NCBI RefSeq assembly: GCF_009649845.1
Contig: NZ_WJIE01000005.1
Location: 248,001 to 312,000, forward strand
Source of the DNA: Polyangium spumosum
GTDB lineage: Bacteria > Myxococcota_A > Polyangia > Polyangiales > Polyangiaceae
Direction: 5' to 3'
DNA: 64,000 nt
Part shown: positions 1 through 64,000 of the stretch, one piece after another
Layout of the letters: each line of letters opens with the position of its first letter
How positions within the stretch are numbered: the stretch's first letter is position 1
Translations under genes and position numbers: made by a program
The notes under the pieces: generated by a model
The model's database searches: none
The model's input: the letters and a program-made list of their open reading frames with translations, nothing else
Told to the model about the DNA's origin: nothing

Positions 1-1
1 C

Positions 2-442
2 TCATGCTGCCCTCCCGATGACCGGCGTGGTCACGACGAGCTTGCCGCCGAGAAGCACCTCGACCGCGACGCCCGCGGCGGCGGCGATGCGGATGGCGAG
101 CGTGCCCGTGGGGGAGCTCTTCGGGTTCGCGGCGCGGCGGAGCGTGCTCGCCGGGATCCCGGTCATGGCGGAGAGCGCGCGGAAGCTCCCGAACGCGCGG
201 CGGAGCTTGCGGATCGCGACGCGCACGTGGCGCGCTTCGTCCTCGGAGAGCATGAGCGCGCCCGACTTGCGGCGGCGCGGCGTCTCGGGTTCGGTGGGCG
301 GGCAGGGCGGATCGTTCTCTTGGCCGTATGAACCGGGCCATGACAGATCGTGCATGGGCGTGACCTCGTGCAAGCGTGGTTGCGTCAAGTCCGCCTCGGA
401 GGTCGGTAGCCCTCCGGGGCGGGCGTCTTTCGGACGACGCAC
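2..442 (-). CDS. Small helix-turn-helix protein
   Basis: The last ~75 residues carry an HTH-like stretch (RALSAMTGIPASTLRRAA) followed by a second helical segment rich in Ala and Val, as in small XRE/Cro-type DNA-binding proteins. The product is 146 aa from a GTG at 442. An ATG at 355 has a better ribosome binding site (GAGG about 8 bases upstream) and would give a 117-aa protein, so the first 29 residues may not be translated. The gene ends at the extreme left edge. It is divergent from the NUDIX gene, and two pairs of direct repeats lie in the shared upstream region, which would suit autoregulation. That function is inferred; the target is unknown. Confidence 0.6.
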   Translation of the reverse strand: MRRPKDARPGGLPTSEADLTQPRLHEVTPMHDLSWPGSYGQENDPPCPPTEPETPRRRKSGALMLSEDEARHVRVAIRKLRRAFGSFRALSAMTGIPASTLRRAANPKSSPTGTLAIRIAAAAGVAVEVLLGGKLVVTTPVIGRAA

Positions 443-469
443 ATCCTACGCGTTTCCGATCACGATTCG

Positions 470-556
470 GCCGAATGACCGCAGTTTCAGCCAAATGACT
501 GCACTACCCGCCCACGCGTCTCGAAGTCTCGTGCGACCGCCTCGAAGTCACGCGCG
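470..556. repeat. Two pairs of ~16-bp direct repeats with 20-21 bp period
   Basis: The stretch between the HTH gene and the NUDIX gene holds GCCGAATGACCGCAGT (470-485) and GCCAAATGACTGCACT (490-505), then CTCGAAGTCTCGTGCG (520-535) and CTCGAAGTCACGCGCG (541-556). Each pair is offset by 20 or 21 bp, about two helical turns, so a bound protein would meet both copies on one face of the DNA. This fits operator sites for the adjacent HTH protein. The second pair could instead be a fragment of a genome-wide 21-bp repeat. Nothing else is recognisable between 443 and 725. Confidence 0.4.
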
Positions 557-725
557 GGCGCCCCCCACCTGCGCCCCTTCGAACCCAGCCGACACGAAGA
601 CGACCCCCTGAGCCCCCGCGCCCGCACACTTCTCGCTTGACTTCCACGCCCGCTCTCCCCCTGCCCCCGCCTCCCCATCCGCCCCTCTCCTCTTGCCCGG
701 CGCGTGCTATCCGTTCGAGGCCGCC

Positions 726-1259
726 ATGCCTCTTCCTCCCGTTCAGAGACTGTCGAGCGCCATCATCGGACGGCACGGCATCTTCGACATCGTGCGCCAC
801 GAGATCGAGGGCACCGACGGTCCGCGTGTCTACTTCACGCTCCAGATGCCCGACTGGGTGTCCATCGCGGCCGTGACCACCGACGGGCGTATCGTGCTCG
901 TGCAGCAGTACCGACACGGCATCAACGAGGTCACGCTGGAGACCGCGGGCGGCATCGTGGACGAGGGCGAGACGCCCGAGCTCGCCGCGCGGCGCGAGCT
1001 CCGCGAAGAGACGGGCTTCGCGTCGAAGGACCTCGAGCCCCTCGGATGGGTGCACCCGAACCCCGCCGTGCAGAACAACCGCTGCCACCTCTTCCTCGCT
1101 CGCCGCGCCGAGGCCGCCGGCGCGCCCGCGCCGGACGAGGACGAGCACATCGAGCCCGTCGTGCTCTCCGTCGGCGAGGTGCAGAAGGCGCTCGACGAGG
1201 GCACGATCGGCCACGCGCTCGCCGTCGTCACGCTCGAGCGCGCGCTCCGACGCCTGTAG
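726..1259 (+). CDS. NUDIX hydrolase, ADP-ribose pyrophosphatase-like
   Basis: A 177-aa protein with a complete Nudix box at about residues 76-98 (G-x5-E-x7-REExxEE-x-G pattern, here GGIVDEGE followed by RELREETGF). The Glu residues that bind Mg are all present. Upstream β-strands (IAAVTTDGRIVLVQQYRHG) and length match the ADP-ribose pyrophosphatase/NudF-like branch, which splits nucleoside-diphosphate sugars to AMP plus a sugar phosphate. The exact substrate cannot be read from sequence. I chose the ATG at 726, preceded by GAGG at the right distance, over an in-frame TTG at 693. The next gene begins 16 bp downstream, so the two may be co-transcribed. Confidence 0.85.
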   Translation: MPLPPVQRLSSAIIGRHGIFDIVRHEIEGTDGPRVYFTLQMPDWVSIAAVTTDGRIVLVQQYRHGINEVTLETAGGIVDEGETPELAARRELREETGFASKDLEPLGWVHPNPAVQNNRCHLFLARRAEAAGAPAPDEDEHIEPVVLSVGEVQKALDEGTIGHALAVVTLERALRRL

Positions 1260-1275
1260 CGCTACGCTCCCGCGC

Positions 1276-1608
1276 ATGAACGGCGCGCCGGACACGAAGC
1301 AGCTCTTCGATCGGATCCTCGGCCTCGTGGAGGCGATGGAGGAGAACCAGAAGCAGAAGGTCCTCGACCTGGCGCGCCGCCTCTTGCCCCACCTCACGCC
1401 GGAGGACATCCGCAATCCCCACGATTTCCCGGACCTCGACGACCCCGACTGGCACTTCGAAGACGGGCAATTGACGGGAATTCAGTCCGTGCGGTTTGCG
1501 CTGCGGGCGCTCTCGGGCGAAGTTCTCTCTCATGGCGACCAAGGCGCGAGCCGGGCGGACGAGCTCCAAGAAGACGCAGAAAAAGCCGAACAAACAGGCG
1601 GCCGATAG
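1276..1608 (+). CDS. Conserved-looking hypothetical protein, 110 aa
   Basis: An acidic, mostly helical small protein (start MNGAPDTKQLF) without signal peptide or membrane segment. I do not recognise a family. The first ~75 residues look protein-like, with alternating charged and hydrophobic helices and a DDPDW motif. The final ~25 residues overlap the start of the Smr-domain gene by 77 bases and may be poorly constrained. It sits between the NUDIX and Smr genes with very short gaps on the same strand, so it is probably in their transcript. Function unknown. Confidence 0.5.
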   Translation: MNGAPDTKQLFDRILGLVEAMEENQKQKVLDLARRLLPHLTPEDIRNPHDFPDLDDPDWHFEDGQLTGIQSVRFALRALSGEVLSHGDQGASRADELQEDAEKAEQTGGR

Positions 1609-2341
1609 CCCGTTCTTCCGCCCGTTCGCCAAGCTCGCCGCGAAAAAAAGCAAGAAGGCCGAGAAGCCAGAGAAGGCCGAGAAGCCCGAGAAGTCTGCGT
1701 CCTCGACGAAGCAGGAGGGCAGCGCGAAGAGACAAGCCGCGCAACGTGTACCTGTACAGCCAACGGCCGAGCAGGCCGAGCCGCAGACGGGGCCGAGCGA
1801 GGCCGAGACGTTCGCGATGTACATGGCAGGCGTGCGCGCGCTCGAGGATCGCAAGGCACGCGTCCCGCGCTCCTCGACGCCGATCGAGCCGAAATCCAAG
1901 GCGCCACGCGTGACCCAGGACCTCGACGAGGGCGCTCGTCACATGCTGCACTCGCTCGTCGCCGAGGGCGTCCGCTTCGAGGTCACCGACGACGGCGAGC
2001 GCATCGAGGGGCGAAGGCTCGACGTCGATCCACGCGAGCTGCGCCGCCTTCGACGCGGCGCGTATACCGTCGACGGTCGGCTCGATCTGCACGGCATGAA
2101 CGCAGGCGAGGCGCGACGCGAGGTGGAAAAGTTCGTGCGCAAACGAAGAGCGGACGGAGATCGCGTGGTGGCTCTGATCCACGGGCGCGGCAACCACTCG
2201 CCGCGGGGGATCGGCGTGCTGCGCGGCGAGATCGCGGCCTGGCTGAGCCAGGGTCCGGTCGCCCACCATGTGGCCGCGTTCGCGTCCGCGCCCGAGGACG
2301 AGGGCGGAGCGGGAGTCGTACTCGCGCTCTTGGCACGCTGA
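1532..2341 (+). CDS. Smr-domain protein
   Basis: A 269-aa protein with a Lys/Pro/Ala-rich basic N-terminal tail (about residues 1-90) and a C-terminal Smr domain (about 180-265). The two Smr signatures are visible: LDLHG at 184-188 and HGRG at 217-220. Smr domains are nucleases or nucleic-acid-binding modules; E. coli SmrB cleaves mRNA between collided ribosomes, and MutS2 carries a related domain. The stand-alone form with a disordered basic arm fits an RNA- or DNA-binding role, but which one is not decidable here. The ATG at 1532 has only a weak purine stretch upstream. Confidence 0.8.
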   Translation: MATKARAGRTSSKKTQKKPNKQAADSPFFRPFAKLAAKKSKKAEKPEKAEKPEKSASSTKQEGSAKRQAAQRVPVQPTAEQAEPQTGPSEAETFAMYMAGVRALEDRKARVPRSSTPIEPKSKAPRVTQDLDEGARHMLHSLVAEGVRFEVTDDGERIEGRRLDVDPRELRRLRRGAYTVDGRLDLHGMNAGEARREVEKFVRKRRADGDRVVALIHGRGNHSPRGIGVLRGEIAAWLSQGPVAHHVAAFASAPEDEGGAGVVLALLAR

Positions 2342-2408
2342 CGGGATCGGGCTACTTCCTCTCCCGCGCGCCCCTCACGCGCGGACGTGGCAACGAGAGG
2401 GGCGAGGC

Positions 2409-2453
2409 ATGAAGAAGAAGCTCGGAACGACGAACCTCCGAAGGAGCGCGTGA
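2409..2453 (+). CDS. 14-codon upstream ORF coupled to ilvE
   Basis: An ATG at 2409 preceded by GAGAGGGGCGAGGC opens a 14-codon frame, MKKKLGTTNLRRSA. Its TGA overlaps the ilvE ATG (TGATG). The ribosome binding site is at least as good as that of ilvE. The peptide has three Lys, two Leu and two Arg and no run of branched-chain codons, so it is not a classic ilv attenuator peptide. Translational coupling or a small leader role is possible; chance is also possible at this length. Confidence 0.35.
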   Translation: MKKKLGTTNLRRSA

Positions 2454-3379
2454 TGGTCGACAAGCTGAAGAAGATCTGGATGGAAGGCGAGTTCGTCGAC
2501 TGGGACGACGCGAAGGTCCACATCCTGACGCACTCCTTGCACTACGGGCTCGGCGCCTTCGAAGGCATCCGGGCGTATCGCAGGGCCGACGGCGGCACGT
2601 ACGTGTTCCGCTTGAAGGAGCACATCGATCGCCTCTTCGAGACGTGCAAGCTGCTCGCGATCCAGCCCCGGTTCACGAGGCAGCAGGTCGCCGACGCGAG
2701 CGTGGAGTTCCTCCGCCAGAACGACATGCAGGAGGGTTACCTCCGGCCGCTCGTGTACATGGGCGACGGGCCGATGGGCGTCTACGCGCACGACAACCCC
2801 GTGCGCACCACGGTCGTCGGCTGGCACTGGGGCGCGTACCTCGGCAAGGGCGCGACGGAGACCGGCATCCGCGCCAAGATCTCCGCCTTCGCGCGCCACC
2901 ACATCAACGTGGGGATGCCCAAGGCGAAGATGATGGGGCAATACACGAACTCCTCGCTCGCCAAGCGCGAGGCGCGCATCGCCGGCTACAACGAGGCGAT
3001 CCTGCTCGATGCGCACGGCTACGTCAGCGAGGGCTCGGGCGAGAACATCTTCATCGTGCGCCGCGGCCGGCTCATCACGCCGCCGCTCTCGGCCTCGATC
3101 CTCGAGGGCATCACGCGCGACACGATCCTCACGCTCGCCCGCGAGGAGGGCATCCCCACGGCCGAGGAGATGATCACGCGTGATCAGCTCTACCTCGCCG
3201 AGGAGGCGTTCTTCACGGGCACGGCCGCCGAGGTCACGCCGATCCGCGAGGTCGACGATCGCACGATCGGCGAAGGCGCGGTCGGCGCGATCACGCGCAG
3301 GCTGCAGCAGCGCTTCTTCGGCATCGTGCGGGGCGAGGACAACTCGCACCCCGAGTGGCTCACGCGCGTCCCCGCCTGA
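2453..3379 (+). CDS. ilvE: Branched-chain amino acid aminotransferase
   Basis: A 308-aa fold-type IV PLP aminotransferase, the usual IlvE length. It performs the last step of Val, Leu and Ile synthesis, transferring the amino group of glutamate to the branched 2-oxo acids. The N-terminal pattern HSLHYGLGAFEGIRAY is typical of the family. The PLP-binding Lys is about residue 159 in MPKAKMMGQY, followed by SSLAKREA, and the phosphate-binding loop EGSGENIF and the ALxxITR-like ILEGITRDTI segment are present. The ATG at 2453 has AAGGAG 7 bases upstream; an in-frame GTG at 2387 would add 22 residues that do not look like IlvE. Confidence 0.93.
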   Translation: MVDKLKKIWMEGEFVDWDDAKVHILTHSLHYGLGAFEGIRAYRRADGGTYVFRLKEHIDRLFETCKLLAIQPRFTRQQVADASVEFLRQNDMQEGYLRPLVYMGDGPMGVYAHDNPVRTTVVGWHWGAYLGKGATETGIRAKISAFARHHINVGMPKAKMMGQYTNSSLAKREARIAGYNEAILLDAHGYVSEGSGENIFIVRRGRLITPPLSASILEGITRDTILTLAREEGIPTAEEMITRDQLYLAEEAFFTGTAAEVTPIREVDDRTIGEGAVGAITRRLQQRFFGIVRGEDNSHPEWLTRVPA

Positions 3380-4029
3380 CCGTGCGCGCGCCCCTCGCGC
3401 TCACCCTCGCGCTCCTCGCAGCCTGCGGAGGCGCGCCCGATCAACCCCCGACAAACCCGCCGCCGCGCCCGCTCCCCTCGGGGAGCACGAGCGCGGCCGC
3501 CGCGCCGCCCGACGCGATCGCCGCGGCCTCGTCGTTCACGACCTTCACCTCGGCGCGCTTCGACCTCGCCTTGCCGCTGCCCGAGGGCGCGTCGTTTCGT
3601 GTCGACGACCGGACCGAACGGTGGCTCGTGGCGCGGCACGACGCGACGAGCTCGGTCTTGCTCGTGCGCGCGTGGCGCGAGGACGAGACCATGAACCACG
3701 CGCGATGCGAGGCGCGCGCGCGCACCTGGCGCGACCTGCCGACCCGCGATGGAAGGCGCCTCGTCTCTGCGTCGCGCCTCGGGGTGCCCGCCGATCACGA
3801 CACGCTCGTCGAGATCCTCCTCGGCTCCGCCGCGCCGAGCGCCGGCCCCGCCGAGGGCTTCGTGCTCGCGTTCGGCGGCTGGGCCAAGCGATGTTTCGTG
3901 TACGTCTTCAGCACGCGCGACACGAGCGAGCGCGTCGTCATGGAGCGCCTCGCCGTCATGGCCTCGGGCTCCCTCGCGCGGATCCGCGTCCAGAGCGACC
4001 TCGCCCCGCGGCGCTCGTCCTCCCCCTAG
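3355..4029 (+). CDS. Putative lipoprotein
   Basis: A signal peptide (RAPLALTLALLAAC) ends in a lipobox with Cys at about residue 24, then a Pro/Ser/Ala-rich linker, then a compact ~160-residue domain of mixed α/β character with no motif I recognise. It probably sits on the outer membrane or periplasmic face. Two starts are possible: GTG at 3355, overlapping the end of ilvE, or GTG at 3382, immediately after the ilvE stop, which still leaves a complete signal peptide. It is convergent with the lipoprotein gene ending at 4026 and overlaps it by 4 bases. Confidence 0.65.
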   Translation: MAHARPRLTVRAPLALTLALLAACGGAPDQPPTNPPPRPLPSGSTSAAAAPPDAIAAASSFTTFTSARFDLALPLPEGASFRVDDRTERWLVARHDATSSVLLVRAWREDETMNHARCEARARTWRDLPTRDGRRLVSASRLGVPADHDTLVEILLGSAAPSAGPAEGFVLAFGGWAKRCFVYVFSTRDTSERVVMERLAVMASGSLARIRVQSDLAPRRSSSP

Positions 4030-4646
4030 AGCCCCGCGAACGTCTGGCAGAACTTGCTCGCCTTCGCCTCGTCCTCCACGAGGATCCACGTCCCTTGCGA
4101 GGTCTCGCCGTTCGGCGGCATGTCGAGCATCTCGGGCAGGACGAGGCAGACCACCTCGTAACGCCCCTCGATCGTGCCCGCGGCGAACGCCTCGTCCGAC
4201 GTCTCGAACTGCCCGTTGAGCTTGCCGGACGAGGTGCGCAAGGAGATCGTGCCCGGCCCGATGATCCGCGCGCCGCTCTGCGAGAGATGCGCGAGCGTCC
4301 CGCCGCCGTAGCCGTCGGAGAGCGCCACCGAGAAGGTCCCCTCGAGCAACGTCTCGGTGCTGATGTCGAACGCGACGCTGAGCCCGTAGCCTCTTCGATC
4401 CGCCGTCGAGAGCGTGACCGACGCCGTCGCCGATGGTCCGTCCGGCAGGGGCGCCCGCACCTCGATGCTCGCCGGATCGCCGCGGAAGATACGCCCGTCG
4501 GCGGTGCGGATCGTGAGGTCCTCGTTCACGACCGTCGACCGGAACGCGAACAGATCACTCACGTCACCCACCGAGCACGCCGCGCTGCTCGTGGCAACAA
4601 AGGCCGCACAGACGCGGAGCAGGAACCGGTTTTTCTCGTCCTTCAT
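4026..4646 (-). CDS. Putative lipoprotein, third gene of the metalloprotease operon
   Basis: A 206-aa protein. Residues 1-24 are a lipoprotein signal ending SSAAC. The mature part is rich in β-strand and Gly/Ser/Thr, and contains DGYGGGTLAH and a C-terminal segment with two Cys (about 167 and 200). No family recognised. The ATG at 4646 is preceded by AGAGGATACGTCG, a good ribosome binding site. It lies 17 bases downstream of the metalloprotease gene and is likely co-transcribed. An accessory, inhibitor or substrate role for that protease would be guesswork. Confidence 0.65.
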   Translation of the reverse strand: MKDEKNRFLLRVCAAFVATSSAACSVGDVSDLFAFRSTVVNEDLTIRTADGRIFRGDPASIEVRAPLPDGPSATASVTLSTADRRGYGLSVAFDISTETLLEGTFSVALSDGYGGGTLAHLSQSGARIIGPGTISLRTSSGKLNGQFETSDEAFAAGTIEGRYEVVCLVLPEMLDMPPNGETSQGTWILVEDEAKASKFCQTFAGL

Positions 4647-4663
4647 CGACGTATCCTCTGCCT

Positions 4664-5755
4664 TCAGCACCCGCAGTCGAGCACCTGGATGGTGAGCGGG
4701 TTGTGGATGACGTTGTCGCTCTCCGAGCTCTCCACGACGGCGTTGTTCGCGTCGACCTGGTGGTAGAGCCAGTACAGACCCTTCGGCGTCCCGCACGGCA
4801 CCGTGGTCGTGATGCTCGGGTGGACCTGCTTCTCCGCGTTCACCGTCGCGCCGTACCACGTGCCGAGCGTGATCCCCGTCCACGCGTGCGCGGTGGGGCT
4901 CTGCGCGATGAAGAAGCGCTGGTCCGAGGCCACGGTCTTCGTGCCCGTGTTGGCCGTGGTGAAGTGGAACGAGAACGCCTCGCCGCGGCAGCGCTGGATC
5001 GTCTTCCACGGCGCCGTGCTGCGGATCGTGCCGCTCGTCAGGCGCTGCGCGGAGGCCATCAGGTTCGTCTCGCCGAGCGAGGACGGGTAGAGAAAGCGCC
5101 CGCCCGCGGCGTCGTCCGGCATCGGCTGCGCGAACATGGCGCTCGGCCCGCCGCCGAGCGGGACGGGCGGCGAGGGGCGCATGACCGTGAAGTCGAACGT
5201 GTGGTTGTCCGGGCCGCCCGCGGACGTGATCGAGAGGCCGTGCGCGTGACCGAGCTCGTGCAGGAACGTGGACCGGCCCGTCCGCGTGGGGCTGTAGGGA
5301 CAGGCGCCCGAGGCGAACGCCTCGTCGGGGTTGTCGAAGCTCTGCGTCGAGAGGTTCGCGAGCAGGATGTTGACCTCTTCGATCCGATCGCAGCTCCGCA
5401 CGACCACCGTCGTCCCGAGCGAGCCGTCGATGCTCGACGCCTCCACGAGCGCGACGTCGTTCCACCCGTCGTCGAGGTCGACGAAGCAGTGGTTCGTGGA
5501 CCAGGAGCCGTAGTGGTAGACGGCGTCCTGCATGCCGCCGATGCCGCGCCACTGCCCGATCGACGCGGCGTAGGCCTTCGCCTGGCTCGAGCCCGAGGGG
5601 ATGCTGCAGAGGTTCTGCACGAGCCCGAACGACGACTTCCAGCGGACGTTCTTGCCGTTGCACGTGAGGTACCGGAACGACTCGGCCCGGCTCGTGAGCG
5701 TCATGCAGACGAGGAGCACGCACGCCGCGACGAGCAGGAGCGGGACACGCGTCAC
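4664..5755 (-). CDS. Secreted zinc metalloprotease (metzincin-like)
   Basis: A 363-aa exported protein. The signal segment is VTRVPLLLVAACVLLVCM. The core holds FLHELGHAHGLSI, the HExxHxxG zinc motif of metzincins/matrixin-like proteases, with a Met downstream in FTVMRPS that could be the Met-turn. The C-terminal ~90 residues (from about QVHPSITTTVPCG) look like a CARDB/Ig-like β-domain with three Cys, probably for substrate or surface binding. The GTG start at 5755 has GGAGGTGCCCC upstream and overlaps the preceding stop in GTGA, so translation is coupled. The family's usual third His is replaced by a longer loop with GGPDNH, whose His may serve. Confidence 0.75.
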   Translation of the reverse strand: MTRVPLLLVAACVLLVCMTLTSRAESFRYLTCNGKNVRWKSSFGLVQNLCSIPSGSSQAKAYAASIGQWRGIGGMQDAVYHYGSWSTNHCFVDLDDGWNDVALVEASSIDGSLGTTVVVRSCDRIEEVNILLANLSTQSFDNPDEAFASGACPYSPTRTGRSTFLHELGHAHGLSITSAGGPDNHTFDFTVMRPSPPVPLGGGPSAMFAQPMPDDAAGGRFLYPSSLGETNLMASAQRLTSGTIRSTAPWKTIQRCRGEAFSFHFTTANTGTKTVASDQRFFIAQSPTAHAWTGITLGTWYGATVNAEKQVHPSITTTVPCGTPKGLYWLYHQVDANNAVVESSESDNVIHNPLTIQVLDCGC

Positions 5756-6603
5756 GGGGCACCTCCGTCGTCCGTGCAAACGTCGAGCTCCTTGCTCGTC
5801 GTGTCCGAGACACCCACGGGCGGAGCAAAACACGCGAGCAGGTCGTCCGTGCTCGCGGCGCTCTCCGTGGGCGTCGGCGCGCGCCAGGTGTTCACGCGGC
5901 CCCACGGCCCGGCCGACATCGGCGCGGGCGAGAACGAGCCACGTGGCCACGCGCCCGTCGCGCGCGCGAACGTGCGCAGCGCCTCGGCGAGCTCCTCGGG
6001 GTCGAGGGCGCGATCGACGTCGGCCTCGGTGATCCAGGTGGCGCGCCGCGGCGGCGTCGAAGGATCGAGCGGGCCGCTCGGCCGCGTCCAGAAGAGCGGC
6101 CCGGTGAGGACCTCCTCCGCGCCCACGCCGACGACGAGGCGCCCGTAGGCATCCACGAGCGCTCGCTTCGCGCCGAGCGTCTCCAGGGAGAAGACGTGAC
6201 CGAAGGCGATCGGCGAGAGCGTCCACTCGGTGCTCCGCAGGAACAGGAAGTAACGTTTGCCCGGGGCGAGCTCCGGCACGTGCGTGGCGATGATCTCCCT
6301 CCCGTCGGGGAGGTAACCTCCGAACGAGCGGATCTCGACGGAGCTCGGTGTCGACGGGCCGAGCGAGCCCAGGTGGACGGACACGTTCGTCAGGGTCGCG
6401 ACCGTGCGCGGCCCTTCGACCTCGTCGAACCGGAAGCTCACGTCGGTGACGTCACCTTCGATCACGGCGGAGGTTTGTCGGAGCACCGCGGCGAGCGTGT
6501 CCGCGGGCGACGGGAGCGGTGCTGCGTGGGCCCCGCGGGCCCCGAGGGATGCGCAGACGATCACGATCAAACGAGCGACGAAACTCGGACGGATGGATCG
6601 CAT
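5752..6603 (-). CDS. Secreted protein of unknown function, first gene of the metalloprotease operon
   Basis: A 283-aa protein with a clear signal peptide (RLIVIVCASLGARGAHA) and no lipobox. The region about 35-150 is a β-rich module (SAVIEGDVTDVSFRF, then GKRYFLFLR) like small secreted domains often found beside metalloproteases in myxobacteria. I cannot name it. The ATG at 6603 has GGAGGAG 6 bases upstream, a perfect ribosome binding site. Its stop overlaps the protease start by 4 bases. The pairing suggests a function linked to the protease, perhaps a chaperone, inhibitor or co-secreted partner; this is inference from position only. Confidence 0.7.
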   Translation of the reverse strand: MRSIRPSFVARLIVIVCASLGARGAHAAPLPSPADTLAAVLRQTSAVIEGDVTDVSFRFDEVEGPRTVATLTNVSVHLGSLGPSTPSSVEIRSFGGYLPDGREIIATHVPELAPGKRYFLFLRSTEWTLSPIAFGHVFSLETLGAKRALVDAYGRLVVGVGAEEVLTGPLFWTRPSGPLDPSTPPRRATWITEADVDRALDPEELAEALRTFARATGAWPRGSFSPAPMSAGPWGRVNTWRAPTPTESAASTDDLLACFAPPVGVSDTTSKELDVCTDDGGAP

Positions 6604-7105
6604 CGGATCTCCTCCGGCGGATGGGTCTTTCTCGACGCGGCGGCGCGACCGGGCCGGGACGAACTTGGTCCCGACGAACGCGAACGATCTGGCGCATCGG
6701 GAATAAGCGAGCCATCGGGACATCAGGGCCGAGTGGAGGAGGCGCTCCCCGGCTCTGTCGGGAAAGGGATGTACGCGGCCATGATCGGCGCGATCCCGCG
6801 AGGGATCGCGGGTCCGCCCGGTTTGTCTCCCTGGAGGCTGGTTTGTCCTCCTGGATGACTTTGGTTTGTCCTGCGCGCGTGCCGCCTGCGAGGCAGATCA
6901 CGGGTCGGGCGTGGACCGGAACCGTCAGGCAGGGGGCGGCCCGACTCTCCGAAGAGAGAATCCCTACATGGGGGGCGGAGAGCTCGGGATCTGCCCAGGG
7001 CTTTTGGTGGAATGGACTTTCGCGGGAGGGGCGACCTCGCTACGGTGCAAGAGAAAGCTCGTCCCAGGGACGTATTTCCCCCTGGGATCCACCGGGGAGA
7101 ACGTC
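6604..7105. other. 502-bp divergent intergenic region with a GGTTTGTC triplet repeat
   Basis: This region separates the leftward protease operon from the rightward OmpA-like lipoprotein gene and should hold both promoters. The only structure I see is three copies of GGTTTGTC beginning at 6820, 6840 and 6863. The first two continue as CTCCTGG-like sequence (GGTTTGTCTCCCTGGA, GGTTTGTCCTCCTGGA), giving 20- and 23-bp spacing. No convincing -35/-10 pair or small gene was found. Confidence 0.35.
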
Positions 7106-7960
7106 ATGAACGTGCGCATCTTTGCTGCCTCCACGCTCGCCGCTTCGCTCGCCCTGAGCGGCTGCGGTTACTCCGAGGAAGAGTGGCAGGCGCAGCTCGA
7201 CAAGTACAACCAGCTGCTGGCCGACAAGAACGCGAGCGACGCGGCCGCGGCGAACGCGCAGAAGAAGCTCGCGGCGGAGCTCGCGGCGGAGCAGGCGAAG
7301 GCCGCGGACCTGACGAAGAAGCTGTCGGACGCCGGGGTCGACATCAGCAAGCTGAGCGAGAGCCTGCAGGCGTCGGCGACGAAGGTCTCGGCGCTGAGCT
7401 CGACGCTCGAGGAGCGCGAGAAGGCGCTCGCGGAGTACAAGGCGCGCGCCAAGCAGCTCGAGCAGATCAAGGCTCGCTTCGAGATGCTGCGCAAGAAGCT
7501 CGACGAGCTCACGAAGCTCGGCCTCGCGGTGAACATCCGCAAGAACCGCATGGTGATCTCGCTCCCGGGCGACGTGCTCTTCGACTCGGGCCGCGAGACG
7601 CTGAAGAAAGAGGGTCAGGAGATCCTCGTGAAGGTCGCGAACATCATCAAGAACGACGCCTCGTTGCTCGGCCGCGACTACCAGGTCGCGGGGCACACGG
7701 ACAACAAGCCCCTCGCGGGCGGCATCTTCCGCGACAACTGGGGCCTGTCGCTCATGCGCGCGCGCGAGGTGTTGCTCTACCTGGTGAGCCAGAAGGGCGG
7801 CAACATGCCGAGCTCGAGGTGGAGCGCCGCCGGCTTCGGCGACACGGACCCGATCGCCTCGAACGACACGGACGACGGCCGCCAGAAGAACCGCCGCTGT
7901 GATCTGATCGTGGTGCCGAGCGTCGAGGAGATGCTCGACCTCAAGGCGATCACGCAGTAA
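7106..7960 (+). CDS. OmpA-family lipoprotein with coiled-coil stalk
   Basis: A 284-aa lipoprotein. Residues 1-20 are the signal ending LALSGC, about 30-150 is a long Ala/Lys/Glu-rich coiled coil, and about 165-280 is an OmpA/MotB-type peptidoglycan-binding domain (DVLFDSG, VAGHTDNKPL, LSLMRAREV and GFGDTDPIASN segments). The expected role is tethering the outer membrane to the cell wall, with the coiled coil as spacer. The ATG at 7106 has GGGGAGA upstream. It is transcribed alone and converges with the Kazal-type lipoprotein gene. Confidence 0.88.
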   Translation: MNVRIFAASTLAASLALSGCGYSEEEWQAQLDKYNQLLADKNASDAAAANAQKKLAAELAAEQAKAADLTKKLSDAGVDISKLSESLQASATKVSALSSTLEEREKALAEYKARAKQLEQIKARFEMLRKKLDELTKLGLAVNIRKNRMVISLPGDVLFDSGRETLKKEGQEILVKVANIIKNDASLLGRDYQVAGHTDNKPLAGGIFRDNWGLSLMRAREVLLYLVSQKGGNMPSSRWSAAGFGDTDPIASNDTDDGRQKNRRCDLIVVPSVEEMLDLKAITQ

Positions 7961-7995
7961 CGCACCCCCGCCTCGCGGCCCCCCCTCGGCCCTCC

Positions 7996-8724
7996 TCAGC
8001 AGCCGCCGTCGTCGTACCAGGGGTTCTGGCTCTGGATCAGGCTACACTGATCGAAGCACGCCCCCCCGGCGCAGCCCTTCGCCTTCACCCCGTTCACGTC
8101 ACACGAAATGGGGATGCCCCAGCAAACGCCCGTCGCCGTGGGCGCGCAGGCGTTCGCCGCCTCGACCCTTCGATTGCAACGGCGACCCGCCGGGCAAGGC
8201 GTCTGCGCATCGCAGGCCACGGCCTCTCCCGCCGGACATTCGCCCATCGATTTGATGCTCGACCCGAACACCGGCGCGTGCTCGGAATTCCAGTACGTCA
8301 CCCCGTCACAGCCGCACACCGGGTTCCGCGCCTGCGATTGCAGCCCCGCCGGCGGTATCTGCGCGCAAACCCCGGCCCCGCACCCCGGCGCATTACAATA
8401 AAGCCCCGGCTCACAGCCGCCCACGCCCCCGTTGCAAGGCGCCCCGACGCCATTGCCTCCGCCAGCACCGCCGCCGCCGCTGCCGCTCGTGCTCGCGCTG
8501 CCGCCGCCGCTCGCGCTGCCACCGCCGCTCCCGCTCGTGCCGCCGCCGCTGCCGCCTCCTCCACCTCCGCCGCCGCCGCTGCCGCCGCCGCCCCCGGACG
8601 CACCCGTCCCCGCGCCGGAGGCGCCGCTCCCCGCGTCCCCCTCGCCTCCGTCGCCGCAGCCTGCGACGAGGGCCGAGAGGCCCCCCGCGAGCATCACCCA
8701 AATCAGGATCGATTGCGCTCTCAT
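7996..8724 (-). CDS. Lipoprotein with Gly/Ser linker and Kazal-like domain
   Basis: A 242-aa lipoprotein with lipid Cys at residue 23 (LSALVAGC), then ~70 residues almost entirely Gly, Ser and Ala, then a Cys-rich C-terminal part. The segment NPVCGCDGVTYWNSEHA matches the core of a Kazal-type serine protease inhibitor domain, and further Cys pairs follow to the end. Such linkers on surface proteins are common in myxobacteria. A protease-inhibitor role is plausible, but many bacterial Kazal-like domains are untested. The start at 8724 has only a weak ribosome binding site; it is 44 bp from the divergent P450 gene. Confidence 0.78.
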   Translation of the reverse strand: MRAQSILIWVMLAGGLSALVAGCGDGGEGDAGSGASGAGTGASGGGGGSGGGGGGGGGSGGGTSGSGGGSASGGGSASTSGSGGGGAGGGNGVGAPCNGGVGGCEPGLYCNAPGCGAGVCAQIPPAGLQSQARNPVCGCDGVTYWNSEHAPVFGSSIKSMGECPAGEAVACDAQTPCPAGRRCNRRVEAANACAPTATGVCWGIPISCDVNGVKAKGCAGGACFDQCSLIQSQNPWYDDGGC

Positions 8725-8768
8725 TCGGGCATCTTACACCGACGCGCCCTCGCTGCTACGCTCGCCGC

Positions 8769-10160
8769 GTGACCACCGCCGCCTCTCCGCGTGTTGCCGC
8801 CGTCGCGCCGGGACCTCCGGGCGCGCCGCTGCTCGGCAACCTGCCCGAGCTCCGCCGCGACAGGATCCGCATCTTCCTCGACGCCGCCGATACCTACGGC
8901 GACGTCGTACGCTTTCAATTCGGCCCCGGCCCCGGGCGCACGGCCCACCTCCTCCGCCACCCCGACCACATCAAGCACGTCTTCGTCGACGCCGCCGATC
9001 GTTTTACCAAACAAACCCCCGGCGTCCGCGAGGTCCGCGCCCTGCTCGGCGACGGCTTGCTCACGAGCGAAGGCGCCCTCTGGAAGAGGCAGCGCCGCAT
9101 CGCACAGCCCGCCTTCCAGAAGCAACGTATCGCCGCGTTCGCCGACGTCATGGTCCGCGCCGCCGACGAGCTCGTCGACGGATGGATGCGCAGGCCCCGC
9201 CCCGACGCGCCCGTCGACGTCGCCAGCGAGATGATGCGCCTCGCGCTCCGCATCGTCACCGAGACCCTGCTCGGCACCGACGTCCCCATCGACGCCGCCG
9301 CGACCGCCGAGGCCCTCGACCTCATCCTCGAGGACGTGCGCAAGGGAGTGACGCGTATCCTCAAGATCCCCCGCGGCGTACCGACGCCGGACAATCGAAG
9401 GTTTCACGCGGCCGTCGCCGTGCTCGACCGCGAGGTCCTGCGCATCATCGAGCACCGCCGCAAGGCGCCCGGGGGCGGGACCGACCTCGTCTCCATGCTC
9501 ATGGCCGCGCGTGACCCGGAGACGGGCGAGGGGATGACGGACCGCCAGCTCCGGGACGAGGTCATGACCATGTTCGCCGCGGGCCACGAGACCACAGCGA
9601 ACGCCCTCGCCTGGACGTTTTACCTGCTCTCCACGCACCCCGACGTGCGGCGCCGCGCCCGCGCCGAGATCGGCCGCGTCACGGAGGGCCGCCTGCCCGA
9701 CTTCAAGGACCTCGGCGCCCTCGACCTCGTCGGCCGCGTCTTCCAGGAGTCGATGCGCCTCTATCCGCCGGCCTGGATGATCTCGCGCCGCGCGGCCGAC
9801 GACGACGTCATCGGCGGGTATTCGATCCCGAGCGGCTCCCTCGTCTTTTTGAGCCCCTACGTCACCCACCGGCACCCTTCGTACTGGGAGAACCCCGAGG
9901 GCTTCGACCCGGATCGATTCGCGGGCGGCGCGCTCGCCCGGATGCCGCGATTTGCTTATTTTCCGTTCGGCGGCGGGGCGCGCCAGTGTATCGGGTCGAG
10001 CTTCGCGATGGTCGAGGGGACGCTCGTGCTCGCCACGATCCTCCGGCGCGTCCGCCTCGACCTCGTGCCCGGACAGACCATCACGCCCGAGCCCGGGATC
10101 ACGCTCCGGCCTCGGGGCAGCATCCAGATGCGCGTCGTCCCCGAGCCTCTGCCGGCTTGA
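8769..10160 (+). CDS. Cytochrome P450
   Basis: A 463-aa soluble P450. Visible signatures are the I-helix oxygen-activation motif AGHETT (271-276), the K-helix ExxR as ESMR (327-330), and the haem loop FPFGGGARQCIG with the iron-ligating Cys at about 407. It would hydroxylate or epoxidise an organic substrate with electrons from partner redox proteins, none of which is encoded nearby. The substrate cannot be read from sequence; the fit is closest to the broad CYP102/CYP110-like bacterial class that also resembles fatty-acid hydroxylases. The start is GTG. Its stop codon directly abuts the stop of the convergent DedA gene. Confidence 0.92.
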   Translation: MTTAASPRVAAVAPGPPGAPLLGNLPELRRDRIRIFLDAADTYGDVVRFQFGPGPGRTAHLLRHPDHIKHVFVDAADRFTKQTPGVREVRALLGDGLLTSEGALWKRQRRIAQPAFQKQRIAAFADVMVRAADELVDGWMRRPRPDAPVDVASEMMRLALRIVTETLLGTDVPIDAAATAEALDLILEDVRKGVTRILKIPRGVPTPDNRRFHAAVAVLDREVLRIIEHRRKAPGGGTDLVSMLMAARDPETGEGMTDRQLRDEVMTMFAAGHETTANALAWTFYLLSTHPDVRRRARAEIGRVTEGRLPDFKDLGALDLVGRVFQESMRLYPPAWMISRRAADDDVIGGYSIPSGSLVFLSPYVTHRHPSYWENPEGFDPDRFAGGALARMPRFAYFPFGGGARQCIGSSFAMVEGTLVLATILRRVRLDLVPGQTITPEPGITLRPRGSIQMRVVPEPLPA

Positions 10161-10838
10161 TCACGACGACTTCGCCTTCTCCGCCGCCGCCGCCTTCTTC
10201 GAGGCGAGGTGCGTCTTGATGGCGCCGATGACGGGCGGCATCACGGAGATCACGATGATCAGGTAAACGACCTTCTCGATGTCCTTCGCGCCGAGCACCT
10301 TGCCGAGGAAGTAGCCGAGGAACGTCATCGACACGACCCAGCCGATGCCGCCGAACACGTTGAACATGATGAATCGGCGATAACTCATCTTGCCGATGCC
10401 CGCGACGACGGGCGCGAACGTGCGGGCGAAGGGCATGAAGCGGGCGAGGACGATCGTCTTGCCGCCGTGCTTCTCGTAGAACTTCTGCGTCGCGATGAGG
10501 TAATCGCGCCGGAAAAACAGGCTTTGCTCCCGGTTGAAGAGCTTCGGGCCCGCCTTGTAGCCGATCGAGTACCCCACCGTATCCCCCACGATCGCCATCA
10601 CGCAGAGCACGGCGTTCATGAGAAGGAGGTTCGAGAAGGTCGAGAGCCCGAGGGGGTTGATCAGATTCGCGTTGACGAGCACGCCCGCCGTCACGAGCAA
10701 GGAGTCACCCGGAAGGAAGAAGCCGACGAGGAGCCCGGTCTCGGCGAAGATGATCGTCATGAGCACCGGGTAGCCGCCCCAGGTGAGCAGCTCCTCGAGG
10801 TGGCGCAGCTTGGAGAAGAACTCGCGTAGAAGGTCCAC
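10161..10838 (-). CDS. DedA-family membrane protein
   Basis: A 225-aa polytopic membrane protein with the DedA/SNARE-associated signatures: an N-terminal re-entrant helix with FFLPGDSLLVTAG and the later ARFMPFARTFAPVVAGIG segment containing the conserved Arg-x-x-Pro pattern. The family includes undecaprenyl-phosphate and phospholipid flippases needed for envelope homeostasis and proton-motive-force tolerance. The C-terminus is Lys/Ala-rich and cytoplasmic. I placed the start at GTG 10838; upstream in-frame residues are Arg/Ser-rich and unlike the family. Confidence 0.85.
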   Translation of the reverse strand: MDLLREFFSKLRHLEELLTWGGYPVLMTIIFAETGLLVGFFLPGDSLLVTAGVLVNANLINPLGLSTFSNLLLMNAVLCVMAIVGDTVGYSIGYKAGPKLFNREQSLFFRRDYLIATQKFYEKHGGKTIVLARFMPFARTFAPVVAGIGKMSYRRFIMFNVFGGIGWVVSMTFLGYFLGKVLGAKDIEKVVYLIIVISVMPPVIGAIKTHLASKKAAAAEKAKSS

Positions 10839-11342
10839 GGGCGACCGACTAGCGCACCTTCGCGTTTTTGTCGATGACGTGCGCTCCTCCGTCCTCGACG
10901 CCGAGCTCCCCTCCTGCTGCACGCGCACGTCATGTACACCCTCGACGGGAGGGAGGTCCCTTCGGAGCCCACCTCCACACGCGCGCGCCGTGAACTTTCA
11001 CGCTTTGGCGTGAAACGGCCTCCGTGCCTTCCCGTTCCTGACGAATCGGCGCGGTGTGCCAGGGCGGAGCGATGCTTCCCTGCATGGACGGACGCAGGGC
11101 GACTCCGTATCGGTCGGGCGTGACGGTCCGTGCCGGTCATGTGCGGGAACACGCCCGCTCCCTGGCTCCGTCCGGATCGGACCGCAGGGACTCCCGCGAG
11201 CTCGAACCCGCGATTCAACGCTGAAATGCGCTCCGGACCGGGGACGGCAAACGCCTTGCAATGAGCACCGGCAGCGTGAACGAAGCCGGCCGAGGCGCGC
11301 TCGCCCGGTCTCGGAACGCGGAACGAAGTGGAGGAGGATCCC
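10839..11342. other. 504-bp intergenic region
   Basis: No credible gene. It separates the divergent dedA-like gene from a rightward secreted-protein gene. It contains a short perfect hairpin/palindrome at 10996-11015 (listed separately) and is slightly less G+C-rich than its surroundings. Reading frames here lack ribosome binding sites and myxobacterial codon bias. Confidence 0.4.
10996..11015. promoter_or_regulatory. 20-bp palindrome TTTCACGC-TTTG-GCGTGAAA
   Basis: Eight-base arms TTTCACGC and GCGTGAAA flank a TTTG loop. It is too short and lacks a T-tract for a terminator, and is ~160 bp upstream of the dedA-like start and ~330 bp upstream of the secreted-protein gene. An operator for a dimeric regulator is the simplest reading. 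A chance palindrome of this size in 64 kb is possible. Confidence 0.3.
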
Positions 11343-12056
11343 ATGCTCAAGCTCATCGCAGCCGCCGCTCTCGTCTCGACCACGGTTCTCGGCGCCACGG
11401 CCATGGCGCAGACGGGTCAATCCGGTCAGAGCGCGGGGCTGAAGCAGCTCTCGTGGCAGCAGCTCCAATCGGCCTGTCAAAACCCGGCGGCGTTCCAGAG
11501 CCAGCGTGCGCCGAACGCCATCCGGCTGACCTGCGAGGATACCCAGCTCGTCTGGGAGGCCGAGCAGAGCGAGGCGGTGTCGATGGAGGGACAGCGTCGC
11601 ATCACGGCGTCGCTGAGCTCGGACAAGTATTACATCATTCGCCACGACCAGTCGATGGCGCTGCCCGACGTGGAGACGACGTGCCCGAAGTTCCGCGAGG
11701 TTCAGGTCAACTACACGCAGAGCTTCTCGCTCTCGTGCCAGGAGATCCAGAACTTCCAGGGCAACATGAACGACTTCTGCAAGGCGCGCCTCGACACCGC
11801 GAGCAAGGGCAACCAGGCGCTCGCGACCCGGACGGCGACGGGCCGCGTGTACGACATGTGCGCGGCGCCCTCGCTCGTGACCGAGGAGCCGAAGGCCCCC
11901 GAGCCGCCGGCGGCGCAGAACGGCGGCAAGGCCGCGCCGGTGCCGGCGGCGCAGCCGGCGCTGCCCAAGGCGGGCGGTCAGGTCGGCGGCGCGCGTCCGG
12001 GCATCGGCGGGCAGGTCACGCTCCCGGGCTTCGTGGCCGGCAGCAAGTCGCGCTGA
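11343..12056 (+). CDS. Secreted protein of unknown function
   Basis: A 237-aa protein with a signal peptide ending ATAMAQ, then a ~160-residue domain with six to eight Cys spread through it (for example SACQ, LTCED, TTCPK, SLSCQE, DFCKA, DMCAA), which suggests a disulfide-bonded periplasmic or extracellular fold. The last ~60 residues are Ala/Pro/Gly-rich and probably disordered. Family not recognised. The ATG at 11343 has GAGGAGGATCCC in front. It is a single-gene unit closed by a strong terminator at 12080-12120. Confidence 0.75.
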   Translation: MLKLIAAAALVSTTVLGATAMAQTGQSGQSAGLKQLSWQQLQSACQNPAAFQSQRAPNAIRLTCEDTQLVWEAEQSEAVSMEGQRRITASLSSDKYYIIRHDQSMALPDVETTCPKFREVQVNYTQSFSLSCQEIQNFQGNMNDFCKARLDTASKGNQALATRTATGRVYDMCAAPSLVTEEPKAPEPPAAQNGGKAAPVPAAQPALPKAGGQVGGARPGIGGQVTLPGFVAGSKSR

Positions 12057-12079
12057 AATGAAATAGGGCGCGCGTTCGT

Positions 12080-12120
12080 CAGGCGGCCGAGCCGCGTGGC
12101 TCGGCCGCCTGGCCATTTTT
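12080..12120 (+). terminator. Rho-independent terminator
   Basis: A perfect 14-bp stem, CAGGCGGCCGAGCC (12080-12093) pairing with 12098-12111 across a GCGT loop, is followed by GCCATTTTT. It ends the transcript of the secreted-protein gene at 11343. Confidence 0.85.
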
Positions 12121-12168
12121 CCAAAAATCCCCTGAGCATTCCGGGAAAACCATCCAAGGAGACGGCTC

Positions 12169-13314
12169 ATGGCGATTCGCATCGTGACGACCTCTTCCCT
12201 GCTCGCGATCGGCCTCGTAGGCGCCGGTTGCGGCACCGACGGCTTCTGGACGGTCGACGGCAAAGACGAGCCAGCGTGCGAGCAGGCAGGGGATTGTCCT
12301 GACAATACGAACGGAACGGGAGGTGGGAACGGAGGCGGCGGTGGTGGTACGGGTGGAGGCGACACGGGCGGCGGCGGCACCGGCGGCGGCGGCACCGGCG
12401 GCACCGGCGGCGGCACCGGCGGCACCGGCGGCGGCGGAGCCGGCGGCGGCGGTGGCAGCTCGGCGACGTATCAACCGCTCTACTGGGTGGAGAAGGGAGA
12501 ACGCACGGCGGAGGTCAGCCGAAAACCCTGGTCGTCCTGGTGGTACCCGCTCTGGGAGGACACGCTGTTCCAGGGGAAAAATGAGGAGCTCTCGACGCTC
12601 GAGAAATACGACGCGTGGGCGGCGAAATTCGCCAACACGCGCACGGCGGCCGCGGCCTACGAGCGCAAGGAGCTCTACCAGCCGCGCGCGGCCTCGTGGT
12701 CGGGCCTCTGCGACGCCTGGGCCCTGGCCTCGATCCTCGAGCCCGAGCCGACGCGCAGCGTGAAGCACGGCGAGATCACGTTCACGGTGGCCGACCAAAA
12801 GGCGCTCCTTTTGAAGACGTACGAGAAGGTCCCGCCGCTGAAGCTCGTCGGCTCCCGTTTCGACGGCGAATGGGACGACGTCTACGAGGACGTCTTGCCT
12901 CACGAGCTGCACGGGATCATCGAGACCGAGCTCATCGGCCGCAAGAGGGCCTTCATCATCGACAACGACGCCGGCCCCGAGGTGTGGAACGAGCCGGCGT
13001 GGAAGGTCATCACGCGGATCGAGAGGGACGCGGACGACGAGGAGGTCGCGCACGTCCGCACCTGGCTGTTCCTCGCGAGCCCGCACGTCGAAGACAAGGA
13101 TTTCGTGGGGATGATCGAGGACACGCGCGAGTACACCTACGACCTCCAGGGCAAGTGGCAAGGCGAGCGATTCGGCGTGTCGTCGAGCGCCTGGACGGAC
13201 CGATCGCAATGGGACCACCCCGATTACGCGATCGTCGTTCCCGACCGCATCCCGCGCGGCAGCCACAACCCGCACATCCGCGCCCAGTTCGTCGACCGCA
13301 TCCGCGAGCCGTGA
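12169..13314 (+). CDS. Lipoprotein with Gly/Thr linker and transglutaminase-elicitor-like domain
   Basis: A 381-aa lipoprotein: lipid Cys at 21 (GLVGAGC), a linker of nearly pure Gly/Thr (about 50-95), then a globular domain. The segment ASWSGLCDAWALASIL, with Cys at about 181, then EITFTVADQKALL, resembles the catalytic Cys region of the elicitor-type transglutaminases (TGase_elicitor, Phytophthora GP42-like), where a Trp-x-Gly-Leu-Cys-x-Ala-Trp pattern is typical. A candidate catalytic His is in LPHELHGII. If correct it is a surface protein-crosslinking or related amidase-type enzyme. The ATG at 12169 has AAGGAG upstream. Confidence 0.6.
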   Translation: MAIRIVTTSSLLAIGLVGAGCGTDGFWTVDGKDEPACEQAGDCPDNTNGTGGGNGGGGGGTGGGDTGGGGTGGGGTGGTGGGTGGTGGGGAGGGGGSSATYQPLYWVEKGERTAEVSRKPWSSWWYPLWEDTLFQGKNEELSTLEKYDAWAAKFANTRTAAAAYERKELYQPRAASWSGLCDAWALASILEPEPTRSVKHGEITFTVADQKALLLKTYEKVPPLKLVGSRFDGEWDDVYEDVLPHELHGIIETELIGRKRAFIIDNDAGPEVWNEPAWKVITRIERDADDEEVAHVRTWLFLASPHVEDKDFVGMIEDTREYTYDLQGKWQGERFGVSSSAWTDRSQWDHPDYAIVVPDRIPRGSHNPHIRAQFVDRIREP

Positions 13315-13398
13315 TTCCACACGCGGGGGCTGGGCTCGGGACACCCGGGCCACGCCCCCGATTTTTTTCGGCCTTGCCAAGGAGTCGCCCCTCGGCCG

Positions 13399-15171
13399 AT
13401 GATCGGCGCCATGTACGACGTCAAGATCGTGGGTGGCACCCTCGTCGACGGGACGGGCGGGCCGCGCTTCGCCGGCGATATCGGCATCAAGGACGGCAAG
13501 ATCGTCGACGTCGGCGCGTGCCCCGAGGGCGCGGCGCGCACGATCTCGGCCCACGGCGCCCTGGTGATCCCGGGGTTCACCGACATCCACACGCACTACG
13601 ACGGCCAGATCTCCTGGGACGAGGAGCTCGCGCCCTCGTCGCTGCACGGCGTCACGACCTGCGTGATGGGCAATTGCGGCGTCGGATTCGCGCCCGTGCG
13701 GCCGACCGATCACGAGAAGCTCGTCGAGCTCATGGAAGGCGTCGAGGACATCCCCGGCAGCGCCCTCGCCGAGGGCCTGACCTGGGGCTGGGAGAGCTTC
13801 CCCGAATACATGGACGTCCTCGAAAAGAGGCCCCGCGTGATCGATTTCCTCTGCCAGGTCCCGCACGACGCCCTGCGCGTGTACGTGATGGGCGAGCGCG
13901 CCGTGGCCGAGGAGAGCGCGACGGCGTCCGACATCGAGGCCATGCGCGCGCTGCTCCGCGAGGCGCTCGTCGCCGGCGCGGCGGGCTTCTCCACCGGGCG
14001 CACCGACAACCACCGGAGCGCCCGGGGCAAACCCACCCCCGCCTCCGAGGCCCGGGGCGAGGAGCTCGCGGGCATCACGCGGGGCTTCGCCGGCCTCTCG
14101 CACGGCGTCGTCCAGGCCGTCAGCGATTTCGACATGTTCCGCGGCGAGGAGTTTTTCCAGGGAGAGTTCGACCTGCTCGAGCGGATGGCCGAGGCCTCGG
14201 GCCGCCCGCTCAGCGTGTCCACCATGCAACGCGACCACGCCCCGAAGCAATGGGAGCGCATCTTCGAACGCGCCGAGCAGGCCACCCGCGCCGGCAAGGA
14301 CGTCCGTTGCCAGGTCGCCGCCCGTCCCATCGGCGTCTTGCTCGGCCTCTCGGCCACGTTCCACCCCTTCATGGGCTTCCCGAGCTACAAGGAAATCGCC
14401 TCCTTGCCGCTCGAGGCGCGCGTCGCGCAGATGCGGGATCCCTCCTTCCGCGCCCGGCTCCTCTCGGAGAAGAGCGGCAAGGTCGCCGGCGACGGGAGCC
14501 CCCTGCCCCCGCTCGCGGACTTTTTCCTGGCAAACCCGCTGCTCGTGGCGATGCGCCTCTTCCGGCTCGGCGAATCGCCGAACTACGAGCCTTCCGGGCT
14601 CGAGAGCCTCGCGGGCGACGCGACGCGCGGGGGTTTGCCCCTGCTCTCGGTCATCTACGACGCGATGCTCGAGCAGGACGGCCGCGCGCTCCTGTATTTC
14701 CCGCTCTACAATTACACCGAAATGAACCTCGACGTGGTGCGCCGCATGCTCCTGCACCCGCTCTCGTTGCCGGGCCTCGGCGACGGCGGCGCGCACGTGG
14801 GGACCATCTGCGACGCGAGCCTGCCGACGTTCTTGCTCACGCACTGGGCGCGCGACCGGGCCGAGGGCCGGATCCCCCTCGAATACCTCGTGAAGATGCA
14901 GACCCGCGACACCGCGCGTTTCCTCGGGCTCGACGACCGCGGCACGCTCGAGCGGGGGCAACGGGCGGACATCAACATCATCGATTTCGACAACCTGCGC
15001 CTCCGCGCCCCCTTCATGCAACGCGACCTGCCGGCCGGCGGGTATCGGCTCATGCAAAAGGCGGAAGGGTACGTGGCCACGCTGGTCGCGGGCGAGGTCG
15101 TCGTCGAGAAGGGGGCCTTCACGGGGGCGCGGCCGGGCAGGCTCGTCCGGGCCGGGAGAAGACGCGGCTGA
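13399..15171 (+). CDS. D-aminoacylase-type amidohydrolase
   Basis: A 590-aa metal-dependent amidohydrolase. N-terminal β-domain YDVKIVGGTLVDGTG, metal-binding HTHYDGQ (His 64/66), the MGNCGVG segment whose Cys is characteristic of N-acyl-D-amino-acid deacylases, a later GDGGAHVG motif with metal-site Asp/His, and the C-terminal LERGQRADINIIDFD β-sandwich. The family hydrolyses N-acyl-D-amino acids or related amides to a carboxylate and an amine; substrate choice is not predictable. Two starts are possible: ATG 13399, with AGGAG ~15 bases upstream, or ATG 13411. It is cytoplasmic, with no signal peptide. Confidence 0.85.
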   Translation: MIGAMYDVKIVGGTLVDGTGGPRFAGDIGIKDGKIVDVGACPEGAARTISAHGALVIPGFTDIHTHYDGQISWDEELAPSSLHGVTTCVMGNCGVGFAPVRPTDHEKLVELMEGVEDIPGSALAEGLTWGWESFPEYMDVLEKRPRVIDFLCQVPHDALRVYVMGERAVAEESATASDIEAMRALLREALVAGAAGFSTGRTDNHRSARGKPTPASEARGEELAGITRGFAGLSHGVVQAVSDFDMFRGEEFFQGEFDLLERMAEASGRPLSVSTMQRDHAPKQWERIFERAEQATRAGKDVRCQVAARPIGVLLGLSATFHPFMGFPSYKEIASLPLEARVAQMRDPSFRARLLSEKSGKVAGDGSPLPPLADFFLANPLLVAMRLFRLGESPNYEPSGLESLAGDATRGGLPLLSVIYDAMLEQDGRALLYFPLYNYTEMNLDVVRRMLLHPLSLPGLGDGGAHVGTICDASLPTFLLTHWARDRAEGRIPLEYLVKMQTRDTARFLGLDDRGTLERGQRADINIIDFDNLRLRAPFMQRDLPAGGYRLMQKAEGYVATLVAGEVVVEKGAFTGARPGRLVRAGRRRG

Positions 15172-15177
15172 GCGGCC

Positions 15178-16002
15178 TCAGAACCGCGCTTTCCGCAGCG
15201 CGATGAGCCAGTTCGAGAGCGCGCGGAACGCCTCGTCCGTCGGCGCCTCGGGCAACGTCGAGCCCTCGCGCGCCTCTCCGAGCAGGCGCATCGCCCGATC
15301 GAGGCTCTCGCGGAACCGCTTCACGTCCCCCGCCGAGAGCTTCGTCTTCTCGCCGGCCTGCTTCATGGTGACGAGCTCGCGCGCCTCCTCGAAGCCGTAT
15401 GCAGGGAAGAGCGCGGCGACGTCCGTCACCACCTCCCCCGCGCGGAGCAGGTGCGTGCCCGTGAGCGCCGTGCGCAACACGTAGAGCACCCGCTTCGCCG
15501 TCGTCCCGCCCTCCTCCTCGGCCGCCTTGCGCTGATTCTGGGCGAAACCCGCGTAATGCCGGTGCACGCGCCGCGACAGGGCCGCGCGCACGAGCGGGCG
15601 CAATTCACCGAGCAGCGGGCTCGTGACGAGCGCGGGCGCCCCGAGGATCCGCTCCACGTAATTGCCGTTTCCCCCGAGGATCCCGGCGAGCACCGGGCCG
15701 ATCTCGTTCGAGGTGTAATCGATCTCCACCCCGTCGATCACCTCCATGCGGTCCCGCGCCGCCGGCGCCATGTCGAGCCCCACGAGCAGCGACGTCGGCA
15801 CGACGTGCACCGCCTTCAGATCGAGGTCGCTGTCGGGCGAGGCGAACCCGTACGCGTGCGCGCCGCTCAAAAGAACGACGAGGTGCTCGCGGGCCCTGCC
15901 CTCCTCTTCGAGGACGCCCCGCGCCACCCTCGCCTGCGCCTCGGGCAGGACGCCGAAATGCATCACGAGCTCGATCGCCTGTCGATCCTTCTCCGTCGTC
16001 AT
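15178..16002 (-). CDS. Predicted nucleotidyltransferase, RlaP/YcgL-like (downstream copy)
   Basis: A 274-aa Pol-β-type nucleotidyltransferase. The catalytic loop is LLSGAHAYGFASPDSDLDLKAV: a Gly-Ser/Ala-x-x-Tyr-Gly helix start followed by Asp-x-Asp, as in the YcgL/RlaP group (COG3541), part of which is associated with RNA ligases. A helical C-terminal domain follows. Substrate unknown. The ATG at 16002 has GAGGGATTC upstream, and the gene follows the paralogous nucleotidyltransferase gene after only 7 bases, so the two are an operon. Confidence 0.75.
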   Translation of the reverse strand: MTTEKDRQAIELVMHFGVLPEAQARVARGVLEEEGRAREHLVVLLSGAHAYGFASPDSDLDLKAVHVVPTSLLVGLDMAPAARDRMEVIDGVEIDYTSNEIGPVLAGILGGNGNYVERILGAPALVTSPLLGELRPLVRAALSRRVHRHYAGFAQNQRKAAEEEGGTTAKRVLYVLRTALTGTHLLRAGEVVTDVAALFPAYGFEEARELVTMKQAGEKTKLSAGDVKRFRESLDRAMRLLGEAREGSTLPEAPTDEAFRALSNWLIALRKARF

Positions 16003-16009
16003 GAATCCC

Positions 16010-17275
16010 TCATTCGTCCCAGCGCGCCTCCGGCGGTGCCGGAGCGTCCTTGCCGAAGGGCCCCTCCCTGCCCTCGAAAAACCTCCGCGCGGCCTCCTCC
16101 CGGACCCGGCGCAGCGCCACTTCGGCGCGCCGCACGTCCGCGCGCCGCGGCAGCTTGCTCTCCCTGCGCGCCGCTTCGAGCTCCGGCGTCAGCGACTCCG
16201 CCAGCCGGATGACCTCCGCGAGCGGCACGCGCCCCTTCTTGATGTCGAGCAACACGGGCCGCAGCTCGTCCCGCACGCAGAGCTCCGGCGCTCCCGTCCG
16301 GAGCCACCGGATCGACAGATCGATGAGCCGCACCAGGTTGTACGCGTTCTTCGGCCGGAGCTCACGCGACGCCGGCAAGGACGAACCCTCGCCCGCGCGC
16401 GCGTACGCGGCGAGCGCTGACCACTCGCGCCCCTCGAGCAGGCCCTGATCGGCCATCGATCGGTAGAGCTGCTTCAGATACTCGCGCGCCCGGAGCATCG
16501 CGTCCTCGGCCGTCGGCGCGACGATGTGTGTCTCCTTCGCGAGCCTCGCCGCGGCCTCGTCGAGCGCGAGGCTCGGGTCCTCGCGCAGCCAGCCGAGCAC
16601 GATCGAGCGGTGCTCGGCGAGGCGCGTGTCGTGCGAGAGGCGCGAGAGCTGCGAGAGCGCGTATCGCCCGAAGCTCCCGTGGATCTCCACCGAGACGAAC
16701 GCGTCGCGCGCCTCGACGAGCCATTCGCCCATCGGGTCCTTCACGCTCGCCGGCTGCGACGCGGCCGCGAAGAGCATCTCCAGCGTGTTCGGGTCGGCCC
16801 GCAGCGCCTGCCGGATCGCCTTCCCCATCTCCCAGTACGTGCGGCTGCCGTCCTCGGAGACGAGGTCCTGCGGCGGCTCGACGAGCCCGGTCGTGAACGG
16901 GAACGGCAAGACGAACACCCCGCGCCGGTCCTCGTCCGAGTTCTCGTCCGACAAACCCCACGTCCGCGAGCCGACGACCGCGTCGACCACCACGCAAGGC
17001 AAGAGCGCGGTCCATGCGTCCTCGCGCCGCCGCGCGTAACGCACCTGCCCGACCTTGCGGGGGACGAGCTCCTCGCGCGAATACCGCACCGTGCCCACGC
17101 CGACGACGAGGACGTCGAAGAATCCCTCACCCGATCCCACCACCCGCCCGAGCGCGCCTTGCGGGACCAGGCGCTCGCCGAGCGTCCGATCCACGCGGGT
17201 CGTCACCTCGGTCCCGTGCGGGAGCGGCACGGCGAGGGGATCGACGTCCCCCATGCCGGAGAGCCTTCGCGACAT
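16010..17275 (-). CDS. Predicted nucleotidyltransferase with N-terminal β-barrel-like domain (upstream copy)
   Basis: A 421-aa protein in two parts. Residues ~1-85 form a β-rich module (HGTEVTTRVDR, VVGSGEGFFDVLVVGVGTVRYSREEL) like a small SH3-type barrel. From ~95 it is a YcgL/RlaP-like nucleotidyltransferase with VVGSRTWGLSDENSDEDRRGV as the catalytic loop, the Asp-x-Asp here degenerate to Asp-Glu-Asp (SDED). A long helical C-terminal domain follows. It is the first gene of a two-nucleotidyltransferase operon; the paralogues share the catalytic loop but are otherwise diverged, so a heteromer or two-step nucleotide transfer is conceivable. Confidence 0.72.
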   Translation of the reverse strand: MSRRLSGMGDVDPLAVPLPHGTEVTTRVDRTLGERLVPQGALGRVVGSGEGFFDVLVVGVGTVRYSREELVPRKVGQVRYARRREDAWTALLPCVVVDAVVGSRTWGLSDENSDEDRRGVFVLPFPFTTGLVEPPQDLVSEDGSRTYWEMGKAIRQALRADPNTLEMLFAAASQPASVKDPMGEWLVEARDAFVSVEIHGSFGRYALSQLSRLSHDTRLAEHRSIVLGWLREDPSLALDEAAARLAKETHIVAPTAEDAMLRAREYLKQLYRSMADQGLLEGREWSALAAYARAGEGSSLPASRELRPKNAYNLVRLIDLSIRWLRTGAPELCVRDELRPVLLDIKKGRVPLAEVIRLAESLTPELEAARRESKLPRRADVRRAEVALRRVREEAARRFFEGREGPFGKDAPAPPEARWDE

Positions 17276-17307
17276 GGCGCGAGCTTATCGCCACCCCGCG
17301 CGCGGAG

Positions 17308-20175
17308 CTACCCGCTCCGCGCCCGGCGCGCGGCGGCGAGCGCGAGGACGAACAGGGCGCCCGCCCAGGCCGCCTGCGTGCTCTCCTGCGCGCCCGCGAC
17401 GCGACAACCGCAGCCCCGCGCGCCGCCGGGAGGGACGGCCGAGCGCCCCGCCGATGGGGCCGGGCCCTTCGCGGCCGTGACGCCTTCGAGCGGGCCCCAC
17501 GCGCCGGACACGATGAAGCTCGCCCAGTAAAACGGGTGCTTCTGCGCGGGCCTCGCGAAGAGCATGAGCTGGGCCTCGCGCATCGCCTCGCTGCGGCCTT
17601 TCCCCTCGCGGAAGAGCTTCTGGTAATACGCCGTCATGAGGTCGCGCGTGGCATCGTCGTCGACCTGCCACAGGCTCATCACCTGCGTCTCCGAGCCGGC
17701 GAGCACGAGCGCGCGGCGCAGGCCCATGACGCCCTCGCGCACGAACCGGCGGTTGCCCTTCTCGAGCTCCACCGTGTCCACGTCGCCGATCCCCGTCTCA
17801 CATGCGCTGAGCACGACGAGCTCGGTGCCCGACAGATCGAGCGCGGAGGCCTCGTACGCCGTGAGGATCCCGTCGTCGATCTGCCCCTTGCGCACGTTCG
17901 CGCCCGCGAGCGCGATGCCCGAGAGCAGCATCGGGTTCGTCACGCGAACCCGGCTCGTGGCTTCGCCCGCCGCGGGGATCTGCGGGAGCGCCTGGGTCGG
18001 CACTTCGAGCTCGAAGCCGCGCTTCCGGCCCTGCGCCGCCTTCCCGTCCTCGCTCAGGAAAAACCCGTGCGTCGCGACGTGCAGGATCCGCGGCGACGCC
18101 ACCTGCTTGAGGGCTGTCTCCGTGGCGATTCGATCGATTTGCACGCGCGGCGAGGGCAAGAGCGGGCGCACGGCCGCCGCCTCCTCGGCCGTGCCCGGCA
18201 AGGGCGTGAATTTCACCCGCGAAATGAGGGGGAGCGACCCCTTCGGCGCTTCTGCCAGCGGAGCGGCGCCGGCATCCCCTGGGGCGTCGTAATCGGGGCT
18301 CGCCACGAGCACCGGCGCCGAGCGCTTCGGATCGCGCTCTCCGAGGCGCAACAGATCACGCCCGCTCGAGAGGTACGTCACCGCGTACTCCTGGAGGAGG
18401 AACTTGCCATTATCGAGCAGGAGCGCGCCGAACGGCAGGAGCGCGAGATCACCGTCCGGGGCCACGAGCAGGTGTTTCACCCCTTTGAGATGCGGGAGCA
18501 GCCGACCGAGCAGGAGGTTCTGGAGCAGATAGAGCTCCTTGTAGAACTTCGTATCACCCGGATCCTGCATGCCCGCCCGGATGCGGGCGATCTTCGCGTC
18601 CACGACGTTCGCCGGGACGTAGATCTGGCTGTGAAGGAGCGTCCCGTCGCGCCGGAGCACGTAGACCAGGTATTCGTCCCTGACGTTCACCCCCCTCGCG
18701 CTGTAATGGTTCAGCTTCTTCACCGTGTACCGGACGAACTCGACGAGCGCCGCGTCCTCGGGGATCCGCTCGGCGACGGCCTCGATCGTCACGGGCTTGC
18801 GCGCGCGGCGAAAGCCCACGCTGCGCGTGGTGATCTGCGCGTCGATCGCGTCGGCCTCCTTCGCCAGGCGCTCGACCTCCTTCTCGAACGCCTCCGTCGT
18901 CATGCCGCGGGGCCCGCGCCTGATCGCCGAGGCGAGCGCGCCGCGGACACGCGCGAGCTCGTCGAGCAGCGCCCGATCCTCGGGGCTCATACGTTCGCGC
19001 AGCGCGCCCATGCTCGCCGCCGTCGATTCGAGGACACGCGCCTTGTGGCGCAGGACCGTGCGGAGCACGAAGCGGGTCGTGTCCAGGCTCCTACCGCCGC
19101 GCGCCCACTGGAACGACAGGGCCGTCCGCATGGTCTCCTCGAGCTGCGCCGCGTAGGCGAGTTTGTCGTCCTCCGTGCCGCTCGCGAGGGCGTTCTCCAG
19201 GTGCTTCTCGTCGATGTCCTGGCCCTTCATCCGGAGCGCGAGCGCGCGGTCCATGTCCCTCCGCACCCACGCCTCGGCCCAGTCGTTGTAGAGGTCCGCG
19301 ACGGAGGGGTGCCCCGGCCCGAGCGTCTTCCGCAGGATCCCCTCGGCTTTGAGGTAATACGCCTCTGCGCGGTCCTTCTGGTTCTCCGAGGCCAGGAACA
19401 CCGCGATGTTGTGGTACAGCCGGCCCACCTCGGGGTGCATCGTTCCATAAAGGTTCTCGGCGATGGGCAGGGCGCGGTTGTATTGATCGGCCGCCTTGTG
19501 GTGCTCCCCCGTGCCGCGGTAGAGCGCGCCGAGGTTCGCGAGGTCGATGACGAGCGAGCGCTCGAGGCCGGGTTTGTCGTGCAGGGAGATGGCCCGCAAG
19601 AGGAGCTTCTCCGCCTGCGTGAGTTTCCCGGTCGCCATGTAGAGGCCCGCGAGGTTCCCGAGCACCGTCCCGAGGGCCGCCTCGCGCGGGGCGCCTCCCT
19701 TCTCTTCGAGGGCGACGGCGCGCTCGTAGGCTCGCTCGGCGCCCTTCATGTCGCCCTTTTTCTTGAGCAAGGTGGCGAGGTTCCCGAGCGCCGTGGCGAG
19801 CAGATCGCCCTGCCCCTTCGTGGCCTCGAGGATCTCGACGGCGCGGCGCAAGAACCCTTCGGCCTTCGGGTAATCGCCGGTCGCGAGGTACATCCCGCCG
19901 AGATCGGAGAGCGCCGAGCCCGTCTTCGGGTGCTCCTTGCCGAGGTTCTGCTCGCGGAGCGCGACGAGCTTCTGCGCGGCCGCGAGCGCCGCCGCATACT
20001 TTCCCGCGAGGTAAAGCGACTCGACCTCCTTTTCGAGCGCGTCGCCCTCGGCGACGGCGGCGGCGGGTTTCGCGGGCGTGTCTGCGCGCGCGAGGCCCCC
20101 CGAGAGCGTGCCGAGGGCGAGGGTGAGGGCGAAAGCGGCGTTCGCGAGGCGGCGCATCACTTTCGGTTCTACCAT
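17308..20175 (-). CDS. TPR-CHAT caspase-like protease with MYXO-CTERM tail
   Basis: A 955-aa exported protein. The signal peptide is FALTLALGTLSGGLARA. About 45-330 are tetratricopeptide repeats of the kinesin-light-chain type. About 560-900 is a CHAT domain with catalytic His in HVATHGFF (~703) and Cys in VVLSACETG (~792), and a C-terminal PFYWASFIVSG signature. The tail PPGGARGCGCRVAG, a hydrophobic helix and ARRARSG is a MYXO-CTERM sorting signal (GCGC at 921-924), so the protein is probably surface-exposed. CHAT domains are C14-type cysteine peptidases or degenerate relatives. An internal ATG at 20157 is an equally good start. Its 5' end is 32 bp from the divergent WGR gene. Confidence 0.85.
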   Translation of the reverse strand: MVEPKVMRRLANAAFALTLALGTLSGGLARADTPAKPAAAVAEGDALEKEVESLYLAGKYAAALAAAQKLVALREQNLGKEHPKTGSALSDLGGMYLATGDYPKAEGFLRRAVEILEATKGQGDLLATALGNLATLLKKKGDMKGAERAYERAVALEEKGGAPREAALGTVLGNLAGLYMATGKLTQAEKLLLRAISLHDKPGLERSLVIDLANLGALYRGTGEHHKAADQYNRALPIAENLYGTMHPEVGRLYHNIAVFLASENQKDRAEAYYLKAEGILRKTLGPGHPSVADLYNDWAEAWVRRDMDRALALRMKGQDIDEKHLENALASGTEDDKLAYAAQLEETMRTALSFQWARGGRSLDTTRFVLRTVLRHKARVLESTAASMGALRERMSPEDRALLDELARVRGALASAIRRGPRGMTTEAFEKEVERLAKEADAIDAQITTRSVGFRRARKPVTIEAVAERIPEDAALVEFVRYTVKKLNHYSARGVNVRDEYLVYVLRRDGTLLHSQIYVPANVVDAKIARIRAGMQDPGDTKFYKELYLLQNLLLGRLLPHLKGVKHLLVAPDGDLALLPFGALLLDNGKFLLQEYAVTYLSSGRDLLRLGERDPKRSAPVLVASPDYDAPGDAGAAPLAEAPKGSLPLISRVKFTPLPGTAEEAAAVRPLLPSPRVQIDRIATETALKQVASPRILHVATHGFFLSEDGKAAQGRKRGFELEVPTQALPQIPAAGEATSRVRVTNPMLLSGIALAGANVRKGQIDDGILTAYEASALDLSGTELVVLSACETGIGDVDTVELEKGNRRFVREGVMGLRRALVLAGSETQVMSLWQVDDDATRDLMTAYYQKLFREGKGRSEAMREAQLMLFARPAQKHPFYWASFIVSGAWGPLEGVTAAKGPAPSAGRSAVPPGGARGCGCRVAGAQESTQAAWAGALFVLALAAARRARSG

Positions 20176-20207
20176 CGCTCGCGGGACGCGTGGTAGCCTC
20201 CCGCGCC

Positions 20208-23200
20208 ATGCGTCGGTTCGAGTTCGTCGATGGGTCGTCGAAGAAGTTCTGGCAGATCGAGCGCGAGGGCGCGAAGCTCACGATCCAATGGGGCAAGATC
20301 GGCACGGCCGGTCAAAGCCAGGAGAAGGATCTTCCGAGCGAGCAGAAGGCGCAGGCCGAGCACGACAAGCTCGTCACGGAGAAGACCAAAAAGGGATATG
20401 TCGAGGTCGCGGCGGCTATGGCCGGCGCATCGAGCCCGAGCCCCGCGCCGAGGGCCGCGAAAAAGGCCGAGCCGCCTCCGGCCGAGCCGGCCCCGGCGCC
20501 CGCGCCTGCGCCCGCGTCCGCGTCCGCGGACGAGAAACCCGTCATTGAGCTCGACGCGGCTCGTTTCGTCTACCCCAGCACGTCCGTGCCCCATCGCAAG
20601 GGGCTCTTGCGCCCCTCCGCCGCCGATCTCGCGGCCGATCCCTGGCAGGCCGTCCGGACGGCGTGGATCCCGTGGGCGCCGCATTGTCCCTGGGACGAAA
20701 TGGAGATCCCCGTCGAGATCGCGCCGGCCATTCGCGAGGCGCGCGCCTTCCTCGAAGGCACGGGCCCGACCGCGCTCTCTCCGCTCGCCGCGGCCGCGGT
20801 CTTCTCGCTGCTCGAAGTGCCTTTCGGAGGGGGCGCGTATCCCATTCTGCGTGCGCTCGCCGCGGCATCCGTCGCGAAGGACGGCCCGGCGTGGCTCATC
20901 GACATGGTCCTCGCCGCGATACGCGTCCGCCTCGAGCCGTCGCCCTACTACATCCGCAACAAGGAGGCCCCCGCGTTCCGCGGGTTCGTCCATCTCCCGG
21001 AGACCGTGGGCGTCTCCGAGATCGCGGGGGGCCCGACGAGCTTCTTCGCGTTTTACACGCAAAACCTCCCCGAGGACACCTACGCCGCCCTCGTCGAGGC
21101 CGTCTCGGCCCGCTGGCCCACGCTCTCCTACTGGCAGAAGCGCACCGTCCTCGCCTTGATCCCCGATCACACGCCCCTCGCCGACGCGCTCGGCGAGGAG
21201 TGGCTCGCGTGTGATGGTCACGTCGAAGGCTACGTCAAGCCCTCGTACGACAAGGACGGCATCAAGCCGGACTTCTATTTCGCCTATTCGCGCCCCATCC
21301 TCGTCAAGCTCGCGAAGAAGAGCGTGGCGATGTCGTTCTCGGGCAGCTACCTCGGCAACCATCTCTGGACCCTGCTCGGCCTCTGCGGCGCGGACGTCGT
21401 CCCCGTGTGCCGGATTCATTGCGACAACGCCGATTACGCGGCGTCCATCCGCGACGCGCTCGAGGTCGCGGGGTGCGTGCGCGGGGCCGAGACCGCCTCG
21501 CTCATGGCCTCGCAGCTCGCGCAGAAACGCGAGATCGCCGAGGTCGCCGAGAAATGGCTCCTGAAGAACCCCGCGCTCGCCGTCCCCCCGCTCGCGGACG
21601 CGATCGCCGCGGCCTCGGCGCTCGGCGATCGCGCCGCGCCGGTTTTTTTGCAGATCGACCGGACAACCCCTGGCCTCGCCGACAAACTCGACCTCCGCCC
21701 CGCCGCGCGCTCGGCGCTCCAGAAGCTCCGCGAGAAGATGGCCCCGCGGCCCGAGGCGTCGCCGGACGAGTTGCCCCGCATCCTCGCGAATCCGCCCTGG
21801 CTCTCGGGCAAACGCGCCGCCGCGCTCCCCGTCGTCGCGAACGTCGCGATGAAGGCGTACCCCGAGGTGCTGCACGACGAGGACGGGAGCCTCGCGCTGG
21901 TGAAAGCGGAGCGCGAGGCCGCGTGGAAAGGCTACAAGATGTCGTTCGCCACGGCCTCCGAGAACGTGGGCAAACGCTGGTACGGGAAGTACGTCTCGCA
22001 AAACTCGATGCAGCTCTCGGAGGCGGACCTGAGACGAGCCTTCGCCGAGTGGCCCGCCGACGCATGGGGCGCCGGGTATCACCCGCTCGTCCCGCTCGCC
22101 GTCCTCGGCCCCGACGCGATCGGCGGGTATCCGCGCATCGCCCAGAGCAATACGGCGCTCTTTTCGGCCGCGCTCGCCGACATCATGGAATCTCCGCGGC
22201 TCGCGGCCTTCTTCGCCCACGCCCGCTCGGTCAAATCCGCGCGGAAATCGGCCGAACGATGGTTCTCGAAGTTCCCGAAGGCCGCGGCCGTCGGCCTCGT
22301 CCCCGTGGCCGTCGGCGCACATACCCAGGCGCGGGAACGCGCGGAGGAAGCGCTGCGCTTTCTGGTCGCGAAGGGCCACGGTGAAATCGTCCGCGAGGTC
22401 GCCGAATCGTACGGCCCCGAGGTCGAGGCCGCCGTGAAGGCCGTCCTCTCCGCGGATCCGCGGGACCGGATCCCCGCGAAATTGCCGAAGATCGGCGATT
22501 GGGCCCGAAGCGAGGCCCTGCCGACGTTGCTGCTCGCGGGCCGCGAAAAGGCCCTGCCGAAATCGGCCGTCGAGGCCCTCTTCGTCATGCTGGCGATCTG
22601 CACGCCGGAGAACGTGTACGCCGGCGTGGAGGACGTGATCGCCGCCTGCGATCGGGCCTCACTGGAGGATTTCTCCTGGGCGATCTTCAACGAATGGCAG
22701 CGCGCCGGCGGCCCCTCCAAGGAGGCGTGGGGGATGCAGCAGCTCGGGCTCCTCGGCGGTGACGACGTCGCGCGCAAGCTCACGCCGCTCATCCGCGCGT
22801 GGCCCGGGGAGAACCTCCAGGCCCGCGCCGTCTCGGGCCTCGACATCCTCGCGCGTATCGGCTCCGACCTCGCCTTGATGCACATCCATGGCATCGCGCA
22901 GAAGGTGAAGTTCAAAGGCCTGCAGGAGAAGGCCCGCGAGAAGATGGACGAGATCGCGCAGAACCGCGGCCTCTCCGCCGACGAGCTCGCCGACCGGCTC
23001 GTGCCCGACCTCGACCTCGACGCGGACGGCTCGCGCACGCTCGATTTCGGCCCCCGGCAGTTCCGCGTCGGTTTCGACGAGGCCCTGAAGCCGTTCGTCG
23101 TGGATTCGTCCGGAAAAACGCTCACGGATCTCCCGAAGCCGAACAAATCGGACGACGCCGCGAAGGCCAAGGAGGCCGACGCGACCTGGAAGGCGCTGAA

Positions 23201-23918
23201 GAAGGACGTCAAGGCGATCGCGCAGAACCAGATCACGCGCCTCGAGCTCGCGATGTGCGCGGAGCGGCGCTGGGAGGTCGGTTCGTTCCGCGCCCTCTTC
23301 CTCGAACATCCGCTCCTCGTGCACCTCGTGCGGCGTCTCGTCTGGGGCGTCTATACCGAGGAAGGAAAATATCTCGCGGCCTTCCGCGTCGCCGAGGACA
23401 GCTCGCTCGCCGACGCGGACGACGCGGCGTTCAATCTGCCCGACGGCGCATACGTCGGGATCGTCCACCCGCTCGCGCTGCCCGAGGCCACGCGGGCGGC
23501 CTTCGGCCAGATCCTCGGCGATTACAGCATCGTCCAGCCCTTCCCCCAGATCGGCCGCGACACCTATGCCCCGACCGACGCCGAGGTGAACGACAGCAAC
23601 ATCAAGCGCCGCGCGGGGCAATTCGTGCCGGTGGGCAAGATCCTCGGCCTCGTCGAGCGCGGCTGGCGCAAGGGGCAACCGCAGGACGCGGGCTGGATCT
23701 GGGACATGTACAAGCCTTTGTCGGGCGGATGGACCGCGACGCTCCATCTGCGCACCGGCATCAGCGCCGACATGCAAATGACGGAGCCGAAGCAGGAGAT
23801 CGGAGAGGTTCACGTCTCGAAGGGCCGGAACCACGACTCCGTCAAGCTCGGCACGCTCGGGCCGGTCGTGTTTTCGGAGCTCGTGCGGGACCTCGTGCAG
23901 CTCGGGAGCGCCTCGTGA
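20208..23918 (+). CDS. WGR and DUF4132 protein (YehI/MolR-like), gene 1 of the MoxR-VWA operon
   Basis: A 1236-aa cytoplasmic protein. Residues 1-75 are a WGR domain (FEFVDGSSKKFWQIEREG, then QWGKIGTAGQ; the WGR tripeptide is WGK). A disordered Ala/Pro/Glu linker follows (~80-115), then a long helical HEAT-like body, and a DUF4132 C-terminal region (~960-1236) with RLELAMCAERRW, RRLVWGVY and the IQPFPQIGR-type segment. WGR domains bind nucleic acid or protein partners in PARPs. The organisation matches E. coli YehI/MolR homologues, whose role is not established. It starts the operon and its stop overlaps the AAA gene in GTGA. No clear ribosome binding site precedes the ATG. Confidence 0.85.
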   Translation: MRRFEFVDGSSKKFWQIEREGAKLTIQWGKIGTAGQSQEKDLPSEQKAQAEHDKLVTEKTKKGYVEVAAAMAGASSPSPAPRAAKKAEPPPAEPAPAPAPAPASASADEKPVIELDAARFVYPSTSVPHRKGLLRPSAADLAADPWQAVRTAWIPWAPHCPWDEMEIPVEIAPAIREARAFLEGTGPTALSPLAAAAVFSLLEVPFGGGAYPILRALAAASVAKDGPAWLIDMVLAAIRVRLEPSPYYIRNKEAPAFRGFVHLPETVGVSEIAGGPTSFFAFYTQNLPEDTYAALVEAVSARWPTLSYWQKRTVLALIPDHTPLADALGEEWLACDGHVEGYVKPSYDKDGIKPDFYFAYSRPILVKLAKKSVAMSFSGSYLGNHLWTLLGLCGADVVPVCRIHCDNADYAASIRDALEVAGCVRGAETASLMASQLAQKREIAEVAEKWLLKNPALAVPPLADAIAAASALGDRAAPVFLQIDRTTPGLADKLDLRPAARSALQKLREKMAPRPEASPDELPRILANPPWLSGKRAAALPVVANVAMKAYPEVLHDEDGSLALVKAEREAAWKGYKMSFATASENVGKRWYGKYVSQNSMQLSEADLRRAFAEWPADAWGAGYHPLVPLAVLGPDAIGGYPRIAQSNTALFSAALADIMESPRLAAFFAHARSVKSARKSAERWFSKFPKAAAVGLVPVAVGAHTQARERAEEALRFLVAKGHGEIVREVAESYGPEVEAAVKAVLSADPRDRIPAKLPKIGDWARSEALPTLLLAGREKALPKSAVEALFVMLAICTPENVYAGVEDVIAACDRASLEDFSWAIFNEWQRAGGPSKEAWGMQQLGLLGGDDVARKLTPLIRAWPGENLQARAVSGLDILARIGSDLALMHIHGIAQKVKFKGLQEKAREKMDEIAQNRGLSADELADRLVPDLDLDADGSRTLDFGPRQFRVGFDEALKPFVVDSSGKTLTDLPKPNKSDDAAKAKEADATWKALKKDVKAIAQNQITRLELAMCAERRWEVGSFRALFLEHPLLVHLVRRLVWGVYTEEGKYLAAFRVAEDSSLADADDAAFNLPDGAYVGIVHPLALPEATRAAFGQILGDYSIVQPFPQIGRDTYAPTDAEVNDSNIKRRAGQFVPVGKILGLVERGWRKGQPQDAGWIWDMYKPLSGGWTATLHLRTGISADMQMTEPKQEIGEVHVSKGRNHDSVKLGTLGPVVFSELVRDLVQLGSAS

Positions 23919-25000
23919 AGAAGAAACAAGCGGCATTGCAGCGCGCGCCGGCGGAGCTCCTGTTCAAGGACGAGCTCGCGCGGCTCGCCGCGGAGGACAC
24001 GGGCCCTCGCCCGCCCGGCTGGAGGCTCTCGCCGAGAGCCGTGCGGGCCTTCGTGCTCGGCGAGCCGTCGCGCGACATCAAGCCGAAATTCGTGGGCCAT
24101 TCCGCGGTGATCGATCGGGCCATGGTCTCGCTCGCGACCTCGCGCGGCCTCTTGCTCATCGGCGAGCCCGGCACCGCGAAGAGCTGGCTCTCGGAGCTGC
24201 TCGCCGCGGCGATCTGCGGGCAATCGACGCTGACGGTGCAGGGCAGCGCGGCCACGAGCGAGGATCAGATCAAGTATTCGTGGAACTACGCATTGCTCCT
24301 CGCCGAGGGCCCGGGTGAACGTGCGCTCGTGCCCGGCCCCGTGCTCACGGGGATGCGCGAGGGCAAGGTCGTGCGATTCGAGGAGATCACGCGTTGCCCG
24401 GCCGAGGTGCAGGACGGGCTGCTCTCGATCCTCTCGGACCGCGTCCTCACGGTCCCCGAGCTCGGCGAGCCGGGCGTGGTCTTCGCGCGCGAGGGCTTCA
24501 ACGTCATCGCCACGGCGAACACCCGCGACCGCGGGGTCAACGAGATGAGCGCGGCCCTCAAGCGCCGCTTCAATTTCGAGACGCTGTTCCCCATCGGCGA
24601 CCTTTCGGCCGAGATCGAGCTCGTCCGCCGTGAATCCACGCGCCTGCTCGACGCGTCGGGCGTCAAGATGGTTTTACCGGAGCCGGTGCTCGAGGTCCTC
24701 GTCACCACGTTCCGCGAGCTCCGCACGGGGATCGCGGCCGACGGCCAGCCCGTCGAGCGGCTCTCGACCGTGCTCTCCACGGCCGAGGCGGTCTCGGTCG
24801 CGCACGCCGTCGGGGTCCGGGCGGCGTTCCTCGGCGACGGCGCGGCGCACCCGGGGGACGTGATCGATTGCCTCGCGGGCGCCGCGGTGAAGGACAACGC
24901 CGAGGACCTGGAGAAGCTCCGTCGTTATCTCGAGACCGTGGTGAGCAAGCGCAAGGCGCCGCATTGGGCCGCGCTGCACGCGGCGCGGTCGAGGCTCTAG
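23915..25000 (+). CDS. MoxR-type AAA+ ATPase (YehL-like), gene 2 of the operon
   Basis: A 361-aa AAA+ ATPase of the MoxR branch. Walker A is GEPGTAKS (83-90), Walker B VVRFEE (152-157, with Glu in place of the usual Asp before the catalytic Glu), sensor 1 is in IATANTRDRG, and the arginine-finger region is ALKRRFNFE (~215-222). MoxR ATPases form hexamers that remodel or load metal ions into targets, usually with a VWA partner encoded beside them, as here (gene 4). The GTG start at 23915 overlaps the upstream stop by 4 bases. Length and gene order equal those I recall for E. coli YehL. Confidence 0.9.
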   Translation: MKKKQAALQRAPAELLFKDELARLAAEDTGPRPPGWRLSPRAVRAFVLGEPSRDIKPKFVGHSAVIDRAMVSLATSRGLLLIGEPGTAKSWLSELLAAAICGQSTLTVQGSAATSEDQIKYSWNYALLLAEGPGERALVPGPVLTGMREGKVVRFEEITRCPAEVQDGLLSILSDRVLTVPELGEPGVVFAREGFNVIATANTRDRGVNEMSAALKRRFNFETLFPIGDLSAEIELVRRESTRLLDASGVKMVLPEPVLEVLVTTFRELRTGIAADGQPVERLSTVLSTAEAVSVAHAVGVRAAFLGDGAAHPGDVIDCLAGAAVKDNAEDLEKLRRYLETVVSKRKAPHWAALHAARSRL

Positions 25001-25003
25001 GCC

Positions 25004-27244
25004 GTGGCGGGCCGGCTCCACGTCGTCGGCGTACGGCACCACAGCCCCGCGTGCGCGCGGCTCGTCTCGGCCGTGCTCGCGCGTGTCGACCCGGCCGTGG
25101 TGCTGATCGAAGGTCCGGCCGACTGGAACGAGAAAATGGCGGAGCTCGCGCTCGATCACGCGCCGCCCATCGCCATCTTCACGCATTACCTCACCGAGGA
25201 CGGCCCCGTCTCGTCCTTCACGCCGTTCTGCGCGTTCTCTCCGGAGTGGATCGCGCTCCGGTGGGCATTCGAGCACGACAAACTCGTGCGGTTCTGCGAC
25301 CTGCCCTCGTGGAGCAAGGCGTTCGTCGGGGTCGAGAATCGTTATCGCGACGAGGACGATCGATACGAACGGGCCGTCCTCGCGCTCTGCCGCCGCACCG
25401 GCACCTCCGACCTCGACGCGTTGTGGGATCACCTGTTCGAGGGCCGCTCCCCCGACGAGCTCGAGCCCGCGCTCGAGGCTTATTTCCAGCAAATACGCGG
25501 CGACGCAGAGGCCGACGAGCGCGACGCGCCTCGCGAGGCCTTCATGCGCGCCCATGCCTCGTGGGCGCTCACGCGCGGCGACGTCGTGCTCATTTGTGGC
25601 GGTTATCATGCGCCCGCGCTCGCCGATGCCCTGCCCGGCGGCCCCGAGCCCGTCCCGCCCGCGCCCTCGCTCGGCGGCCAGAGCCACCTCGTGCCCTGGA
25701 CCTATACCCGCATGGACAGCTTCGCCGGATACCAGGCCGGTATGCCCTCGCCGATGTGGTGGGAGCTCGAATGGAAGCTCGGCGCGGACGTCGCGGAGGC
25801 CATGATCGAGCGCAGCATCGCGGCGCTCCGGTCGAATACGCAAAAGCCCACGGTCGCCGACCATATCGCCGCGCGTACGGGCATTCAGGCGCTCGCGGCG
25901 CTGCGGGGGCACGAGACGCCGAAGCGCGTGGACGTGCTCGACGGGCTGCTCTCCGCGCTCGTCCGCGAGCCGCTCCCCGGCCCGCCGCCGTGGTCGCGGC
26001 GCGGAATCGTGACGGGTGATCTCCACCCGACCCTCGCCACGCTGCTCCGCACCTTCACGGGGGATCGCGTCGGCCGTTTGTCCGCGGAGACCAAGCGCCC
26101 GCCGCTGCTCCGCGACGTGCACGAGACGCTCGCGAGGCTCGGGCTCTCGCCGCCGAGAAACCCCCGAACCATCTCGCTCGACTGGCGCATCGAGGGGGAC
26201 CGCGACAAACTGCGGGCCCTGCATCGCCTGCGGTTGCTGGGGATCCCGGGGTTCGTCCGGACATCCGGCCCTTCGTGGGGCACGGACGCAAAGATGGCCG
26301 AGGCGTTTCGACTCGTATGGCGGCCCGATCAGGATCCGGCGATCATCGAGGCCTCCCGCTGGGGCTCGACGCTCGAAGGCGCGGTCTCCTTGCTCCTCTC
26401 GCACCGCTTGCTCGAGGCCGAGACGCTCGGCGCGCGCGTGGACGCGCTCGGGGACGCGGCGTTCGTGGGGCTCACGAAGCTCGCGGGCGAGATCGTCGAG
26501 CTCGTGGCGAATGCGGTGGCGAGCACGCCCTCGCTCGGCGCGCTCGGGCCGGCCGTGGAAAAACTCCTCGGATTGTGGCGCCACGGCGAATGGCTGGAGG
26601 TCGTCGGAGCCCCGCTCTTTTCGCCCGTGCTACGCGCGGCCGGCGAGCGGTCGCTCTCGCTCCTCGCGGGCATTCAGGGGACGGATCTGCTCCCGGCCGA
26701 TCTCCAGGCGATGCGCGCGCTCGCCGAGCTCTTGCGCCACGGCGAGGCGCTCGGCCTCGATCCGGTCGATGGCCGCGCCGCGCTCGCGCGCAGGATCACG
26801 GACCGGGCCGCGCCCGCGATGCTGCGCGGCGCGGCGCTCGGGGCGATCTGGCTGCTCGACTCCGAGGCGGCGCCCGTCGATACGGCCATCGACGGCGCGC
26901 TCTCCGCCTCGTCGGAGGGGCGGCTCGGCGATTACCTCGCGGGCCTGTTCGCCCTGGCGCGCGGGCCTGCATTGCGTGACGATCGGCTCGTCGGCGCCGT
27001 CGACGCGGCCCTCGGCAAGCTCGACGACGACGCGTTCCTCGTCGCGCTGCCCGCCTTGCGCCTCGCCTTTTCGTGGTTTCCTCCGGCCGAGCGCGCGCGT
27101 ATCGGCGCGCTCCTCGCGGGGCGCTGGGGCAAACGGCCGGATGCGTCGTGGATCGGGGACGTCCCCGCCGACGTGTTGCAGGCTGGGCTCGCGCTCGACG
27201 CGCGGGTCCTCTCGTGGGGCCGCGCGCTCGGGGTGCTCGAATGA
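25004..27244 (+). CDS. DUF5682 protein (YehM-like), gene 3 of the operon
   Basis: A 746-aa protein without signal peptide. The N-terminus HVVGVRHHSPACARLV, then VVLIEGPADW, is the DUF5682 signature. Its His/Glu-rich β-α pattern recalls the EreA/ChaN-like (erythromycin esterase-type) fold, so a metal-dependent or hydrolytic activity is possible but unproven. Internal motifs HASWALTRGDVVLICGGYHA and DWRIEGDRDKLRALHRLR are conserved-looking. The rest is helical. The GTG start lies 3 bases after the AAA stop, and its own stop overlaps the VWA start in ATGA, so expression is coupled. Confidence 0.85.
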   Translation: MAGRLHVVGVRHHSPACARLVSAVLARVDPAVVLIEGPADWNEKMAELALDHAPPIAIFTHYLTEDGPVSSFTPFCAFSPEWIALRWAFEHDKLVRFCDLPSWSKAFVGVENRYRDEDDRYERAVLALCRRTGTSDLDALWDHLFEGRSPDELEPALEAYFQQIRGDAEADERDAPREAFMRAHASWALTRGDVVLICGGYHAPALADALPGGPEPVPPAPSLGGQSHLVPWTYTRMDSFAGYQAGMPSPMWWELEWKLGADVAEAMIERSIAALRSNTQKPTVADHIAARTGIQALAALRGHETPKRVDVLDGLLSALVREPLPGPPPWSRRGIVTGDLHPTLATLLRTFTGDRVGRLSAETKRPPLLRDVHETLARLGLSPPRNPRTISLDWRIEGDRDKLRALHRLRLLGIPGFVRTSGPSWGTDAKMAEAFRLVWRPDQDPAIIEASRWGSTLEGAVSLLLSHRLLEAETLGARVDALGDAAFVGLTKLAGEIVELVANAVASTPSLGALGPAVEKLLGLWRHGEWLEVVGAPLFSPVLRAAGERSLSLLAGIQGTDLLPADLQAMRALAELLRHGEALGLDPVDGRAALARRITDRAAPAMLRGAALGAIWLLDSEAAPVDTAIDGALSASSEGRLGDYLAGLFALARGPALRDDRLVGAVDAALGKLDDDAFLVALPALRLAFSWFPPAERARIGALLAGRWGKRPDASWIGDVPADVLQAGLALDARVLSWGRALGVLE

Positions 27245-28380
27245 ACCGCTACGACGCGGAGACCCGGTGGCGGCTGCTCCTCGGCCCGGCCGGAGACGAA
27301 GGGCTCGGCGCCGCGGAGGGCGGAATGCAGGGCGAGGTGAGCGACCTCGAGCGCGCCCTCTCCTGGCTTTACGATCGCGAGATCGACGGCGAGAAGACCC
27401 GCTCGATCGCGCGCGGCGGCGGACCGGGCAGCGGCCCCGATCATCCGCTCGACGTGCCCGAATGGATCAACCAGATTCACGAGCTCTTCCCGAAAGAGGC
27501 CATCGAGCGCCTCGAATCCGACGCGCTGCACCGGTATGGCATCCTCGACGTGGTCACGCGAAAGGAGGTGCTCGAGCACGTCACGCCTTCGCTCGCGCTC
27601 GTCGAGGCGATCCTGCGCTGCAAATCCCGCATGACGTCGCCGGTGCTCGACGCCGCGCGCAAGCTGGTCGCCCAGGTCGTGGAGGAGCTCAGAAAGCGCC
27701 TCTGTGACGAGATCGAGCATCGCCTCGGCGCGACGCCCTTCCGGCACCGGCGCTCGCGCTTCCGCGTGGCGCGGAACCTCGACGCGCTCCGGACCATCCG
27801 GAGAAACCTCCAGCACTGGGATCCCGATACCCGAAAGCTCGTCATCGAGCGCCCCGAGTTCTTCGCCCGCGTTCGCCGCTTCGGGCCACGTCATCAGGTG
27901 ATCGTGCTCGTCGACCAGTCCGGCTCGATGGCGCGCAACATCATTCACGCGGCCGTGCTCGCCTCGGTCCTCTGGAAGCTCCCGTCCACGCGCTCGCATC
28001 TCGTCGTGTACGACACGGAGGTCGTCGATCTGACGCAATACGTGGACGATCCCGTCGAGCTCCTCCTGCGCGTGCAGCTCGGCGGAGGCACGGACGGGGC
28101 GAAGGCGCTGCGATACGCGGCGGAGCTCGTGGACGTGCCACATCGGACGATCTTGCTCTGGATCACCGATTTCGAGGATCACGCGGACAAACTCGTGCGT
28201 GAGGTGACCTCGCTCGTGGGGGGAGGCGTGACGGTGTTCGGGGCGGCCTCGCTCGACGATCAGGTGCGCGGCGCGTACGACCACGGGGTCGCGCAGGCGG
28301 TCTCCGACGCGGGGGCGCACGTGGCGGCCACGACGCCGCGCGAGCTCGTCGGCTGGCTCGTGGAGAGGATGCGGCGATGA
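27241..28380 (+). CDS. VWA-domain protein (YehP-like), gene 4 of the operon
   Basis: A 379-aa protein with a helical N-terminal half and a C-terminal von Willebrand A domain. The MIDAS metal site is complete: DQSGS (225-229), Thr ~284 in GGGTDG, and Asp ~310 in ITDFED. In MoxR systems the VWA protein is the adaptor that presents substrate or effector to the ATPase ring. A Gly-rich loop (ARGGGPGSGPDHPLD, ~57-71) precedes the conserved helical part. Start and stop both overlap their neighbours by four bases (ATGA at 27241 and 28377), as expected for a complex made in fixed ratio. Confidence 0.9.
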   Translation: MNRYDAETRWRLLLGPAGDEGLGAAEGGMQGEVSDLERALSWLYDREIDGEKTRSIARGGGPGSGPDHPLDVPEWINQIHELFPKEAIERLESDALHRYGILDVVTRKEVLEHVTPSLALVEAILRCKSRMTSPVLDAARKLVAQVVEELRKRLCDEIEHRLGATPFRHRRSRFRVARNLDALRTIRRNLQHWDPDTRKLVIERPEFFARVRRFGPRHQVIVLVDQSGSMARNIIHAAVLASVLWKLPSTRSHLVVYDTEVVDLTQYVDDPVELLLRVQLGGGTDGAKALRYAAELVDVPHRTILLWITDFEDHADKLVREVTSLVGGGVTVFGAASLDDQVRGAYDHGVAQAVSDAGAHVAATTPRELVGWLVERMRR

Positions 28381-30209
28381 GGGCGGATCTCGCGGCCATG
28401 ACGCCCGAGGCGCTCGCCGCGCTGGCGAACGTGGGGCTCGTGAAGCGCGCCCAGCGCGAAATCGAGGGCGGCCAGGGCCCGGTCGTCCACGAGGAGGAGG
28501 GCGGCGTCGTCGTCGCGACGTTCCCGGACGGCATTTCGACGCGGCTCTTGCCGGGCCATGCGCTGAAGGACACGCCCTGCGGCTGCGGGGCGAAGTCGGT
28601 TTGTCGTCACCGCGTCGCGGCGGTGCTCGTGTATGCGGCGGGCGCCGGCTCCGAGACGCGGCCCCCCTGGCAAATCGGCTCGGAGGAGCTCTTGGTTTGG
28701 CTGGGCGAACGGGCCTCGCTCGTGGACGCCGCCGAGGCCGCCGGGGTCGACGTCGAGCTCGGGACGAGCCCGCCGATCGCGCGTTTCTCCGGGTGCGCCG
28801 TGCGGTTCCTGGCGGGGGCCGATCTCGGGCATGCGCGGTGTGATTGCGCATCTACGCGCTGCGTGCACGTGCCGCTCGCGGTCCGGGCTTTTTGGCGCCT
28901 CTCCGCGGAAGCGCGCTCGCGAGGCGGCGGGCAGGTGCGCCTCGGTCCGCCGCCGAGGCCGACGATCCCGGCGTCCGTGCTCGACGGCGTGGAGGGCCTC
29001 CTCGGAAAGACCCTCGCGCGCGGGCTCGCGGACGCCCGCGGGCTCGCGCAGGCGCGCGAGGAGGTCCGCGCTCGATTGAAGGAATATCCCTGGCTCGACG
29101 GGCTCTTCGAGGACATCGAGGCGCAACGCGTGGCCTGGGAGAGCCGATCGGCATTACACGACGCCGGCGAGGTGCGGAGGCTGCTCGCCGAGGGATGGGC
29201 GCGGGCGCGGGCGGCGAGGAGCGGCGGCGATCCTGCCGCGTTGCTCGGCCTCGGCGAGCCACTCGAGGTTCCGCTCGAACGGGCGCGGCTGATCTCGCTC
29301 GGCGCGCGGCTCTCGGCCGCGGGGACCGCGCGCTCCCTGGAGGTGCTCTTCTGGGACGGCGCCTCGGTCGTGTCCTGGTCCATATCGATCCCGGACAAGG
29401 TCGATCCGAGCACGATGATCTCCGTCGCGGGCACGCCGCTCGGCGTGATGGCCGGCGGGCAGATCCTCTCGCGGCACCTCGTTCGTTTGGCACGACGCAC
29501 CATTGAAGTGAGGCGCGGCCGGGACACCACGGTGGTCCCGCAGCGCGGCGATTGGGGCGACATCCCCGCGCCGTTTGGCTTCTCCGGCCCCGCGGCGCTC
29601 TTCACCGACGAGGCGAGCCGGCCCCCCTCGTTCTTGCGCCCGCGCGCGCGCACGGCGGCGCTCCGGGTCGTCGCGACGAACGGGGGCGTGCAGGGTTTGT
29701 CGTGGTCGCCGGGTCGACAAACCTTGTCGGGGTGGATCGAGGAGGGGGGCGCGGAGCTCCGCCTGGAGCGAGCCCACGAATGGTTTGCCCCCGGCGCGAT
29801 CGCGGCGCTCGCGGAGGCGCTCCCCGCGGCGCGTTATGTCTCGGGCTGGCTGCGCGAATCGAGGGGCGGGCGGGTGCTCGAGCCGATCGCGGTGGTGACC
29901 GATCGTGTCGTCGTGCCGGATCTCTCGCCCGCCGCGCCGATCCCCGCGCTCCCGGTCGCCGCGCCCGAGGCGAGAGACCTGCTCGGCGCCGCGCTCGGGC
30001 GGCTCGAATCGGCGCTCGACGCGCTGGCCCAGGACGGCGTGCTCGCGGCCCGGATCCCTCCGCTCGCGCCGGCTCTCTCGGCGGTTGGATTGCGCGCGAT
30101 GGCGGCGACGTATTCGCGGCTCGAAGCGGCGCGGGCGGCGGGAGACCTCGGCGAGGCAACCCAAGCGTGGGCCGACGCGGCGATCCAGGCGGCGCTCGCG
30201 CGGGCCTGA
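28377..30209 (+). CDS. SWIM zinc-finger protein (YehQ-like), gene 5 of the operon
   Basis: A 610-aa protein. A SWIM motif, C-x-C-x5-C-x-H, is at 68-78 (CGCGAKSVCRH). A second cluster, CDCASTRCVH at 155-164 (C-x-C-x4-C-x-H), has the same pattern, so there may be two zinc sites. SWIM domains bind DNA or proteins, as in SWI2/SNF2 and MuDR families. The rest is Ala/Arg/Glu-rich α/β sequence without a recognised catalytic motif. It is the last gene of the operon; the 110-bp gap after it ends the overlapping chain. Equivalent position and length to E. coli yehQ as I recall it. Confidence 0.85.
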   Translation: MRADLAAMTPEALAALANVGLVKRAQREIEGGQGPVVHEEEGGVVVATFPDGISTRLLPGHALKDTPCGCGAKSVCRHRVAAVLVYAAGAGSETRPPWQIGSEELLVWLGERASLVDAAEAAGVDVELGTSPPIARFSGCAVRFLAGADLGHARCDCASTRCVHVPLAVRAFWRLSAEARSRGGGQVRLGPPPRPTIPASVLDGVEGLLGKTLARGLADARGLAQAREEVRARLKEYPWLDGLFEDIEAQRVAWESRSALHDAGEVRRLLAEGWARARAARSGGDPAALLGLGEPLEVPLERARLISLGARLSAAGTARSLEVLFWDGASVVSWSISIPDKVDPSTMISVAGTPLGVMAGGQILSRHLVRLARRTIEVRRGRDTTVVPQRGDWGDIPAPFGFSGPAALFTDEASRPPSFLRPRARTAALRVVATNGGVQGLSWSPGRQTLSGWIEEGGAELRLERAHEWFAPGAIAALAEALPAARYVSGWLRESRGGRVLEPIAVVTDRVVVPDLSPAAPIPALPVAAPEARDLLGAALGRLESALDALAQDGVLAARIPPLAPALSAVGLRAMAATYSRLEAARAAGDLGEATQAWADAAIQAALARA

Positions 30210-30261
30210 GAGGGCGCGACCGCCGCGCGCTTCGATGGCAAGAATGCGCCGACGAAAAGCG

Positions 30262-30289
30262 TTGACCGGGCTCCCTTCCTGCGTAAAGC
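30262..30289 (+). promoter_or_regulatory. Possible σ70-type promoter for the SDR gene
   Basis: TTGACC (30262-30267) and TAAAGC (30284-30289) are separated by 16 bp in a locally less G+C-rich stretch, 31 bases before the SDR start. The -35 box is a 5 of 6 match, the -10 box is weak. Confidence 0.3.
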
Positions 30290-30319
30290 ATCCCCTGGCT
30301 TTTTAAAAGGAGAAAATCG

Positions 30320-31072
30320 ATGCTTCTCGAAAACAAGGTCATCATCGTCACCGGAGCGACGTCGGGCATTGGCGCGGCGACCGCGCTGGAGGCGGCGCGC
30401 CAGGGGGCGAAGGTGGTCCTCGCGGGCCGCCGCGAGGACAAGGGCGAGGCGCTCGCGGAGCGCATCCGCGCCGAGGGCGGGAAGGCGCTCTTCGTACGTA
30501 CGGACGTCTGCAGGGCCGAGGACATCGAGGCGCTGGTGGCGCGCACGCTGCAAGTCTTCGAGCGCCTGGACGGCGCGTTCAACAACGCGGGGATCCCCGG
30601 GCCGGTCGGGACGTTTGTGGACGTGCCGCCGGAGGAATACCGCAGGCTCATGGCGATCAACCTCGATTCCGTGCTCCTGTGCATGCAGCACCAGATCCGG
30701 GCGATGCGCAAGAGCGGCGGCGGATCGATCGTGAACTGCGCGTCCATCCTGGGCCTGGTTGGGGCGCCGGCCTTCTCGGCTTATTCGACGGCGAAGCATG
30801 GGCTCGTGGGGATGAGCAAAGCGGCGGCGCTCGACCACGCCGCCGAGGGGATCCGCGTGAACGCCGTGCTGCCCGGGCCGGTGGAGACGGAGATCTGGAA
30901 CCACGTGAATCAGGGCGAGGCGGTCTTCGCGGCGTTCACGTCGGGCGTGCCGATGCAACGTTATGCGCGCGCGGAGGAGGTGGCGAGGCCCGTGGTCTTC
31001 CTCCTGTCGTCGTGGTCTTCGTACGTGACGGGCACGTCCCTGGCGATCGACGGCGGTTATACGAGCCGCTGA
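30320..31072 (+). CDS. Short-chain dehydrogenase/reductase
   Basis: A 250-aa classical SDR. TGATSGIG (11-18) binds the dinucleotide, NNAG is at 88-91, the catalytic Ser is ~142, and YSTAK gives Tyr 155 and Lys 159. After the β2 strand the residues AGRRED suggest a preference for NADP. The C-terminal YVTGTSLAIDGGYTS is typical. It would oxidise or reduce an alcohol/ketone pair of unknown identity. AAAAGGAGAAAATCG gives a strong ribosome binding site. The PLP-enzyme gene follows 25 bases later on the same strand, and a shared transcript is likely. Confidence 0.88.
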   Translation: MLLENKVIIVTGATSGIGAATALEAARQGAKVVLAGRREDKGEALAERIRAEGGKALFVRTDVCRAEDIEALVARTLQVFERLDGAFNNAGIPGPVGTFVDVPPEEYRRLMAINLDSVLLCMQHQIRAMRKSGGGSIVNCASILGLVGAPAFSAYSTAKHGLVGMSKAAALDHAAEGIRVNAVLPGPVETEIWNHVNQGEAVFAAFTSGVPMQRYARAEEVARPVVFLLSSWSSYVTGTSLAIDGGYTSR

Positions 31073-31097
31073 GGTCGCCATTCCAAGGAGGGGCCGG

Positions 31098-32315
31098 ATG
31101 CAGTTCAATCGGCGCACGTTTTCGGCTCTCGCGCTCGGCACGCTCGTCGGGTGTGAGGAGCGCTCGTCCGGGACTGCATCCGCGCCCGCTGCGGCTCCTG
31201 CGTCCGCACCCGCTCCCGCATCCGCGTCCGCATCCGCGCCCCCTCCCGCCGAATACATCCCTCCTCTTCTCCGCGCCCATCCCGGCCTCGCGCCGCGCCT
31301 GCCTCGCCTGCCGCTCGGCCTCTTGCCCACGCCCGTCGAGCGCGCCACGAAGCTCGCCGCGAAGGCCGCGATCGCGGGGCTCCACGTCAAGCGAGACGAC
31401 CTCTCCGGCGCGGCGTACGGCGGGGGCAAGACCCGAAAGCTCGAGTTTTTCCTGGCCGATGCCCGCGCGAAGGACACGCGCGAGATCGTCACGTTCGGCG
31501 CCTTCGGCTCGAATCAAGCGGTCGCGACGGCCCTTTATGGCGCCGCGCAGGGATTCGCGGTCACGCTCCTGCTCGCCCCGCAGACGCCGAGCCCGTACGT
31601 CCGGAAAAACCTGCTCGCCGCGCGCCGCGCCGGGGCCACGATCCGGGTCGTGCACGGCGGCGTCGCGGAGGCCGAGGCCCTGGCGAAACGGGCGGCGAAG
31701 GGGGCCAAGGGCCGGGCGCCGTACCTCGTCCCGCCCGGGGGCTCGTCGCCGCTCGGGAACCTCGCTTTCGTCAATGCGGCCCTCGAGCTCGCCGAGCAGG
31801 TCGGCGCCGGGGTTTGCCCTCTGCCCGATTGCATCTACCTCGCCATGGGCACCATGGGCAGCGCCGTCGGGCTCGCGCTCGGGCTCGAGCTCGCCGGGCT
31901 CCGGACCGAGGTCGTCGCCGTGCGCACGTCGAGCCCCGAGACGTCGAGTGAAGCGCGCTTCTTCGCGATGGCCAAGCAGACCGTGGCGTTCGCGCGTTCG
32001 CTCGATCCGACCTTCCCCGAGGCGCGCCTCGGCCGCGCCCGCGTGCGATTCTCGACGAACCACCTCGGCGCGGGATATGGCGCGCCCACACGAAAAGGAG
32101 AACGCGCGATCGCGCTCGCGGCGGAGACGGAGGGGATGACGCTCGAGCCGACCTACACCGGAAAAACCTTGGCCGCGTTGCTCGACGACGCCGAGCGGCT
32201 CGCCGGGAAGGTCGTCCTCTTCTGGAACTCGCACAGCAGCCGGCCGCTCCTGACCGAGGGCGTAAAAAGCGAAGATTTTCCCCCCGTTCTCCGGGGAATC
32301 GTCGCCGAGCGCTGA
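31098..32315 (+). CDS. Exported PLP-dependent enzyme, D-cysteine desulfhydrase/ACC deaminase family, with Tat-lipoprotein signal
   Basis: A 405-aa protein. The N-terminus MQFNRRTFSALALGTLVGC has a twin-arginine motif and a lipobox with Cys 19, then an Ala/Pro/Ser linker (~22-50). The remainder is a fold-type II PLP enzyme: GGGKTRKLEF (Lys ~111, normally GGNKxRKLE in this family) and GAFGSNQAVATA, as in DcyD/ACC deaminases. Cytoplasmic relatives turn D-cysteine or 1-aminocyclopropane-1-carboxylate into an oxo acid and ammonia. Tat export would allow the holoenzyme to be folded with PLP before crossing the membrane. The Asn to Gly change beside the Lys may alter the substrate. Confidence 0.8.
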   Translation: MQFNRRTFSALALGTLVGCEERSSGTASAPAAAPASAPAPASASASAPPPAEYIPPLLRAHPGLAPRLPRLPLGLLPTPVERATKLAAKAAIAGLHVKRDDLSGAAYGGGKTRKLEFFLADARAKDTREIVTFGAFGSNQAVATALYGAAQGFAVTLLLAPQTPSPYVRKNLLAARRAGATIRVVHGGVAEAEALAKRAAKGAKGRAPYLVPPGGSSPLGNLAFVNAALELAEQVGAGVCPLPDCIYLAMGTMGSAVGLALGLELAGLRTEVVAVRTSSPETSSEARFFAMAKQTVAFARSLDPTFPEARLGRARVRFSTNHLGAGYGAPTRKGERAIALAAETEGMTLEPTYTGKTLAALLDDAERLAGKVVLFWNSHSSRPLLTEGVKSEDFPPVLRGIVAER

Positions 32316-32320
32316 GCCCT

Positions 32321-33160
32321 TTACTTCTTCTCTTCGGGGGCGCCGGGCCGCGCGTCGCGTGGCCTCTCCGCGATCGCCGGGTCGATCCACGGGAGCGTCC
32401 TCCGCAAAATCTCCAGCGGAATGGGCGGCCGCTCCGCCGGGGGGCCCGAGACCACGATGTCCCTCTCGATCGCGGCGAGCGTCTCCCGCCCGAGCTTGCG
32501 CGCCGGCTCGACCGTGATTTGCGGGCCCTCGTGCCGATCGCTGTCGACCTCGATCGCGGCGAGCGTCTCCCGCCCGAGCTTCGGCGCGGGCCCGATCGTG
32601 ATCTGCGGCGCCTCGGTCACGAGCTCGTCGAGCTTGATCGCCGCAAGCGTCTCCTGCCCGAGCCTCGGCGCGGGCCCGATCGTGATCTGCGGCGCCTCGG
32701 TCACGAGCTCGTCGAGCTTGATCGCCGCCATGGACGCCTGCCCGAGCACCGCGGGCCCGCGCACCTCGATCGAGGGCCCGGCCCCCGGCTCCTCGCGCGG
32801 CGCGAGCAGCGCTTCAATCGCGCCGAGCTCGGCCTCGAACGCCGCGCGCGCGCCGGGGCGCCCCTCGGCAGAGGCCAGCGCGAGGCATACGACGAGCTTC
32901 GACGCCGCCACGGCGAGGCAAACCTCGAGGGGCCCCTGCCCGCCATAAGGAACGAGCTCGCCGCGGGGCAAGCTCGTCGCCGCGACCCCACGCCGATCCG
33001 ATACGGCGTCCGCGAGGCGCGCGAGCTTGTTTCGCCCGATCTCGGGCATCTCTCGCGGCGCGTCGCGCGTCACGAGCGCGCCTTCACGCGTCAAAGCAAA
33101 AGCGAACTCCGCGCCGGCGACGATACGAAGACGCTCGAGAAGATCATCGAGGGTCGACAT
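32321..33160 (-). CDS. Roadblock/LC7-like protein with 28-residue repeats
   Basis: A 279-aa cytoplasmic protein. Residues ~1-115 (LDDLLERLRIVAGAEFAFALTREGALV) resemble a roadblock/LC7 domain, the fold of MglB-type regulators of small GTPases. About 140-245 hold four copies of a 28-residue unit built on LGRETLAAI, then KLDELVTEAP and QITIGPAP; the middle two are almost identical. The tail is Pro/Arg/Glu-rich. The ATG at 33160 is preferred over a TTG 9 bases upstream. It is convergent with the PLP-enzyme gene with a 5-base gap. A role in polarity or motility regulation would be inference only. Confidence 0.65.
   Translation of the reverse strand: MSTLDDLLERLRIVAGAEFAFALTREGALVTRDAPREMPEIGRNKLARLADAVSDRRGVAATSLPRGELVPYGGQGPLEVCLAVAASKLVVCLALASAEGRPGARAAFEAELGAIEALLAPREEPGAGPSIEVRGPAVLGQASMAAIKLDELVTEAPQITIGPAPRLGQETLAAIKLDELVTEAPQITIGPAPKLGRETLAAIEVDSDRHEGPQITVEPARKLGRETLAAIERDIVVSGPPAERPPIPLEILRRTLPWIDPAIAERPRDARPGAPEEKK
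32581..32728. repeat. Tandem 84-bp coding repeat
   Basis: The 64 bases at 32581-32644 recur identically at 32665-32728, an 84-bp period that corresponds to the 28-residue protein repeat. A further diverged copy lies one period to the left near 32497. Identity at silent positions points to recent duplication or gene conversion. Confidence 0.8.
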
Positions 33161-33203
33161 CGTAGCCAATGTATCCCGAAGCGTCCCCTCGTGGCTAGCC
33201 TCT

Positions 33204-33905
33204 TCACGGGGCCCAGCTCACGCCCACCGTACGGCTCACCACGACCCACGCATAAAGGCCGACGAGGGTCGCGGGCGGGGCGATCGGCTCCTGCCACCTC
33301 GCCGTCCGCGTGAGCGTCACTTGCAGCGGACAAGGCGCAGGCGCGGGAGGATCGAGGGACAGGAGCTCGGCCTGGAGAATGTCGTAGCTGCCCACGTCGT
33401 TCGGCAACGTGCGAAGGAGGGGGCGAATGCACGACCCGTCGACCGTCAGGCCGAGCACGTGGTCTCCCCCGGGCGCCGCATTCCAGGTGAGCGAGAGCGG
33501 AGCGTCCCCCGCGAGCGGCGCGACGGTGAGCCCGATCGGCGGCTGCACGGGGATCACCCGGTCGAGGACGCTCCGGTCCGCGGGGCGCTCGAGGTCGAGA
33601 ATGATATCGTCCGACAAACTTTCGACCTCGGCCAGGTAGACGGGGCGATCGTCCTCCTCCACCTCGCGCAGCGCGAGGGTTTGTCCCGCCATGCCGAGGC
33701 GCAGCGTGTCCCCGCCCGATAAACGCAGCGGGCCGAGCGGGCTCGAGACACGCACGCGCACCGTGGCCCCTTGCCCCTCGTCGTTCGCGTCGATCGAGAG
33801 GGTCATGTCGAGCGTCGAGACGTCGGTCGAACGTACGGCGGGCTCGTCGCAACCCGCGAGCGCGAGGAGGCCGAAGAGGCCGAGCGCGAGGGCGCGCGGT
33901 CGCAT
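33204..33905 (-). CDS. Putative lipoprotein
   Basis: A 233-aa lipoprotein: signal ALGLFGLLALAGC with Cys 19, then a β-rich domain (VRVRVSSPLGPLRLSGGD, then SLTWNAAPGGDHVLGLTV) resembling Ig/fibronectin-like strands. No enzyme motif. The start codon shares a base with the stop of the upstream gene (TGATG), so the pair is translationally coupled and probably acts together in the envelope. Confidence 0.65.
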   Translation of the reverse strand: MRPRALALGLFGLLALAGCDEPAVRSTDVSTLDMTLSIDANDEGQGATVRVRVSSPLGPLRLSGGDTLRLGMAGQTLALREVEEDDRPVYLAEVESLSDDIILDLERPADRSVLDRVIPVQPPIGLTVAPLAGDAPLSLTWNAAPGGDHVLGLTVDGSCIRPLLRTLPNDVGSYDILQAELLSLDPPAPAPCPLQVTLTRTARWQEPIAPPATLVGLYAWVVVSRTVGVSWAP

Positions 33906-34717
33906 CAGAACACCACGAGCCCGACGAAGAGGCCCCCTCCGATCGAACGATAGAGCCGGTACGGCTCGCCGCCCCGCACCTCGTCGATACGCAGGCGCGC
34001 GCCCACCTGCAAGAGCCCGCGGCTCACGCCGAGCTCGACGTCGTGCTCCTGGAGCGAGAGCTCGTTCGTCGTGATCGGCACGAAGCGGTAGTTCGTTTGA
34101 AGTCCAACGGTCTCGGTGGGGAAGATGCGGAAGCGCGCGAGGGCGAACGCCGCGCCGTGATAACCCGGGTCGAGCCAGACGGGGCGGCCGAGCTCGAAGG
34201 CCCCGCCCACGCCGAGGACAAACGATCCCGGCGCCCGGCCCTTCCAGCGAAGCGGCGCGACGAGGCCCGCGCCCGAGACGCCAATCTCGACCCGCGCATT
34301 CTCGTCGAACCCGATCGGGCCGCCGTGCAGGTGAATCTCGAAGCCGAGCCGCTCGTGCGGAAAACGCACGACGTCGAGGTCGATGACGCCGACGAGGACG
34401 TCGTAACGCGCGAGCGTGCCAAACCCGAGCCGCTTGAGGCCACGCACGTACAGGACACCCGCGCCGAGCCGCGCCATCTCCACCGTCGAGCGCTCGCGCG
34501 GCGCAGGCTGACCCGCGGCCAGCGCATGGGGAGCCGGGGCGGGATCGGGCGGCGGCGGCGGGAGCTCGGGCAGAGGATCGTCGGGCGGGGGCGTGACGTA
34601 GGCCGGCGGCGCCGCGCCGAGCACGAAGGGCGCGAGGGCGCAAAGGCAGAAAAGAGCGCCGGGGACGGCGCGAGCCCTCTGTCGTGAAGCTCGAATTTTC
34701 GTGGCAGTCGCGCGCAT
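33905..34717 (-). CDS. Secreted or outer-membrane β-barrel-like protein
   Basis: A 270-aa protein with an N-terminal signal (ALFCLCALAPFVLGA), a Pro-rich segment (~38-65) and then ~190 residues of alternating hydrophobic strands and Gly turns (LGAGVLYVRGLKRLGFG, FVLGVGGAFELGRPV, and a final GGGLFVGLVVF ending in Phe). That pattern, including the terminal aromatic residue, fits a small outer-membrane β-barrel. Cargo or function unknown. GGTGAGCC precedes the ATG. It heads a two-gene operon with the lipoprotein gene at 33204. Confidence 0.6.
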   Translation of the reverse strand: MRATATKIRASRQRARAVPGALFCLCALAPFVLGAAPPAYVTPPPDDPLPELPPPPPDPAPAPHALAAGQPAPRERSTVEMARLGAGVLYVRGLKRLGFGTLARYDVLVGVIDLDVVRFPHERLGFEIHLHGGPIGFDENARVEIGVSGAGLVAPLRWKGRAPGSFVLGVGGAFELGRPVWLDPGYHGAAFALARFRIFPTETVGLQTNYRFVPITTNELSLQEHDVELGVSRGLLQVGARLRIDEVRGGEPYRLYRSIGGGLFVGLVVF

Positions 34718-34832
34718 GGCTCACCCGCGTGGGACGAGGCGGACCTTACCACGATCGGTCGAACTTTGATATCCTCGGCCCGCCGCCACTCCGGGCGGAC
34801 GCGGCTCCTTTCTTTTGCGCGACGAGGACGAC

Positions 34833-36611
34833 ATGACCGGCATGCGCTCATTCCATCGCTCGATGTCCCGGCGGGGCAAACCCCTGCTCTCCTTGCTCCT
34901 CGCCTCGAGCGTCTCGCTCGCGGCGGCCTCCTGCGGCGACGACGGCAAGCCCGGCGGCAGGACGGGCGGCTCGACGACGGGCGGCACGCGGAACACCACG
35001 TGCGAGAAGGGCGAGAGCAAGGGCGAGGTGATGGCGCCCGAATACAAGATGACGCTCAAAGGGGAGACGAGCTGGTTCGCCTCGCCCGTGGTGCGTGACC
35101 TCGACGGCGACGGGAAACGTGAGCTCATCGCGGCGTATTATTCGGTCTTCGTGCACGACGCGGAGGGCAACGTACTCGCGAAGGCCGAGGGCGGCGAGGG
35201 GCGCGTCTATGCCCCACACGTCGTCGCCGACCTCGAAGGCGACGGGCTCGTGGACATCGTGTACGGCAGCGATCACGAGGTCTGGGCTTACGAGTGGAAG
35301 GACAAGACGCTCGTGCAAAAAGCGGGGTTCCCCGTCAGCACGACGACGGCGGACAACGCGCCCGAGGTGCGCGGCATGGCCGCGGGGGACCTCGACGGCG
35401 ACGGCGCGCTCGAGATCGTCGTGACCACGACCCAGACGGCGAGCACGGAGAACGGCGGCGCGCAGGTCTTCGCCTTCCGCGCCGACGGATCGCTGCACCA
35501 GCCGGCGGGGCTCGCTTTCCCGGCGTGGCCCCGCTACAACAACCTCACGGGCGCGGGGAACGACGCCGATCGGAATGGCATGGGCCACGCGGGATACGGC
35601 TGCTATGGGCTCAACGTGGCGATCGGGAACATCGACGACGACCCGGAGCTCGAGGTGCTCGCGACCTACGACAACCACCACATCCAGGCCTTCAACCACG
35701 ACGGCGTGGCCGTCGACGCCGCGCCGTTCTTCACGAACCGCGGCAGCGAGTGGGACGGCCAGCGTTTGACCTGGGGCCAGTTCATCCGCTGGGCCGATCC
35801 GAAGGTCGAGGCGGACCATTACAACCTGCACACGGGCGAGTGGCCGCACCCCTCGTTCGCCGAGTGGCTGCAATGGACGGCGTCACCGCCGAACGTGGTC
35901 GACCTCGACCTCGACGGGAAAAACGAGGTGCTGGGCGTGCCGAACATCGAGAAAAACGAGCCGTACGAGACGCAGGCCTACGCGATCATGGTGCTCGAAG
36001 GCGCGCACGGCGACGGGAGCCGCTCGGCCATGCGAAAGCCGGGCTGGGAGACCTTGCCGCGCGGGGAAAAACCGATCGAGGTGGAAGGTTATTACCCGCC
36101 CGGCGGCGTGCCGGCGGCGACGACCGTGAACATCCAGGGTGACGACAAACCCGAGATCGTGGCGCCGTTCAACGACGGGTTCGTCTATGCGTTCGGCGCG
36201 GACGCGAAGCAGATCTGGCGCTTCAATTACACGCACGGAAAATCGATCATGTTCGCGACCGAGGTGGTCGTGGCCGACCTGAACCAGGACGGCTCGCCCG
36301 AGCTGCTCTTCGCCACGTACGGCGATCCGGACGTGCTCGACTCGGGGTACCTCGTGGTCCTCGGCGCGGACGGGACGCTCCTGCACGACGTGCCGCTCCA
36401 CAACACGGGCCAGCAAAATGGCAATGGCAACGGCGCGCCCGCGGCGCCGGCCGTCGGGGACCTCGACGGCGACGGGCAGCTCGAGATCTTCGTGCAGACA
36501 TTCGAACACGGCCTCGACGTCTTCACCGTGCCCGGATCGGCCGAGAATTGCCTGCTCTGGTCCACCGCGCGCGGCGGGCCGCTCCGCATGGGGCAGCCGA
36601 ACGGGGATTGA
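34833..36611 (+). CDS. FG-GAP/VCBS-repeat lipoprotein
   Basis: A 592-aa lipoprotein, lipid Cys ~34 (VSLAAASC), short Gly/Thr linker, then a repeat domain. At least eight FG-GAP-type calcium-loop motifs can be read: DLDGDGKREL, DLEGDGLVDI, DLDGDGALEI, NIDDDPELEV, DLDLDGKNEV, NIQGDDKPEI, DLNQDGSPEL and DLDGDGQLEI. Together they should form an integrin-like β-propeller stabilised by Ca. Likely exposed on the cell surface in adhesion or glycan binding. ATG 34833 has GAGGACGAC just upstream; TTG 34815 is an alternative. Confidence 0.85.
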   Translation: MTGMRSFHRSMSRRGKPLLSLLLASSVSLAAASCGDDGKPGGRTGGSTTGGTRNTTCEKGESKGEVMAPEYKMTLKGETSWFASPVVRDLDGDGKRELIAAYYSVFVHDAEGNVLAKAEGGEGRVYAPHVVADLEGDGLVDIVYGSDHEVWAYEWKDKTLVQKAGFPVSTTTADNAPEVRGMAAGDLDGDGALEIVVTTTQTASTENGGAQVFAFRADGSLHQPAGLAFPAWPRYNNLTGAGNDADRNGMGHAGYGCYGLNVAIGNIDDDPELEVLATYDNHHIQAFNHDGVAVDAAPFFTNRGSEWDGQRLTWGQFIRWADPKVEADHYNLHTGEWPHPSFAEWLQWTASPPNVVDLDLDGKNEVLGVPNIEKNEPYETQAYAIMVLEGAHGDGSRSAMRKPGWETLPRGEKPIEVEGYYPPGGVPAATTVNIQGDDKPEIVAPFNDGFVYAFGADAKQIWRFNYTHGKSIMFATEVVVADLNQDGSPELLFATYGDPDVLDSGYLVVLGADGTLLHDVPLHNTGQQNGNGNGAPAAPAVGDLDGDGQLEIFVQTFEHGLDVFTVPGSAENCLLWSTARGGPLRMGQPNGD

Positions 36612-36624
36612 GGTTCGACGGTTC

Positions 36625-36647
36625 GGGGGCTCGCCGATCGAGCCCCC
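36625..36647. terminator. Terminator-like hairpin between convergent genes
   Basis: A 9-bp perfect stem, GGGGGCTCG (36625-36633) with CGAGCCCCC (36639-36647) around a 5-base loop, sits in the 43-bp space between the FG-GAP gene and the selenoprotein gene. No T-tract follows on either strand, so it may slow or protect rather than fully terminate transcripts. Confidence 0.5.
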
Positions 36648-36654
36648 TCCCCGT

Positions 36655-37014
36655 TCACACCTTCCCCGTCCCGAGGACGTCCGCGTAAATCTCGGGATCG
36701 AACCCCACCACGAGCGTCTTTCCCACCCGCATCGTGGGGGCCCGGAGGCCGCCGGTCGGCCCGAGCAGGGCGCCGAGCACCTCCTCGTCCGGCGGGCGAG
36801 CGCGCATGTCCAGCGTGACGCGTTTTTTCCCTTTCACCGCCACGACCCGCTCGGCCTTTCGAGCGAGCGCGAGCGCGCCCTCCTCGCCGAGCTTCGCCTT
36901 GCCCGCGTCGACCATCTCCGCGATCACCACGTTTTCTTGCGCGAGAAACTCCCGCGCTCGGGTGCACGAGGTTCACCCCTTGCGGTGATAATACCAGTCG
37001 GCTCGTTCGCTCAT
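36655..37014 (-). CDS. ArsC/Spx-like thioredoxin-fold selenoprotein, UGA read as Sec14
   Basis: Reading from ATG 37014, preceded by AAAGGAGGAATTC (a perfect ribosome binding site), the frame runs MSERADWYYHRKG, then TGA at 36975-36973, then TSCTRAREFL and on without interruption to a TGA at 36657, giving 119 residues. With UGA as selenocysteine the motif is U14-T-S-C17, exactly where ArsC/Spx-like proteins have CxxC before a helix. The cis-Pro region (LRAPTMRVGKTLVVGF) is intact, so this is unlikely to be a decayed gene. Expected role: thiol or selenol redox reaction in the cytoplasm; an arsenate target is not assured. A caller unaware of Sec would report only a 91-residue fragment from GTG 36930. 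Confidence 0.85.
36939..36957 (-). promoter_or_regulatory. Candidate bacterial SECIS hairpin
   Basis: On the coding strand, 15 bases after the UGA, GCGCGGGAGTTTCTCGCGC folds with GCGC/GCGC and GAG/CUC stems, a bulged GG and an apical GUUUC or UUU loop. A G-U at the start of the loop, ~23 bases from the UGA, is what SelB-recognised bacterial SECIS elements require. The stem is short, so this is a candidate only. Confidence 0.45.
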
Positions 37015-37157
37015 GAATTCCTCCTTTCCCGGATACCTCGCAGGTTTTACCGGGAACGTCAAGCCGTTCTCGATCGGAAGGGGTTGCTTCGGTCCGCCCG
37101 TGCGTCCTAGACTCGGCGGCCCGCGCTGTCCGTCGTCTCTCGTCAGGGGTCCGCACC

Positions 37158-38462
37158 ATGAGCGTCTCCACTCTCGGCGACTCTGCCGCAGCCCAGGCGC
37201 CCTCGCTGCGGCGCAGGCTCACGTTGTTCGACGTCCTCTGCATCGGCGTGAACGCCACGGTGGGATCGGGCGTGTTCGCGCTGCCCGACGACATGCACCG
37301 GGTGATGGGCGGGTTCTCCCCGCTCTCGTTCGCGCTCTGCGCGCTGCTCCTGATGCCGGTGGCCCTCTGCTTCGCCGAGCTCGCGGGCAGGCACGCCGAG
37401 ACGGGCGGGACGTACCTTTATGCGCGTAATGCGTTCGGGGACCAGGCCGGCTTCCTCGTCGGGTGGTTTTGCTGGGCGAACACGTTCGTGAGCTGGGCGG
37501 CGAACGCGAGCCTCTTCGTGGAGCTCGTCGGGATCCGCGGGCCGTTCGTGGGATCAATCGGGGCCGCGGCGGTCGTGGTGGCGCTCGGGGTCGTGAATTA
37601 TTTCGGCGTGAAGCCGGGCGCGTGGGTTGTGAACGCGATGACGATCGGCAAGATCGGCGCGATCCTGTGTTTCCTCGTGGTCGCGGCGTCGCTCTTCGAT
37701 CCGTCGCGGCTCGGGGGAAAACTCCCGCTCGGCGCGCTCGGCGTGGGGCAAGGCGTGTATCTCGCGCTCTTCCCGCTGCAGGGTTTCGAGGTGACGCCGA
37801 TCCCGGCGGGCGAGACGCAAAACCCACAACGAAACGTGCCGCTCGGGACGCTCGGGGCGCTGTCGATCTCGGCGCTGCTGTTCATCGTGGTGCAGGCGGT
37901 GCTCGTGTCGGTGTATCCGAAGATCGGCGAGCCGTCGGGCCAGCCGCTCGTCGACGCGGCGAAATTCGTGGGGCCGACGATCGGCGCGATCGTGGTCGCC
38001 GGCAGCCTGCTCTCGGTCGGAGGATTCACGGCGGGCAGCGCGCTCGGGTCGCCGCGATATGCGCAGGCGATCGCGGCGCATGGCCTCATGCCCGCGGGGC
38101 TCGCGCGGGTCCACGGGCGCTGGGGGACGCCACACGTGGCGATCTTCTGGACGACGGCGATCACGGCGGTGCTCGCGTTTTTCTTCGATTATCGGCGCCT
38201 CGTGGGGATGAGCAACATCACGATCGTGATCCAGTACCTCTTCACGTGCCTCGCGGTGCCGGTGCTGCGGAAGAAGGACGGCGAATCGCAGGGCTTCCGG
38301 GTGCCAGGCGGGAAGATCATTCCTTTCGTCGGGGCGGCGGGATCGGTCGGGCTGCTCGCCGGCGCGGAGAAGCCGGAGTTCTTGTTCGCCGCGGCGACGC
38401 TCGTGCTCGGGATCCTGGTCGCGGTGGGCACGAAAAAGATCACGAGCGCGCCTCGCTCGTGA
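37158..38462 (+). CDS. APC-family amino acid/polyamine permease
   Basis: A 434-aa membrane protein with ~12 hydrophobic segments. The first helix has the broken GVNATVGSGVFALP motif that binds the substrate amino and carboxyl groups in APC transporters, and the second holds CFAELAGRHAETGGTYLYAR. These secondary transporters import amino acids with protons or exchange them. The substrate cannot be assigned. It is divergent from the selenoprotein gene across 143 bp, and is a single-gene unit. Confidence 0.87.
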   Translation: MSVSTLGDSAAAQAPSLRRRLTLFDVLCIGVNATVGSGVFALPDDMHRVMGGFSPLSFALCALLLMPVALCFAELAGRHAETGGTYLYARNAFGDQAGFLVGWFCWANTFVSWAANASLFVELVGIRGPFVGSIGAAAVVVALGVVNYFGVKPGAWVVNAMTIGKIGAILCFLVVAASLFDPSRLGGKLPLGALGVGQGVYLALFPLQGFEVTPIPAGETQNPQRNVPLGTLGALSISALLFIVVQAVLVSVYPKIGEPSGQPLVDAAKFVGPTIGAIVVAGSLLSVGGFTAGSALGSPRYAQAIAAHGLMPAGLARVHGRWGTPHVAIFWTTAITAVLAFFFDYRRLVGMSNITIVIQYLFTCLAVPVLRKKDGESQGFRVPGGKIIPFVGAAGSVGLLAGAEKPEFLFAAATLVLGILVAVGTKKITSAPRS

Positions 38463-38472
38463 ATGCCTTGTC

Positions 38473-40056
38473 TCACGCGAGGAGCTGCTTCGCCACGATG
38501 TAGCCCGAGCCGCCGCCGACGCCGTGGCCGGGCCACGTGGCCGCGCCGATCATGTACAGGTTCGGCACCTGCGTGCGATGGCTCGGCTGGCCGGCGATCG
38601 GGCGCAGGAAGTAGCTCTGCGCGAGGTCGTGCGCGCCGCCATAAGGATCACCATCGCCCGCATTGGGGTTGAATCGAGCCAGATCGGCGGGCCCGATCAC
38701 GCGCCGCGCCAGGATGGAGCTCTTCAGGTTGGGCACGTGTTTCGCCGCGATCTCGAGCACGCGGTCCGCGAAGCGATTCTTGAGGTCGTCGTTCCAGACC
38801 CCGTCGCCCACGTCGATGAGCCCAGCCGCGTCGCCCCGCGCGCGGCGCGGCACTTCCAGCATCTGCAGGCGCGCCACGGCCTTCCCGGGGGGCACCCGCG
38901 CCGGGTCGAGCGCCGAGGGGACGTCGAACGAAATGGTGGGCTCGGCGGGCAAGAGGCCGCGGGCGGCCTCGTTGATGGCCCTGGAGAGGCCGTCGAGGCC
39001 CGTCGTGAGGTGGACGAGGCCGCCTCTCCGGAGGCGTTCGTCCGGGAAATCGGGCGGCGCGGAGAGCGCCAGGTGGACCTGCACCGCGCCTCGACCATAA
39101 CGAAACCCCTTCGCTTGCCGCTCGATCTCCGGGTGCACCACGCCCGTACCCGCGAGGAGCTTCAGATAGAGCTGATCGGGGTTCGTCGAGGCGATCACGG
39201 CGCGCCGCGCGTGGTACCTCTCCCCATCGGCCGTGACGACCCCCCTCGCCTCGCCCCCTTCGACGAGGATACGCTCGACGGCGCAATGGGATCGAATCTC
39301 GCCGCCATGGTCCTCGATCAGCCGGACGAGCGCCTTGACGAGCATCTCGCTCCCTCCCGCCGGCGTGGGCACGCCGCCGCTCAGCACGGACAGGAGAAAA
39401 AGCGTGAGCCAGAAGGCGCTGTTCGGCTCCTCGGGGCCGCGCCCGGCGTGGAGGAGCCAGGGCGAGATCAAGCCACGAAACACCTCGGATCGGAAGCGCG
39501 TCTCCAGGAGGTCCCGCGCCGACATCATGAAATCGGCCGCGAAGGACGAGAGGCCCAGCCCGCCTTCGCCGAGCATGAGCTTCCGGATGAATGCATTCGC
39601 CTCGGGGGACGCGAGGTTCATGGAGAACAGAGGGAAGATCGACCCCGCGTGGGCCGAAAAACCCTCGATCAGCTTCATGAATGCCGCGCCGTCGCCGGGC
39701 GCGAGGCGGTCGAGCTCCGCGACGCTCGCCGCCGGGTCGCGGAAGAGGACGGAGCTGCGCCCGCCGGGCATGGAGACGCCCGCGGGGATGTCGCAATTGA
39801 GATAATGGAGGCCACGCGCCTCGAGCTCGTCGCGGAGCTCCGCATACGCAGGCCCCGTGACGAAGAGCGGGTGGGCCGTGGCATAGGTGTCGTGGACGAA
39901 TCCCGGCAGGGTGAGCTCCTCCGTGCGTACGAAGCCGCCGGGCCTGTCGTTCTTCTCGAGGACCAGCACGCTCCACCCCGCCCGCGCGAGGTAAGCGGCG
40001 GCGATGAGCGCATTGTGGCCGCCGCCGATGAAAATCGCGTCATGAGATCTCGTCAT
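38473..40056 (-). CDS. Phytoene desaturase-like FAD oxidoreductase
   Basis: A 527-aa flavoprotein. N-terminal dinucleotide-binding motif DAIFIGGGHNALIAAAYLARAGWSVLVLE (GxGxxN variant), followed by RPGGFVRTEE as in the carotenoid desaturase/isomerase (CrtI, CrtISO, COG1233) superfamily, and a C-terminal FAD motif in MIGAATWPGHGVGGGSG. Members also include retinol saturases and uncharacterised oxidoreductases. No other carotenoid gene is nearby, so a carotenoid substrate is not assured. ATG 40056 has GGAGGACGTTCG upstream. Confidence 0.82.
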   Translation of the reverse strand: MTRSHDAIFIGGGHNALIAAAYLARAGWSVLVLEKNDRPGGFVRTEELTLPGFVHDTYATAHPLFVTGPAYAELRDELEARGLHYLNCDIPAGVSMPGGRSSVLFRDPAASVAELDRLAPGDGAAFMKLIEGFSAHAGSIFPLFSMNLASPEANAFIRKLMLGEGGLGLSSFAADFMMSARDLLETRFRSEVFRGLISPWLLHAGRGPEEPNSAFWLTLFLLSVLSGGVPTPAGGSEMLVKALVRLIEDHGGEIRSHCAVERILVEGGEARGVVTADGERYHARRAVIASTNPDQLYLKLLAGTGVVHPEIERQAKGFRYGRGAVQVHLALSAPPDFPDERLRRGGLVHLTTGLDGLSRAINEAARGLLPAEPTISFDVPSALDPARVPPGKAVARLQMLEVPRRARGDAAGLIDVGDGVWNDDLKNRFADRVLEIAAKHVPNLKSSILARRVIGPADLARFNPNAGDGDPYGGAHDLAQSYFLRPIAGQPSHRTQVPNLYMIGAATWPGHGVGGGSGYIVAKQLLA

Positions 40057-40152
40057 CGAACGTCCTCCGTCCGCGACGAGAAGAACCAATCGTATGACCG
40101 CTGTCAAGGGCGCAGCAGCCCACGCGGCTCGACGCCGTTCGTGGCGCCACCT

Positions 40153-41466
40153 TCAAGCCGCGGAGGGCGCGCTCGGCTGTTTTTGCCGATCGACGATGTC
40201 GCGGAGGACCTCGGCGAGGCGGCCAGCGATCGCGCGGCGGTGATAAGGTTCGAGGCCCTCGGGCCGGGCGGAGAGGAGCGGCTCGCCGCGCTGGAACGTC
40301 TTTGCGACGTCCTCGAGCGCCTCGGCAATGGCGGCAGGCTCGCGCGGGTGCACGACGCGGCCGAGCCGATGCCGCTCGACGAGGCGCGAGAGCGCGCCCT
40401 CGGGCGCGAGCGCGAGGCAAGGCCGACCGACGGCCATGATGTCGAAGATCTTGCCCGGATAAATGGCCGCATTGCCGGGGATGTCGTCGACGATCACCAG
40501 CGCGAGGTGGCTCTCGGCGAGGAGCGAGAGCGCCTCGTCGTGCGGGCGGAAGCCGAGGTGGCGGACCATGGGCAGCGGATCCGCCTCGAAGACGGCGCGC
40601 TCGGTGTCGACGACGCGGCCGACGAACCGGATGTCGAAGAGGTCCGCGAGCCTCGGCGCGCGCTCGGCGAGGAGGCGGAGCCCGGCGAAGAGACCACGCG
40701 GCGAGGTATGCCAGAAGGTCGTCCCGGCATAGGTGGCGACGAGCTTGCGCCCCGGCGCATACGGGAGCGGTGGAGGCGCGCCGCGGACGTGGGCGAAATC
40801 GTCCGGATCGTAGCCGTTCGTCAAGGTGACGACGCGGCCCTCGTCGAGGTCGCGATACCGCGCGAGCAGGTTCTCGCGGAACGTATCGGTCGCCGTGAGG
40901 ATCCGCGCGGCGCGCCGGACGAGGGCGGGCTCGATCGCGTCGATCGCGCGGGCGAGGAGCGGCCCGCCGTGCATTTCGTAGGTGGCCGCCGTGCGCCATT
41001 CGTCACGATAGTCGAGGATGAACGGGACACGCGCGAGCGGGCCGAGCAAAAACGGCGAAAAGGGCGGGCCGCTGACGAGGACGGCGTCGACGTCCGCCGA
41101 GAGGCGGCGGATCGCCGGGGCGGCCGCGGGCAGCCAGAGGACCTGCGGGTCGGGGACGAGCGCGGCGGAGGCAAAGCGCGCGAGGGCGCGGCGCGCCCCC
41201 GAGAGGCGGCCCTTGGAGGCGGCGCCGCGCCAGACGGCGGCTTTTTTCTCGTAACTCGGCTCGAGGGTGCGTACGCGGACGACCTTCACTTCGGCCGGGA
41301 CGTCGCGCAGCAAGGATTCGTCCCGGATGGGGACGGACGGGTTTTCCGCCGTGAGCACGGTGGTCTCGACGCCGCAGGAAGGCAGGTACTTGGCGAACTT
41401 GGTGACGCGCTGGACGGCGACGCCGCCGACGGGCGGAAAAGCGTACGAGACGATGAGCAGGCGCAA
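40153..41466 (-). CDS. Glycosyltransferase, GT4-like
   Basis: A 437-aa GT-B-fold glycosyltransferase. N-terminal Rossmann half begins LLIVSYAFPPVGGVAVQRV with the Gly-Gly loop typical of acceptor binding; the C-terminal half has LVATYAGTTFWHTSPRGLF and DDIPGNAAIYPGKIFDIMAVGRPCLAL, the position of the nucleotide-sugar-binding E-x7-E segment (here PGKIFDIMA). It probably adds a sugar to a polysaccharide or lipid on the cytoplasmic face. Start is TTG at 41466 with a G-rich ribosome binding site. The FAD oxidoreductase gene follows 96 bases downstream. Confidence 0.82.
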   Translation of the reverse strand: MRLLIVSYAFPPVGGVAVQRVTKFAKYLPSCGVETTVLTAENPSVPIRDESLLRDVPAEVKVVRVRTLEPSYEKKAAVWRGAASKGRLSGARRALARFASAALVPDPQVLWLPAAAPAIRRLSADVDAVLVSGPPFSPFLLGPLARVPFILDYRDEWRTAATYEMHGGPLLARAIDAIEPALVRRAARILTATDTFRENLLARYRDLDEGRVVTLTNGYDPDDFAHVRGAPPPLPYAPGRKLVATYAGTTFWHTSPRGLFAGLRLLAERAPRLADLFDIRFVGRVVDTERAVFEADPLPMVRHLGFRPHDEALSLLAESHLALVIVDDIPGNAAIYPGKIFDIMAVGRPCLALAPEGALSRLVERHRLGRVVHPREPAAIAEALEDVAKTFQRGEPLLSARPEGLEPYHRRAIAGRLAEVLRDIVDRQKQPSAPSAA

Positions 41467-41627
41467 GACCGATCCCCCCAGTCCACGATGGTTCCAATGC
41501 CCGGGCCAACGATTGCACGGCGGCGAAGGCCGGGCAAATGGGGCTCCTCCGTGAGCGGCGAGAGCGTCCCGGGCGCCGTTTTTGTCCTTGGCGCCCCGCC
41601 GGGATCTCGCGTAGAGATACGCCTGCC

Positions 41628-43298
41628 GTGGATCTGCTCTACTTCGCGCTTCTCTGCTCCGTGCTCATCTTCGTGCACGAGCTCGGCCACTTCGTGTGGG
41701 CGAAGATCTTCGGCGTGAAGGTGCTCACGTTCTCGATCGGCTTCGGGCCGAAGGTGCTCCGGTTTCGAGGACGAGAGACGGAGTATTGCGTGGGGCTCCT
41801 GCCCCTCGGCGGCTTCGTGAAGATGCTGGAGGAGAACCGGCAGGAGCCGGTGCTGCCTGAGGATCGGAAGCGTACGTTCGAGGCGCAGGCGCTCTGGAAA
41901 CGGGTGATCATCGTCATCGCGGGCCCGGCGATGAACATCCTGTTCCCGGTCCTCCTGTATTTCTCCGTTTTCGTGGGCGAGACACGTTTCTCGCCCCCGA
42001 CGGTCGGCTTCGTTTTGCCCGGACACCCGGCGGAGGGGAAACTCGCGCCGGGGGATCGGGTGCTCGAGGTGGACGGCGAGCGAATCTCGACGTTCGCCGA
42101 GCTCGCGCGCATCATCGGGGAGAGCCCGGGCAAAGAGCTTCGCCTCAAGGTGTTTCGCGACAACGAGCACGTCGAGGTCGTGGTGGTGCCGGAGGAGAAG
42201 GTCGTCCGGAAGCCGCTCGACATCGTGGAGAAGGTCGGCGAAATCGGCATCAAGCCGAGCCGGCCCGCGGCGGTGGTGGGGATCTCGCGGCCGGATTCGC
42301 CGGCGTATCGCGCAGGCCTGCGGACGTTCGACCTCGTGACCGAGGTGCGGGGCCGGCCGGTGAAGACGTTCGCGGACCTGGAGACGGCGCTTTCGGAGAA
42401 CCACGGCGAGACGGTGCCGGTGACGTATCTGCGCCCGGTGAAGGTGCCACGCGCGTTCGGCGGGCTCGCGGAGATGGCGGTCTACGAGTCGGGCGTGGCG
42501 GCGCTGACGCCGGAGGGCGGACACGGCGACCTGGAGGAGCGGACGGGGCTCGAATCGGCGGACCTCTACGTATTCGACGTGGCCGAGGGTTCGGCGGAGT
42601 GGAGCGCGGACATGCGGCCGGGGGATCGTATCGTGGAGGTCGATCAGGCCGCGGTGACGGCGTGGGCGACGTTCCTCGAGCGATTGCTGGTGGCGCCGGA
42701 TCGGCCACACACGGTGACGTGGCTCCGGGGCGGGGTGAAGAAGAGCGGGACCATTCTCTTGCGGCGCGAGGACTGGATCGACGAATACGGCCAGCATCGG
42801 CCGCGGTATTTCGTGCGGGCGTCGAACTGGTCGCCGGTGATGCCGGAGGCGTACGTGGAGCACGCGTCGCTCCTGCCGTTCGCGCTCCGGAGCGCGCTCG
42901 ACGAGACGTACGACGTGATCCGGTTCATCGTGGTGGGGATCGTGCGGATCGTCGAGGGCAAGGTGAGCATCTCGACGCTCGGCGGGCCGATCACGGTCTA
43001 CGACGTGGTCGGCGAGGAGGGCTCGAAGGGCGTCTCGTACTTCGTGTGGGCGATGGCCGTGATTTCCATCAACCTCGGGCTCATCAACCTCTTGCCGATC
43101 CCGGTGCTCGACGGCGGGCACCTCCTGTTTTTCATGTTCGAGGCGGTGTCACGGCGGCCTCTGCCGCTCCGGGTGCGAGAAATCGCGAGCCTCGTGGGCC
43201 TGCTCGTGCTCTTTGTGTTGATGGGGGTCGCGTTCAAGAATGACGTGGAGCGACGGTGGGACGTGATTCAAGGGCAGTTGAGGGAGCTCGTTGATTAG
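41628..43298 (+). CDS. rseP: RseP-type site-2 intramembrane metalloprotease with three PDZ domains
   Basis: A 556-aa S2P protease. HELGH (17-21) in the first membrane helix and NLLPIPVLDGGH (Asp ~495) in a late helix supply the zinc ligands. Three PDZ-type modules are seen between them: ~122-188 (GKLAPGDRVLEVDG), ~213-272 (AYRAGLRTFDLVTEVRG) and ~312-379 (SADMRPGDRIVEVDQ); E. coli RseP has two and ~450 residues. RseP cleaves anti-sigma factors in the envelope stress response and leftover signal peptides. GTG start. The next gene, rsmB, overlaps it by 8 bases. Confidence 0.9.
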   Translation: MDLLYFALLCSVLIFVHELGHFVWAKIFGVKVLTFSIGFGPKVLRFRGRETEYCVGLLPLGGFVKMLEENRQEPVLPEDRKRTFEAQALWKRVIIVIAGPAMNILFPVLLYFSVFVGETRFSPPTVGFVLPGHPAEGKLAPGDRVLEVDGERISTFAELARIIGESPGKELRLKVFRDNEHVEVVVVPEEKVVRKPLDIVEKVGEIGIKPSRPAAVVGISRPDSPAYRAGLRTFDLVTEVRGRPVKTFADLETALSENHGETVPVTYLRPVKVPRAFGGLAEMAVYESGVAALTPEGGHGDLEERTGLESADLYVFDVAEGSAEWSADMRPGDRIVEVDQAAVTAWATFLERLLVAPDRPHTVTWLRGGVKKSGTILLRREDWIDEYGQHRPRYFVRASNWSPVMPEAYVEHASLLPFALRSALDETYDVIRFIVVGIVRIVEGKVSISTLGGPITVYDVVGEEGSKGVSYFVWAMAVISINLGLINLLPIPVLDGGHLLFFMFEAVSRRPLPLRVREIASLVGLLVLFVLMGVAFKNDVERRWDVIQGQLRELVD

Positions 43299-44640
43299 CG
43301 AGGCGAGGATCATCGCGGCCCGGGTGCTCGCGCGGGTGTGGAGCACGGAGGCGTTCGCGGCCGCGGCGCTCGACGCCGAGCTCGGGCGGCACGCGGGGAT
43401 GGATCCGCGCGACGCCGGGCTCGCGACCGAGCTCGTGTACGGCGTTTTGCGGACCGAAGGCGCGCTCGTCGCGAGGCTCTCGGCGATGACGCCGAAAGGC
43501 AAGCTCGACCTGCCCTCGCCGATCGCGCGGGCGCACGTGCTCATGGCGGCGTACGCGATCTGCTTCCTCGACCGGGTGCCGGCGTTCGCCGCGGTGAACG
43601 AGGCCGTGGGGGCGATCCGGTCGGAGGGGGACACGCGGACGGGGTCGTTCGCGAATGCGATCTTGCGGAAGCTGTCGGCAGAGATCGAGGCGAAGGGGCG
43701 GCCCTCGCTGACGGAGGCGGCGAGCGCGTCGGCGCCGGGCTGGCTGCGCGGTTCGCTACGGCGATCGCTCGGGCGGAGCGCGGCGGAGGCCTATCTCTCG
43801 GCGGGCCCGGTGCCTCCGCCCCTGGGTTTGTCGGTCTCGCTCGCGGAGGATCGGGCGGCGTGGATCGCTCGATTGCGTCAAGTTTGTCCGGACGGCACAT
43901 TCGAGGAGGGGCAGGCCTCGCCACGGGCGATCCTGGTGCGCGGCGCCGGAGACGTGCGGCGATTGCCGGGCGTGGGTACGGCGTGGATCGTGCAGGAGGA
44001 AGGGGCGCAGGTGGTGGCGCTCGCGCTCGGGGCGAAGCGGGGCGAGCGGGTGCTCGACGCGTGCGCGGGGCGAGGAAACAAGACGTGGCTGCTCGCGGAC
44101 GAGGTGGGGCCCGAGGGCGCGGTGGACGCGGCGGATCTGTACGCGCAGAAGCTCGATCGATTGAAGGAGGGGCCGGCTGGGAGAGGCGCTCGGAAGACGT
44201 ACGCGGTCGACTGGGCGGCGAGGACGGGGGCGTTCGAGGAGGTGCCGCGTGATTACGATCGGGTGCTGGTGGACGCGCCGTGCTCGGGGGTGGGGACGCT
44301 CCGGAGGCGGCCGGAGATCGCGCTGCGGCGGACGGCAGACGACGTGAAGCGTTTGTCGGAGCTCCAGATTGCGATCGTGCGAAACGCGGCGACGCGGGTG
44401 AAGGACGGGGGGCGGCTCGTGTTCGCGGTGTGCAGCGTGCTCCGGGAGGAGGCCGAGGAGGTGGTGGAGCGGCTCGTCACGGAGGACGCGGGGACGGGGG
44501 TGCGGCTGGAGAAGGCGCCGATCGAGGCGGAGCTCCTGCCGGGGATCGTGGGCGAGGGGGCGGCGAGCTTCCGGCTCTTGCCGCACGTGCAGGGGACGGA
44601 TGGGTATTTCGTGGGGGGGTTTTTGGTGCGGAGAGGCTGA
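43291..44640 (+). CDS. rsmB: 16S rRNA m5C967 methyltransferase
   Basis: A 449-aa RNA methyltransferase. Residues ~1-135 are a NusB-like RNA-binding domain (ARVLARVWSTEAF, LATELVYGVLRTEG). The SAM-binding core has VLDACAGRGNKT (~255-265), the catalytic PCSG with Cys ~331 (DAPCSGVGTLRRRPE) and the second Cys ~381 (VCS, usually TCS). It methylates C967 of 16S rRNA using S-adenosylmethionine. Start TTG 43291 with GGGAG upstream overlaps the end of rseP, giving coupled translation. Confidence 0.9.
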   Translation: MISEARIIAARVLARVWSTEAFAAAALDAELGRHAGMDPRDAGLATELVYGVLRTEGALVARLSAMTPKGKLDLPSPIARAHVLMAAYAICFLDRVPAFAAVNEAVGAIRSEGDTRTGSFANAILRKLSAEIEAKGRPSLTEAASASAPGWLRGSLRRSLGRSAAEAYLSAGPVPPPLGLSVSLAEDRAAWIARLRQVCPDGTFEEGQASPRAILVRGAGDVRRLPGVGTAWIVQEEGAQVVALALGAKRGERVLDACAGRGNKTWLLADEVGPEGAVDAADLYAQKLDRLKEGPAGRGARKTYAVDWAARTGAFEEVPRDYDRVLVDAPCSGVGTLRRRPEIALRRTADDVKRLSELQIAIVRNAATRVKDGGRLVFAVCSVLREEAEEVVERLVTEDAGTGVRLEKAPIEAELLPGIVGEGAASFRLLPHVQGTDGYFVGGFLVRRG

Positions 44641-44643
44641 GAG

Positions 44644-46047
44644 CTACCTCGCGACCTGCTCCACGAGCGCCCCCACCGCTTTCCGCACCGGCCGCGTCGA
44701 GCATTCGAGCACCCGGCTCACGATGTCCGGGCGGAACAGCTCCGACATCGGATCGACCATGTGCGTCACGCGGAGCATCGCCGTGTGCACCACGGGATCC
44801 CTCGTCGCGAGCCGAAGGATGATGTTGAAATAAGCCTCGGCGACCTTCTGCGCAGGCCCCGGTCGTTCCCCCGAGGTCCCGGGCCATCGAAAATCCTCCG
44901 CCGTCGCCATCACCCACGCCGGCTCCTGCATGCGCGCGAGGCAACGCTGGAATCGCCTGGACAACCCCGTCAGGCTCCGCCCCCCCACGCGCTCGCGCTG
45001 CTCTTCGAGGCAGGCCCCGAGCTCGAGCGCGCCGAGCGCGCCTACCGTCATGCCCTGGCCATAGAGCGGGTTCAGCGAGGCAGCGGCATCGCCGAGGACC
45101 ACGAAACGCTCGGGGAAACTCGGCATTCGATCGAACAGGCGTCGGCGGTTGTCGGTCCGCGCATAACCGTAAATCGGTGAGATGGGCTCGGCCTCCGTGA
45201 TGAGCTCGTGGATGTGCGGGTTGTCGAGCGCGCGCACCCAGACATTGAAGCTGCTTTCGTCCGTCGGCGTCCGGATCCTGGACGTACCCATCAGCGTCAC
45301 GACCCACGTGTCGTGCTCCGTCATGAAGGCGACGCCGCCGCGTGGACGATCGGGGGCCCCGGGGAGCTCGGCCACGGCGTAAAAATCGCGGCGATCACGC
45401 GGGAAACGATACCAGCGGCTGGAATAGGAGAGCCCCGCGTCCACCACGACCTCACGAGGCGCCGGATAACCGAGCGCGACGAGCCAGTCGACGACCGGGG
45501 CTTCACGGCCACACGCCGCCACGACGAGATCGGCGAAGACCGTCGATTCGGCGCCACCTTCGACGTTTCGAATCCGTACGCCCGCGACGCCGCATCCCTC
45601 GGGGACGAGGCCCTGCACGACGACACCCTCCCGGAAGGAGACGCGACCTCCTTCGACGACACGGCGGCGTATGAGCCGCTCCCGGAACATGCGGCTCGTC
45701 AGGCGCAGCTCGACGCCGGCGCGGCGCCGCAGGAGGCGTCCTTGGGGGTATATCGAGATGCAGCGCTCGCCGACATCGTAAAGAGGCGCTCCCGCCGCCT
45801 CCATTTCGTCGCCGATGCCGGGGAAGAGCTGCTCGACGCACGCGTGCCCTTTGGCGAGCAGGACATGGGCATGGCGACTCTGAGGGACCCCCGCGCGAAA
45901 AGCCCCCTCCGACCCGGGTTTGTCGCGCTCCAGCACGGTGACACGATCGAAATGGTCCGTGAGCACGCGCGCCGCGACGAGCCCGGCGATACCACCACCC
46001 AGGACGATGGCGTGCCGGCCGGCTCCATTCGTTGCGGAAAGGGACAT
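44644..46047 (-). CDS. FAD-dependent monooxygenase
   Basis: A 467-aa flavoprotein of the p-hydroxybenzoate-hydroxylase/geranylgeranyl-reductase superfamily: GGGIAGLVAARVL N-terminal FAD motif, ERD at the end of β2, and VLGDAAASLNPLYGQGMT, the GD motif that binds both flavin and NAD(P)H. A His-rich early loop (QSRHAHVLL) is typical of a subset often annotated as hydroxylases in secondary metabolism. Substrate unknown. GAGGAGGATCTGTC precedes the ATG. It lies 80 bases after the channel-like gene and may be transcribed separately. Confidence 0.83.
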   Translation of the reverse strand: MSLSATNGAGRHAIVLGGGIAGLVAARVLTDHFDRVTVLERDKPGSEGAFRAGVPQSRHAHVLLAKGHACVEQLFPGIGDEMEAAGAPLYDVGERCISIYPQGRLLRRRAGVELRLTSRMFRERLIRRRVVEGGRVSFREGVVVQGLVPEGCGVAGVRIRNVEGGAESTVFADLVVAACGREAPVVDWLVALGYPAPREVVVDAGLSYSSRWYRFPRDRRDFYAVAELPGAPDRPRGGVAFMTEHDTWVVTLMGTSRIRTPTDESSFNVWVRALDNPHIHELITEAEPISPIYGYARTDNRRRLFDRMPSFPERFVVLGDAAASLNPLYGQGMTVGALGALELGACLEEQRERVGGRSLTGLSRRFQRCLARMQEPAWVMATAEDFRWPGTSGERPGPAQKVAEAYFNIILRLATRDPVVHTAMLRVTHMVDPMSELFRPDIVSRVLECSTRPVRKAVGALVEQVAR

Positions 46048-46127
46048 GACAGATCCTCCTCGGCGAAGCGGACCGGGAGAGGGGCGGTCCGGAACGACCG
46101 CATATCATAGCCGAACGAGAAAAACTG

Positions 46128-46667
46128 TCAGCCCCGCGCGTCCCGCTCGGACGAGCGGCCCTGGAGCTCGGTGAGGATCGCGTCGAGTCGAGCGAGAATG
46201 GCTTTTTGCAGGGCGATTGACTCCGCCGTACCGGCCACCACAGCCGGAGGGGTCGCCGCTTCGACGGAATTTTGCCGGCCCATAGCGGGCGGCGTGAACG
46301 CCCTCGCCGCGACGCCCGGGCCAAACGTCATGAGGAAGGTCGCGAGCGCCTTGCCCGATTCGGTGTGCGGGAACTTGTTGTCATAACCCACCGAGAGGCA
46401 GGTCGAGACGAACACCGCGGCGTCCCAGAACGTGCGGCACCGCGGGTTTTGATCCTTCTCGGCGAGCCAGAAGAGGTAAGCCCCGCCGAGCACGGAGACG
46501 AGCAGCGTGTCGAGCGGGTCGCGCAGCACGAGCTCACGAAACCCCTGCTTCCACGTGGAGTACCCGAGCGCGCCGCCCTGCGCGCCCGGGGTCGAGACGA
46601 GGCCCGCCGCGATCTGCGCGAGCGCAGAGAGCGCGGCCTCTTCGGGATCTCGGCGCGGCGCGGTCAT
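46128..46667 (-). CDS. Two-helix potassium-channel-like membrane protein
   Basis: A 179-aa protein. One membrane segment is ~54-68 (TLLVSVLGGAYLFWL), then AAVFVSTCLSVGYDNKFPHTESGKALATFLMTFGPG (read ~83-118): a pore-helix-like stretch, SVGYDN at 92-97 where K+ channels have TVGYGD, a Pro/Thr/Gly segment and a second membrane helix. A short coiled-coil tail (ILARLDAILTELQ) follows. The filter is changed (Ser for Thr, Asp-Asn for Gly-Asp), so K+ selectivity is doubtful. It starts 4 bases after the flotillin gene's stop and is the last gene of that operon. Confidence 0.6.
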   Translation of the reverse strand: MTAPRRDPEEAALSALAQIAAGLVSTPGAQGGALGYSTWKQGFRELVLRDPLDTLLVSVLGGAYLFWLAEKDQNPRCRTFWDAAVFVSTCLSVGYDNKFPHTESGKALATFLMTFGPGVAARAFTPPAMGRQNSVEAATPPAVVAGTAESIALQKAILARLDAILTELQGRSSERDARG

Positions 46668-46671
46668 CGAT

Positions 46672-48834
46672 TCACTCGGCCGGGGCCGGGGCCGCGGGCG
46701 GATCGACCTCGTGCACCTGAATGCCAGCGCCGGAGGGCGCGCCGCGGGCGACGCCGAGGTCGTCGAGCTTCTTCGAGAGCTCCGGGTCCTTGTCGATCAC
46801 GGCGCGGAGCTCGGCCGGGAGCGTGCCGAGGAAGGCGCGGGCCTTGTCGGCGAGGCCGCGCTCGTCGACCTGCGAGAAGGCGAGCATCTCGCGCAGGAGC
46901 GGATACGCCGCGCCGGCCTCGAGGATGGTCTTGAGGACGGGCGAAGCGACAGAGCCGAAGGGCGCGCTCGCGCCTGCCTCACCGTTCGTCGCGACAGACC
47001 CGCCCGTGCCCTGGAGCTGCAGGACCTTGATCTCGCTGATCGCGCGGGCCGGGGTCATGAGCTCGCGCGTGACGGCGGGCAGGACGTCGAGCGCCTTCAC
47101 GGCGACGTCGCGGAGGAGGAACTTCGTGGCGACGGCGTTCTCGGCCTCGACGAGCTTGCGCTTGGCGTCGGCCTCGGCCTCGCCCTTCTTGCGCGTGGCC
47201 TCGGCGAGGGCGATCAAGGCCTGGGCCTCCTGCGAGGCGGCCTGGGCCTTGGCCTCGGCGGTGATGCGGACGCGGTCGCCGTCGGCCTCGGCGCCCTTGC
47301 GCATGACGTTGGCGCTCGCCTGCGCGTCGAGCTCGCGCGCCTGCGCGAGGCCCTGCGCGCGGGCGATCTCGCCCTCGGCGGCGGCGCGCTTGGCCGCGGC
47401 TTCACCCTCGGCGTGCGCCTTGAGCGCGGCGGCCTGGGTCTCGGCTTCGAGCTTGAGCTTGAAGGCCTCGCGCTCGGCGGCGATGCGCGAGCGTTGCGCG
47501 TCCTCCTCGCTCTTGATGACGGCGATGGCCTTCTCGCGGTTCGCCTTCGCGGTCTCCTCGACCGTGATGATCGCCTGCATCGCCTGTTGCTGCTCGGCCT
47601 CGGCCTGGGCCTTCAGGGCGGCGGCGCGCGCGGCCTGCTCCTCGCTCTGCGTGACCGCGATCTGCTTGGCGATACGCGCGGTCTCGACGGCCTGCTGCTT
47701 GATGATCTCGGCGCTCTCGACGGTCTTTTGCTTGTCGATCTCGGCGCTCTCGAGGGCCTTTTGCCGATCGACCTCGGCGGCCTGGACGACCTTCTGCTTC
47801 TCGATCGTCGCGGCCTCGATCTCGCGTTGCTTGGCGATCTCGGCGGCTTGCTGCGCCTTCTCGGCGGCGATCTGCGCCTCGCGCTGGCCCCGCTGGCGCG
47901 CGGCCTCGGCGACGGCGATCGCTTGCTCTTGCTGGATACGCGCGGTCTCGGTCGCTTTGCGTTTCTCGAGCGCGGCGAGCTCCTGCGCCTGCTCCTGGAT
48001 GTAGACGGCCTTCGCGGTCTCGGCCTTCTGCGTCGCGGCGTACTCGGAGACGCGGCGGGCTTGATCGGCCTCGGCCTGCTTCTGATCTTGCTCGATCGTG
48101 AGGGCGCGTTTCCTGGCCTCGGCGTTCGTGAGCTGGATGGCGAGCTCTTTCTCGCGCTGGATCTTGGTGGTCTGCTCGGCGTTCGACTGGACGCTGTCGG
48201 TGATGGCGCGCAGGCCCTCGGCGTCGAAGACGTCGTTCGGATCGAGCTCGGTGACGGGGACCATCGCGAGCGCGGTGATCGAGACGTTCTCGAGCGTGAG
48301 GCCGTTCTTCTTGAGCTCGTCGGAGAGCGTGCTCTGGATGTGCTCGGCGAACTGCTTGCGCTGGCCGTGCAGCTCCATGAAGGTCTGGTTCGCGGAGACG
48401 GAGCGAAGGGCGTCGGTGAGTTTGCCCTCGATGAGGTCGCCGATCGCGTTCTCGTCGAAGTTTCGCTCGCCGAACGATCGCGCGGCGGCGAGCACGTCCT
48501 CGGTGATGGGCTCGACCTTGATGTAGAGCTCCGTCGTGACGTTGGCCTTGATCTTGTCCTTCGTGACGAGGGCGTTCTTGCCCGAGCGCTCGACGGAGAG
48601 CTTCATCGAGTGGAGCGAGACCCGAAGGAGCTGGTGGAGGATCGGATAGACGGTGATACCGCCGCCGATCACGACCTTGTTGCCGCCCGCGCCGGTGCGC
48701 ACGAGGGCCTCGTCCGCGCCGCAACGTCGATAAAACTTCGCGAGGGTGACGAAGAACGCGACGAGGAGGACGAGGAAACCGCCCGTGCCGAGGGCGAATA
48801 ACTGAAACTCGGGTTTCTGGAAGAGCTGAGGCAT
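46672..48834 (-). CDS. Flotillin/SPFH protein, YqiK-like
   Basis: A 720-aa membrane scaffold protein. One N-terminal membrane helix (FALGTGGFLVLLVAFFVTLA), an SPFH/band-7 domain (~35-230: KVVIGGGITVYPILHQ, LIEGKLTDALRSV), then ~330 residues of Ala/Glu/Gln/Lys coiled coil with repeated AEIDKQK-like units, and a Pro/Ala-rich C-terminus. Flotillins oligomerise into rings that mark ordered membrane domains. It follows a YqiJ/NfeD-like gene, the usual partner, as in E. coli yqiJ-yqiK. Confidence 0.9.
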   Translation of the reverse strand: MPQLFQKPEFQLFALGTGGFLVLLVAFFVTLAKFYRRCGADEALVRTGAGGNKVVIGGGITVYPILHQLLRVSLHSMKLSVERSGKNALVTKDKIKANVTTELYIKVEPITEDVLAAARSFGERNFDENAIGDLIEGKLTDALRSVSANQTFMELHGQRKQFAEHIQSTLSDELKKNGLTLENVSITALAMVPVTELDPNDVFDAEGLRAITDSVQSNAEQTTKIQREKELAIQLTNAEARKRALTIEQDQKQAEADQARRVSEYAATQKAETAKAVYIQEQAQELAALEKRKATETARIQQEQAIAVAEAARQRGQREAQIAAEKAQQAAEIAKQREIEAATIEKQKVVQAAEVDRQKALESAEIDKQKTVESAEIIKQQAVETARIAKQIAVTQSEEQAARAAALKAQAEAEQQQAMQAIITVEETAKANREKAIAVIKSEEDAQRSRIAAEREAFKLKLEAETQAAALKAHAEGEAAAKRAAAEGEIARAQGLAQARELDAQASANVMRKGAEADGDRVRITAEAKAQAASQEAQALIALAEATRKKGEAEADAKRKLVEAENAVATKFLLRDVAVKALDVLPAVTRELMTPARAISEIKVLQLQGTGGSVATNGEAGASAPFGSVASPVLKTILEAGAAYPLLREMLAFSQVDERGLADKARAFLGTLPAELRAVIDKDPELSKKLDDLGVARGAPSGAGIQVHEVDPPAAPAPAE

Positions 48835-48933
48835 GGCTCGCTTGCTCCGATCGAGAAAGGCGCTGCTGCAGAGGCGACGATCGATGAGACCGCCTCGCAG
48901 GGGGCCGTGGCAAGGGAGAACGCGCTCGCCCGC

Positions 48934-49737
48934 TCAAGGAGCGCGGCGATCGCTGGATTTTTCGTTCGTCTCCGAGGCCTCCGCTTCGGTCTCGGCTTCG
49001 GCTTCGGTCTCGGCGCCGGCGCCCTGCGCGACGCGGAGCGCGGGCGCGGAGGGCGCGTCGTCGTCGAGGGGCGCGACGAAGATGCAGCCGTCCGTGCTGT
49101 CGTAATCGATGATGACGACCTCGCGGCCTGCGGCGATGACGGGCTCGCCCTCGCGAATGCGGCAGATGACGTGCACGAAATGCCCCCCGCGGTCCTTGGC
49201 GCGAATCTCGCCGAATTCAGAGGTGACGCGGCTCGAGATGACGACACCCGAGCAGCCGACGAGGTCCTTGCGGCTCGTGGCCTGCTCGCCGGCCGGCGCG
49301 ACGACCTTGCCGAGCAGGCGCGAGGCGGTGCGCGTGACGAGGTAAGCGACGAGCAGGGAGGCGGGCAAGCTGAGCGCGAGGGAGGAGGGCGCGAGGGCGC
49401 CGGAGCGGCCGAAATAGAGGGTGTTGAGCGCGAGGCCGGTGATGCCGAAGGTGACGGCGAAGGTCTGCCAGAGGACGGAGAAGGGGACGCGGCCCGCGCC
49501 GAGGTCGAGGAGGATCTTGCCGCCGAAGCTCGCGTCCTGGTCGTGGTCGGCGTCGTGGTCGTGGTCGTGATCGGCGTCCGCGTCGACGTCGTGGTCGTGG
49601 TCGGCGTCGTGATCGGAGCCGCCGATCAGGAGGCCGAGGACGCCGGTCATTTGCAGGAGCGCGAAGAGGATCGCGACCGAAAAGACGATTGCGTAGGGGA
49701 GGTTCGCCCAGACGAAGAGGGATTGGAGGAGGTCCAA
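48934..49737 (-). CDS. YqiJ/NfeD-like membrane protein with His/Asp-rich loop
   Basis: A 267-aa protein: membrane helices ~12-37 and ~85-150, and a C-terminal OB-fold-like domain (LVGCSGVVISSRVTSEFGEIRAKDRGG) as in the YqiJ/NfeD partners of flotillins. Between the first helices lies a ~28-residue segment of almost only Asp and His (HDADHDHDVDADADHDHDHD), a likely divalent-metal-binding loop. The tail is Glu/Ala-rich. Start TTG 49737 with GGAGCCCC upstream. The flotillin gene follows 99 bases downstream. Confidence 0.8.
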   Translation of the reverse strand: MDLLQSLFVWANLPYAIVFSVAILFALLQMTGVLGLLIGGSDHDADHDHDVDADADHDHDHDADHDQDASFGGKILLDLGAGRVPFSVLWQTFAVTFGITGLALNTLYFGRSGALAPSSLALSLPASLLVAYLVTRTASRLLGKVVAPAGEQATSRKDLVGCSGVVISSRVTSEFGEIRAKDRGGHFVHVICRIREGEPVIAAGREVVIIDYDSTDGCIFVAPLDDDAPSAPALRVAQGAGAETEAEAETEAEASETNEKSSDRRAP

Positions 49738-49777
49738 GGGGCTCCGCAGGGGATGGTGTGGTCGCGGCGGAGCGGGG

Positions 49778-51292
49778 TCAAGATGAAGGGCGACCGATCC
49801 GGGCGATTGCTCGCTGCAGGTCGAGGTTGTCGACGGCGCGGAGCGCGTCGAGTCCGCGCGGGGCGAGGCCGAGATCGCGGCAAGCTTCGAGGAGAGCGAC
49901 GTGGACGGACCACGTCATGAGGGGCGGGGCTTCGAGGAGCGCGAGGAGGGGCTCGATTTCGCGGACGGCGCCGAGCTTCGTGAGCGTGTTGATGGCGTCG
50001 AGGCGGATCGCTTCACGCCGGTCCATGGCGAGCTCCGCGAGCCGGGGGATCGCCTCTTCGGCGGGCGCGTGGACGACGTAGGTGTCGAGGGTCTCGTAGG
50101 CGTGGGTGCTCGTGACGCCAGGATCGAGGAGGTGGCGAAGCACGCGCGCGGCGACGAGGGGGCTCGGCGTGGTTTTGCCGAGGTAATACATGGCGGTCTT
50201 CGAGACGTAGAAACGCACGTCGTCGAGCAGGGCAATGAGTGCGTCGTGGCGATTCCACGCCCCGAGGAGACGCGCGCCGTCGGCGCGGACGTCGGGATCG
50301 GGGTGCGTCACGAAGAACGGGACGAGGCGCTCGATGTCGGCGGGTGAAAATGCAGCCGGATCGGCCTGCTGCAGGCGGCGCTTCTTTTCGGCCCAGGGGC
50401 CGTCGGGGCCTCCGAGGGACTCCAAAAGCTGGTCCGCCGTGACGATATCTTGGACAGGGTTCGTTCGGACGAACGATTCGGGTGGCTCGTAACGTATCTC
50501 GTCGTCCGTGAAGGCGAGAATGGACCAGACCGGCTGCATCCAGGCGAGGAGCGCCTCGCGTTCGGCGCCCTCGGCGTTCTGGAGGTCGCCCCGGAATTGC
50601 CCGCGGATCTGCTCGAAGCTGTATCCCGCCTGCTCGCCGAGTTTTCCCTCGCGCGACGAAAGCTCGGCGAGGCGCGCGAGGGTGCGGCGGGTCGGATAAT
50701 ACTGGAGCGTGTTGGCCGCGGAGACGGCGACGTCCTCCACGACGTCGTCGAGCGCCGCGAGCAAGGGCTCCTCGGCGGCCACGGGTTCATCCCAGAGGAG
50801 CACGTCCGCCGCGGTCTCTCGCACGATCGGGTTCGGATGGGAGAGGGCCGCGATCTTGAGCGCCTGGAAGCGTGGCTCCTCGCAGGCCCAGATCATGGCG
50901 CGGATCGCCTCGCGGTGGAGGGGATGATCGGGATCTCGCGCAATCGGCTCGATGAGGTCGGCATGGCGATGATCCATGCCGAGGACGGCATACCGCTGCA
51001 GGATGAGGTCGCCGTCGCGCAGCATCCTCGCGAGGTGAAATCGGTTTTCAGCGCCGGCCCAGCGCAGGACCGAGCTCGCAGCTTCACGCACGGCCGGAGG
51101 CGCCGAGCGGTCCTGGAGCAATTCGATGAGCCGAGCCTCGGCCCGGGGGTCGTCGAGGCGATGAAGTGTATCGGCGAGCTCGTGGCGCTCGTCCTCGGGC
51201 GTCTCGGGATCGGCGAGGCAAGCGAGGAGGGCGAACGTGTAGGAGCGGTCCTCGTCGTCGCGAATCTTTTCGTGCGGGAAGACGACCGTCAC
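49778..51292 (-). CDS. HEAT-repeat protein
   Basis: A 504-aa protein built of ~30-residue helical pairs (for example RAEARLIELLQDRSAPPAVREAASSVLRW; NPIVRETAADVLLW; PDVRADGARLLGAW; REAIRLDAINTLTKLG), i.e. HEAT or PBS-lyase-type repeats. It has no signal peptide or catalytic motif and should act as a protein-binding scaffold. GTG 51292 was chosen because the in-frame ATG at 51361 would overlap the divergent amidohydrolase start. It is 40 bases upstream of the YqiJ-like gene and may belong to the same operon. Confidence 0.8.
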   Translation of the reverse strand: MTVVFPHEKIRDDEDRSYTFALLACLADPETPEDERHELADTLHRLDDPRAEARLIELLQDRSAPPAVREAASSVLRWAGAENRFHLARMLRDGDLILQRYAVLGMDHRHADLIEPIARDPDHPLHREAIRAMIWACEEPRFQALKIAALSHPNPIVRETAADVLLWDEPVAAEEPLLAALDDVVEDVAVSAANTLQYYPTRRTLARLAELSSREGKLGEQAGYSFEQIRGQFRGDLQNAEGAEREALLAWMQPVWSILAFTDDEIRYEPPESFVRTNPVQDIVTADQLLESLGGPDGPWAEKKRRLQQADPAAFSPADIERLVPFFVTHPDPDVRADGARLLGAWNRHDALIALLDDVRFYVSKTAMYYLGKTTPSPLVAARVLRHLLDPGVTSTHAYETLDTYVVHAPAEEAIPRLAELAMDRREAIRLDAINTLTKLGAVREIEPLLALLEAPPLMTWSVHVALLEACRDLGLAPRGLDALRAVDNLDLQRAIARIGRPSS

Positions 51293-51359
51293 GGCGCCAA
51301 GCGTACCACGACGTCTCCCCCTGTCACCCGGGCGCTCGTTGAGGCAAACTCCGCCCACC

Positions 51360-52316
51360 ATGCACGACTGTCCCCTGCCCTGCCTCGCCGATCACGCGCC
51401 GCCGCCGCGGAAAACCCTCGGCGGCTGGCTGTCGGCGGACCAGGCTCCGCTGCCCGCCGCGAACGACGAGGAAGGCGAGCGGCTTTCGTCGTCCTTGCCC
51501 GAGGTGATCGACGCCCACGTGCACCTGTTCCCGGATCCGGTGTTCGAGGCGCTCTGGCGCTGGTTCGAGCAATATGGGTGGCCGATCCGGTACAAGCTGC
51601 GGGCACGGGAAGTCGCGCAATTTCTCCTATCGCGGGGCCTGTCGCGGATCGTGGCGCTGCATTACGCGCACAAGCCGGGGATGGCGCGGGCGCTGAACCA
51701 TTTCGTGGCGGAGCTCTGCCGGGAAGAACCACGCATCCTGGGGCTCGCGACGGTGCTGCCGGGAGAGCCGGGGGCCAACGAGATCCTGGCGGAGGCGTTC
51801 GCGATGGGGCTCCGGGGCGTGAAGCTGCATTGCCACGTGCAATGCTTCTCGCCGGACGAGGAGGCGCTGCACGACGTGTACGAGGCGTGCGTCCGTGCAA
51901 ACAAGCCGCTCGTGGTGCACGCAGGCAGGGAGCCGAAGAGCCCGGCGTACAAGGTGGATCCGTACCAGATCTGCTCGGCGGAGCGGGTGGAGCGGGTGCT
52001 CGCGGACTATCCAGGCTTGCAGCTCTGCGTGCCGCACCTCGGGGCCGATGAGTTCGACGCGTACGAGCGGCTGCTCGAAAAACACGAGAACCTCTGGCTC
52101 GACACGACGATGACGATGGCCGAATACTTCACGGGAGATCCGCCCGTGCGGCTCCTGCATTGCCGGCCGGAGCGGGTGGTCTACGGGTCGGATTTTCCGA
52201 ACATCCCGTACGCGTGGGACCGGGAAATCAAGCGGCTCTCGGCGCTCGATTTGCGGGAGGAGCAGCTCGCAGGGCTCGTCGGGGGGAATGCGAAGCGGCT
52301 GTACGGCTCAGAATAA
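51360..52316 (+). CDS. Amidohydrolase (metal-dependent TIM-barrel hydrolase)
   Basis: A 318-aa amidohydrolase-2-type protein. DAHVHLF (51-57) gives the first metal His pair, GVKLHCHVQ and LVVHAG supply later ligands, and YGSDFPNIP holds the catalytic Asp. Related enzymes are decarboxylases or lactone/amide hydrolases (ACMSD/2-pyrone-dicarboxylate lactonase class). Substrate unknown. The N-terminal ~45 residues (CPLPC, Pro/Glu-rich) are extra. Its 3' end overlaps the convergent steroid-reductase-like gene by 9 bases. Confidence 0.82.
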   Translation: MHDCPLPCLADHAPPPRKTLGGWLSADQAPLPAANDEEGERLSSSLPEVIDAHVHLFPDPVFEALWRWFEQYGWPIRYKLRAREVAQFLLSRGLSRIVALHYAHKPGMARALNHFVAELCREEPRILGLATVLPGEPGANEILAEAFAMGLRGVKLHCHVQCFSPDEEALHDVYEACVRANKPLVVHAGREPKSPAYKVDPYQICSAERVERVLADYPGLQLCVPHLGADEFDAYERLLEKHENLWLDTTMTMAEYFTGDPPVRLLHCRPERVVYGSDFPNIPYAWDREIKRLSALDLREEQLAGLVGGNAKRLYGSE

Positions 52317-53072
52317 CCCGGGCACGAGCGCCCTCCGCTCCGGCGGGTACTCCGGAAATTTCTCGCGATACCAGCGGTGGTGGGAGCGGGCGCGCGGCAG
52401 GAGGTTCGCGATCGTCCAGAGCGCGAACGCGAGGCCCGGCAAGGACCAGGTGCAGATCGCGAAGCCGGTCCATTCGACGATCTCGCCGAAATAATTGGGG
52501 CAGGTCACCCAGCGATACAGGCCGCCGCGGGGTATCTTGTAGCCGGTCTCGCCAGGCTTGCGCAGGTGGAGGAGGACCCAGTCGGCGTGCTGGTTGATGG
52601 CGAATCCCACGAGGAAGACGGCCGCGCCGATCCAGAAGCGGGGCTCTTCGAGCCAGGCGGCACCATAACGATCGGCGCCGAAGCCGAAGAGCCAGCGGCC
52701 ATTGAGATAGCCGTTGATCAGGGTGAACGTGAATGCAGACGCGGCAATGGCGATCGGCATCCGCTTGGGGCCGCTCTTGATGCGGAAAGGAAAGATCCAC
52801 GCGCGGTGGACGTAATGGAGCTGCCAGAGGAAGAGGAAGGCGAGCGAGGCCGGGTCCGTGGGCCGGCCGCCGAGATACCAGCAGGCGAAAAAGGCGAGGA
52901 CCGAGGGCGACTCCATCACGAGCCAGCCCAGGCGATTGCCAATCGTGGGCCCCCACGATTTCGCCTCGTGCCGACCATAAGGCGCCGTGATGAAGAAGAG
53001 GGCCGGGAAGGTCAGGGCCGCGACGAGGAGGAATCCCCAGAGGAGGAGGCGGTAAAACGCGGGCTCGGTCAT
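52308..53072 (-). CDS. Steroid 5α-reductase-family membrane protein
   Basis: A 254-aa membrane protein with ~6 helices. APYGRHEAKSWGPTIGNRLGWLVMESP near the N-terminus and CPNYFGEIVEWTGFAICTW near the C-terminus are the two most conserved blocks of 3-oxo-5α-steroid 4-dehydrogenases (SRD5A), which reduce the Δ4 bond of 3-oxosteroids with NADPH; plant DET2 is the same family. Bacterial members may act on other enones or enoyl lipids. It begins 10 bases after the SDR stop, so both are one operon. Confidence 0.85.
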   Translation of the reverse strand: MTEPAFYRLLLWGFLLVAALTFPALFFITAPYGRHEAKSWGPTIGNRLGWLVMESPSVLAFFACWYLGGRPTDPASLAFLFLWQLHYVHRAWIFPFRIKSGPKRMPIAIAASAFTFTLINGYLNGRWLFGFGADRYGAAWLEEPRFWIGAAVFLVGFAINQHADWVLLHLRKPGETGYKIPRGGLYRWVTCPNYFGEIVEWTGFAICTWSLPGLAFALWTIANLLPRARSHHRWYREKFPEYPPERRALVPGLF

Positions 53073-53082
53073 GAATCAGCCG

Positions 53083-54057
53083 TCAGAGCATGCCGGCCGC
53101 GCGGAACCACGCATAGGTCGCCTCGAGCGTCTCTTTCGTGGGGCGCGGCGAATACCCGAGCTCGGAGCGGGCCTTCGCGTGGCTCGCATATCGATGAATG
53201 CGGAGCGCGTGCAAGGAGACGCTGTTGAAGAGCGGGTCGGTGCGGAGGACCTTCGCAATGCCCGCCGCCAATGGCGCGACGGCACGCGCGAGCCACATGG
53301 GCGTCGTGAGGCGCGGCGGGCGGCGGCCCGTGACCTCACCCGCGAGCGCCGCGAGCTGGCCGACGCTGAGCCAATGGCCGGAGAGGAGGTAGTTCTCCCC
53401 ACGACGGCCGCGGGCGTCGGCCGCGAGCGCCGCTGCCACGATGTCACGGACGTCGACCCAGGAGAAGCCACCCTCCACGACCCCAGGCATGCGGCCCTTG
53501 GCGAGCGAAAGCAGGACGCGGCCCATCCGCGAGGGCATGTAATCGTGCGGGCCGAGGACGGCCGCAGGATGAAGGACGACAGCGTCGAGGCCCTTCTCGA
53601 CGGCGGAGAGGACGACGCGATGTCCCGCCGCCTTGGAGCGGTCGTACGGAGGCTGGCGCGGGTCGGTGATGAGGGGGCGCGTCTCGTCGAGGACCTCGCT
53701 CGCAGGTTCGGTGGAGAAGGCGTGAATCGAGCTGAAATGCACGAGCCTGCGGACACCGTGGCGCATGCAGGCGTCCGTGATGTTGCGGACGCCCTCGACG
53801 TTGATGGTGTCGACCTCGGGGTCGACGGGCTCGAGCGAGATCTTGGCGGCGCAGTGATAGACGAGCTCGGCGCCGCGGACGAGGCGATCGACGGTGTCCC
53901 GATCACGGACGTCGCCGGTGACGCGCTCGCATTCGACGCCGTCGAGCGCGCGCGGCGCATGACGATAAAGCACACGCACGCGATCGCCGCGCTCGACGAG
54001 CGCACGCGTGAGGTTCGCGCCCACGTGGCCCGTGGCGCCGGTGACGACGACTTCCAT
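53083..54057 (-). CDS. Extended SDR, NAD-dependent epimerase/3β-hydroxysteroid dehydrogenase-like
   Basis: A 324-aa extended SDR. GATGHVG (7-13) binds NAD(P); VHFSSIHAF supplies the Ser, and YDRSKAAGH the catalytic Tyr and Lys. Residues TINVEGVRNITDAC and the SWVDVRDIVAAAL motif fit the 3β-HSD/NSDHL/dihydroflavonol reductase group. With the 5α-reductase-like gene immediately downstream, a sterol or isoprenoid ketone substrate is a reasonable inference. GGAGGAGTCATCC precedes the ATG. Confidence 0.83.
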   Translation of the reverse strand: MEVVVTGATGHVGANLTRALVERGDRVRVLYRHAPRALDGVECERVTGDVRDRDTVDRLVRGAELVYHCAAKISLEPVDPEVDTINVEGVRNITDACMRHGVRRLVHFSSIHAFSTEPASEVLDETRPLITDPRQPPYDRSKAAGHRVVLSAVEKGLDAVVLHPAAVLGPHDYMPSRMGRVLLSLAKGRMPGVVEGGFSWVDVRDIVAAALAADARGRRGENYLLSGHWLSVGQLAALAGEVTGRRPPRLTTPMWLARAVAPLAAGIAKVLRTDPLFNSVSLHALRIHRYASHAKARSELGYSPRPTKETLEATYAWFRAAGML

Positions 54058-54123
54058 GGATGACTCCTCCGCGCCCGGGACTATACCGGGCGCGGAGGGC
54101 ACACAATCCCCGATTTGGAGGAT

Positions 54124-56601
54124 CTAGAGGATCCCGGGGAACTCGGTGTTCACGTCGTCGATGAGGTCCTGGCGGCTGATGCGCAGCCAGGCGTCACGCG
54201 CGGCGTAGAGGTGGTTCTTGAAGATGTCCGGGTCCGCCGCGACCTGGGCCAGGCGGTAATGCGTCCAGCCGATCGAGTAATCGTCCTTCAGCGCCGTGAA
54301 GAGGCCGAGGGCGGTCTCGTAATGCGAGCGGGCCGCGTCGTGCTCGAACTGGGTGAGCGCGATGTCACCGAGGCTCTGGATGCAGTTCGCCTCGCCGAGC
54401 TTCTCGGAGGCCTCGCGGAGCAAGGGGAGCGCCGCGAGGTAGTAGGCCTGCGCGTCCTCGATCTCGGTGCACGCGAGCGCGACGTCGCCGAGCGTCGACA
54501 GGCACGTGCCCTCGGCGAGTTTGTCGCCGAGCTCCTTCAGGATCGGCAGCGCCTTCTGGTAATGACCCTCGGCCACGGAGTGCTCGCCGAGCGCGAACGC
54601 GATGTCGCCGAGGTTCTGCAGGCACTGCGCCATCGAGAGGCGATCACCGAGCTCCTCGAGGAGAGGGCCGACCTCCTGGTAGAGCACGCGCGCCTCGTCG
54701 TACTGCGTGCGCTGGAAGGCGATGTCCGCGATGCCCTTCATGCAGATCGCGCTCGCCGCCTTGTCGCCGAGCTCGTTGAAGATCGGCAGCGCCTCCTTGT
54801 AACGCTCGCGCGCCTCGTCGAGATCGTCACGCATGGCCGCGATCTCGGCGAGGTTGCGCACGCAGTTGGCCTCGCCGAGCTTGTCGCCGATGTGCCGGTA
54901 GAACGGCGCAGCGTCGCTGTAGCGCAGCTTCGCCTCGTCGTACTCGTCGCGCTCGGCCGCGATGTCGCCGAGGCGCATGAGGCACGCGGCGATGCTGAGG
55001 CCCGCGCGCGCCTGGTGGAAGATCGGGAGCGCGTCGAGGTAACGCGCGCGCGCCTCGTCGACCTCACCACGCGCGAGCGCGATGTCGCCGAGGGCCTGCG
55101 TGCAGTCGGCCTCGCCGAGTTTGTCCCCACCCTCGCGCGCCGCGTCCCGCGCGCGCTCGACGACACGCGGCGTGCAGTGGCCCGAGGAGCCGATGAAGGT
55201 GGCGAGCGCGACGGCAGCGTCGATGCAAGCGATGCGATGCGGGCCGTCGAAGCCACGCAGGATCATCACCTCGATGTTGTCGCTGTCCAGGGCGAGGCGC
55301 GCCGCGCTGTCGTCGCCCGTCGGCCAGCCGATGTTCGGGCCGTTCGAGAGCGCGAGCGCGGTGTAGCGCTGCGTCGCCTTCGCGCTGTCCTCGAAGCCAG
55401 GGCGCTGCGAGGCGACGAGCTCGCGCACGGCGCGACGGATACGATAACGACCCGAAGCATCCTGCGCGAGGCCGAGGGCCGCGAGCGCGACGCCCGCGTC
55501 GGACGTGCCGGAGGCGGCGAAGTTCGCGAGGTCGTCCGCGCGAACGCCGTTCGGCAACGACGCGAAGAGCGGCACGAGGCGGCGCGCTTCCTCCGAGAGG
55601 CGGCCGCTCGCGAGCGCGAGCGCGACGGCGATCTCGATCGCGCTCGCCTCCTCGGGGCCGTCCTCGCGCATGAGGAGCTCGTTCTGCTTCTGGTGCCAGG
55701 TGCGCACGGCGAGGTCGAGCGGGCCGTCCCCCGCGACGCGCGCGAGCAAGGCGAGCGCGAGGGGATTGCCGGACGCCAGGGGGAGCGCGAAGGCGAGGCC
55801 CGGATCGGAGCGGCGCGCCTCGCCGGCGACGGCGCAGAAGGCGTCACGCGCAGCGGCCTCGTCGAGGGGCTTGACGTCGGCGACGTGGAAGCCCTCGGGC
55901 CGCGCGGCGTCCGTGCGCGCCGTGGCGATGACGGCGACGCCCGGGATGGCCGTGAGCTTCTGGAGAAGGTCACGCACGTTGGCGGGGTCCTTCGCGAGGG
56001 GCACGTCGAGATCGTCGAGGACGACCAGGGCCGGCGCGCGGCGGAGCGCGTCCCCGATGCGGTCCTGGAGCGGCGCCTCGGGCACGACGCCGAGCGCGCG
56101 GCTGACCTCGACGACGGCCGCGTCGGTGTCGGCGGCGGTGTCGAGGTGGGCGACGTACCTGCGACCGCCGAAGCGATCGACGGAGGCCTTCGCGTGGAGG
56201 AGCGCGAGCGCGAGCGTCGTCTTGCCGAGGCCCGCGCCGCCGACGAGCAGCACGGGCTCGGGTGCGTCGCGACGGACGCGCGCGCCGAGATCGGCGAGGA
56301 GCGCGTGCCGACCCACGCAGGGTCCTGCGTCGGGCACCGGCGCTCCAGCGACCCGTTTGTCCTCGGCGAGCAGGTGCTCGTTCCGAGCGACAGCGTCCGG
56401 GCGCGCGCCGGAGATCTTGTCGAGCAGAACCTTCGCGTCGGCGTTCTCCACGAGGAGCGCGATCTTCGCAGCGCGATCCGCCCCGCGCGCGACGCGCCGG
56501 GCGACGGTGCCGAAGTGCTGTGCGACGAACGCGTCGACGTCTGCGTCTTGGGGCAGGACTTCCGCGAGCAGCCGGTTCAGACCGGCCTTGGTAAGGACCA
56601 T
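54124..56601 (-). CDS. STAND (NB-ARC-like) ATPase with N-terminal death-like domain and TPRs
   Basis: An 825-aa protein. Residues ~1-65 (LTKAGLNRLLAEVLPQ, VDAFVAQHFGTVARRV) resemble the small helical effector-associated adaptor domains of bacterial STAND conflict systems. The NTPase has Walker A GGAGLGKTT (121-129) and Walker B ALVVLDDLD (191-199), then winged-helix-like sequence, and from ~480 about eight 40-residue TPRs with a recurring LGEANC start. No effector domain is present, so it should recruit a separate effector through its N-terminus. GTG 56628 is an alternative start. No effector gene is adjacent. Confidence 0.75.
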   Translation of the reverse strand: MVLTKAGLNRLLAEVLPQDADVDAFVAQHFGTVARRVARGADRAAKIALLVENADAKVLLDKISGARPDAVARNEHLLAEDKRVAGAPVPDAGPCVGRHALLADLGARVRRDAPEPVLLVGGAGLGKTTLALALLHAKASVDRFGGRRYVAHLDTAADTDAAVVEVSRALGVVPEAPLQDRIGDALRRAPALVVLDDLDVPLAKDPANVRDLLQKLTAIPGVAVIATARTDAARPEGFHVADVKPLDEAAARDAFCAVAGEARRSDPGLAFALPLASGNPLALALLARVAGDGPLDLAVRTWHQKQNELLMREDGPEEASAIEIAVALALASGRLSEEARRLVPLFASLPNGVRADDLANFAASGTSDAGVALAALGLAQDASGRYRIRRAVRELVASQRPGFEDSAKATQRYTALALSNGPNIGWPTGDDSAARLALDSDNIEVMILRGFDGPHRIACIDAAVALATFIGSSGHCTPRVVERARDAAREGGDKLGEADCTQALGDIALARGEVDEARARYLDALPIFHQARAGLSIAACLMRLGDIAAERDEYDEAKLRYSDAAPFYRHIGDKLGEANCVRNLAEIAAMRDDLDEARERYKEALPIFNELGDKAASAICMKGIADIAFQRTQYDEARVLYQEVGPLLEELGDRLSMAQCLQNLGDIAFALGEHSVAEGHYQKALPILKELGDKLAEGTCLSTLGDVALACTEIEDAQAYYLAALPLLREASEKLGEANCIQSLGDIALTQFEHDAARSHYETALGLFTALKDDYSIGWTHYRLAQVAADPDIFKNHLYAARDAWLRISRQDLIDDVNTEFPGIL

Positions 56602-57046
56602 ACCCGGCAGTTTCACCCCGAGACGCACGTGGGGACAAGATCGGTTGCGTTCTGGTCGGGCTTCAGCGCTCGTTTGGGAGGCCGGCGCGCCGAGGAAGCA
56701 CGCATCACGTTGCGCAACGCGCGGGTCTCACCGTTCTGCCCGCTCGGCTCCCTTCCGTCGGCCCGTGGTCCCGAGCACAACGAGTGCGCATGAAGGAGCC
56801 AGCCTCGTTGTGGAGGGGTCGTGCGGACGTGTCGGATCGGCCTGGTCGATCGTCATTTCCGTGCACGAGTCGCGCACTTCCACTCGACAAGGAGCGCGCG
56901 GATGTCACACTCTCACTCGTCGCGCGCGTGCCGGTCCGCCCCCCCCAACCGGTGCGCTGCGCGACTTTTTTTTGCCCTCACGGCAAGCCCCGCAGACGGT
57001 TCCTCCCGACTTCCCACCGAGGCCGGGCCCTGGTAACGCGGGCGCC
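56602..57046. other. 445-bp divergent intergenic region
   Basis: The region lies between the STAND gene and the enoyl-CoA hydratase gene, and should contain both promoters. A run of eight T (56966-56973) is conspicuous in this G+C-rich setting, ~75 bases before the hydratase start, and follows a C-run. No gene, inverted repeat of note or clear promoter box was found. Confidence 0.35.
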
Positions 57047-57841
57047 ATGACGGAAACCGACCTCGTCCTCGTGGAGCGGACCGGATCGATCGCGACGATC
57101 ACGATCAACCGGCCCACCAAGATGAACGCGCTGAACGCGCACCTCGTGGCGGAGCTCGCGCGCTCGTTCGAGGCGCTCGCGAGCTCCGGCGAAGGAGAGG
57201 ACGTGGTGCGGGCGGCGATCCTCACGGGCGCGGGCAAGGCGTTCGTGGCGGGCGCGGACATCGGGGAGATGGCGGAGATGACGCCGATCGCGGCCAAGCG
57301 GTTCGCGGACGCGGGGCAGCGGCTCTGTCATCGGATCGAGGCGCTGCCGTTCCCGGTGATCGCCGCGGTGAACGGCTTCGCGCTCGGCGGCGGCTGCGAG
57401 CTCGCGCTCGCGTGTGACTTCATCTACGCGGCCGAGGGCGCGAAGCTCGGGCTGCCGGAGGTGACGCTCGGGGTGATGCCCGGCTTCGGCGGGACGCAGC
57501 GGCTCCTCAGGCGCGTGGGCGCGGCGCGGGCGCGGGAGCTCGTGTACACGGGCGACATGGTGGGCGCGGAGCAAGCGCTCGTGATGGGCCTCGTGAACGC
57601 GGTGTTCCCGGCGGCGGAGCTCGTGCTTCGCGCGCGTGACGCGGCGCTGAAGATCGCCTCGCGCGGGCCCCTCGCGGTGGCCGCGGCGAAGCGGGTGATG
57701 CTGCACGGAGAGGGGATCGACCTCGCCTCGGCATGCGAGCTCGAGGCGCAGGCGTTCGCGGGTCTGTTCGGGTCCGAGGATCAACGCGAGGGGATGAAGG
57801 CGTTCCTCGGCAAGGCGAAGCCGACGTTCCTGGGGCGTTAA
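57047..57841 (+). CDS. Enoyl-CoA hydratase/isomerase family protein
   Basis: A 264-aa crotonase-fold enzyme. The oxyanion-hole strands are GKAFVAGADIGEM and GFALGGGCELALACD; catalytic Glu positions are GGGCE and LPEVTLGVMPGFGGTQ. It hydrates 2-enoyl-CoA to 3-hydroxyacyl-CoA in fatty-acid β-oxidation or butyrate-type metabolism. ATG 57047 lacks a strong ribosome binding site. It converges on the 3-hydroxyacyl-CoA dehydrogenase gene, the next enzyme in the same pathway, with their stop codons overlapping. Confidence 0.88.
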   Translation: MTETDLVLVERTGSIATITINRPTKMNALNAHLVAELARSFEALASSGEGEDVVRAAILTGAGKAFVAGADIGEMAEMTPIAAKRFADAGQRLCHRIEALPFPVIAAVNGFALGGGCELALACDFIYAAEGAKLGLPEVTLGVMPGFGGTQRLLRRVGAARARELVYTGDMVGAEQALVMGLVNAVFPAAELVLRARDAALKIASRGPLAVAAAKRVMLHGEGIDLASACELEAQAFAGLFGSEDQREGMKAFLGKAKPTFLGR

Positions 57842-58734
57842 CGCGCCAGGCTGCTCGTCGTCTTCTGGCCTTTCTCGTCGTACACGTAGAAGCCGCGTCC
57901 GCTCTTCTTGCCGAGCCAGCCGGCCGCGACGAGGTTCCGGAGCAGCGCGGCGGGGCGGTACTTGTCTTCGCCGAGGTCCTTGTGGAGCACCTCGGCGATG
58001 GCGAGGACCGTGTCGAGGCCGATGAGGTCGGCGAGCTCGAGCGGGCCCATCGGGTGGTTCAGGCCGAGCTTGGCGCCGGTGTCGATGTCCTCGGGGCTGC
58101 CCACGCCCTCCTGCAAGGTGAAGCAGGCCTCGTTGAGGAAGGGGATCAACATGCGGTTGACCAGGAAGCCGGGTCGATCCTCGCTCGTGATCACCGTCTT
58201 GCCGAGACGAACCGCGAGCTCGTGGACGAGGGCGTAGGTCTCGGGCGAGGTCTGCACGCCTCGCACGATCTCCACGAGCTTCATGAGCGGCACGGGGTTC
58301 ATGAAGTGCATGCCGATGACCCGCTCGGGACGCGAGGTGGCCGCGGCGAGGCGCGTGATCGAGATGGACGAGGTGTTCGAGGCGAGGATCGCGCCGGGCG
58401 CGAGGGCCGCGTCGGCCTTGCGGAAGAGGTCGATCTTGAGGTCGACGTTCTCGGTCGCGGCCTCGACGGCGAGCTCCGCGGAGGAGAAGCCATCCATGCT
58501 GCCGGCAGGGACGATGCGATCGAGCAATGCCCGATGCTCGTCGGCCGACATCTTCCCCTTTTCTACCTGCTTTCCGAGGATCTTGCCGATCAGCGACTTG
58601 CCCTTGTCCGCGATCTCCAGGGAGGCGTCGCAGAGGACGACCTCGATCCCGGCCGCGGCTGCGACCTGCGCGATGCCGCGGCCCATCTGGCCGGCGCCGA
58701 CGACACCAATCCGTTTCACCGAGGAAGCGTTCAT
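57838..58734 (-). CDS. 3-hydroxybutyryl-CoA dehydrogenase
   Basis: A 298-aa 3-hydroxyacyl-CoA dehydrogenase of the short HBD type. GVVGAGQMGRGIAQVAA binds NAD; TSSISIT and GMHFMNPVPLMKLVEIV are the catalytic Ser/His-bearing signature of the family, and the C-terminal domain has DRPGFLVNRMLIPFLNEA. It oxidises (S)-3-hydroxyacyl-CoA to 3-oxoacyl-CoA. Its TAA shares bases with the TAA of the convergent hydratase gene (TTAA, 57838-57841). Confidence 0.92.
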   Translation of the reverse strand: MNASSVKRIGVVGAGQMGRGIAQVAAAAGIEVVLCDASLEIADKGKSLIGKILGKQVEKGKMSADEHRALLDRIVPAGSMDGFSSAELAVEAATENVDLKIDLFRKADAALAPGAILASNTSSISITRLAAATSRPERVIGMHFMNPVPLMKLVEIVRGVQTSPETYALVHELAVRLGKTVITSEDRPGFLVNRMLIPFLNEACFTLQEGVGSPEDIDTGAKLGLNHPMGPLELADLIGLDTVLAIAEVLHKDLGEDKYRPAALLRNLVAAGWLGKKSGRGFYVYDEKGQKTTSSLAR

Positions 58735-59046
58735 GGGGCCGCTTGATAACCCAACGCGCCGCCGCGTGGAACGGGCGAGGGCTCGTGGCGAGCGGACGAG
58801 CGCTTTCCCGCGGGTTTGCCGCGCGACAGGCGGACGGCCGGGCGGGATTGGAAACGGCGCCTTGAAACGCCAGGTGAATGCAGCGTAGAGTCGGCTCGCG
58901 TCAAATAAATCCGAGGATCCTTCTCTCGACGACGCATGGCGGGAGGAGGATGAGCTGTCTGGTCCAAGGAGCCCGCGCTGCACGTCGAGGTGCGGCTTTG
59001 GGTGACCGGATGATCGTGTCGTTGAGCTTCGCCGACCGGGGTAACG
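58735..59046. other. 312-bp divergent intergenic region
   Basis: It separates the 3-hydroxyacyl-CoA dehydrogenase gene from the giant TPR gene. I see no terminator or clear promoter. A 35-codon frame at 58950-59057 begins directly after GGGAGGAGG and overlaps the TPR start; the spacing is too short for a proper ribosome binding site, so it was not called. Confidence 0.35.
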
Positions 59047-62000
59047 ATGAGCGTTGAGAAAATTCGCGTGGCCCTCGGGGTCCTGCAGTCCGATCCCGAG
59101 AACGAGGCGGCCTGGAACGATCTCGCGGAGGCAGTGACGGCCCCCGACACGTCGACGAACGACGTGGAGCGTCTCCTGGGGCTCGCGCGGGCCAAGCAAG
59201 AGGAGCGGAGAGAATGGGGCGCGGTCGCCAAGCTCCTCGAGCTGGAGATCTCGTTCGCCTCGGGGACGCCCGTCGAGCCGCCGATGCAGGCGGAGCTGGC
59301 GCGCATCTACAACGAGGAGCTCCTCGACGCCGACAAGGCGCGAGCAGCCTACCAGCGGTTGATCGAGCTCCGGCCGAGCGACGAGGCCGCTGCCGAGGCG
59401 CTGGAGAGCGACGCGACGAAGCGCGAGCGGTGGAGCGAGATCGTCGACCGCTACGTGGCCGAGTCGGAGAACGCCGACGGTCCCGCCTTCAAGAGCTCGC
59501 TCCTGGCGAGCGCGGCGGACGTGGCGCTCCGGTACGGGCACGCGGAGGCGCGTGATCGGATCGACGAGCTCGTCGGCCTCGCGCTCGCGCTCGACCCGAA
59601 GAACGGCCGCGCGACGCGGCTGCTCGAGCGCGCGAGCGCGAAGGTCGCCGACTGGGACGGCGTGGCGCGGGCGCTCTCGTTCACGCTGCGCGAAGGCACG
59701 GCGAAGGAGGAGCGGATCGCGGCGGGGCTGAAGCTCGGCCGCGTCGCGGCGGAGAAGCTCGACGACAAGGCCCGCGCCCGCGACGCCTTCGCGCAGGTGC
59801 TCGACCTGCAGCCGGGTCAGCCCGAAGCGCTCGCGTTCCTCGCCGACCACTTCACCTCGAACGAGCAATGGGACGAGCTCGTCGCGCTCTACGAGGATCA
59901 GCTCAAGGGCGGCGGCGTGAAGCCGGGCGAGGAGCTCGGCGTGCTCATCCAGATCGGCATGGTGCACTGGCGGATGCGCAACCAGCCGCAGGCGGCGGAG
60001 GCGTACTTCGACCGCGTGCGTCGCGCCGATCCCACGCACGCGGGCATGCTGTCGTTCTTCCGCGAGCACCTGCTCGCCAAGGGCGACAAGGCGCGGCTCT
60101 ACGCGATCCTCACGGATGCCCAGCGCGCGCTGCCCGACGGAGCCGACAAACGCGCCATCGCCTCGGAGCTCGCCAAGCTCGCCGAGTCGACCGAGAACGC
60201 GCACAAGGCGATCGATCAGTACAAGAACATCCTGCGCACCGACCCGGACAACCGCGACGCGCGCGACGCCCTGAAGCGGCTCTACATGCAGACGGAGGGC
60301 TACAACGCCCTCGTGGAGCTCTACCGGCAGGAGCTCGAGCGCACGCCGCAGACGGACGTCGAGGCGCGCATCCAGGTGCTGCGCGACATCGCCTCGGTCT
60401 ACCGCGACCGCGCGAAGAACGACGCCGCGCTCGTGACGGTGCTGACGCAGATCGTCCAGCTCGACGAGCGGGACATCGACGCGGTGCGTGAGCTGACGCG
60501 CGTCTACGAGACGCTCGGTCGGTGGCGCGACCTGCTCTCGTACCAGCAGAAGCTCGCCGAGCTCTCCCCGAGCGACGTGGAGAAGGCGGACCTCTACCGC
60601 GCGGTGGCGCGTCGCTGGGTCGATCAGTTCTCGAACGTCCAGAACGCGGTCGGGGCCTACGAGTCGCTGCTCGCGGTGGCGCCGGGCGACGAGGAGGCCG
60701 AGTCGCGGCTGAAGGAGCTCTACCTGAAGCGGCGCTCGTGGGCGCAGCTCTACGCGCTCTACGAGGCGCAGCTCCCGAGGACGGAGGACGCGGCGCGCGT
60801 CGAGCTGCTCGGCGAGATGGCGAAGCTCGCGGCCGAGCGCCTCGATCGCGGCGCGGACGCGATCGCGCACTACAAGCAGATCCTGGAGCTCGACGCCTCG
60901 GCGCCGGGCGTGCTCGACGCGCTGGAGAAGCAGGCCGAGCGCGACAAGGATTTCGCGACGGTGGCCGAGGTGCTCGAGCGGCGCGTGGACGCGGCGACGG
61001 ACGACGCCGGCAGGCTGAACGCGCTGCAGAAGCTCGGCGCGGTGTACGCGGAGCGGCTGAAGGATCCGGTGGCGGCGGCGCGCACGTGGCGGCGCGTGCT
61101 CGTGCTCTCGCCGGGGCACGCGCGCGCGCTCCGCGTGTTGCGCGAGTCGTACGTGGCGTCGGGCGACTGGGACGGGCTCGAGGAGCTCTACGCGTCGCAG
61201 AACGACTGGGAGGGGCTCGTCGAGTTCCTCTCGGGCGCCGCGGACAAGGCGAGTGATCCGAACGTCAAGCTCGACATCTCCTTCCGCGCGGCGCGGATCT
61301 ACGAGGATCAGCTCGGCGCGCCGGAGCGGGCCGTGCGTTCGTACGAGCGCGTGCTCAGCGTCTCGCCGACGGACGCGCGCGCGGCGGCGGCGCTCGTGCC
61401 GATCTACGAGAAGGAAGAGAAGTGGGCGCGGCTGCCCGCGCTCTACGAGATCCTGCTCGGCGCCACGCAAGACGTGGAGGAGCAGGTCTCGATGCTGCGC
61501 AAGCTCGCCGCGGTGACGGGCGGGCCACTCGCGGACAAGAACAAGGCGCTCGGGTACGCGCGGCGCGCCTACGAGCTCGACGCGAGCGAGGACGGGCTGT
61601 CGCTCCTCGAAGCGTGGTCGCGCGCGGCGAGCTCGTGGGGTCCGTTCGTCGAGGCCGTCGAGGCGCGGCTCAAGCGCGACGAGGAGATCGACGGCGCGAC
61701 GCGGCGGGCGCTGAAGCTGCGGCTCGCGGAGGTGTACGCGCGCGAGCTCGGCAAGGTGGACGAGGCGGCGGCGACGTACCGCGAGCTCGTCGAGGCGGAT
61801 CCGACCGACGACGAGACGATCCGCGAGCTCGACGCGCTCCTCCGCGCGAACGAGAAGAAGGACGACCTGCGCTGGCTCTTCCAGCTCCGCGCCGATCAGG
61901 TCGAAGGCGAGGAGCGCGCCGAGATCCTCGAGGAGTGGGCGACGCTCGAAGAGGAGGTCTTCGGCGACAACGCGCAGGCGATCCTGCTCCTGCGCAAGGT

Positions 62001-64000
62001 CGTGGAGGTGACGCCTTCGCGCGGCGAGGCGCTGCGCGCGCTCTCGCGCCTGCTCATCGCGGCGGGCGAGGCGGCGGCGGGCGCCGAGGTCGTGGCGCGT
62101 CACCGCGACGTGTCCGAGGGTGATCAGCGCGGGCAATGCGAGGTCGAGCTCGCCACGCTCTACCTGGAGAAGCTCGAGCGGCCGCAGGACGCGTTCGACG
62201 CGGCGGTGCGGGCGCTGGAGATCCTCCCGCACGAGTCGGACGCCGTGAGCATCCTCGCGCGCCTGCTCGACAAGCCGGAGACGCGCGCGCAGGCGGCGCA
62301 GGTCCTGTCGATCGAGTACGCCGAGACGGGCGACGCGCGCCGCGAGGCGCACGCGATCAAGGTGCTGCTGGAGACGGAGACGGACACGGCGACGCGGCTC
62401 GCGCTCTTCCTCAAGCTCGCGGACGTCAACGAGGAGAAGCTCCGCGCGGTGGGCACGGCGCTCGACGTCGTGCTCGGCGCGCTGAACGAGTTCTCGAGCG
62501 AGCTCACGGTCTGGGACCGCGCCTCCGAGCTCTCCGCGCGGGCCGGCCGGCCGACGGATCTCGCCGAGGCGTACCGCACGCACCTCGTGGCGGCGCGGAA
62601 CGTGGAGGGCAGCAAGAAGCTGCCCGACGACGTGGAGATCGAGCTCTGCGAGCGCGCGGCGATGCTCCACGACGAGCAGCTCGGCGATCCCGAGGGCGCG
62701 ATGCCCTACCTCGATCGCGTGCTCGCGGTGGACCCGACGAACGAGCGCGCGTTCTCGCGCCTGAAGCAGATCCTGACCAACGCGGAGCGCTGGAGCGAGC
62801 TCGAAGCGCTCTACGACAAGGCCGCGCAAGGCACGCCGGATCAATCGACGCGGATCGAGCTGCTCAACGACGTCGCCGTGATCGCCGAGGAGATCATGGG
62901 CGACGCGGCGAAGGCGATTCGCTACTACGAGCGCATCCTCACGCTCGACGCGCTCTACGAGCCGGCGCTCGACGCGCTGCAGAAGCTCTACGAGCGCGAA
63001 GGTCGGTGGAAGGACCTCGCGGCGCTGCTCGAGAGAAGGCTCGAGACCGCGACCGACGAGGAGGCGGCCGACATCAAGCTGAGCCTCGGGCGGATCTACC
63101 TCGATCGCCTGCACGAGCCGGCGCTCTCGCTCGAACACCTCGAGCACGTGCTGGAGCAGAGGCAGGGTGACGCGGAGGCGCGCCAGCTCGTCGAGCGCCT
63201 GCTCGAGGTGGGCAGCCTGCGCCTGCGCGCCGCGCGCGTGCTGGAGGTCGTGTACGAGGCGCGCGACGAGGTGCGTCAGCTCGTGCGGGTGCTGGAGATC
63301 CGGCGCGAGGGCGCGGCGGAGGAGCACGAGCGTCGGGAGCTCTTGCGCCGCGTGAGCACGCTGCGCGACGAGCGGCTGCGCGACGACCCGGGCGCGTTCG
63401 CCACCCTGAGCGAGCTCGTCCCGCTCGAGCCCGACGACGCGATCGTCCGCGAGCGCTTCGTGGACATCGGACGAAGGCTCGCCGAGCACGAGAAGATGGC
63501 CGCTGTCCTCACGGCGGCCGCGGACGCGTGCAGCACGCCGCCGACCCAGGGCGAGATCCTGATGGTCGTCGCGGAGATCTACGCGGACATGCTGGCCGAC
63601 CAGGATCGGGCCGAGAAGGTCTACCAGCGCGTGCTCTCGATCGACGCGAGTGATCCGAACCTGGTGATCCCCGCGGCCCAGGCGCTCGCGGGCATCTACA
63701 CGAGCAAGGGCAAGCACGAGGCGCTCGCCGAGGTGCTCGGCATCGAGGTGCGCCTCGAAGAGGACCTCGAGAAGCGCAGGAACCTCTACCGGCGCATCGG
63801 CGAGGTGTACGAGTCGGTGCTCGAGGCGCCCGACAAGGCGATCGGCGCCTGGCGCGCGCGGCTCTCGGACGATCCGGAGGACCTCGAAGCGCTCTCCGCG
63901 CTCGAGCGCCTCTACGAGCGCACGGGCGAGTGGCGCGAGCTCGTCTCCATCCTGGAGGCGCGGCAGACGCTCTCGAACGACGAGCACGAGCGCAAGCGGA
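59047..64000 (+). CDS. Giant TPR protein, 3' end outside the window
   Basis: An open frame of 1651 codons from ATG 59047 with no stop before the right edge. It starts MSVEKIRVALGVLQ and is built of TPR-type helical repeats: short units of the type LYxxxGRWxDLxxLLExxLE alternating with IAxIYxxxLxDxxxAxxxYxRVLxLDP, for instance LYEREGRWKDLAALLERR and LYERTGEWRELVSILEAR. No signal peptide, membrane segment or catalytic motif; it should be a cytoplasmic scaffold. Composition and codon use match neighbouring genes. Because its stop is beyond the window, only antisense or out-of-frame ORFs appear complete here. Confidence 0.85.
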   Translation, partial: MSVEKIRVALGVLQSDPENEAAWNDLAEAVTAPDTSTNDVERLLGLARAKQEERREWGAVAKLLELEISFASGTPVEPPMQAELARIYNEELLDADKARAAYQRLIELRPSDEAAAEALESDATKRERWSEIVDRYVAESENADGPAFKSSLLASAADVALRYGHAEARDRIDELVGLALALDPKNGRATRLLERASAKVADWDGVARALSFTLREGTAKEERIAAGLKLGRVAAEKLDDKARARDAFAQVLDLQPGQPEALAFLADHFTSNEQWDELVALYEDQLKGGGVKPGEELGVLIQIGMVHWRMRNQPQAAEAYFDRVRRADPTHAGMLSFFREHLLAKGDKARLYAILTDAQRALPDGADKRAIASELAKLAESTENAHKAIDQYKNILRTDPDNRDARDALKRLYMQTEGYNALVELYRQELERTPQTDVEARIQVLRDIASVYRDRAKNDAALVTVLTQIVQLDERDIDAVRELTRVYETLGRWRDLLSYQQKLAELSPSDVEKADLYRAVARRWVDQFSNVQNAVGAYESLLAVAPGDEEAESRLKELYLKRRSWAQLYALYEAQLPRTEDAARVELLGEMAKLAAERLDRGADAIAHYKQILELDASAPGVLDALEKQAERDKDFATVAEVLERRVDAATDDAGRLNALQKLGAVYAERLKDPVAAARTWRRVLVLSPGHARALRVLRESYVASGDWDGLEELYASQNDWEGLVEFLSGAADKASDPNVKLDISFRAARIYEDQLGAPERAVRSYERVLSVSPTDARAAAALVPIYEKEEKWARLPALYEILLGATQDVEEQVSMLRKLAAVTGGPLADKNKALGYARRAYELDASEDGLSLLEAWSRAASSWGPFVEAVEARLKRDEEIDGATRRALKLRLAEVYARELGKVDEAAATYRELVEADPTDDETIRELDALLRANEKKDDLRWLFQLRADQVEGEERAEILEEWATLEEEVFGDNAQAILLLRKVVEVTPSRGEALRALSRLLIAAGEAAAGAEVVARHRDVSEGDQRGQCEVELATLYLEKLERPQDAFDAAVRALEILPHESDAVSILARLLDKPETRAQAAQVLSIEYAETGDARREAHAIKVLLETETDTATRLALFLKLADVNEEKLRAVGTALDVVLGALNEFSSELTVWDRASELSARAGRPTDLAEAYRTHLVAARNVEGSKKLPDDVEIELCERAAMLHDEQLGDPEGAMPYLDRVLAVDPTNERAFSRLKQILTNAERWSELEALYDKAAQGTPDQSTRIELLNDVAVIAEEIMGDAAKAIRYYERILTLDALYEPALDALQKLYEREGRWKDLAALLERRLETATDEEAADIKLSLGRIYLDRLHEPALSLEHLEHVLEQRQGDAEARQLVERLLEVGSLRLRAARVLEVVYEARDEVRQLVRVLEIRREGAAEEHERRELLRRVSTLRDERLRDDPGAFATLSELVPLEPDDAIVRERFVDIGRRLAEHEKMAAVLTAAADACSTPPTQGEILMVVAEIYADMLADQDRAEKVYQRVLSIDASDPNLVIPAAQALAGIYTSKGKHEALAEVLGIEVRLEEDLEKRRNLYRRIGEVYESVLEAPDKAIGAWRARLSDDPEDLEALSALERLYERTGEWRELVSILEARQTLSNDEHERKR

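Follow-up and report, generated by a model that had tools for sequence, protein, structure and literature searches.

A Polyangium gene with an in-frame UGA very probably encodes a selenoprotein of the ArsC-related family NF041106

The window analysed here, a 64,000-nucleotide stretch of Polyangium spumosum DNA on contig C5 of the host assembly, carries on its minus strand a gene with an internal UGA. It is nearly certain that this UGA is read as selenocysteine (Sec) and that the gene is a functional, single-gene member of the ArsC-related selenoprotein family NF041106 in a myxobacterium. The read-through protein matches the NCBIfam model NF041106, "ArsC family (seleno)protein" (ArsC_rel_Se_1), with 127.6 bits (E 2.7e-37, residues 6-110). 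Membership in the family requires a score above the curated cut-off of 85 bits together with Sec at the first place of the UxxC motif, and the window protein has both. The gene also displays the features by which bacterial selenoproteins are recognised: its UGA aligns with the Cys of homologues, a SECIS-type hairpin follows, and selA, selB, selC and selD are present in the genome. Independent lines of evidence support decoding, in Polyangium, of a UGA at which the listing of open reading frames (ORFs) stops. A preliminary description of the window, made from the DNA letters, had proposed Sec at this position, and the family match, the decoding genes and the homologues with UGA or Cys all bear this out.

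The family is already catalogued in print, and the window gene is a further member of it; ArsC-like selenoproteins are listed in the excerpted parts of PMC13188914, PMC9312934 and PMC1794560. Table 1 of the first of these, a 2026 review, contains an 'Arsenate reductase-like protein' (NF041106, UxxC) attributed to PMC2398784, a 2022 review (PMC9312934) lists 'Arsenate reductase-like protein, COG1393, UxxC', and a 2006 study (PMC1794560) lists ArsC-like selenoproteins in deltaproteobacteria. An excerpt of the 2008 Global Ocean Sampling study (PMC2398784) gives 'Arsenate reductase 2, cd03032, UxxC' with 42 selenoproteins and 238 Cys homologues; judging from its citation in PMC13188914, we infer that this row is the NF041106 family. 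Literature searches that combined selenoproteins with Polyangium, myxobacteria or Sorangium, or with Planctomycetes (including PMC4807772, in excerpt), yielded nothing on the window gene among the matches listed. For the selenoprotein field, the existence of this protein is expected and no surprise. The preliminary description had also called the gene hidden from standard annotation. For the family as such, that view does not hold, since NCBIfam has a dedicated model and the excerpted review lists it.

Gene layout and conservation of the UGA

The gene starts with an ATG at 37014-37012, which is followed by 13 codons and a TGA at 36975-36973 as codon 14. Past this internal TGA, the same frame continues for 105 sense codons to a TGA stop at 36657-36655. 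The read-through product, MSERADWYYHRKGUTSCTRAREFL...LGTGKV, is 119 amino acids long with U-T-S-C as residues 14-17. Ribosome binding site, start, in-frame UGA and 105-codon frame had all been reported in the preliminary description; the sequence confirms the coordinates given there, and the observation is correct. The gene is the sole match to itself in the host genome at E 0.001, and a search for a sigma-70-like promoter near it found none. The features are collected in Table 1.

Table 1. Features of the selenoprotein gene and its surroundings (window positions)
Feature	Position	Strand	Remark
Selenoprotein gene	36655..37014	-	119 residues, Sec at 14; coordinates include TGA stop
UGA very probably decoded as selenocysteine (residue 14)	36973..36975	-	Frame read-through and conservation in relatives
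Codon of second Cys of UxxC motif (residue 17)	36964..36966	-	Sequence; Ser/Ala in 6/77 Sec-bearing named loci
SECIS-like hairpin, 8 pairs	36939..36957	-	nt 19-37 from U of UGA; fits bacterial SECIS model in PMC13188914 (excerpt)
Apical loop GUU of hairpin	36947..36949	-	23 nt after UGA; G at nt 27 in 94/104 distinct UGA genes
Ribosome binding site AGGAGG	37020..37025	-	Sequence
Amino acid permease, divergent neighbour	37158..38462	+	Outside selenoprotein unit
FG-GAP repeat protein, convergent neighbour	34815..36611	+	Outside selenoprotein unit

The idea of a conserved operon was rejected, as no recurrent neighbour was seen beside the window gene and 107 further loci. Neighbouring ORFs of at least 90 amino acids were clustered within 9 kb on either side of the window gene and within flanks of 1.5 kb for most other genomes and up to 4 kb for the named loci (defined below). 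The four largest clusters consist of the gene itself and, among the members listed, almost solely of frames that overlap the selenoprotein gene. Beyond these four, none of the 25 largest clusters, for each of which up to 10 members were listed, occurs in more than eight loci outside Polyangium. Therefore, no functional partner can be read from the neighbourhood. Elsewhere in the window, an ORF on the minus strand (32321-33169) carries head-to-tail peptide repeats of the type LG(Q/R)ETLAAIKLDELVTEAPQITIGPAP.

Decoding of UGA as Sec would call for SelA, SelB, SelC and SelD, as the preliminary description had pointed out while finding none in the window. A search of the host genome (10.76 Mb, 99.7% complete) found all four above their cut-offs. 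The tRNA-Sec gene (C2:91081-91174) scores 69.7 bits (gathering score 47), and its anticodon was assigned as TCA by ARAGORN. It adjoins selB (C2:89922-91022), the C-terminal part of which lies at C2:89094; the two pieces together reach 315 bits (cut-off 242), and the SelB protein contains EF-Tu, SelB-wing_2 and SelB-wing_3 domains. Matches to selD (C5:595510-596433; 390 bits, cut-off 125) and selA (C4:718194-719528; 490 bits, cut-off 268, with a Pfam SelA domain as well) complete the set. The host genome has no match to a Sec-containing formate dehydrogenase above the cut-off, the weak matches being free of in-frame stops, and the selD match has no in-frame stop, so that neither points to a second selenoprotein in this host.

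Among 377 genomes of the phylum, 77 contain a match above the NF041106 cut-off. One in-frame TGA lies inside the match in 76 of these, and none in genome G363 (locus L052), whose redox site carries Cys (C-E-T-C). For 33 of the 76 genomes with a TGA, its position was read from the DNA, the remainder being known by TGA count alone, and in all 33 it falls at the codon of the window gene. In an alignment of 33 members, the consensus around the site is WYYHRKG-[site]-TSC. Named database loci gave a similar picture: of 181 confirmed loci, the best 80 by similarity to the window protein have UGA at the redox place in 77 cases and Cys in 3. Of the two peptide patterns used to find the named loci, one carried Cys in place of Sec and should have biased the search towards Cys forms, provided that this letter was back-translated as Cys codons alone. 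These best 80 include four Polyangium records at 86-90% identity, many Planctomycetota, several Myxococcota/Deltaproteobacteria, and some Acidobacteria, Tectomicrobia, Krumholzibacteria, KSB1 and others. In all, the analysis shows the ArsC-like selenoprotein in 77 of the 377 phylum genomes, 76 of them having the TGA in frame, as well as in many records from planctomycetes.

The four other Polyangium genomes all keep the UGA, without a single amino-acid change in the eight codons before it and with 11-16 amino-acid versus 17-19 silent codon changes in the 105 codons after it. Alignment with homologues had been proposed in the preliminary description as a check, and it revealed UGA or Cys at the site and conserved residues upstream. 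A tRNA-Sec match occurs in 68 of the 77 family genomes versus 147 of the 300 other genomes of the phylum (Fisher P 5e-11, uncorrected for relatedness, with one of the two underlying tRNA searches run under stricter filters). The nine family genomes that lack the match are assemblies of 280-960 contigs with a completeness of 78-90%. All nine have selA above the cut-off, as does G363 (10 of 10).

Two groups of loci at the margin of the family also contain in-frame UGAs. A sister group from genomes of the same order (L053:462-797, L054, L055 and L056) has the motif FYGR[AI]UTGC; the three members that were scanned score 60-69 bits to NF041106 (cut-off 85), and all four have a hairpin at the same place. 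No stop was recorded for them in the phylum scan, since the match started past the UGA. More distant ArsC/Spx-like matches (L062-L066, L069 and others) contain one in-frame TGA and score 22-31 bits to NF041106, L065 having U-T-T-C. These are perhaps other selenoprotein subfamilies of the same fold.

A hairpin downstream of the UGA and alternatives to selenocysteine

According to the excerpted text of PMC13188914, a bacterial SECIS element is a hairpin in the coding region just past the UGA, 16-37 nt away, with a G as the first or second nucleotide of the apical loop. The window gene has an 8-pair stem with the loop GUU at 23 nt from the UGA. As an isolated 20-nt element, this hairpin has a folding energy of -13.4 kcal/mol (z -4.9 versus dinucleotide shuffles). 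For free RNA comprising the 48 nt from the UGA, the more stable prediction is a competing structure in which nt 2-12 pair with nt 19-30 (-15.3 kcal/mol); nt 2-12 may be covered by the ribosome during decoding of the UGA. Measured against synonymous recodings, the window gene alone is borderline (z -1.88, with 5.7% of recodings as stable), and Rfam at its gathering threshold gave no match across the 64-kb window.

The family as a whole was compared in a set of 104 distinct UGA genes and four Cys genes, assembled from the 80 named loci and 37 others, less duplicates. This set contains 28 of the 30 loci L022-L051, of which L024 is the window gene; L044 and L051 are outside it, though both show UGA and stand in alignment A2. 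Of 20 further stretches, nine entered the set (L052-L057, L061, L067 and L068), among them L053-L057, all of which score under the NF041106 cut-off. L059 was left out for a frame broken near the contig end, and L058, L060, L062-L066 and L069-L071 for pattern mismatch or as partial or distant.

Across the 104 UGA genes, the 21 nt that form codons 6-12 past the UGA exceed synonymous recodings in stability by a mean of 5.3 kcal/mol (mean z -1.93), and 95 of the 104 lie below -1. The remaining nine have z of -1 or above, L057 being most plainly devoid of a hairpin. The four Cys genes show no stabilisation at this place (z +0.83, +0.09, -0.02 and -0.73). A scan along 36 UGA genes located the peak of the signal (-2.07) at offset 0, with -1.02 one codon on and values between -0.7 and +0.4 at the 38 further offsets given. 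The two arms of the hairpin also fit each other: a gene's own arms pair at a mean of 6.97 of 8 positions versus 5.34 for swapped arms (sd 0.13; highest of 2000 swaps 5.76) over 87 distinct arm pairs, a test that, like the shuffles, ignores relatedness. In the four Cys genes, 3-5 of the 8 arm positions pair. The stem is built from differing sequences and in differing registers in different lineages.

Ten of the 104 UGA genes lack the loop G (L087, L092, L097, L104, L118, L119, L123, L128, L129 and L137), seven of which are labelled Planctomycetota. In a wider window, their z values range from -1.26 to -3.55, which may point to a SECIS-like stem of greater length in these members. The wide-window test discriminates poorly, however, since it also gives -1.41 and -1.75 for two of the four Cys genes. 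By analogy with established bacterial Sec decoding, SelB would bind the hairpin through its winged-helix domains and deliver Sec-tRNA to the UGA.

These results bear on three explanations that dispense with Sec. The TGA might have arisen in an ArsC-like gene of the Cys type, through either a nonsense mutation (pseudogene) or a miscalled base (sequencing error); TGA is one base from the Cys codons, and Cys homologues do exist (4 of 108 distinct genes). Conservation speaks strongly to the contrary, with an in-frame TGA in 76 of 77 family genomes, at the same codon in every one of the 33 read, UGA in 77 of the best 80 of 181 named loci, silent changes in excess of amino-acid changes and UGA retained in all four Polyangium relatives. 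Moreover, the hairpin accompanies the UGA and not the Cys codon, and we regard a decayed or misread gene as extremely improbable. The same very low probability attaches to a start downstream of the UGA, at a GTG at 36930, which would turn the upstream part into a leader. The ORF listing does give a 91-amino-acid ORF at 36655-36930, but AGGAGG precedes the ATG at 37014, the conserved WYYHRKG and TSC lie ahead of the GTG, and the 91-residue product would be missing the initial strand and helix of the structural model. Reading of the UGA by near-cognate suppression, or by reassignment to Trp or Cys, likewise has next to no likelihood: we found no point in its favour, the gene's own stop is TGA, the host has tRNA-Sec with anticodon TCA together with SelA, SelB and SelD, and the hairpin fits the bacterial SECIS model.

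Cysteine forms and loss of the partner cysteine

In the 77 Sec-bearing loci among the best 80 of 181 named loci, the second, partner place of the motif is Cys in 71, Ser in five (UxxS; L081, L098, L105, L111 and L143) and Ala in one (UxxA; L147). All six of the latter keep Sec without a partner Cys. The UxxC motif of the preliminary description is present in the window protein, as U-T-S-C, but is therefore not strictly required in the family.

The four Cys genes do not group together in a maximum-likelihood tree of the 108 genes built from residues after the redox site. Starred branches of this tree force at least three changes between Sec and Cys, and two Cys genes, L113 and L144, share a starred clade with a Sec gene. 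The tree is unrooted and built on few columns, with unsettled bootstrap values, very long branches for L052 and L057, and labels no more clustered than after shuffling. A selA above the cut-off occurs in the genomes of Cys loci L113 and L052 and was sought but not found in those of L141 and L144, two genomes of unstated completeness, a distribution that is as expected if the Cys forms are conversions. Such conversions would have freed the gene from the Sec system; with an unrooted tree, the direction from Sec to Cys is one that we infer. The Cys member L052 (G363:C28:295038-296766) lies about 100 bp from selA on the opposite strand, in a genome that keeps both selA and tRNA-Sec.

It is tempting to speculate that the family is native to selenium. 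Sec would be its ordinary state, the Cys forms would be repeated late conversions that lack the hairpin, and the lone selenol would be resolved by an external thiol, Sec being kept where the partner Cys is Ser or Ala. At the same time, the SECIS hairpin would dictate paired amino-acid changes in the first helix (SK...D/E versus QE, QG or RE...A), so that RNA structure steers protein evolution. Taken jointly, we hold these two proposals to be evenly poised between right and wrong. New in the present analysis are the conserved SECIS-like hairpin with natural Cys controls and the UxxS/UxxA members, in which Sec persists in the absence of a partner Cys. SECIS prediction gains a natural control in the hairpin-less Cys members, and whether a resolving Cys is needed can be tested directly with the UxxS/UxxA members; these are the parts of possible use to specialists.

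Fold, proposed activity and known relatives

An AlphaFold2 model built from a 33-row alignment (pLDDT 92.7, pTM 0.84) has a thioredoxin-like fold. The best structural matches by VIA-align include Spx (3ihq; Z 9.2, rmsd 2.7 over 88 residues), YffB (1rw1; Z 8.5) and ArsC (3f0i; Z 8.2); by itself, Foldseek matched Spx at E of about 0.001, with no match under 0.001. A profile search against solved structures retrieved 2m46 ('Arsenate reductase, putative'; E 4.6e-9) and Spx (E 6.8e-9). A Z of about 9 may also arise from a common fold, and the case for kinship therefore draws on the profile match as well (best E 4.6e-9). Model, profile matches and structural matches agree with the ArsC/Spx-like thioredoxin fold put forward in the preliminary description.

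Residues R11, the Sec/Cys site, C17, G62, G85, G88, R91-A92-P93 and G104 are invariant in the 33 rows, C17 being variable in the wider set of named loci. The profile alignment places Pro93 opposite the Pro of the R-R-P of Spx, and it may be the cis-Pro of the thioredoxin fold. The invariant arginines of the 33 rows, as read from the sequence alignment, are R11 and R91. As described in an excerpt of PMC3169414, the catalytic arginine triad of E. coli ArsC comprises Arg60, Arg94 and Arg107, and YffB proteins, which are without this triad, bind glutathione. The host genome contains a glutathione synthase match of 351.8 bits (cut-off 299).

The activity that we favour is a selenol-based, probably glutathione-linked thiol-disulfide or deglutathionylation reaction. 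We consider this type of reaction most likely because YffB binds glutathione without the ArsC triad and because the host has a glutathione synthase match. The product would be a protein of 119 residues with the thioredoxin fold, its U-T-S-C placed where the first helix begins. Its Sec selenolate would attack an oxidised substrate, for example a disulfide or a mixed disulfide with glutathione; Cys17 or glutathione would then resolve the resulting selenosulfide. The 6 of 77 Sec loci that have lost the partner Cys speak for glutathione, or some other external thiol, as resolver, at least in those lineages. Our confidence in this scheme, with arsenate reduction as the less likely course, is about half.

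Two other functions deserve weighing. A genuine arsenate reductase would agree with the name 'arsenate reductase-like' in the excerpt of PMC13188914, with the deposition of the top profile match, 2m46, as 'Arsenate reductase, putative', with the common fold (Z 8.2 to an ArsC structure) and with a host genome that is without a TIGR00014 arsenate reductase. The protein itself, however, reaches 14.9 bits to Pfam ArsC (PF03960) against a gathering score of 24 and has no TIGR00014 match up to E 0.1, and next among its profile matches come Spx chains and YffB, the latter without the arginine triad and binding glutathione (PMC3169414, excerpt); we judge this function unlikely. Slightly less likely still is a role as an RNA polymerase-binding regulator of the Spx type, with a Sec-Cys pair as its redox sensor. 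Spx supplies the best structural match and most of the best profile matches, but the score to TIGR01617 (Spx/MgsR) is 19.3 bits versus a cut-off of 75.05, and the partner Cys that a Sec-Cys switch needs is Ser or Ala in 6 of the 77 Sec-bearing named loci.

Among known systems, the ArsC arsenate reductases (TIGR00014, PF03960) share the fold family with the window protein (Z 8.2 to 3f0i), which, unlike them, stays under the Pfam gathering score and without a TIGR00014 match. Spx (1z3e, 3ihq and 6ghb) shares the fold with Z up to 9.2, and its CxxC occupies the place of UxxC in the alignment with 1z3e; unlike Spx, the window protein is far under the TIGR01617 cut-off. YffB (ArsC-YffB; 1rw1 and 2kok) resembles it in fold (Z 8.5 to 1rw1) and in profile matches to both structures, whereas YffB has Cys where the window protein has Sec, and identity to 1rw1 is about 20%. 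With the NF041106 family, the window protein shares Sec at the first UxxC place and a match above the cut-off; we found no excluding difference, and the window copy stands as a myxobacterial member.
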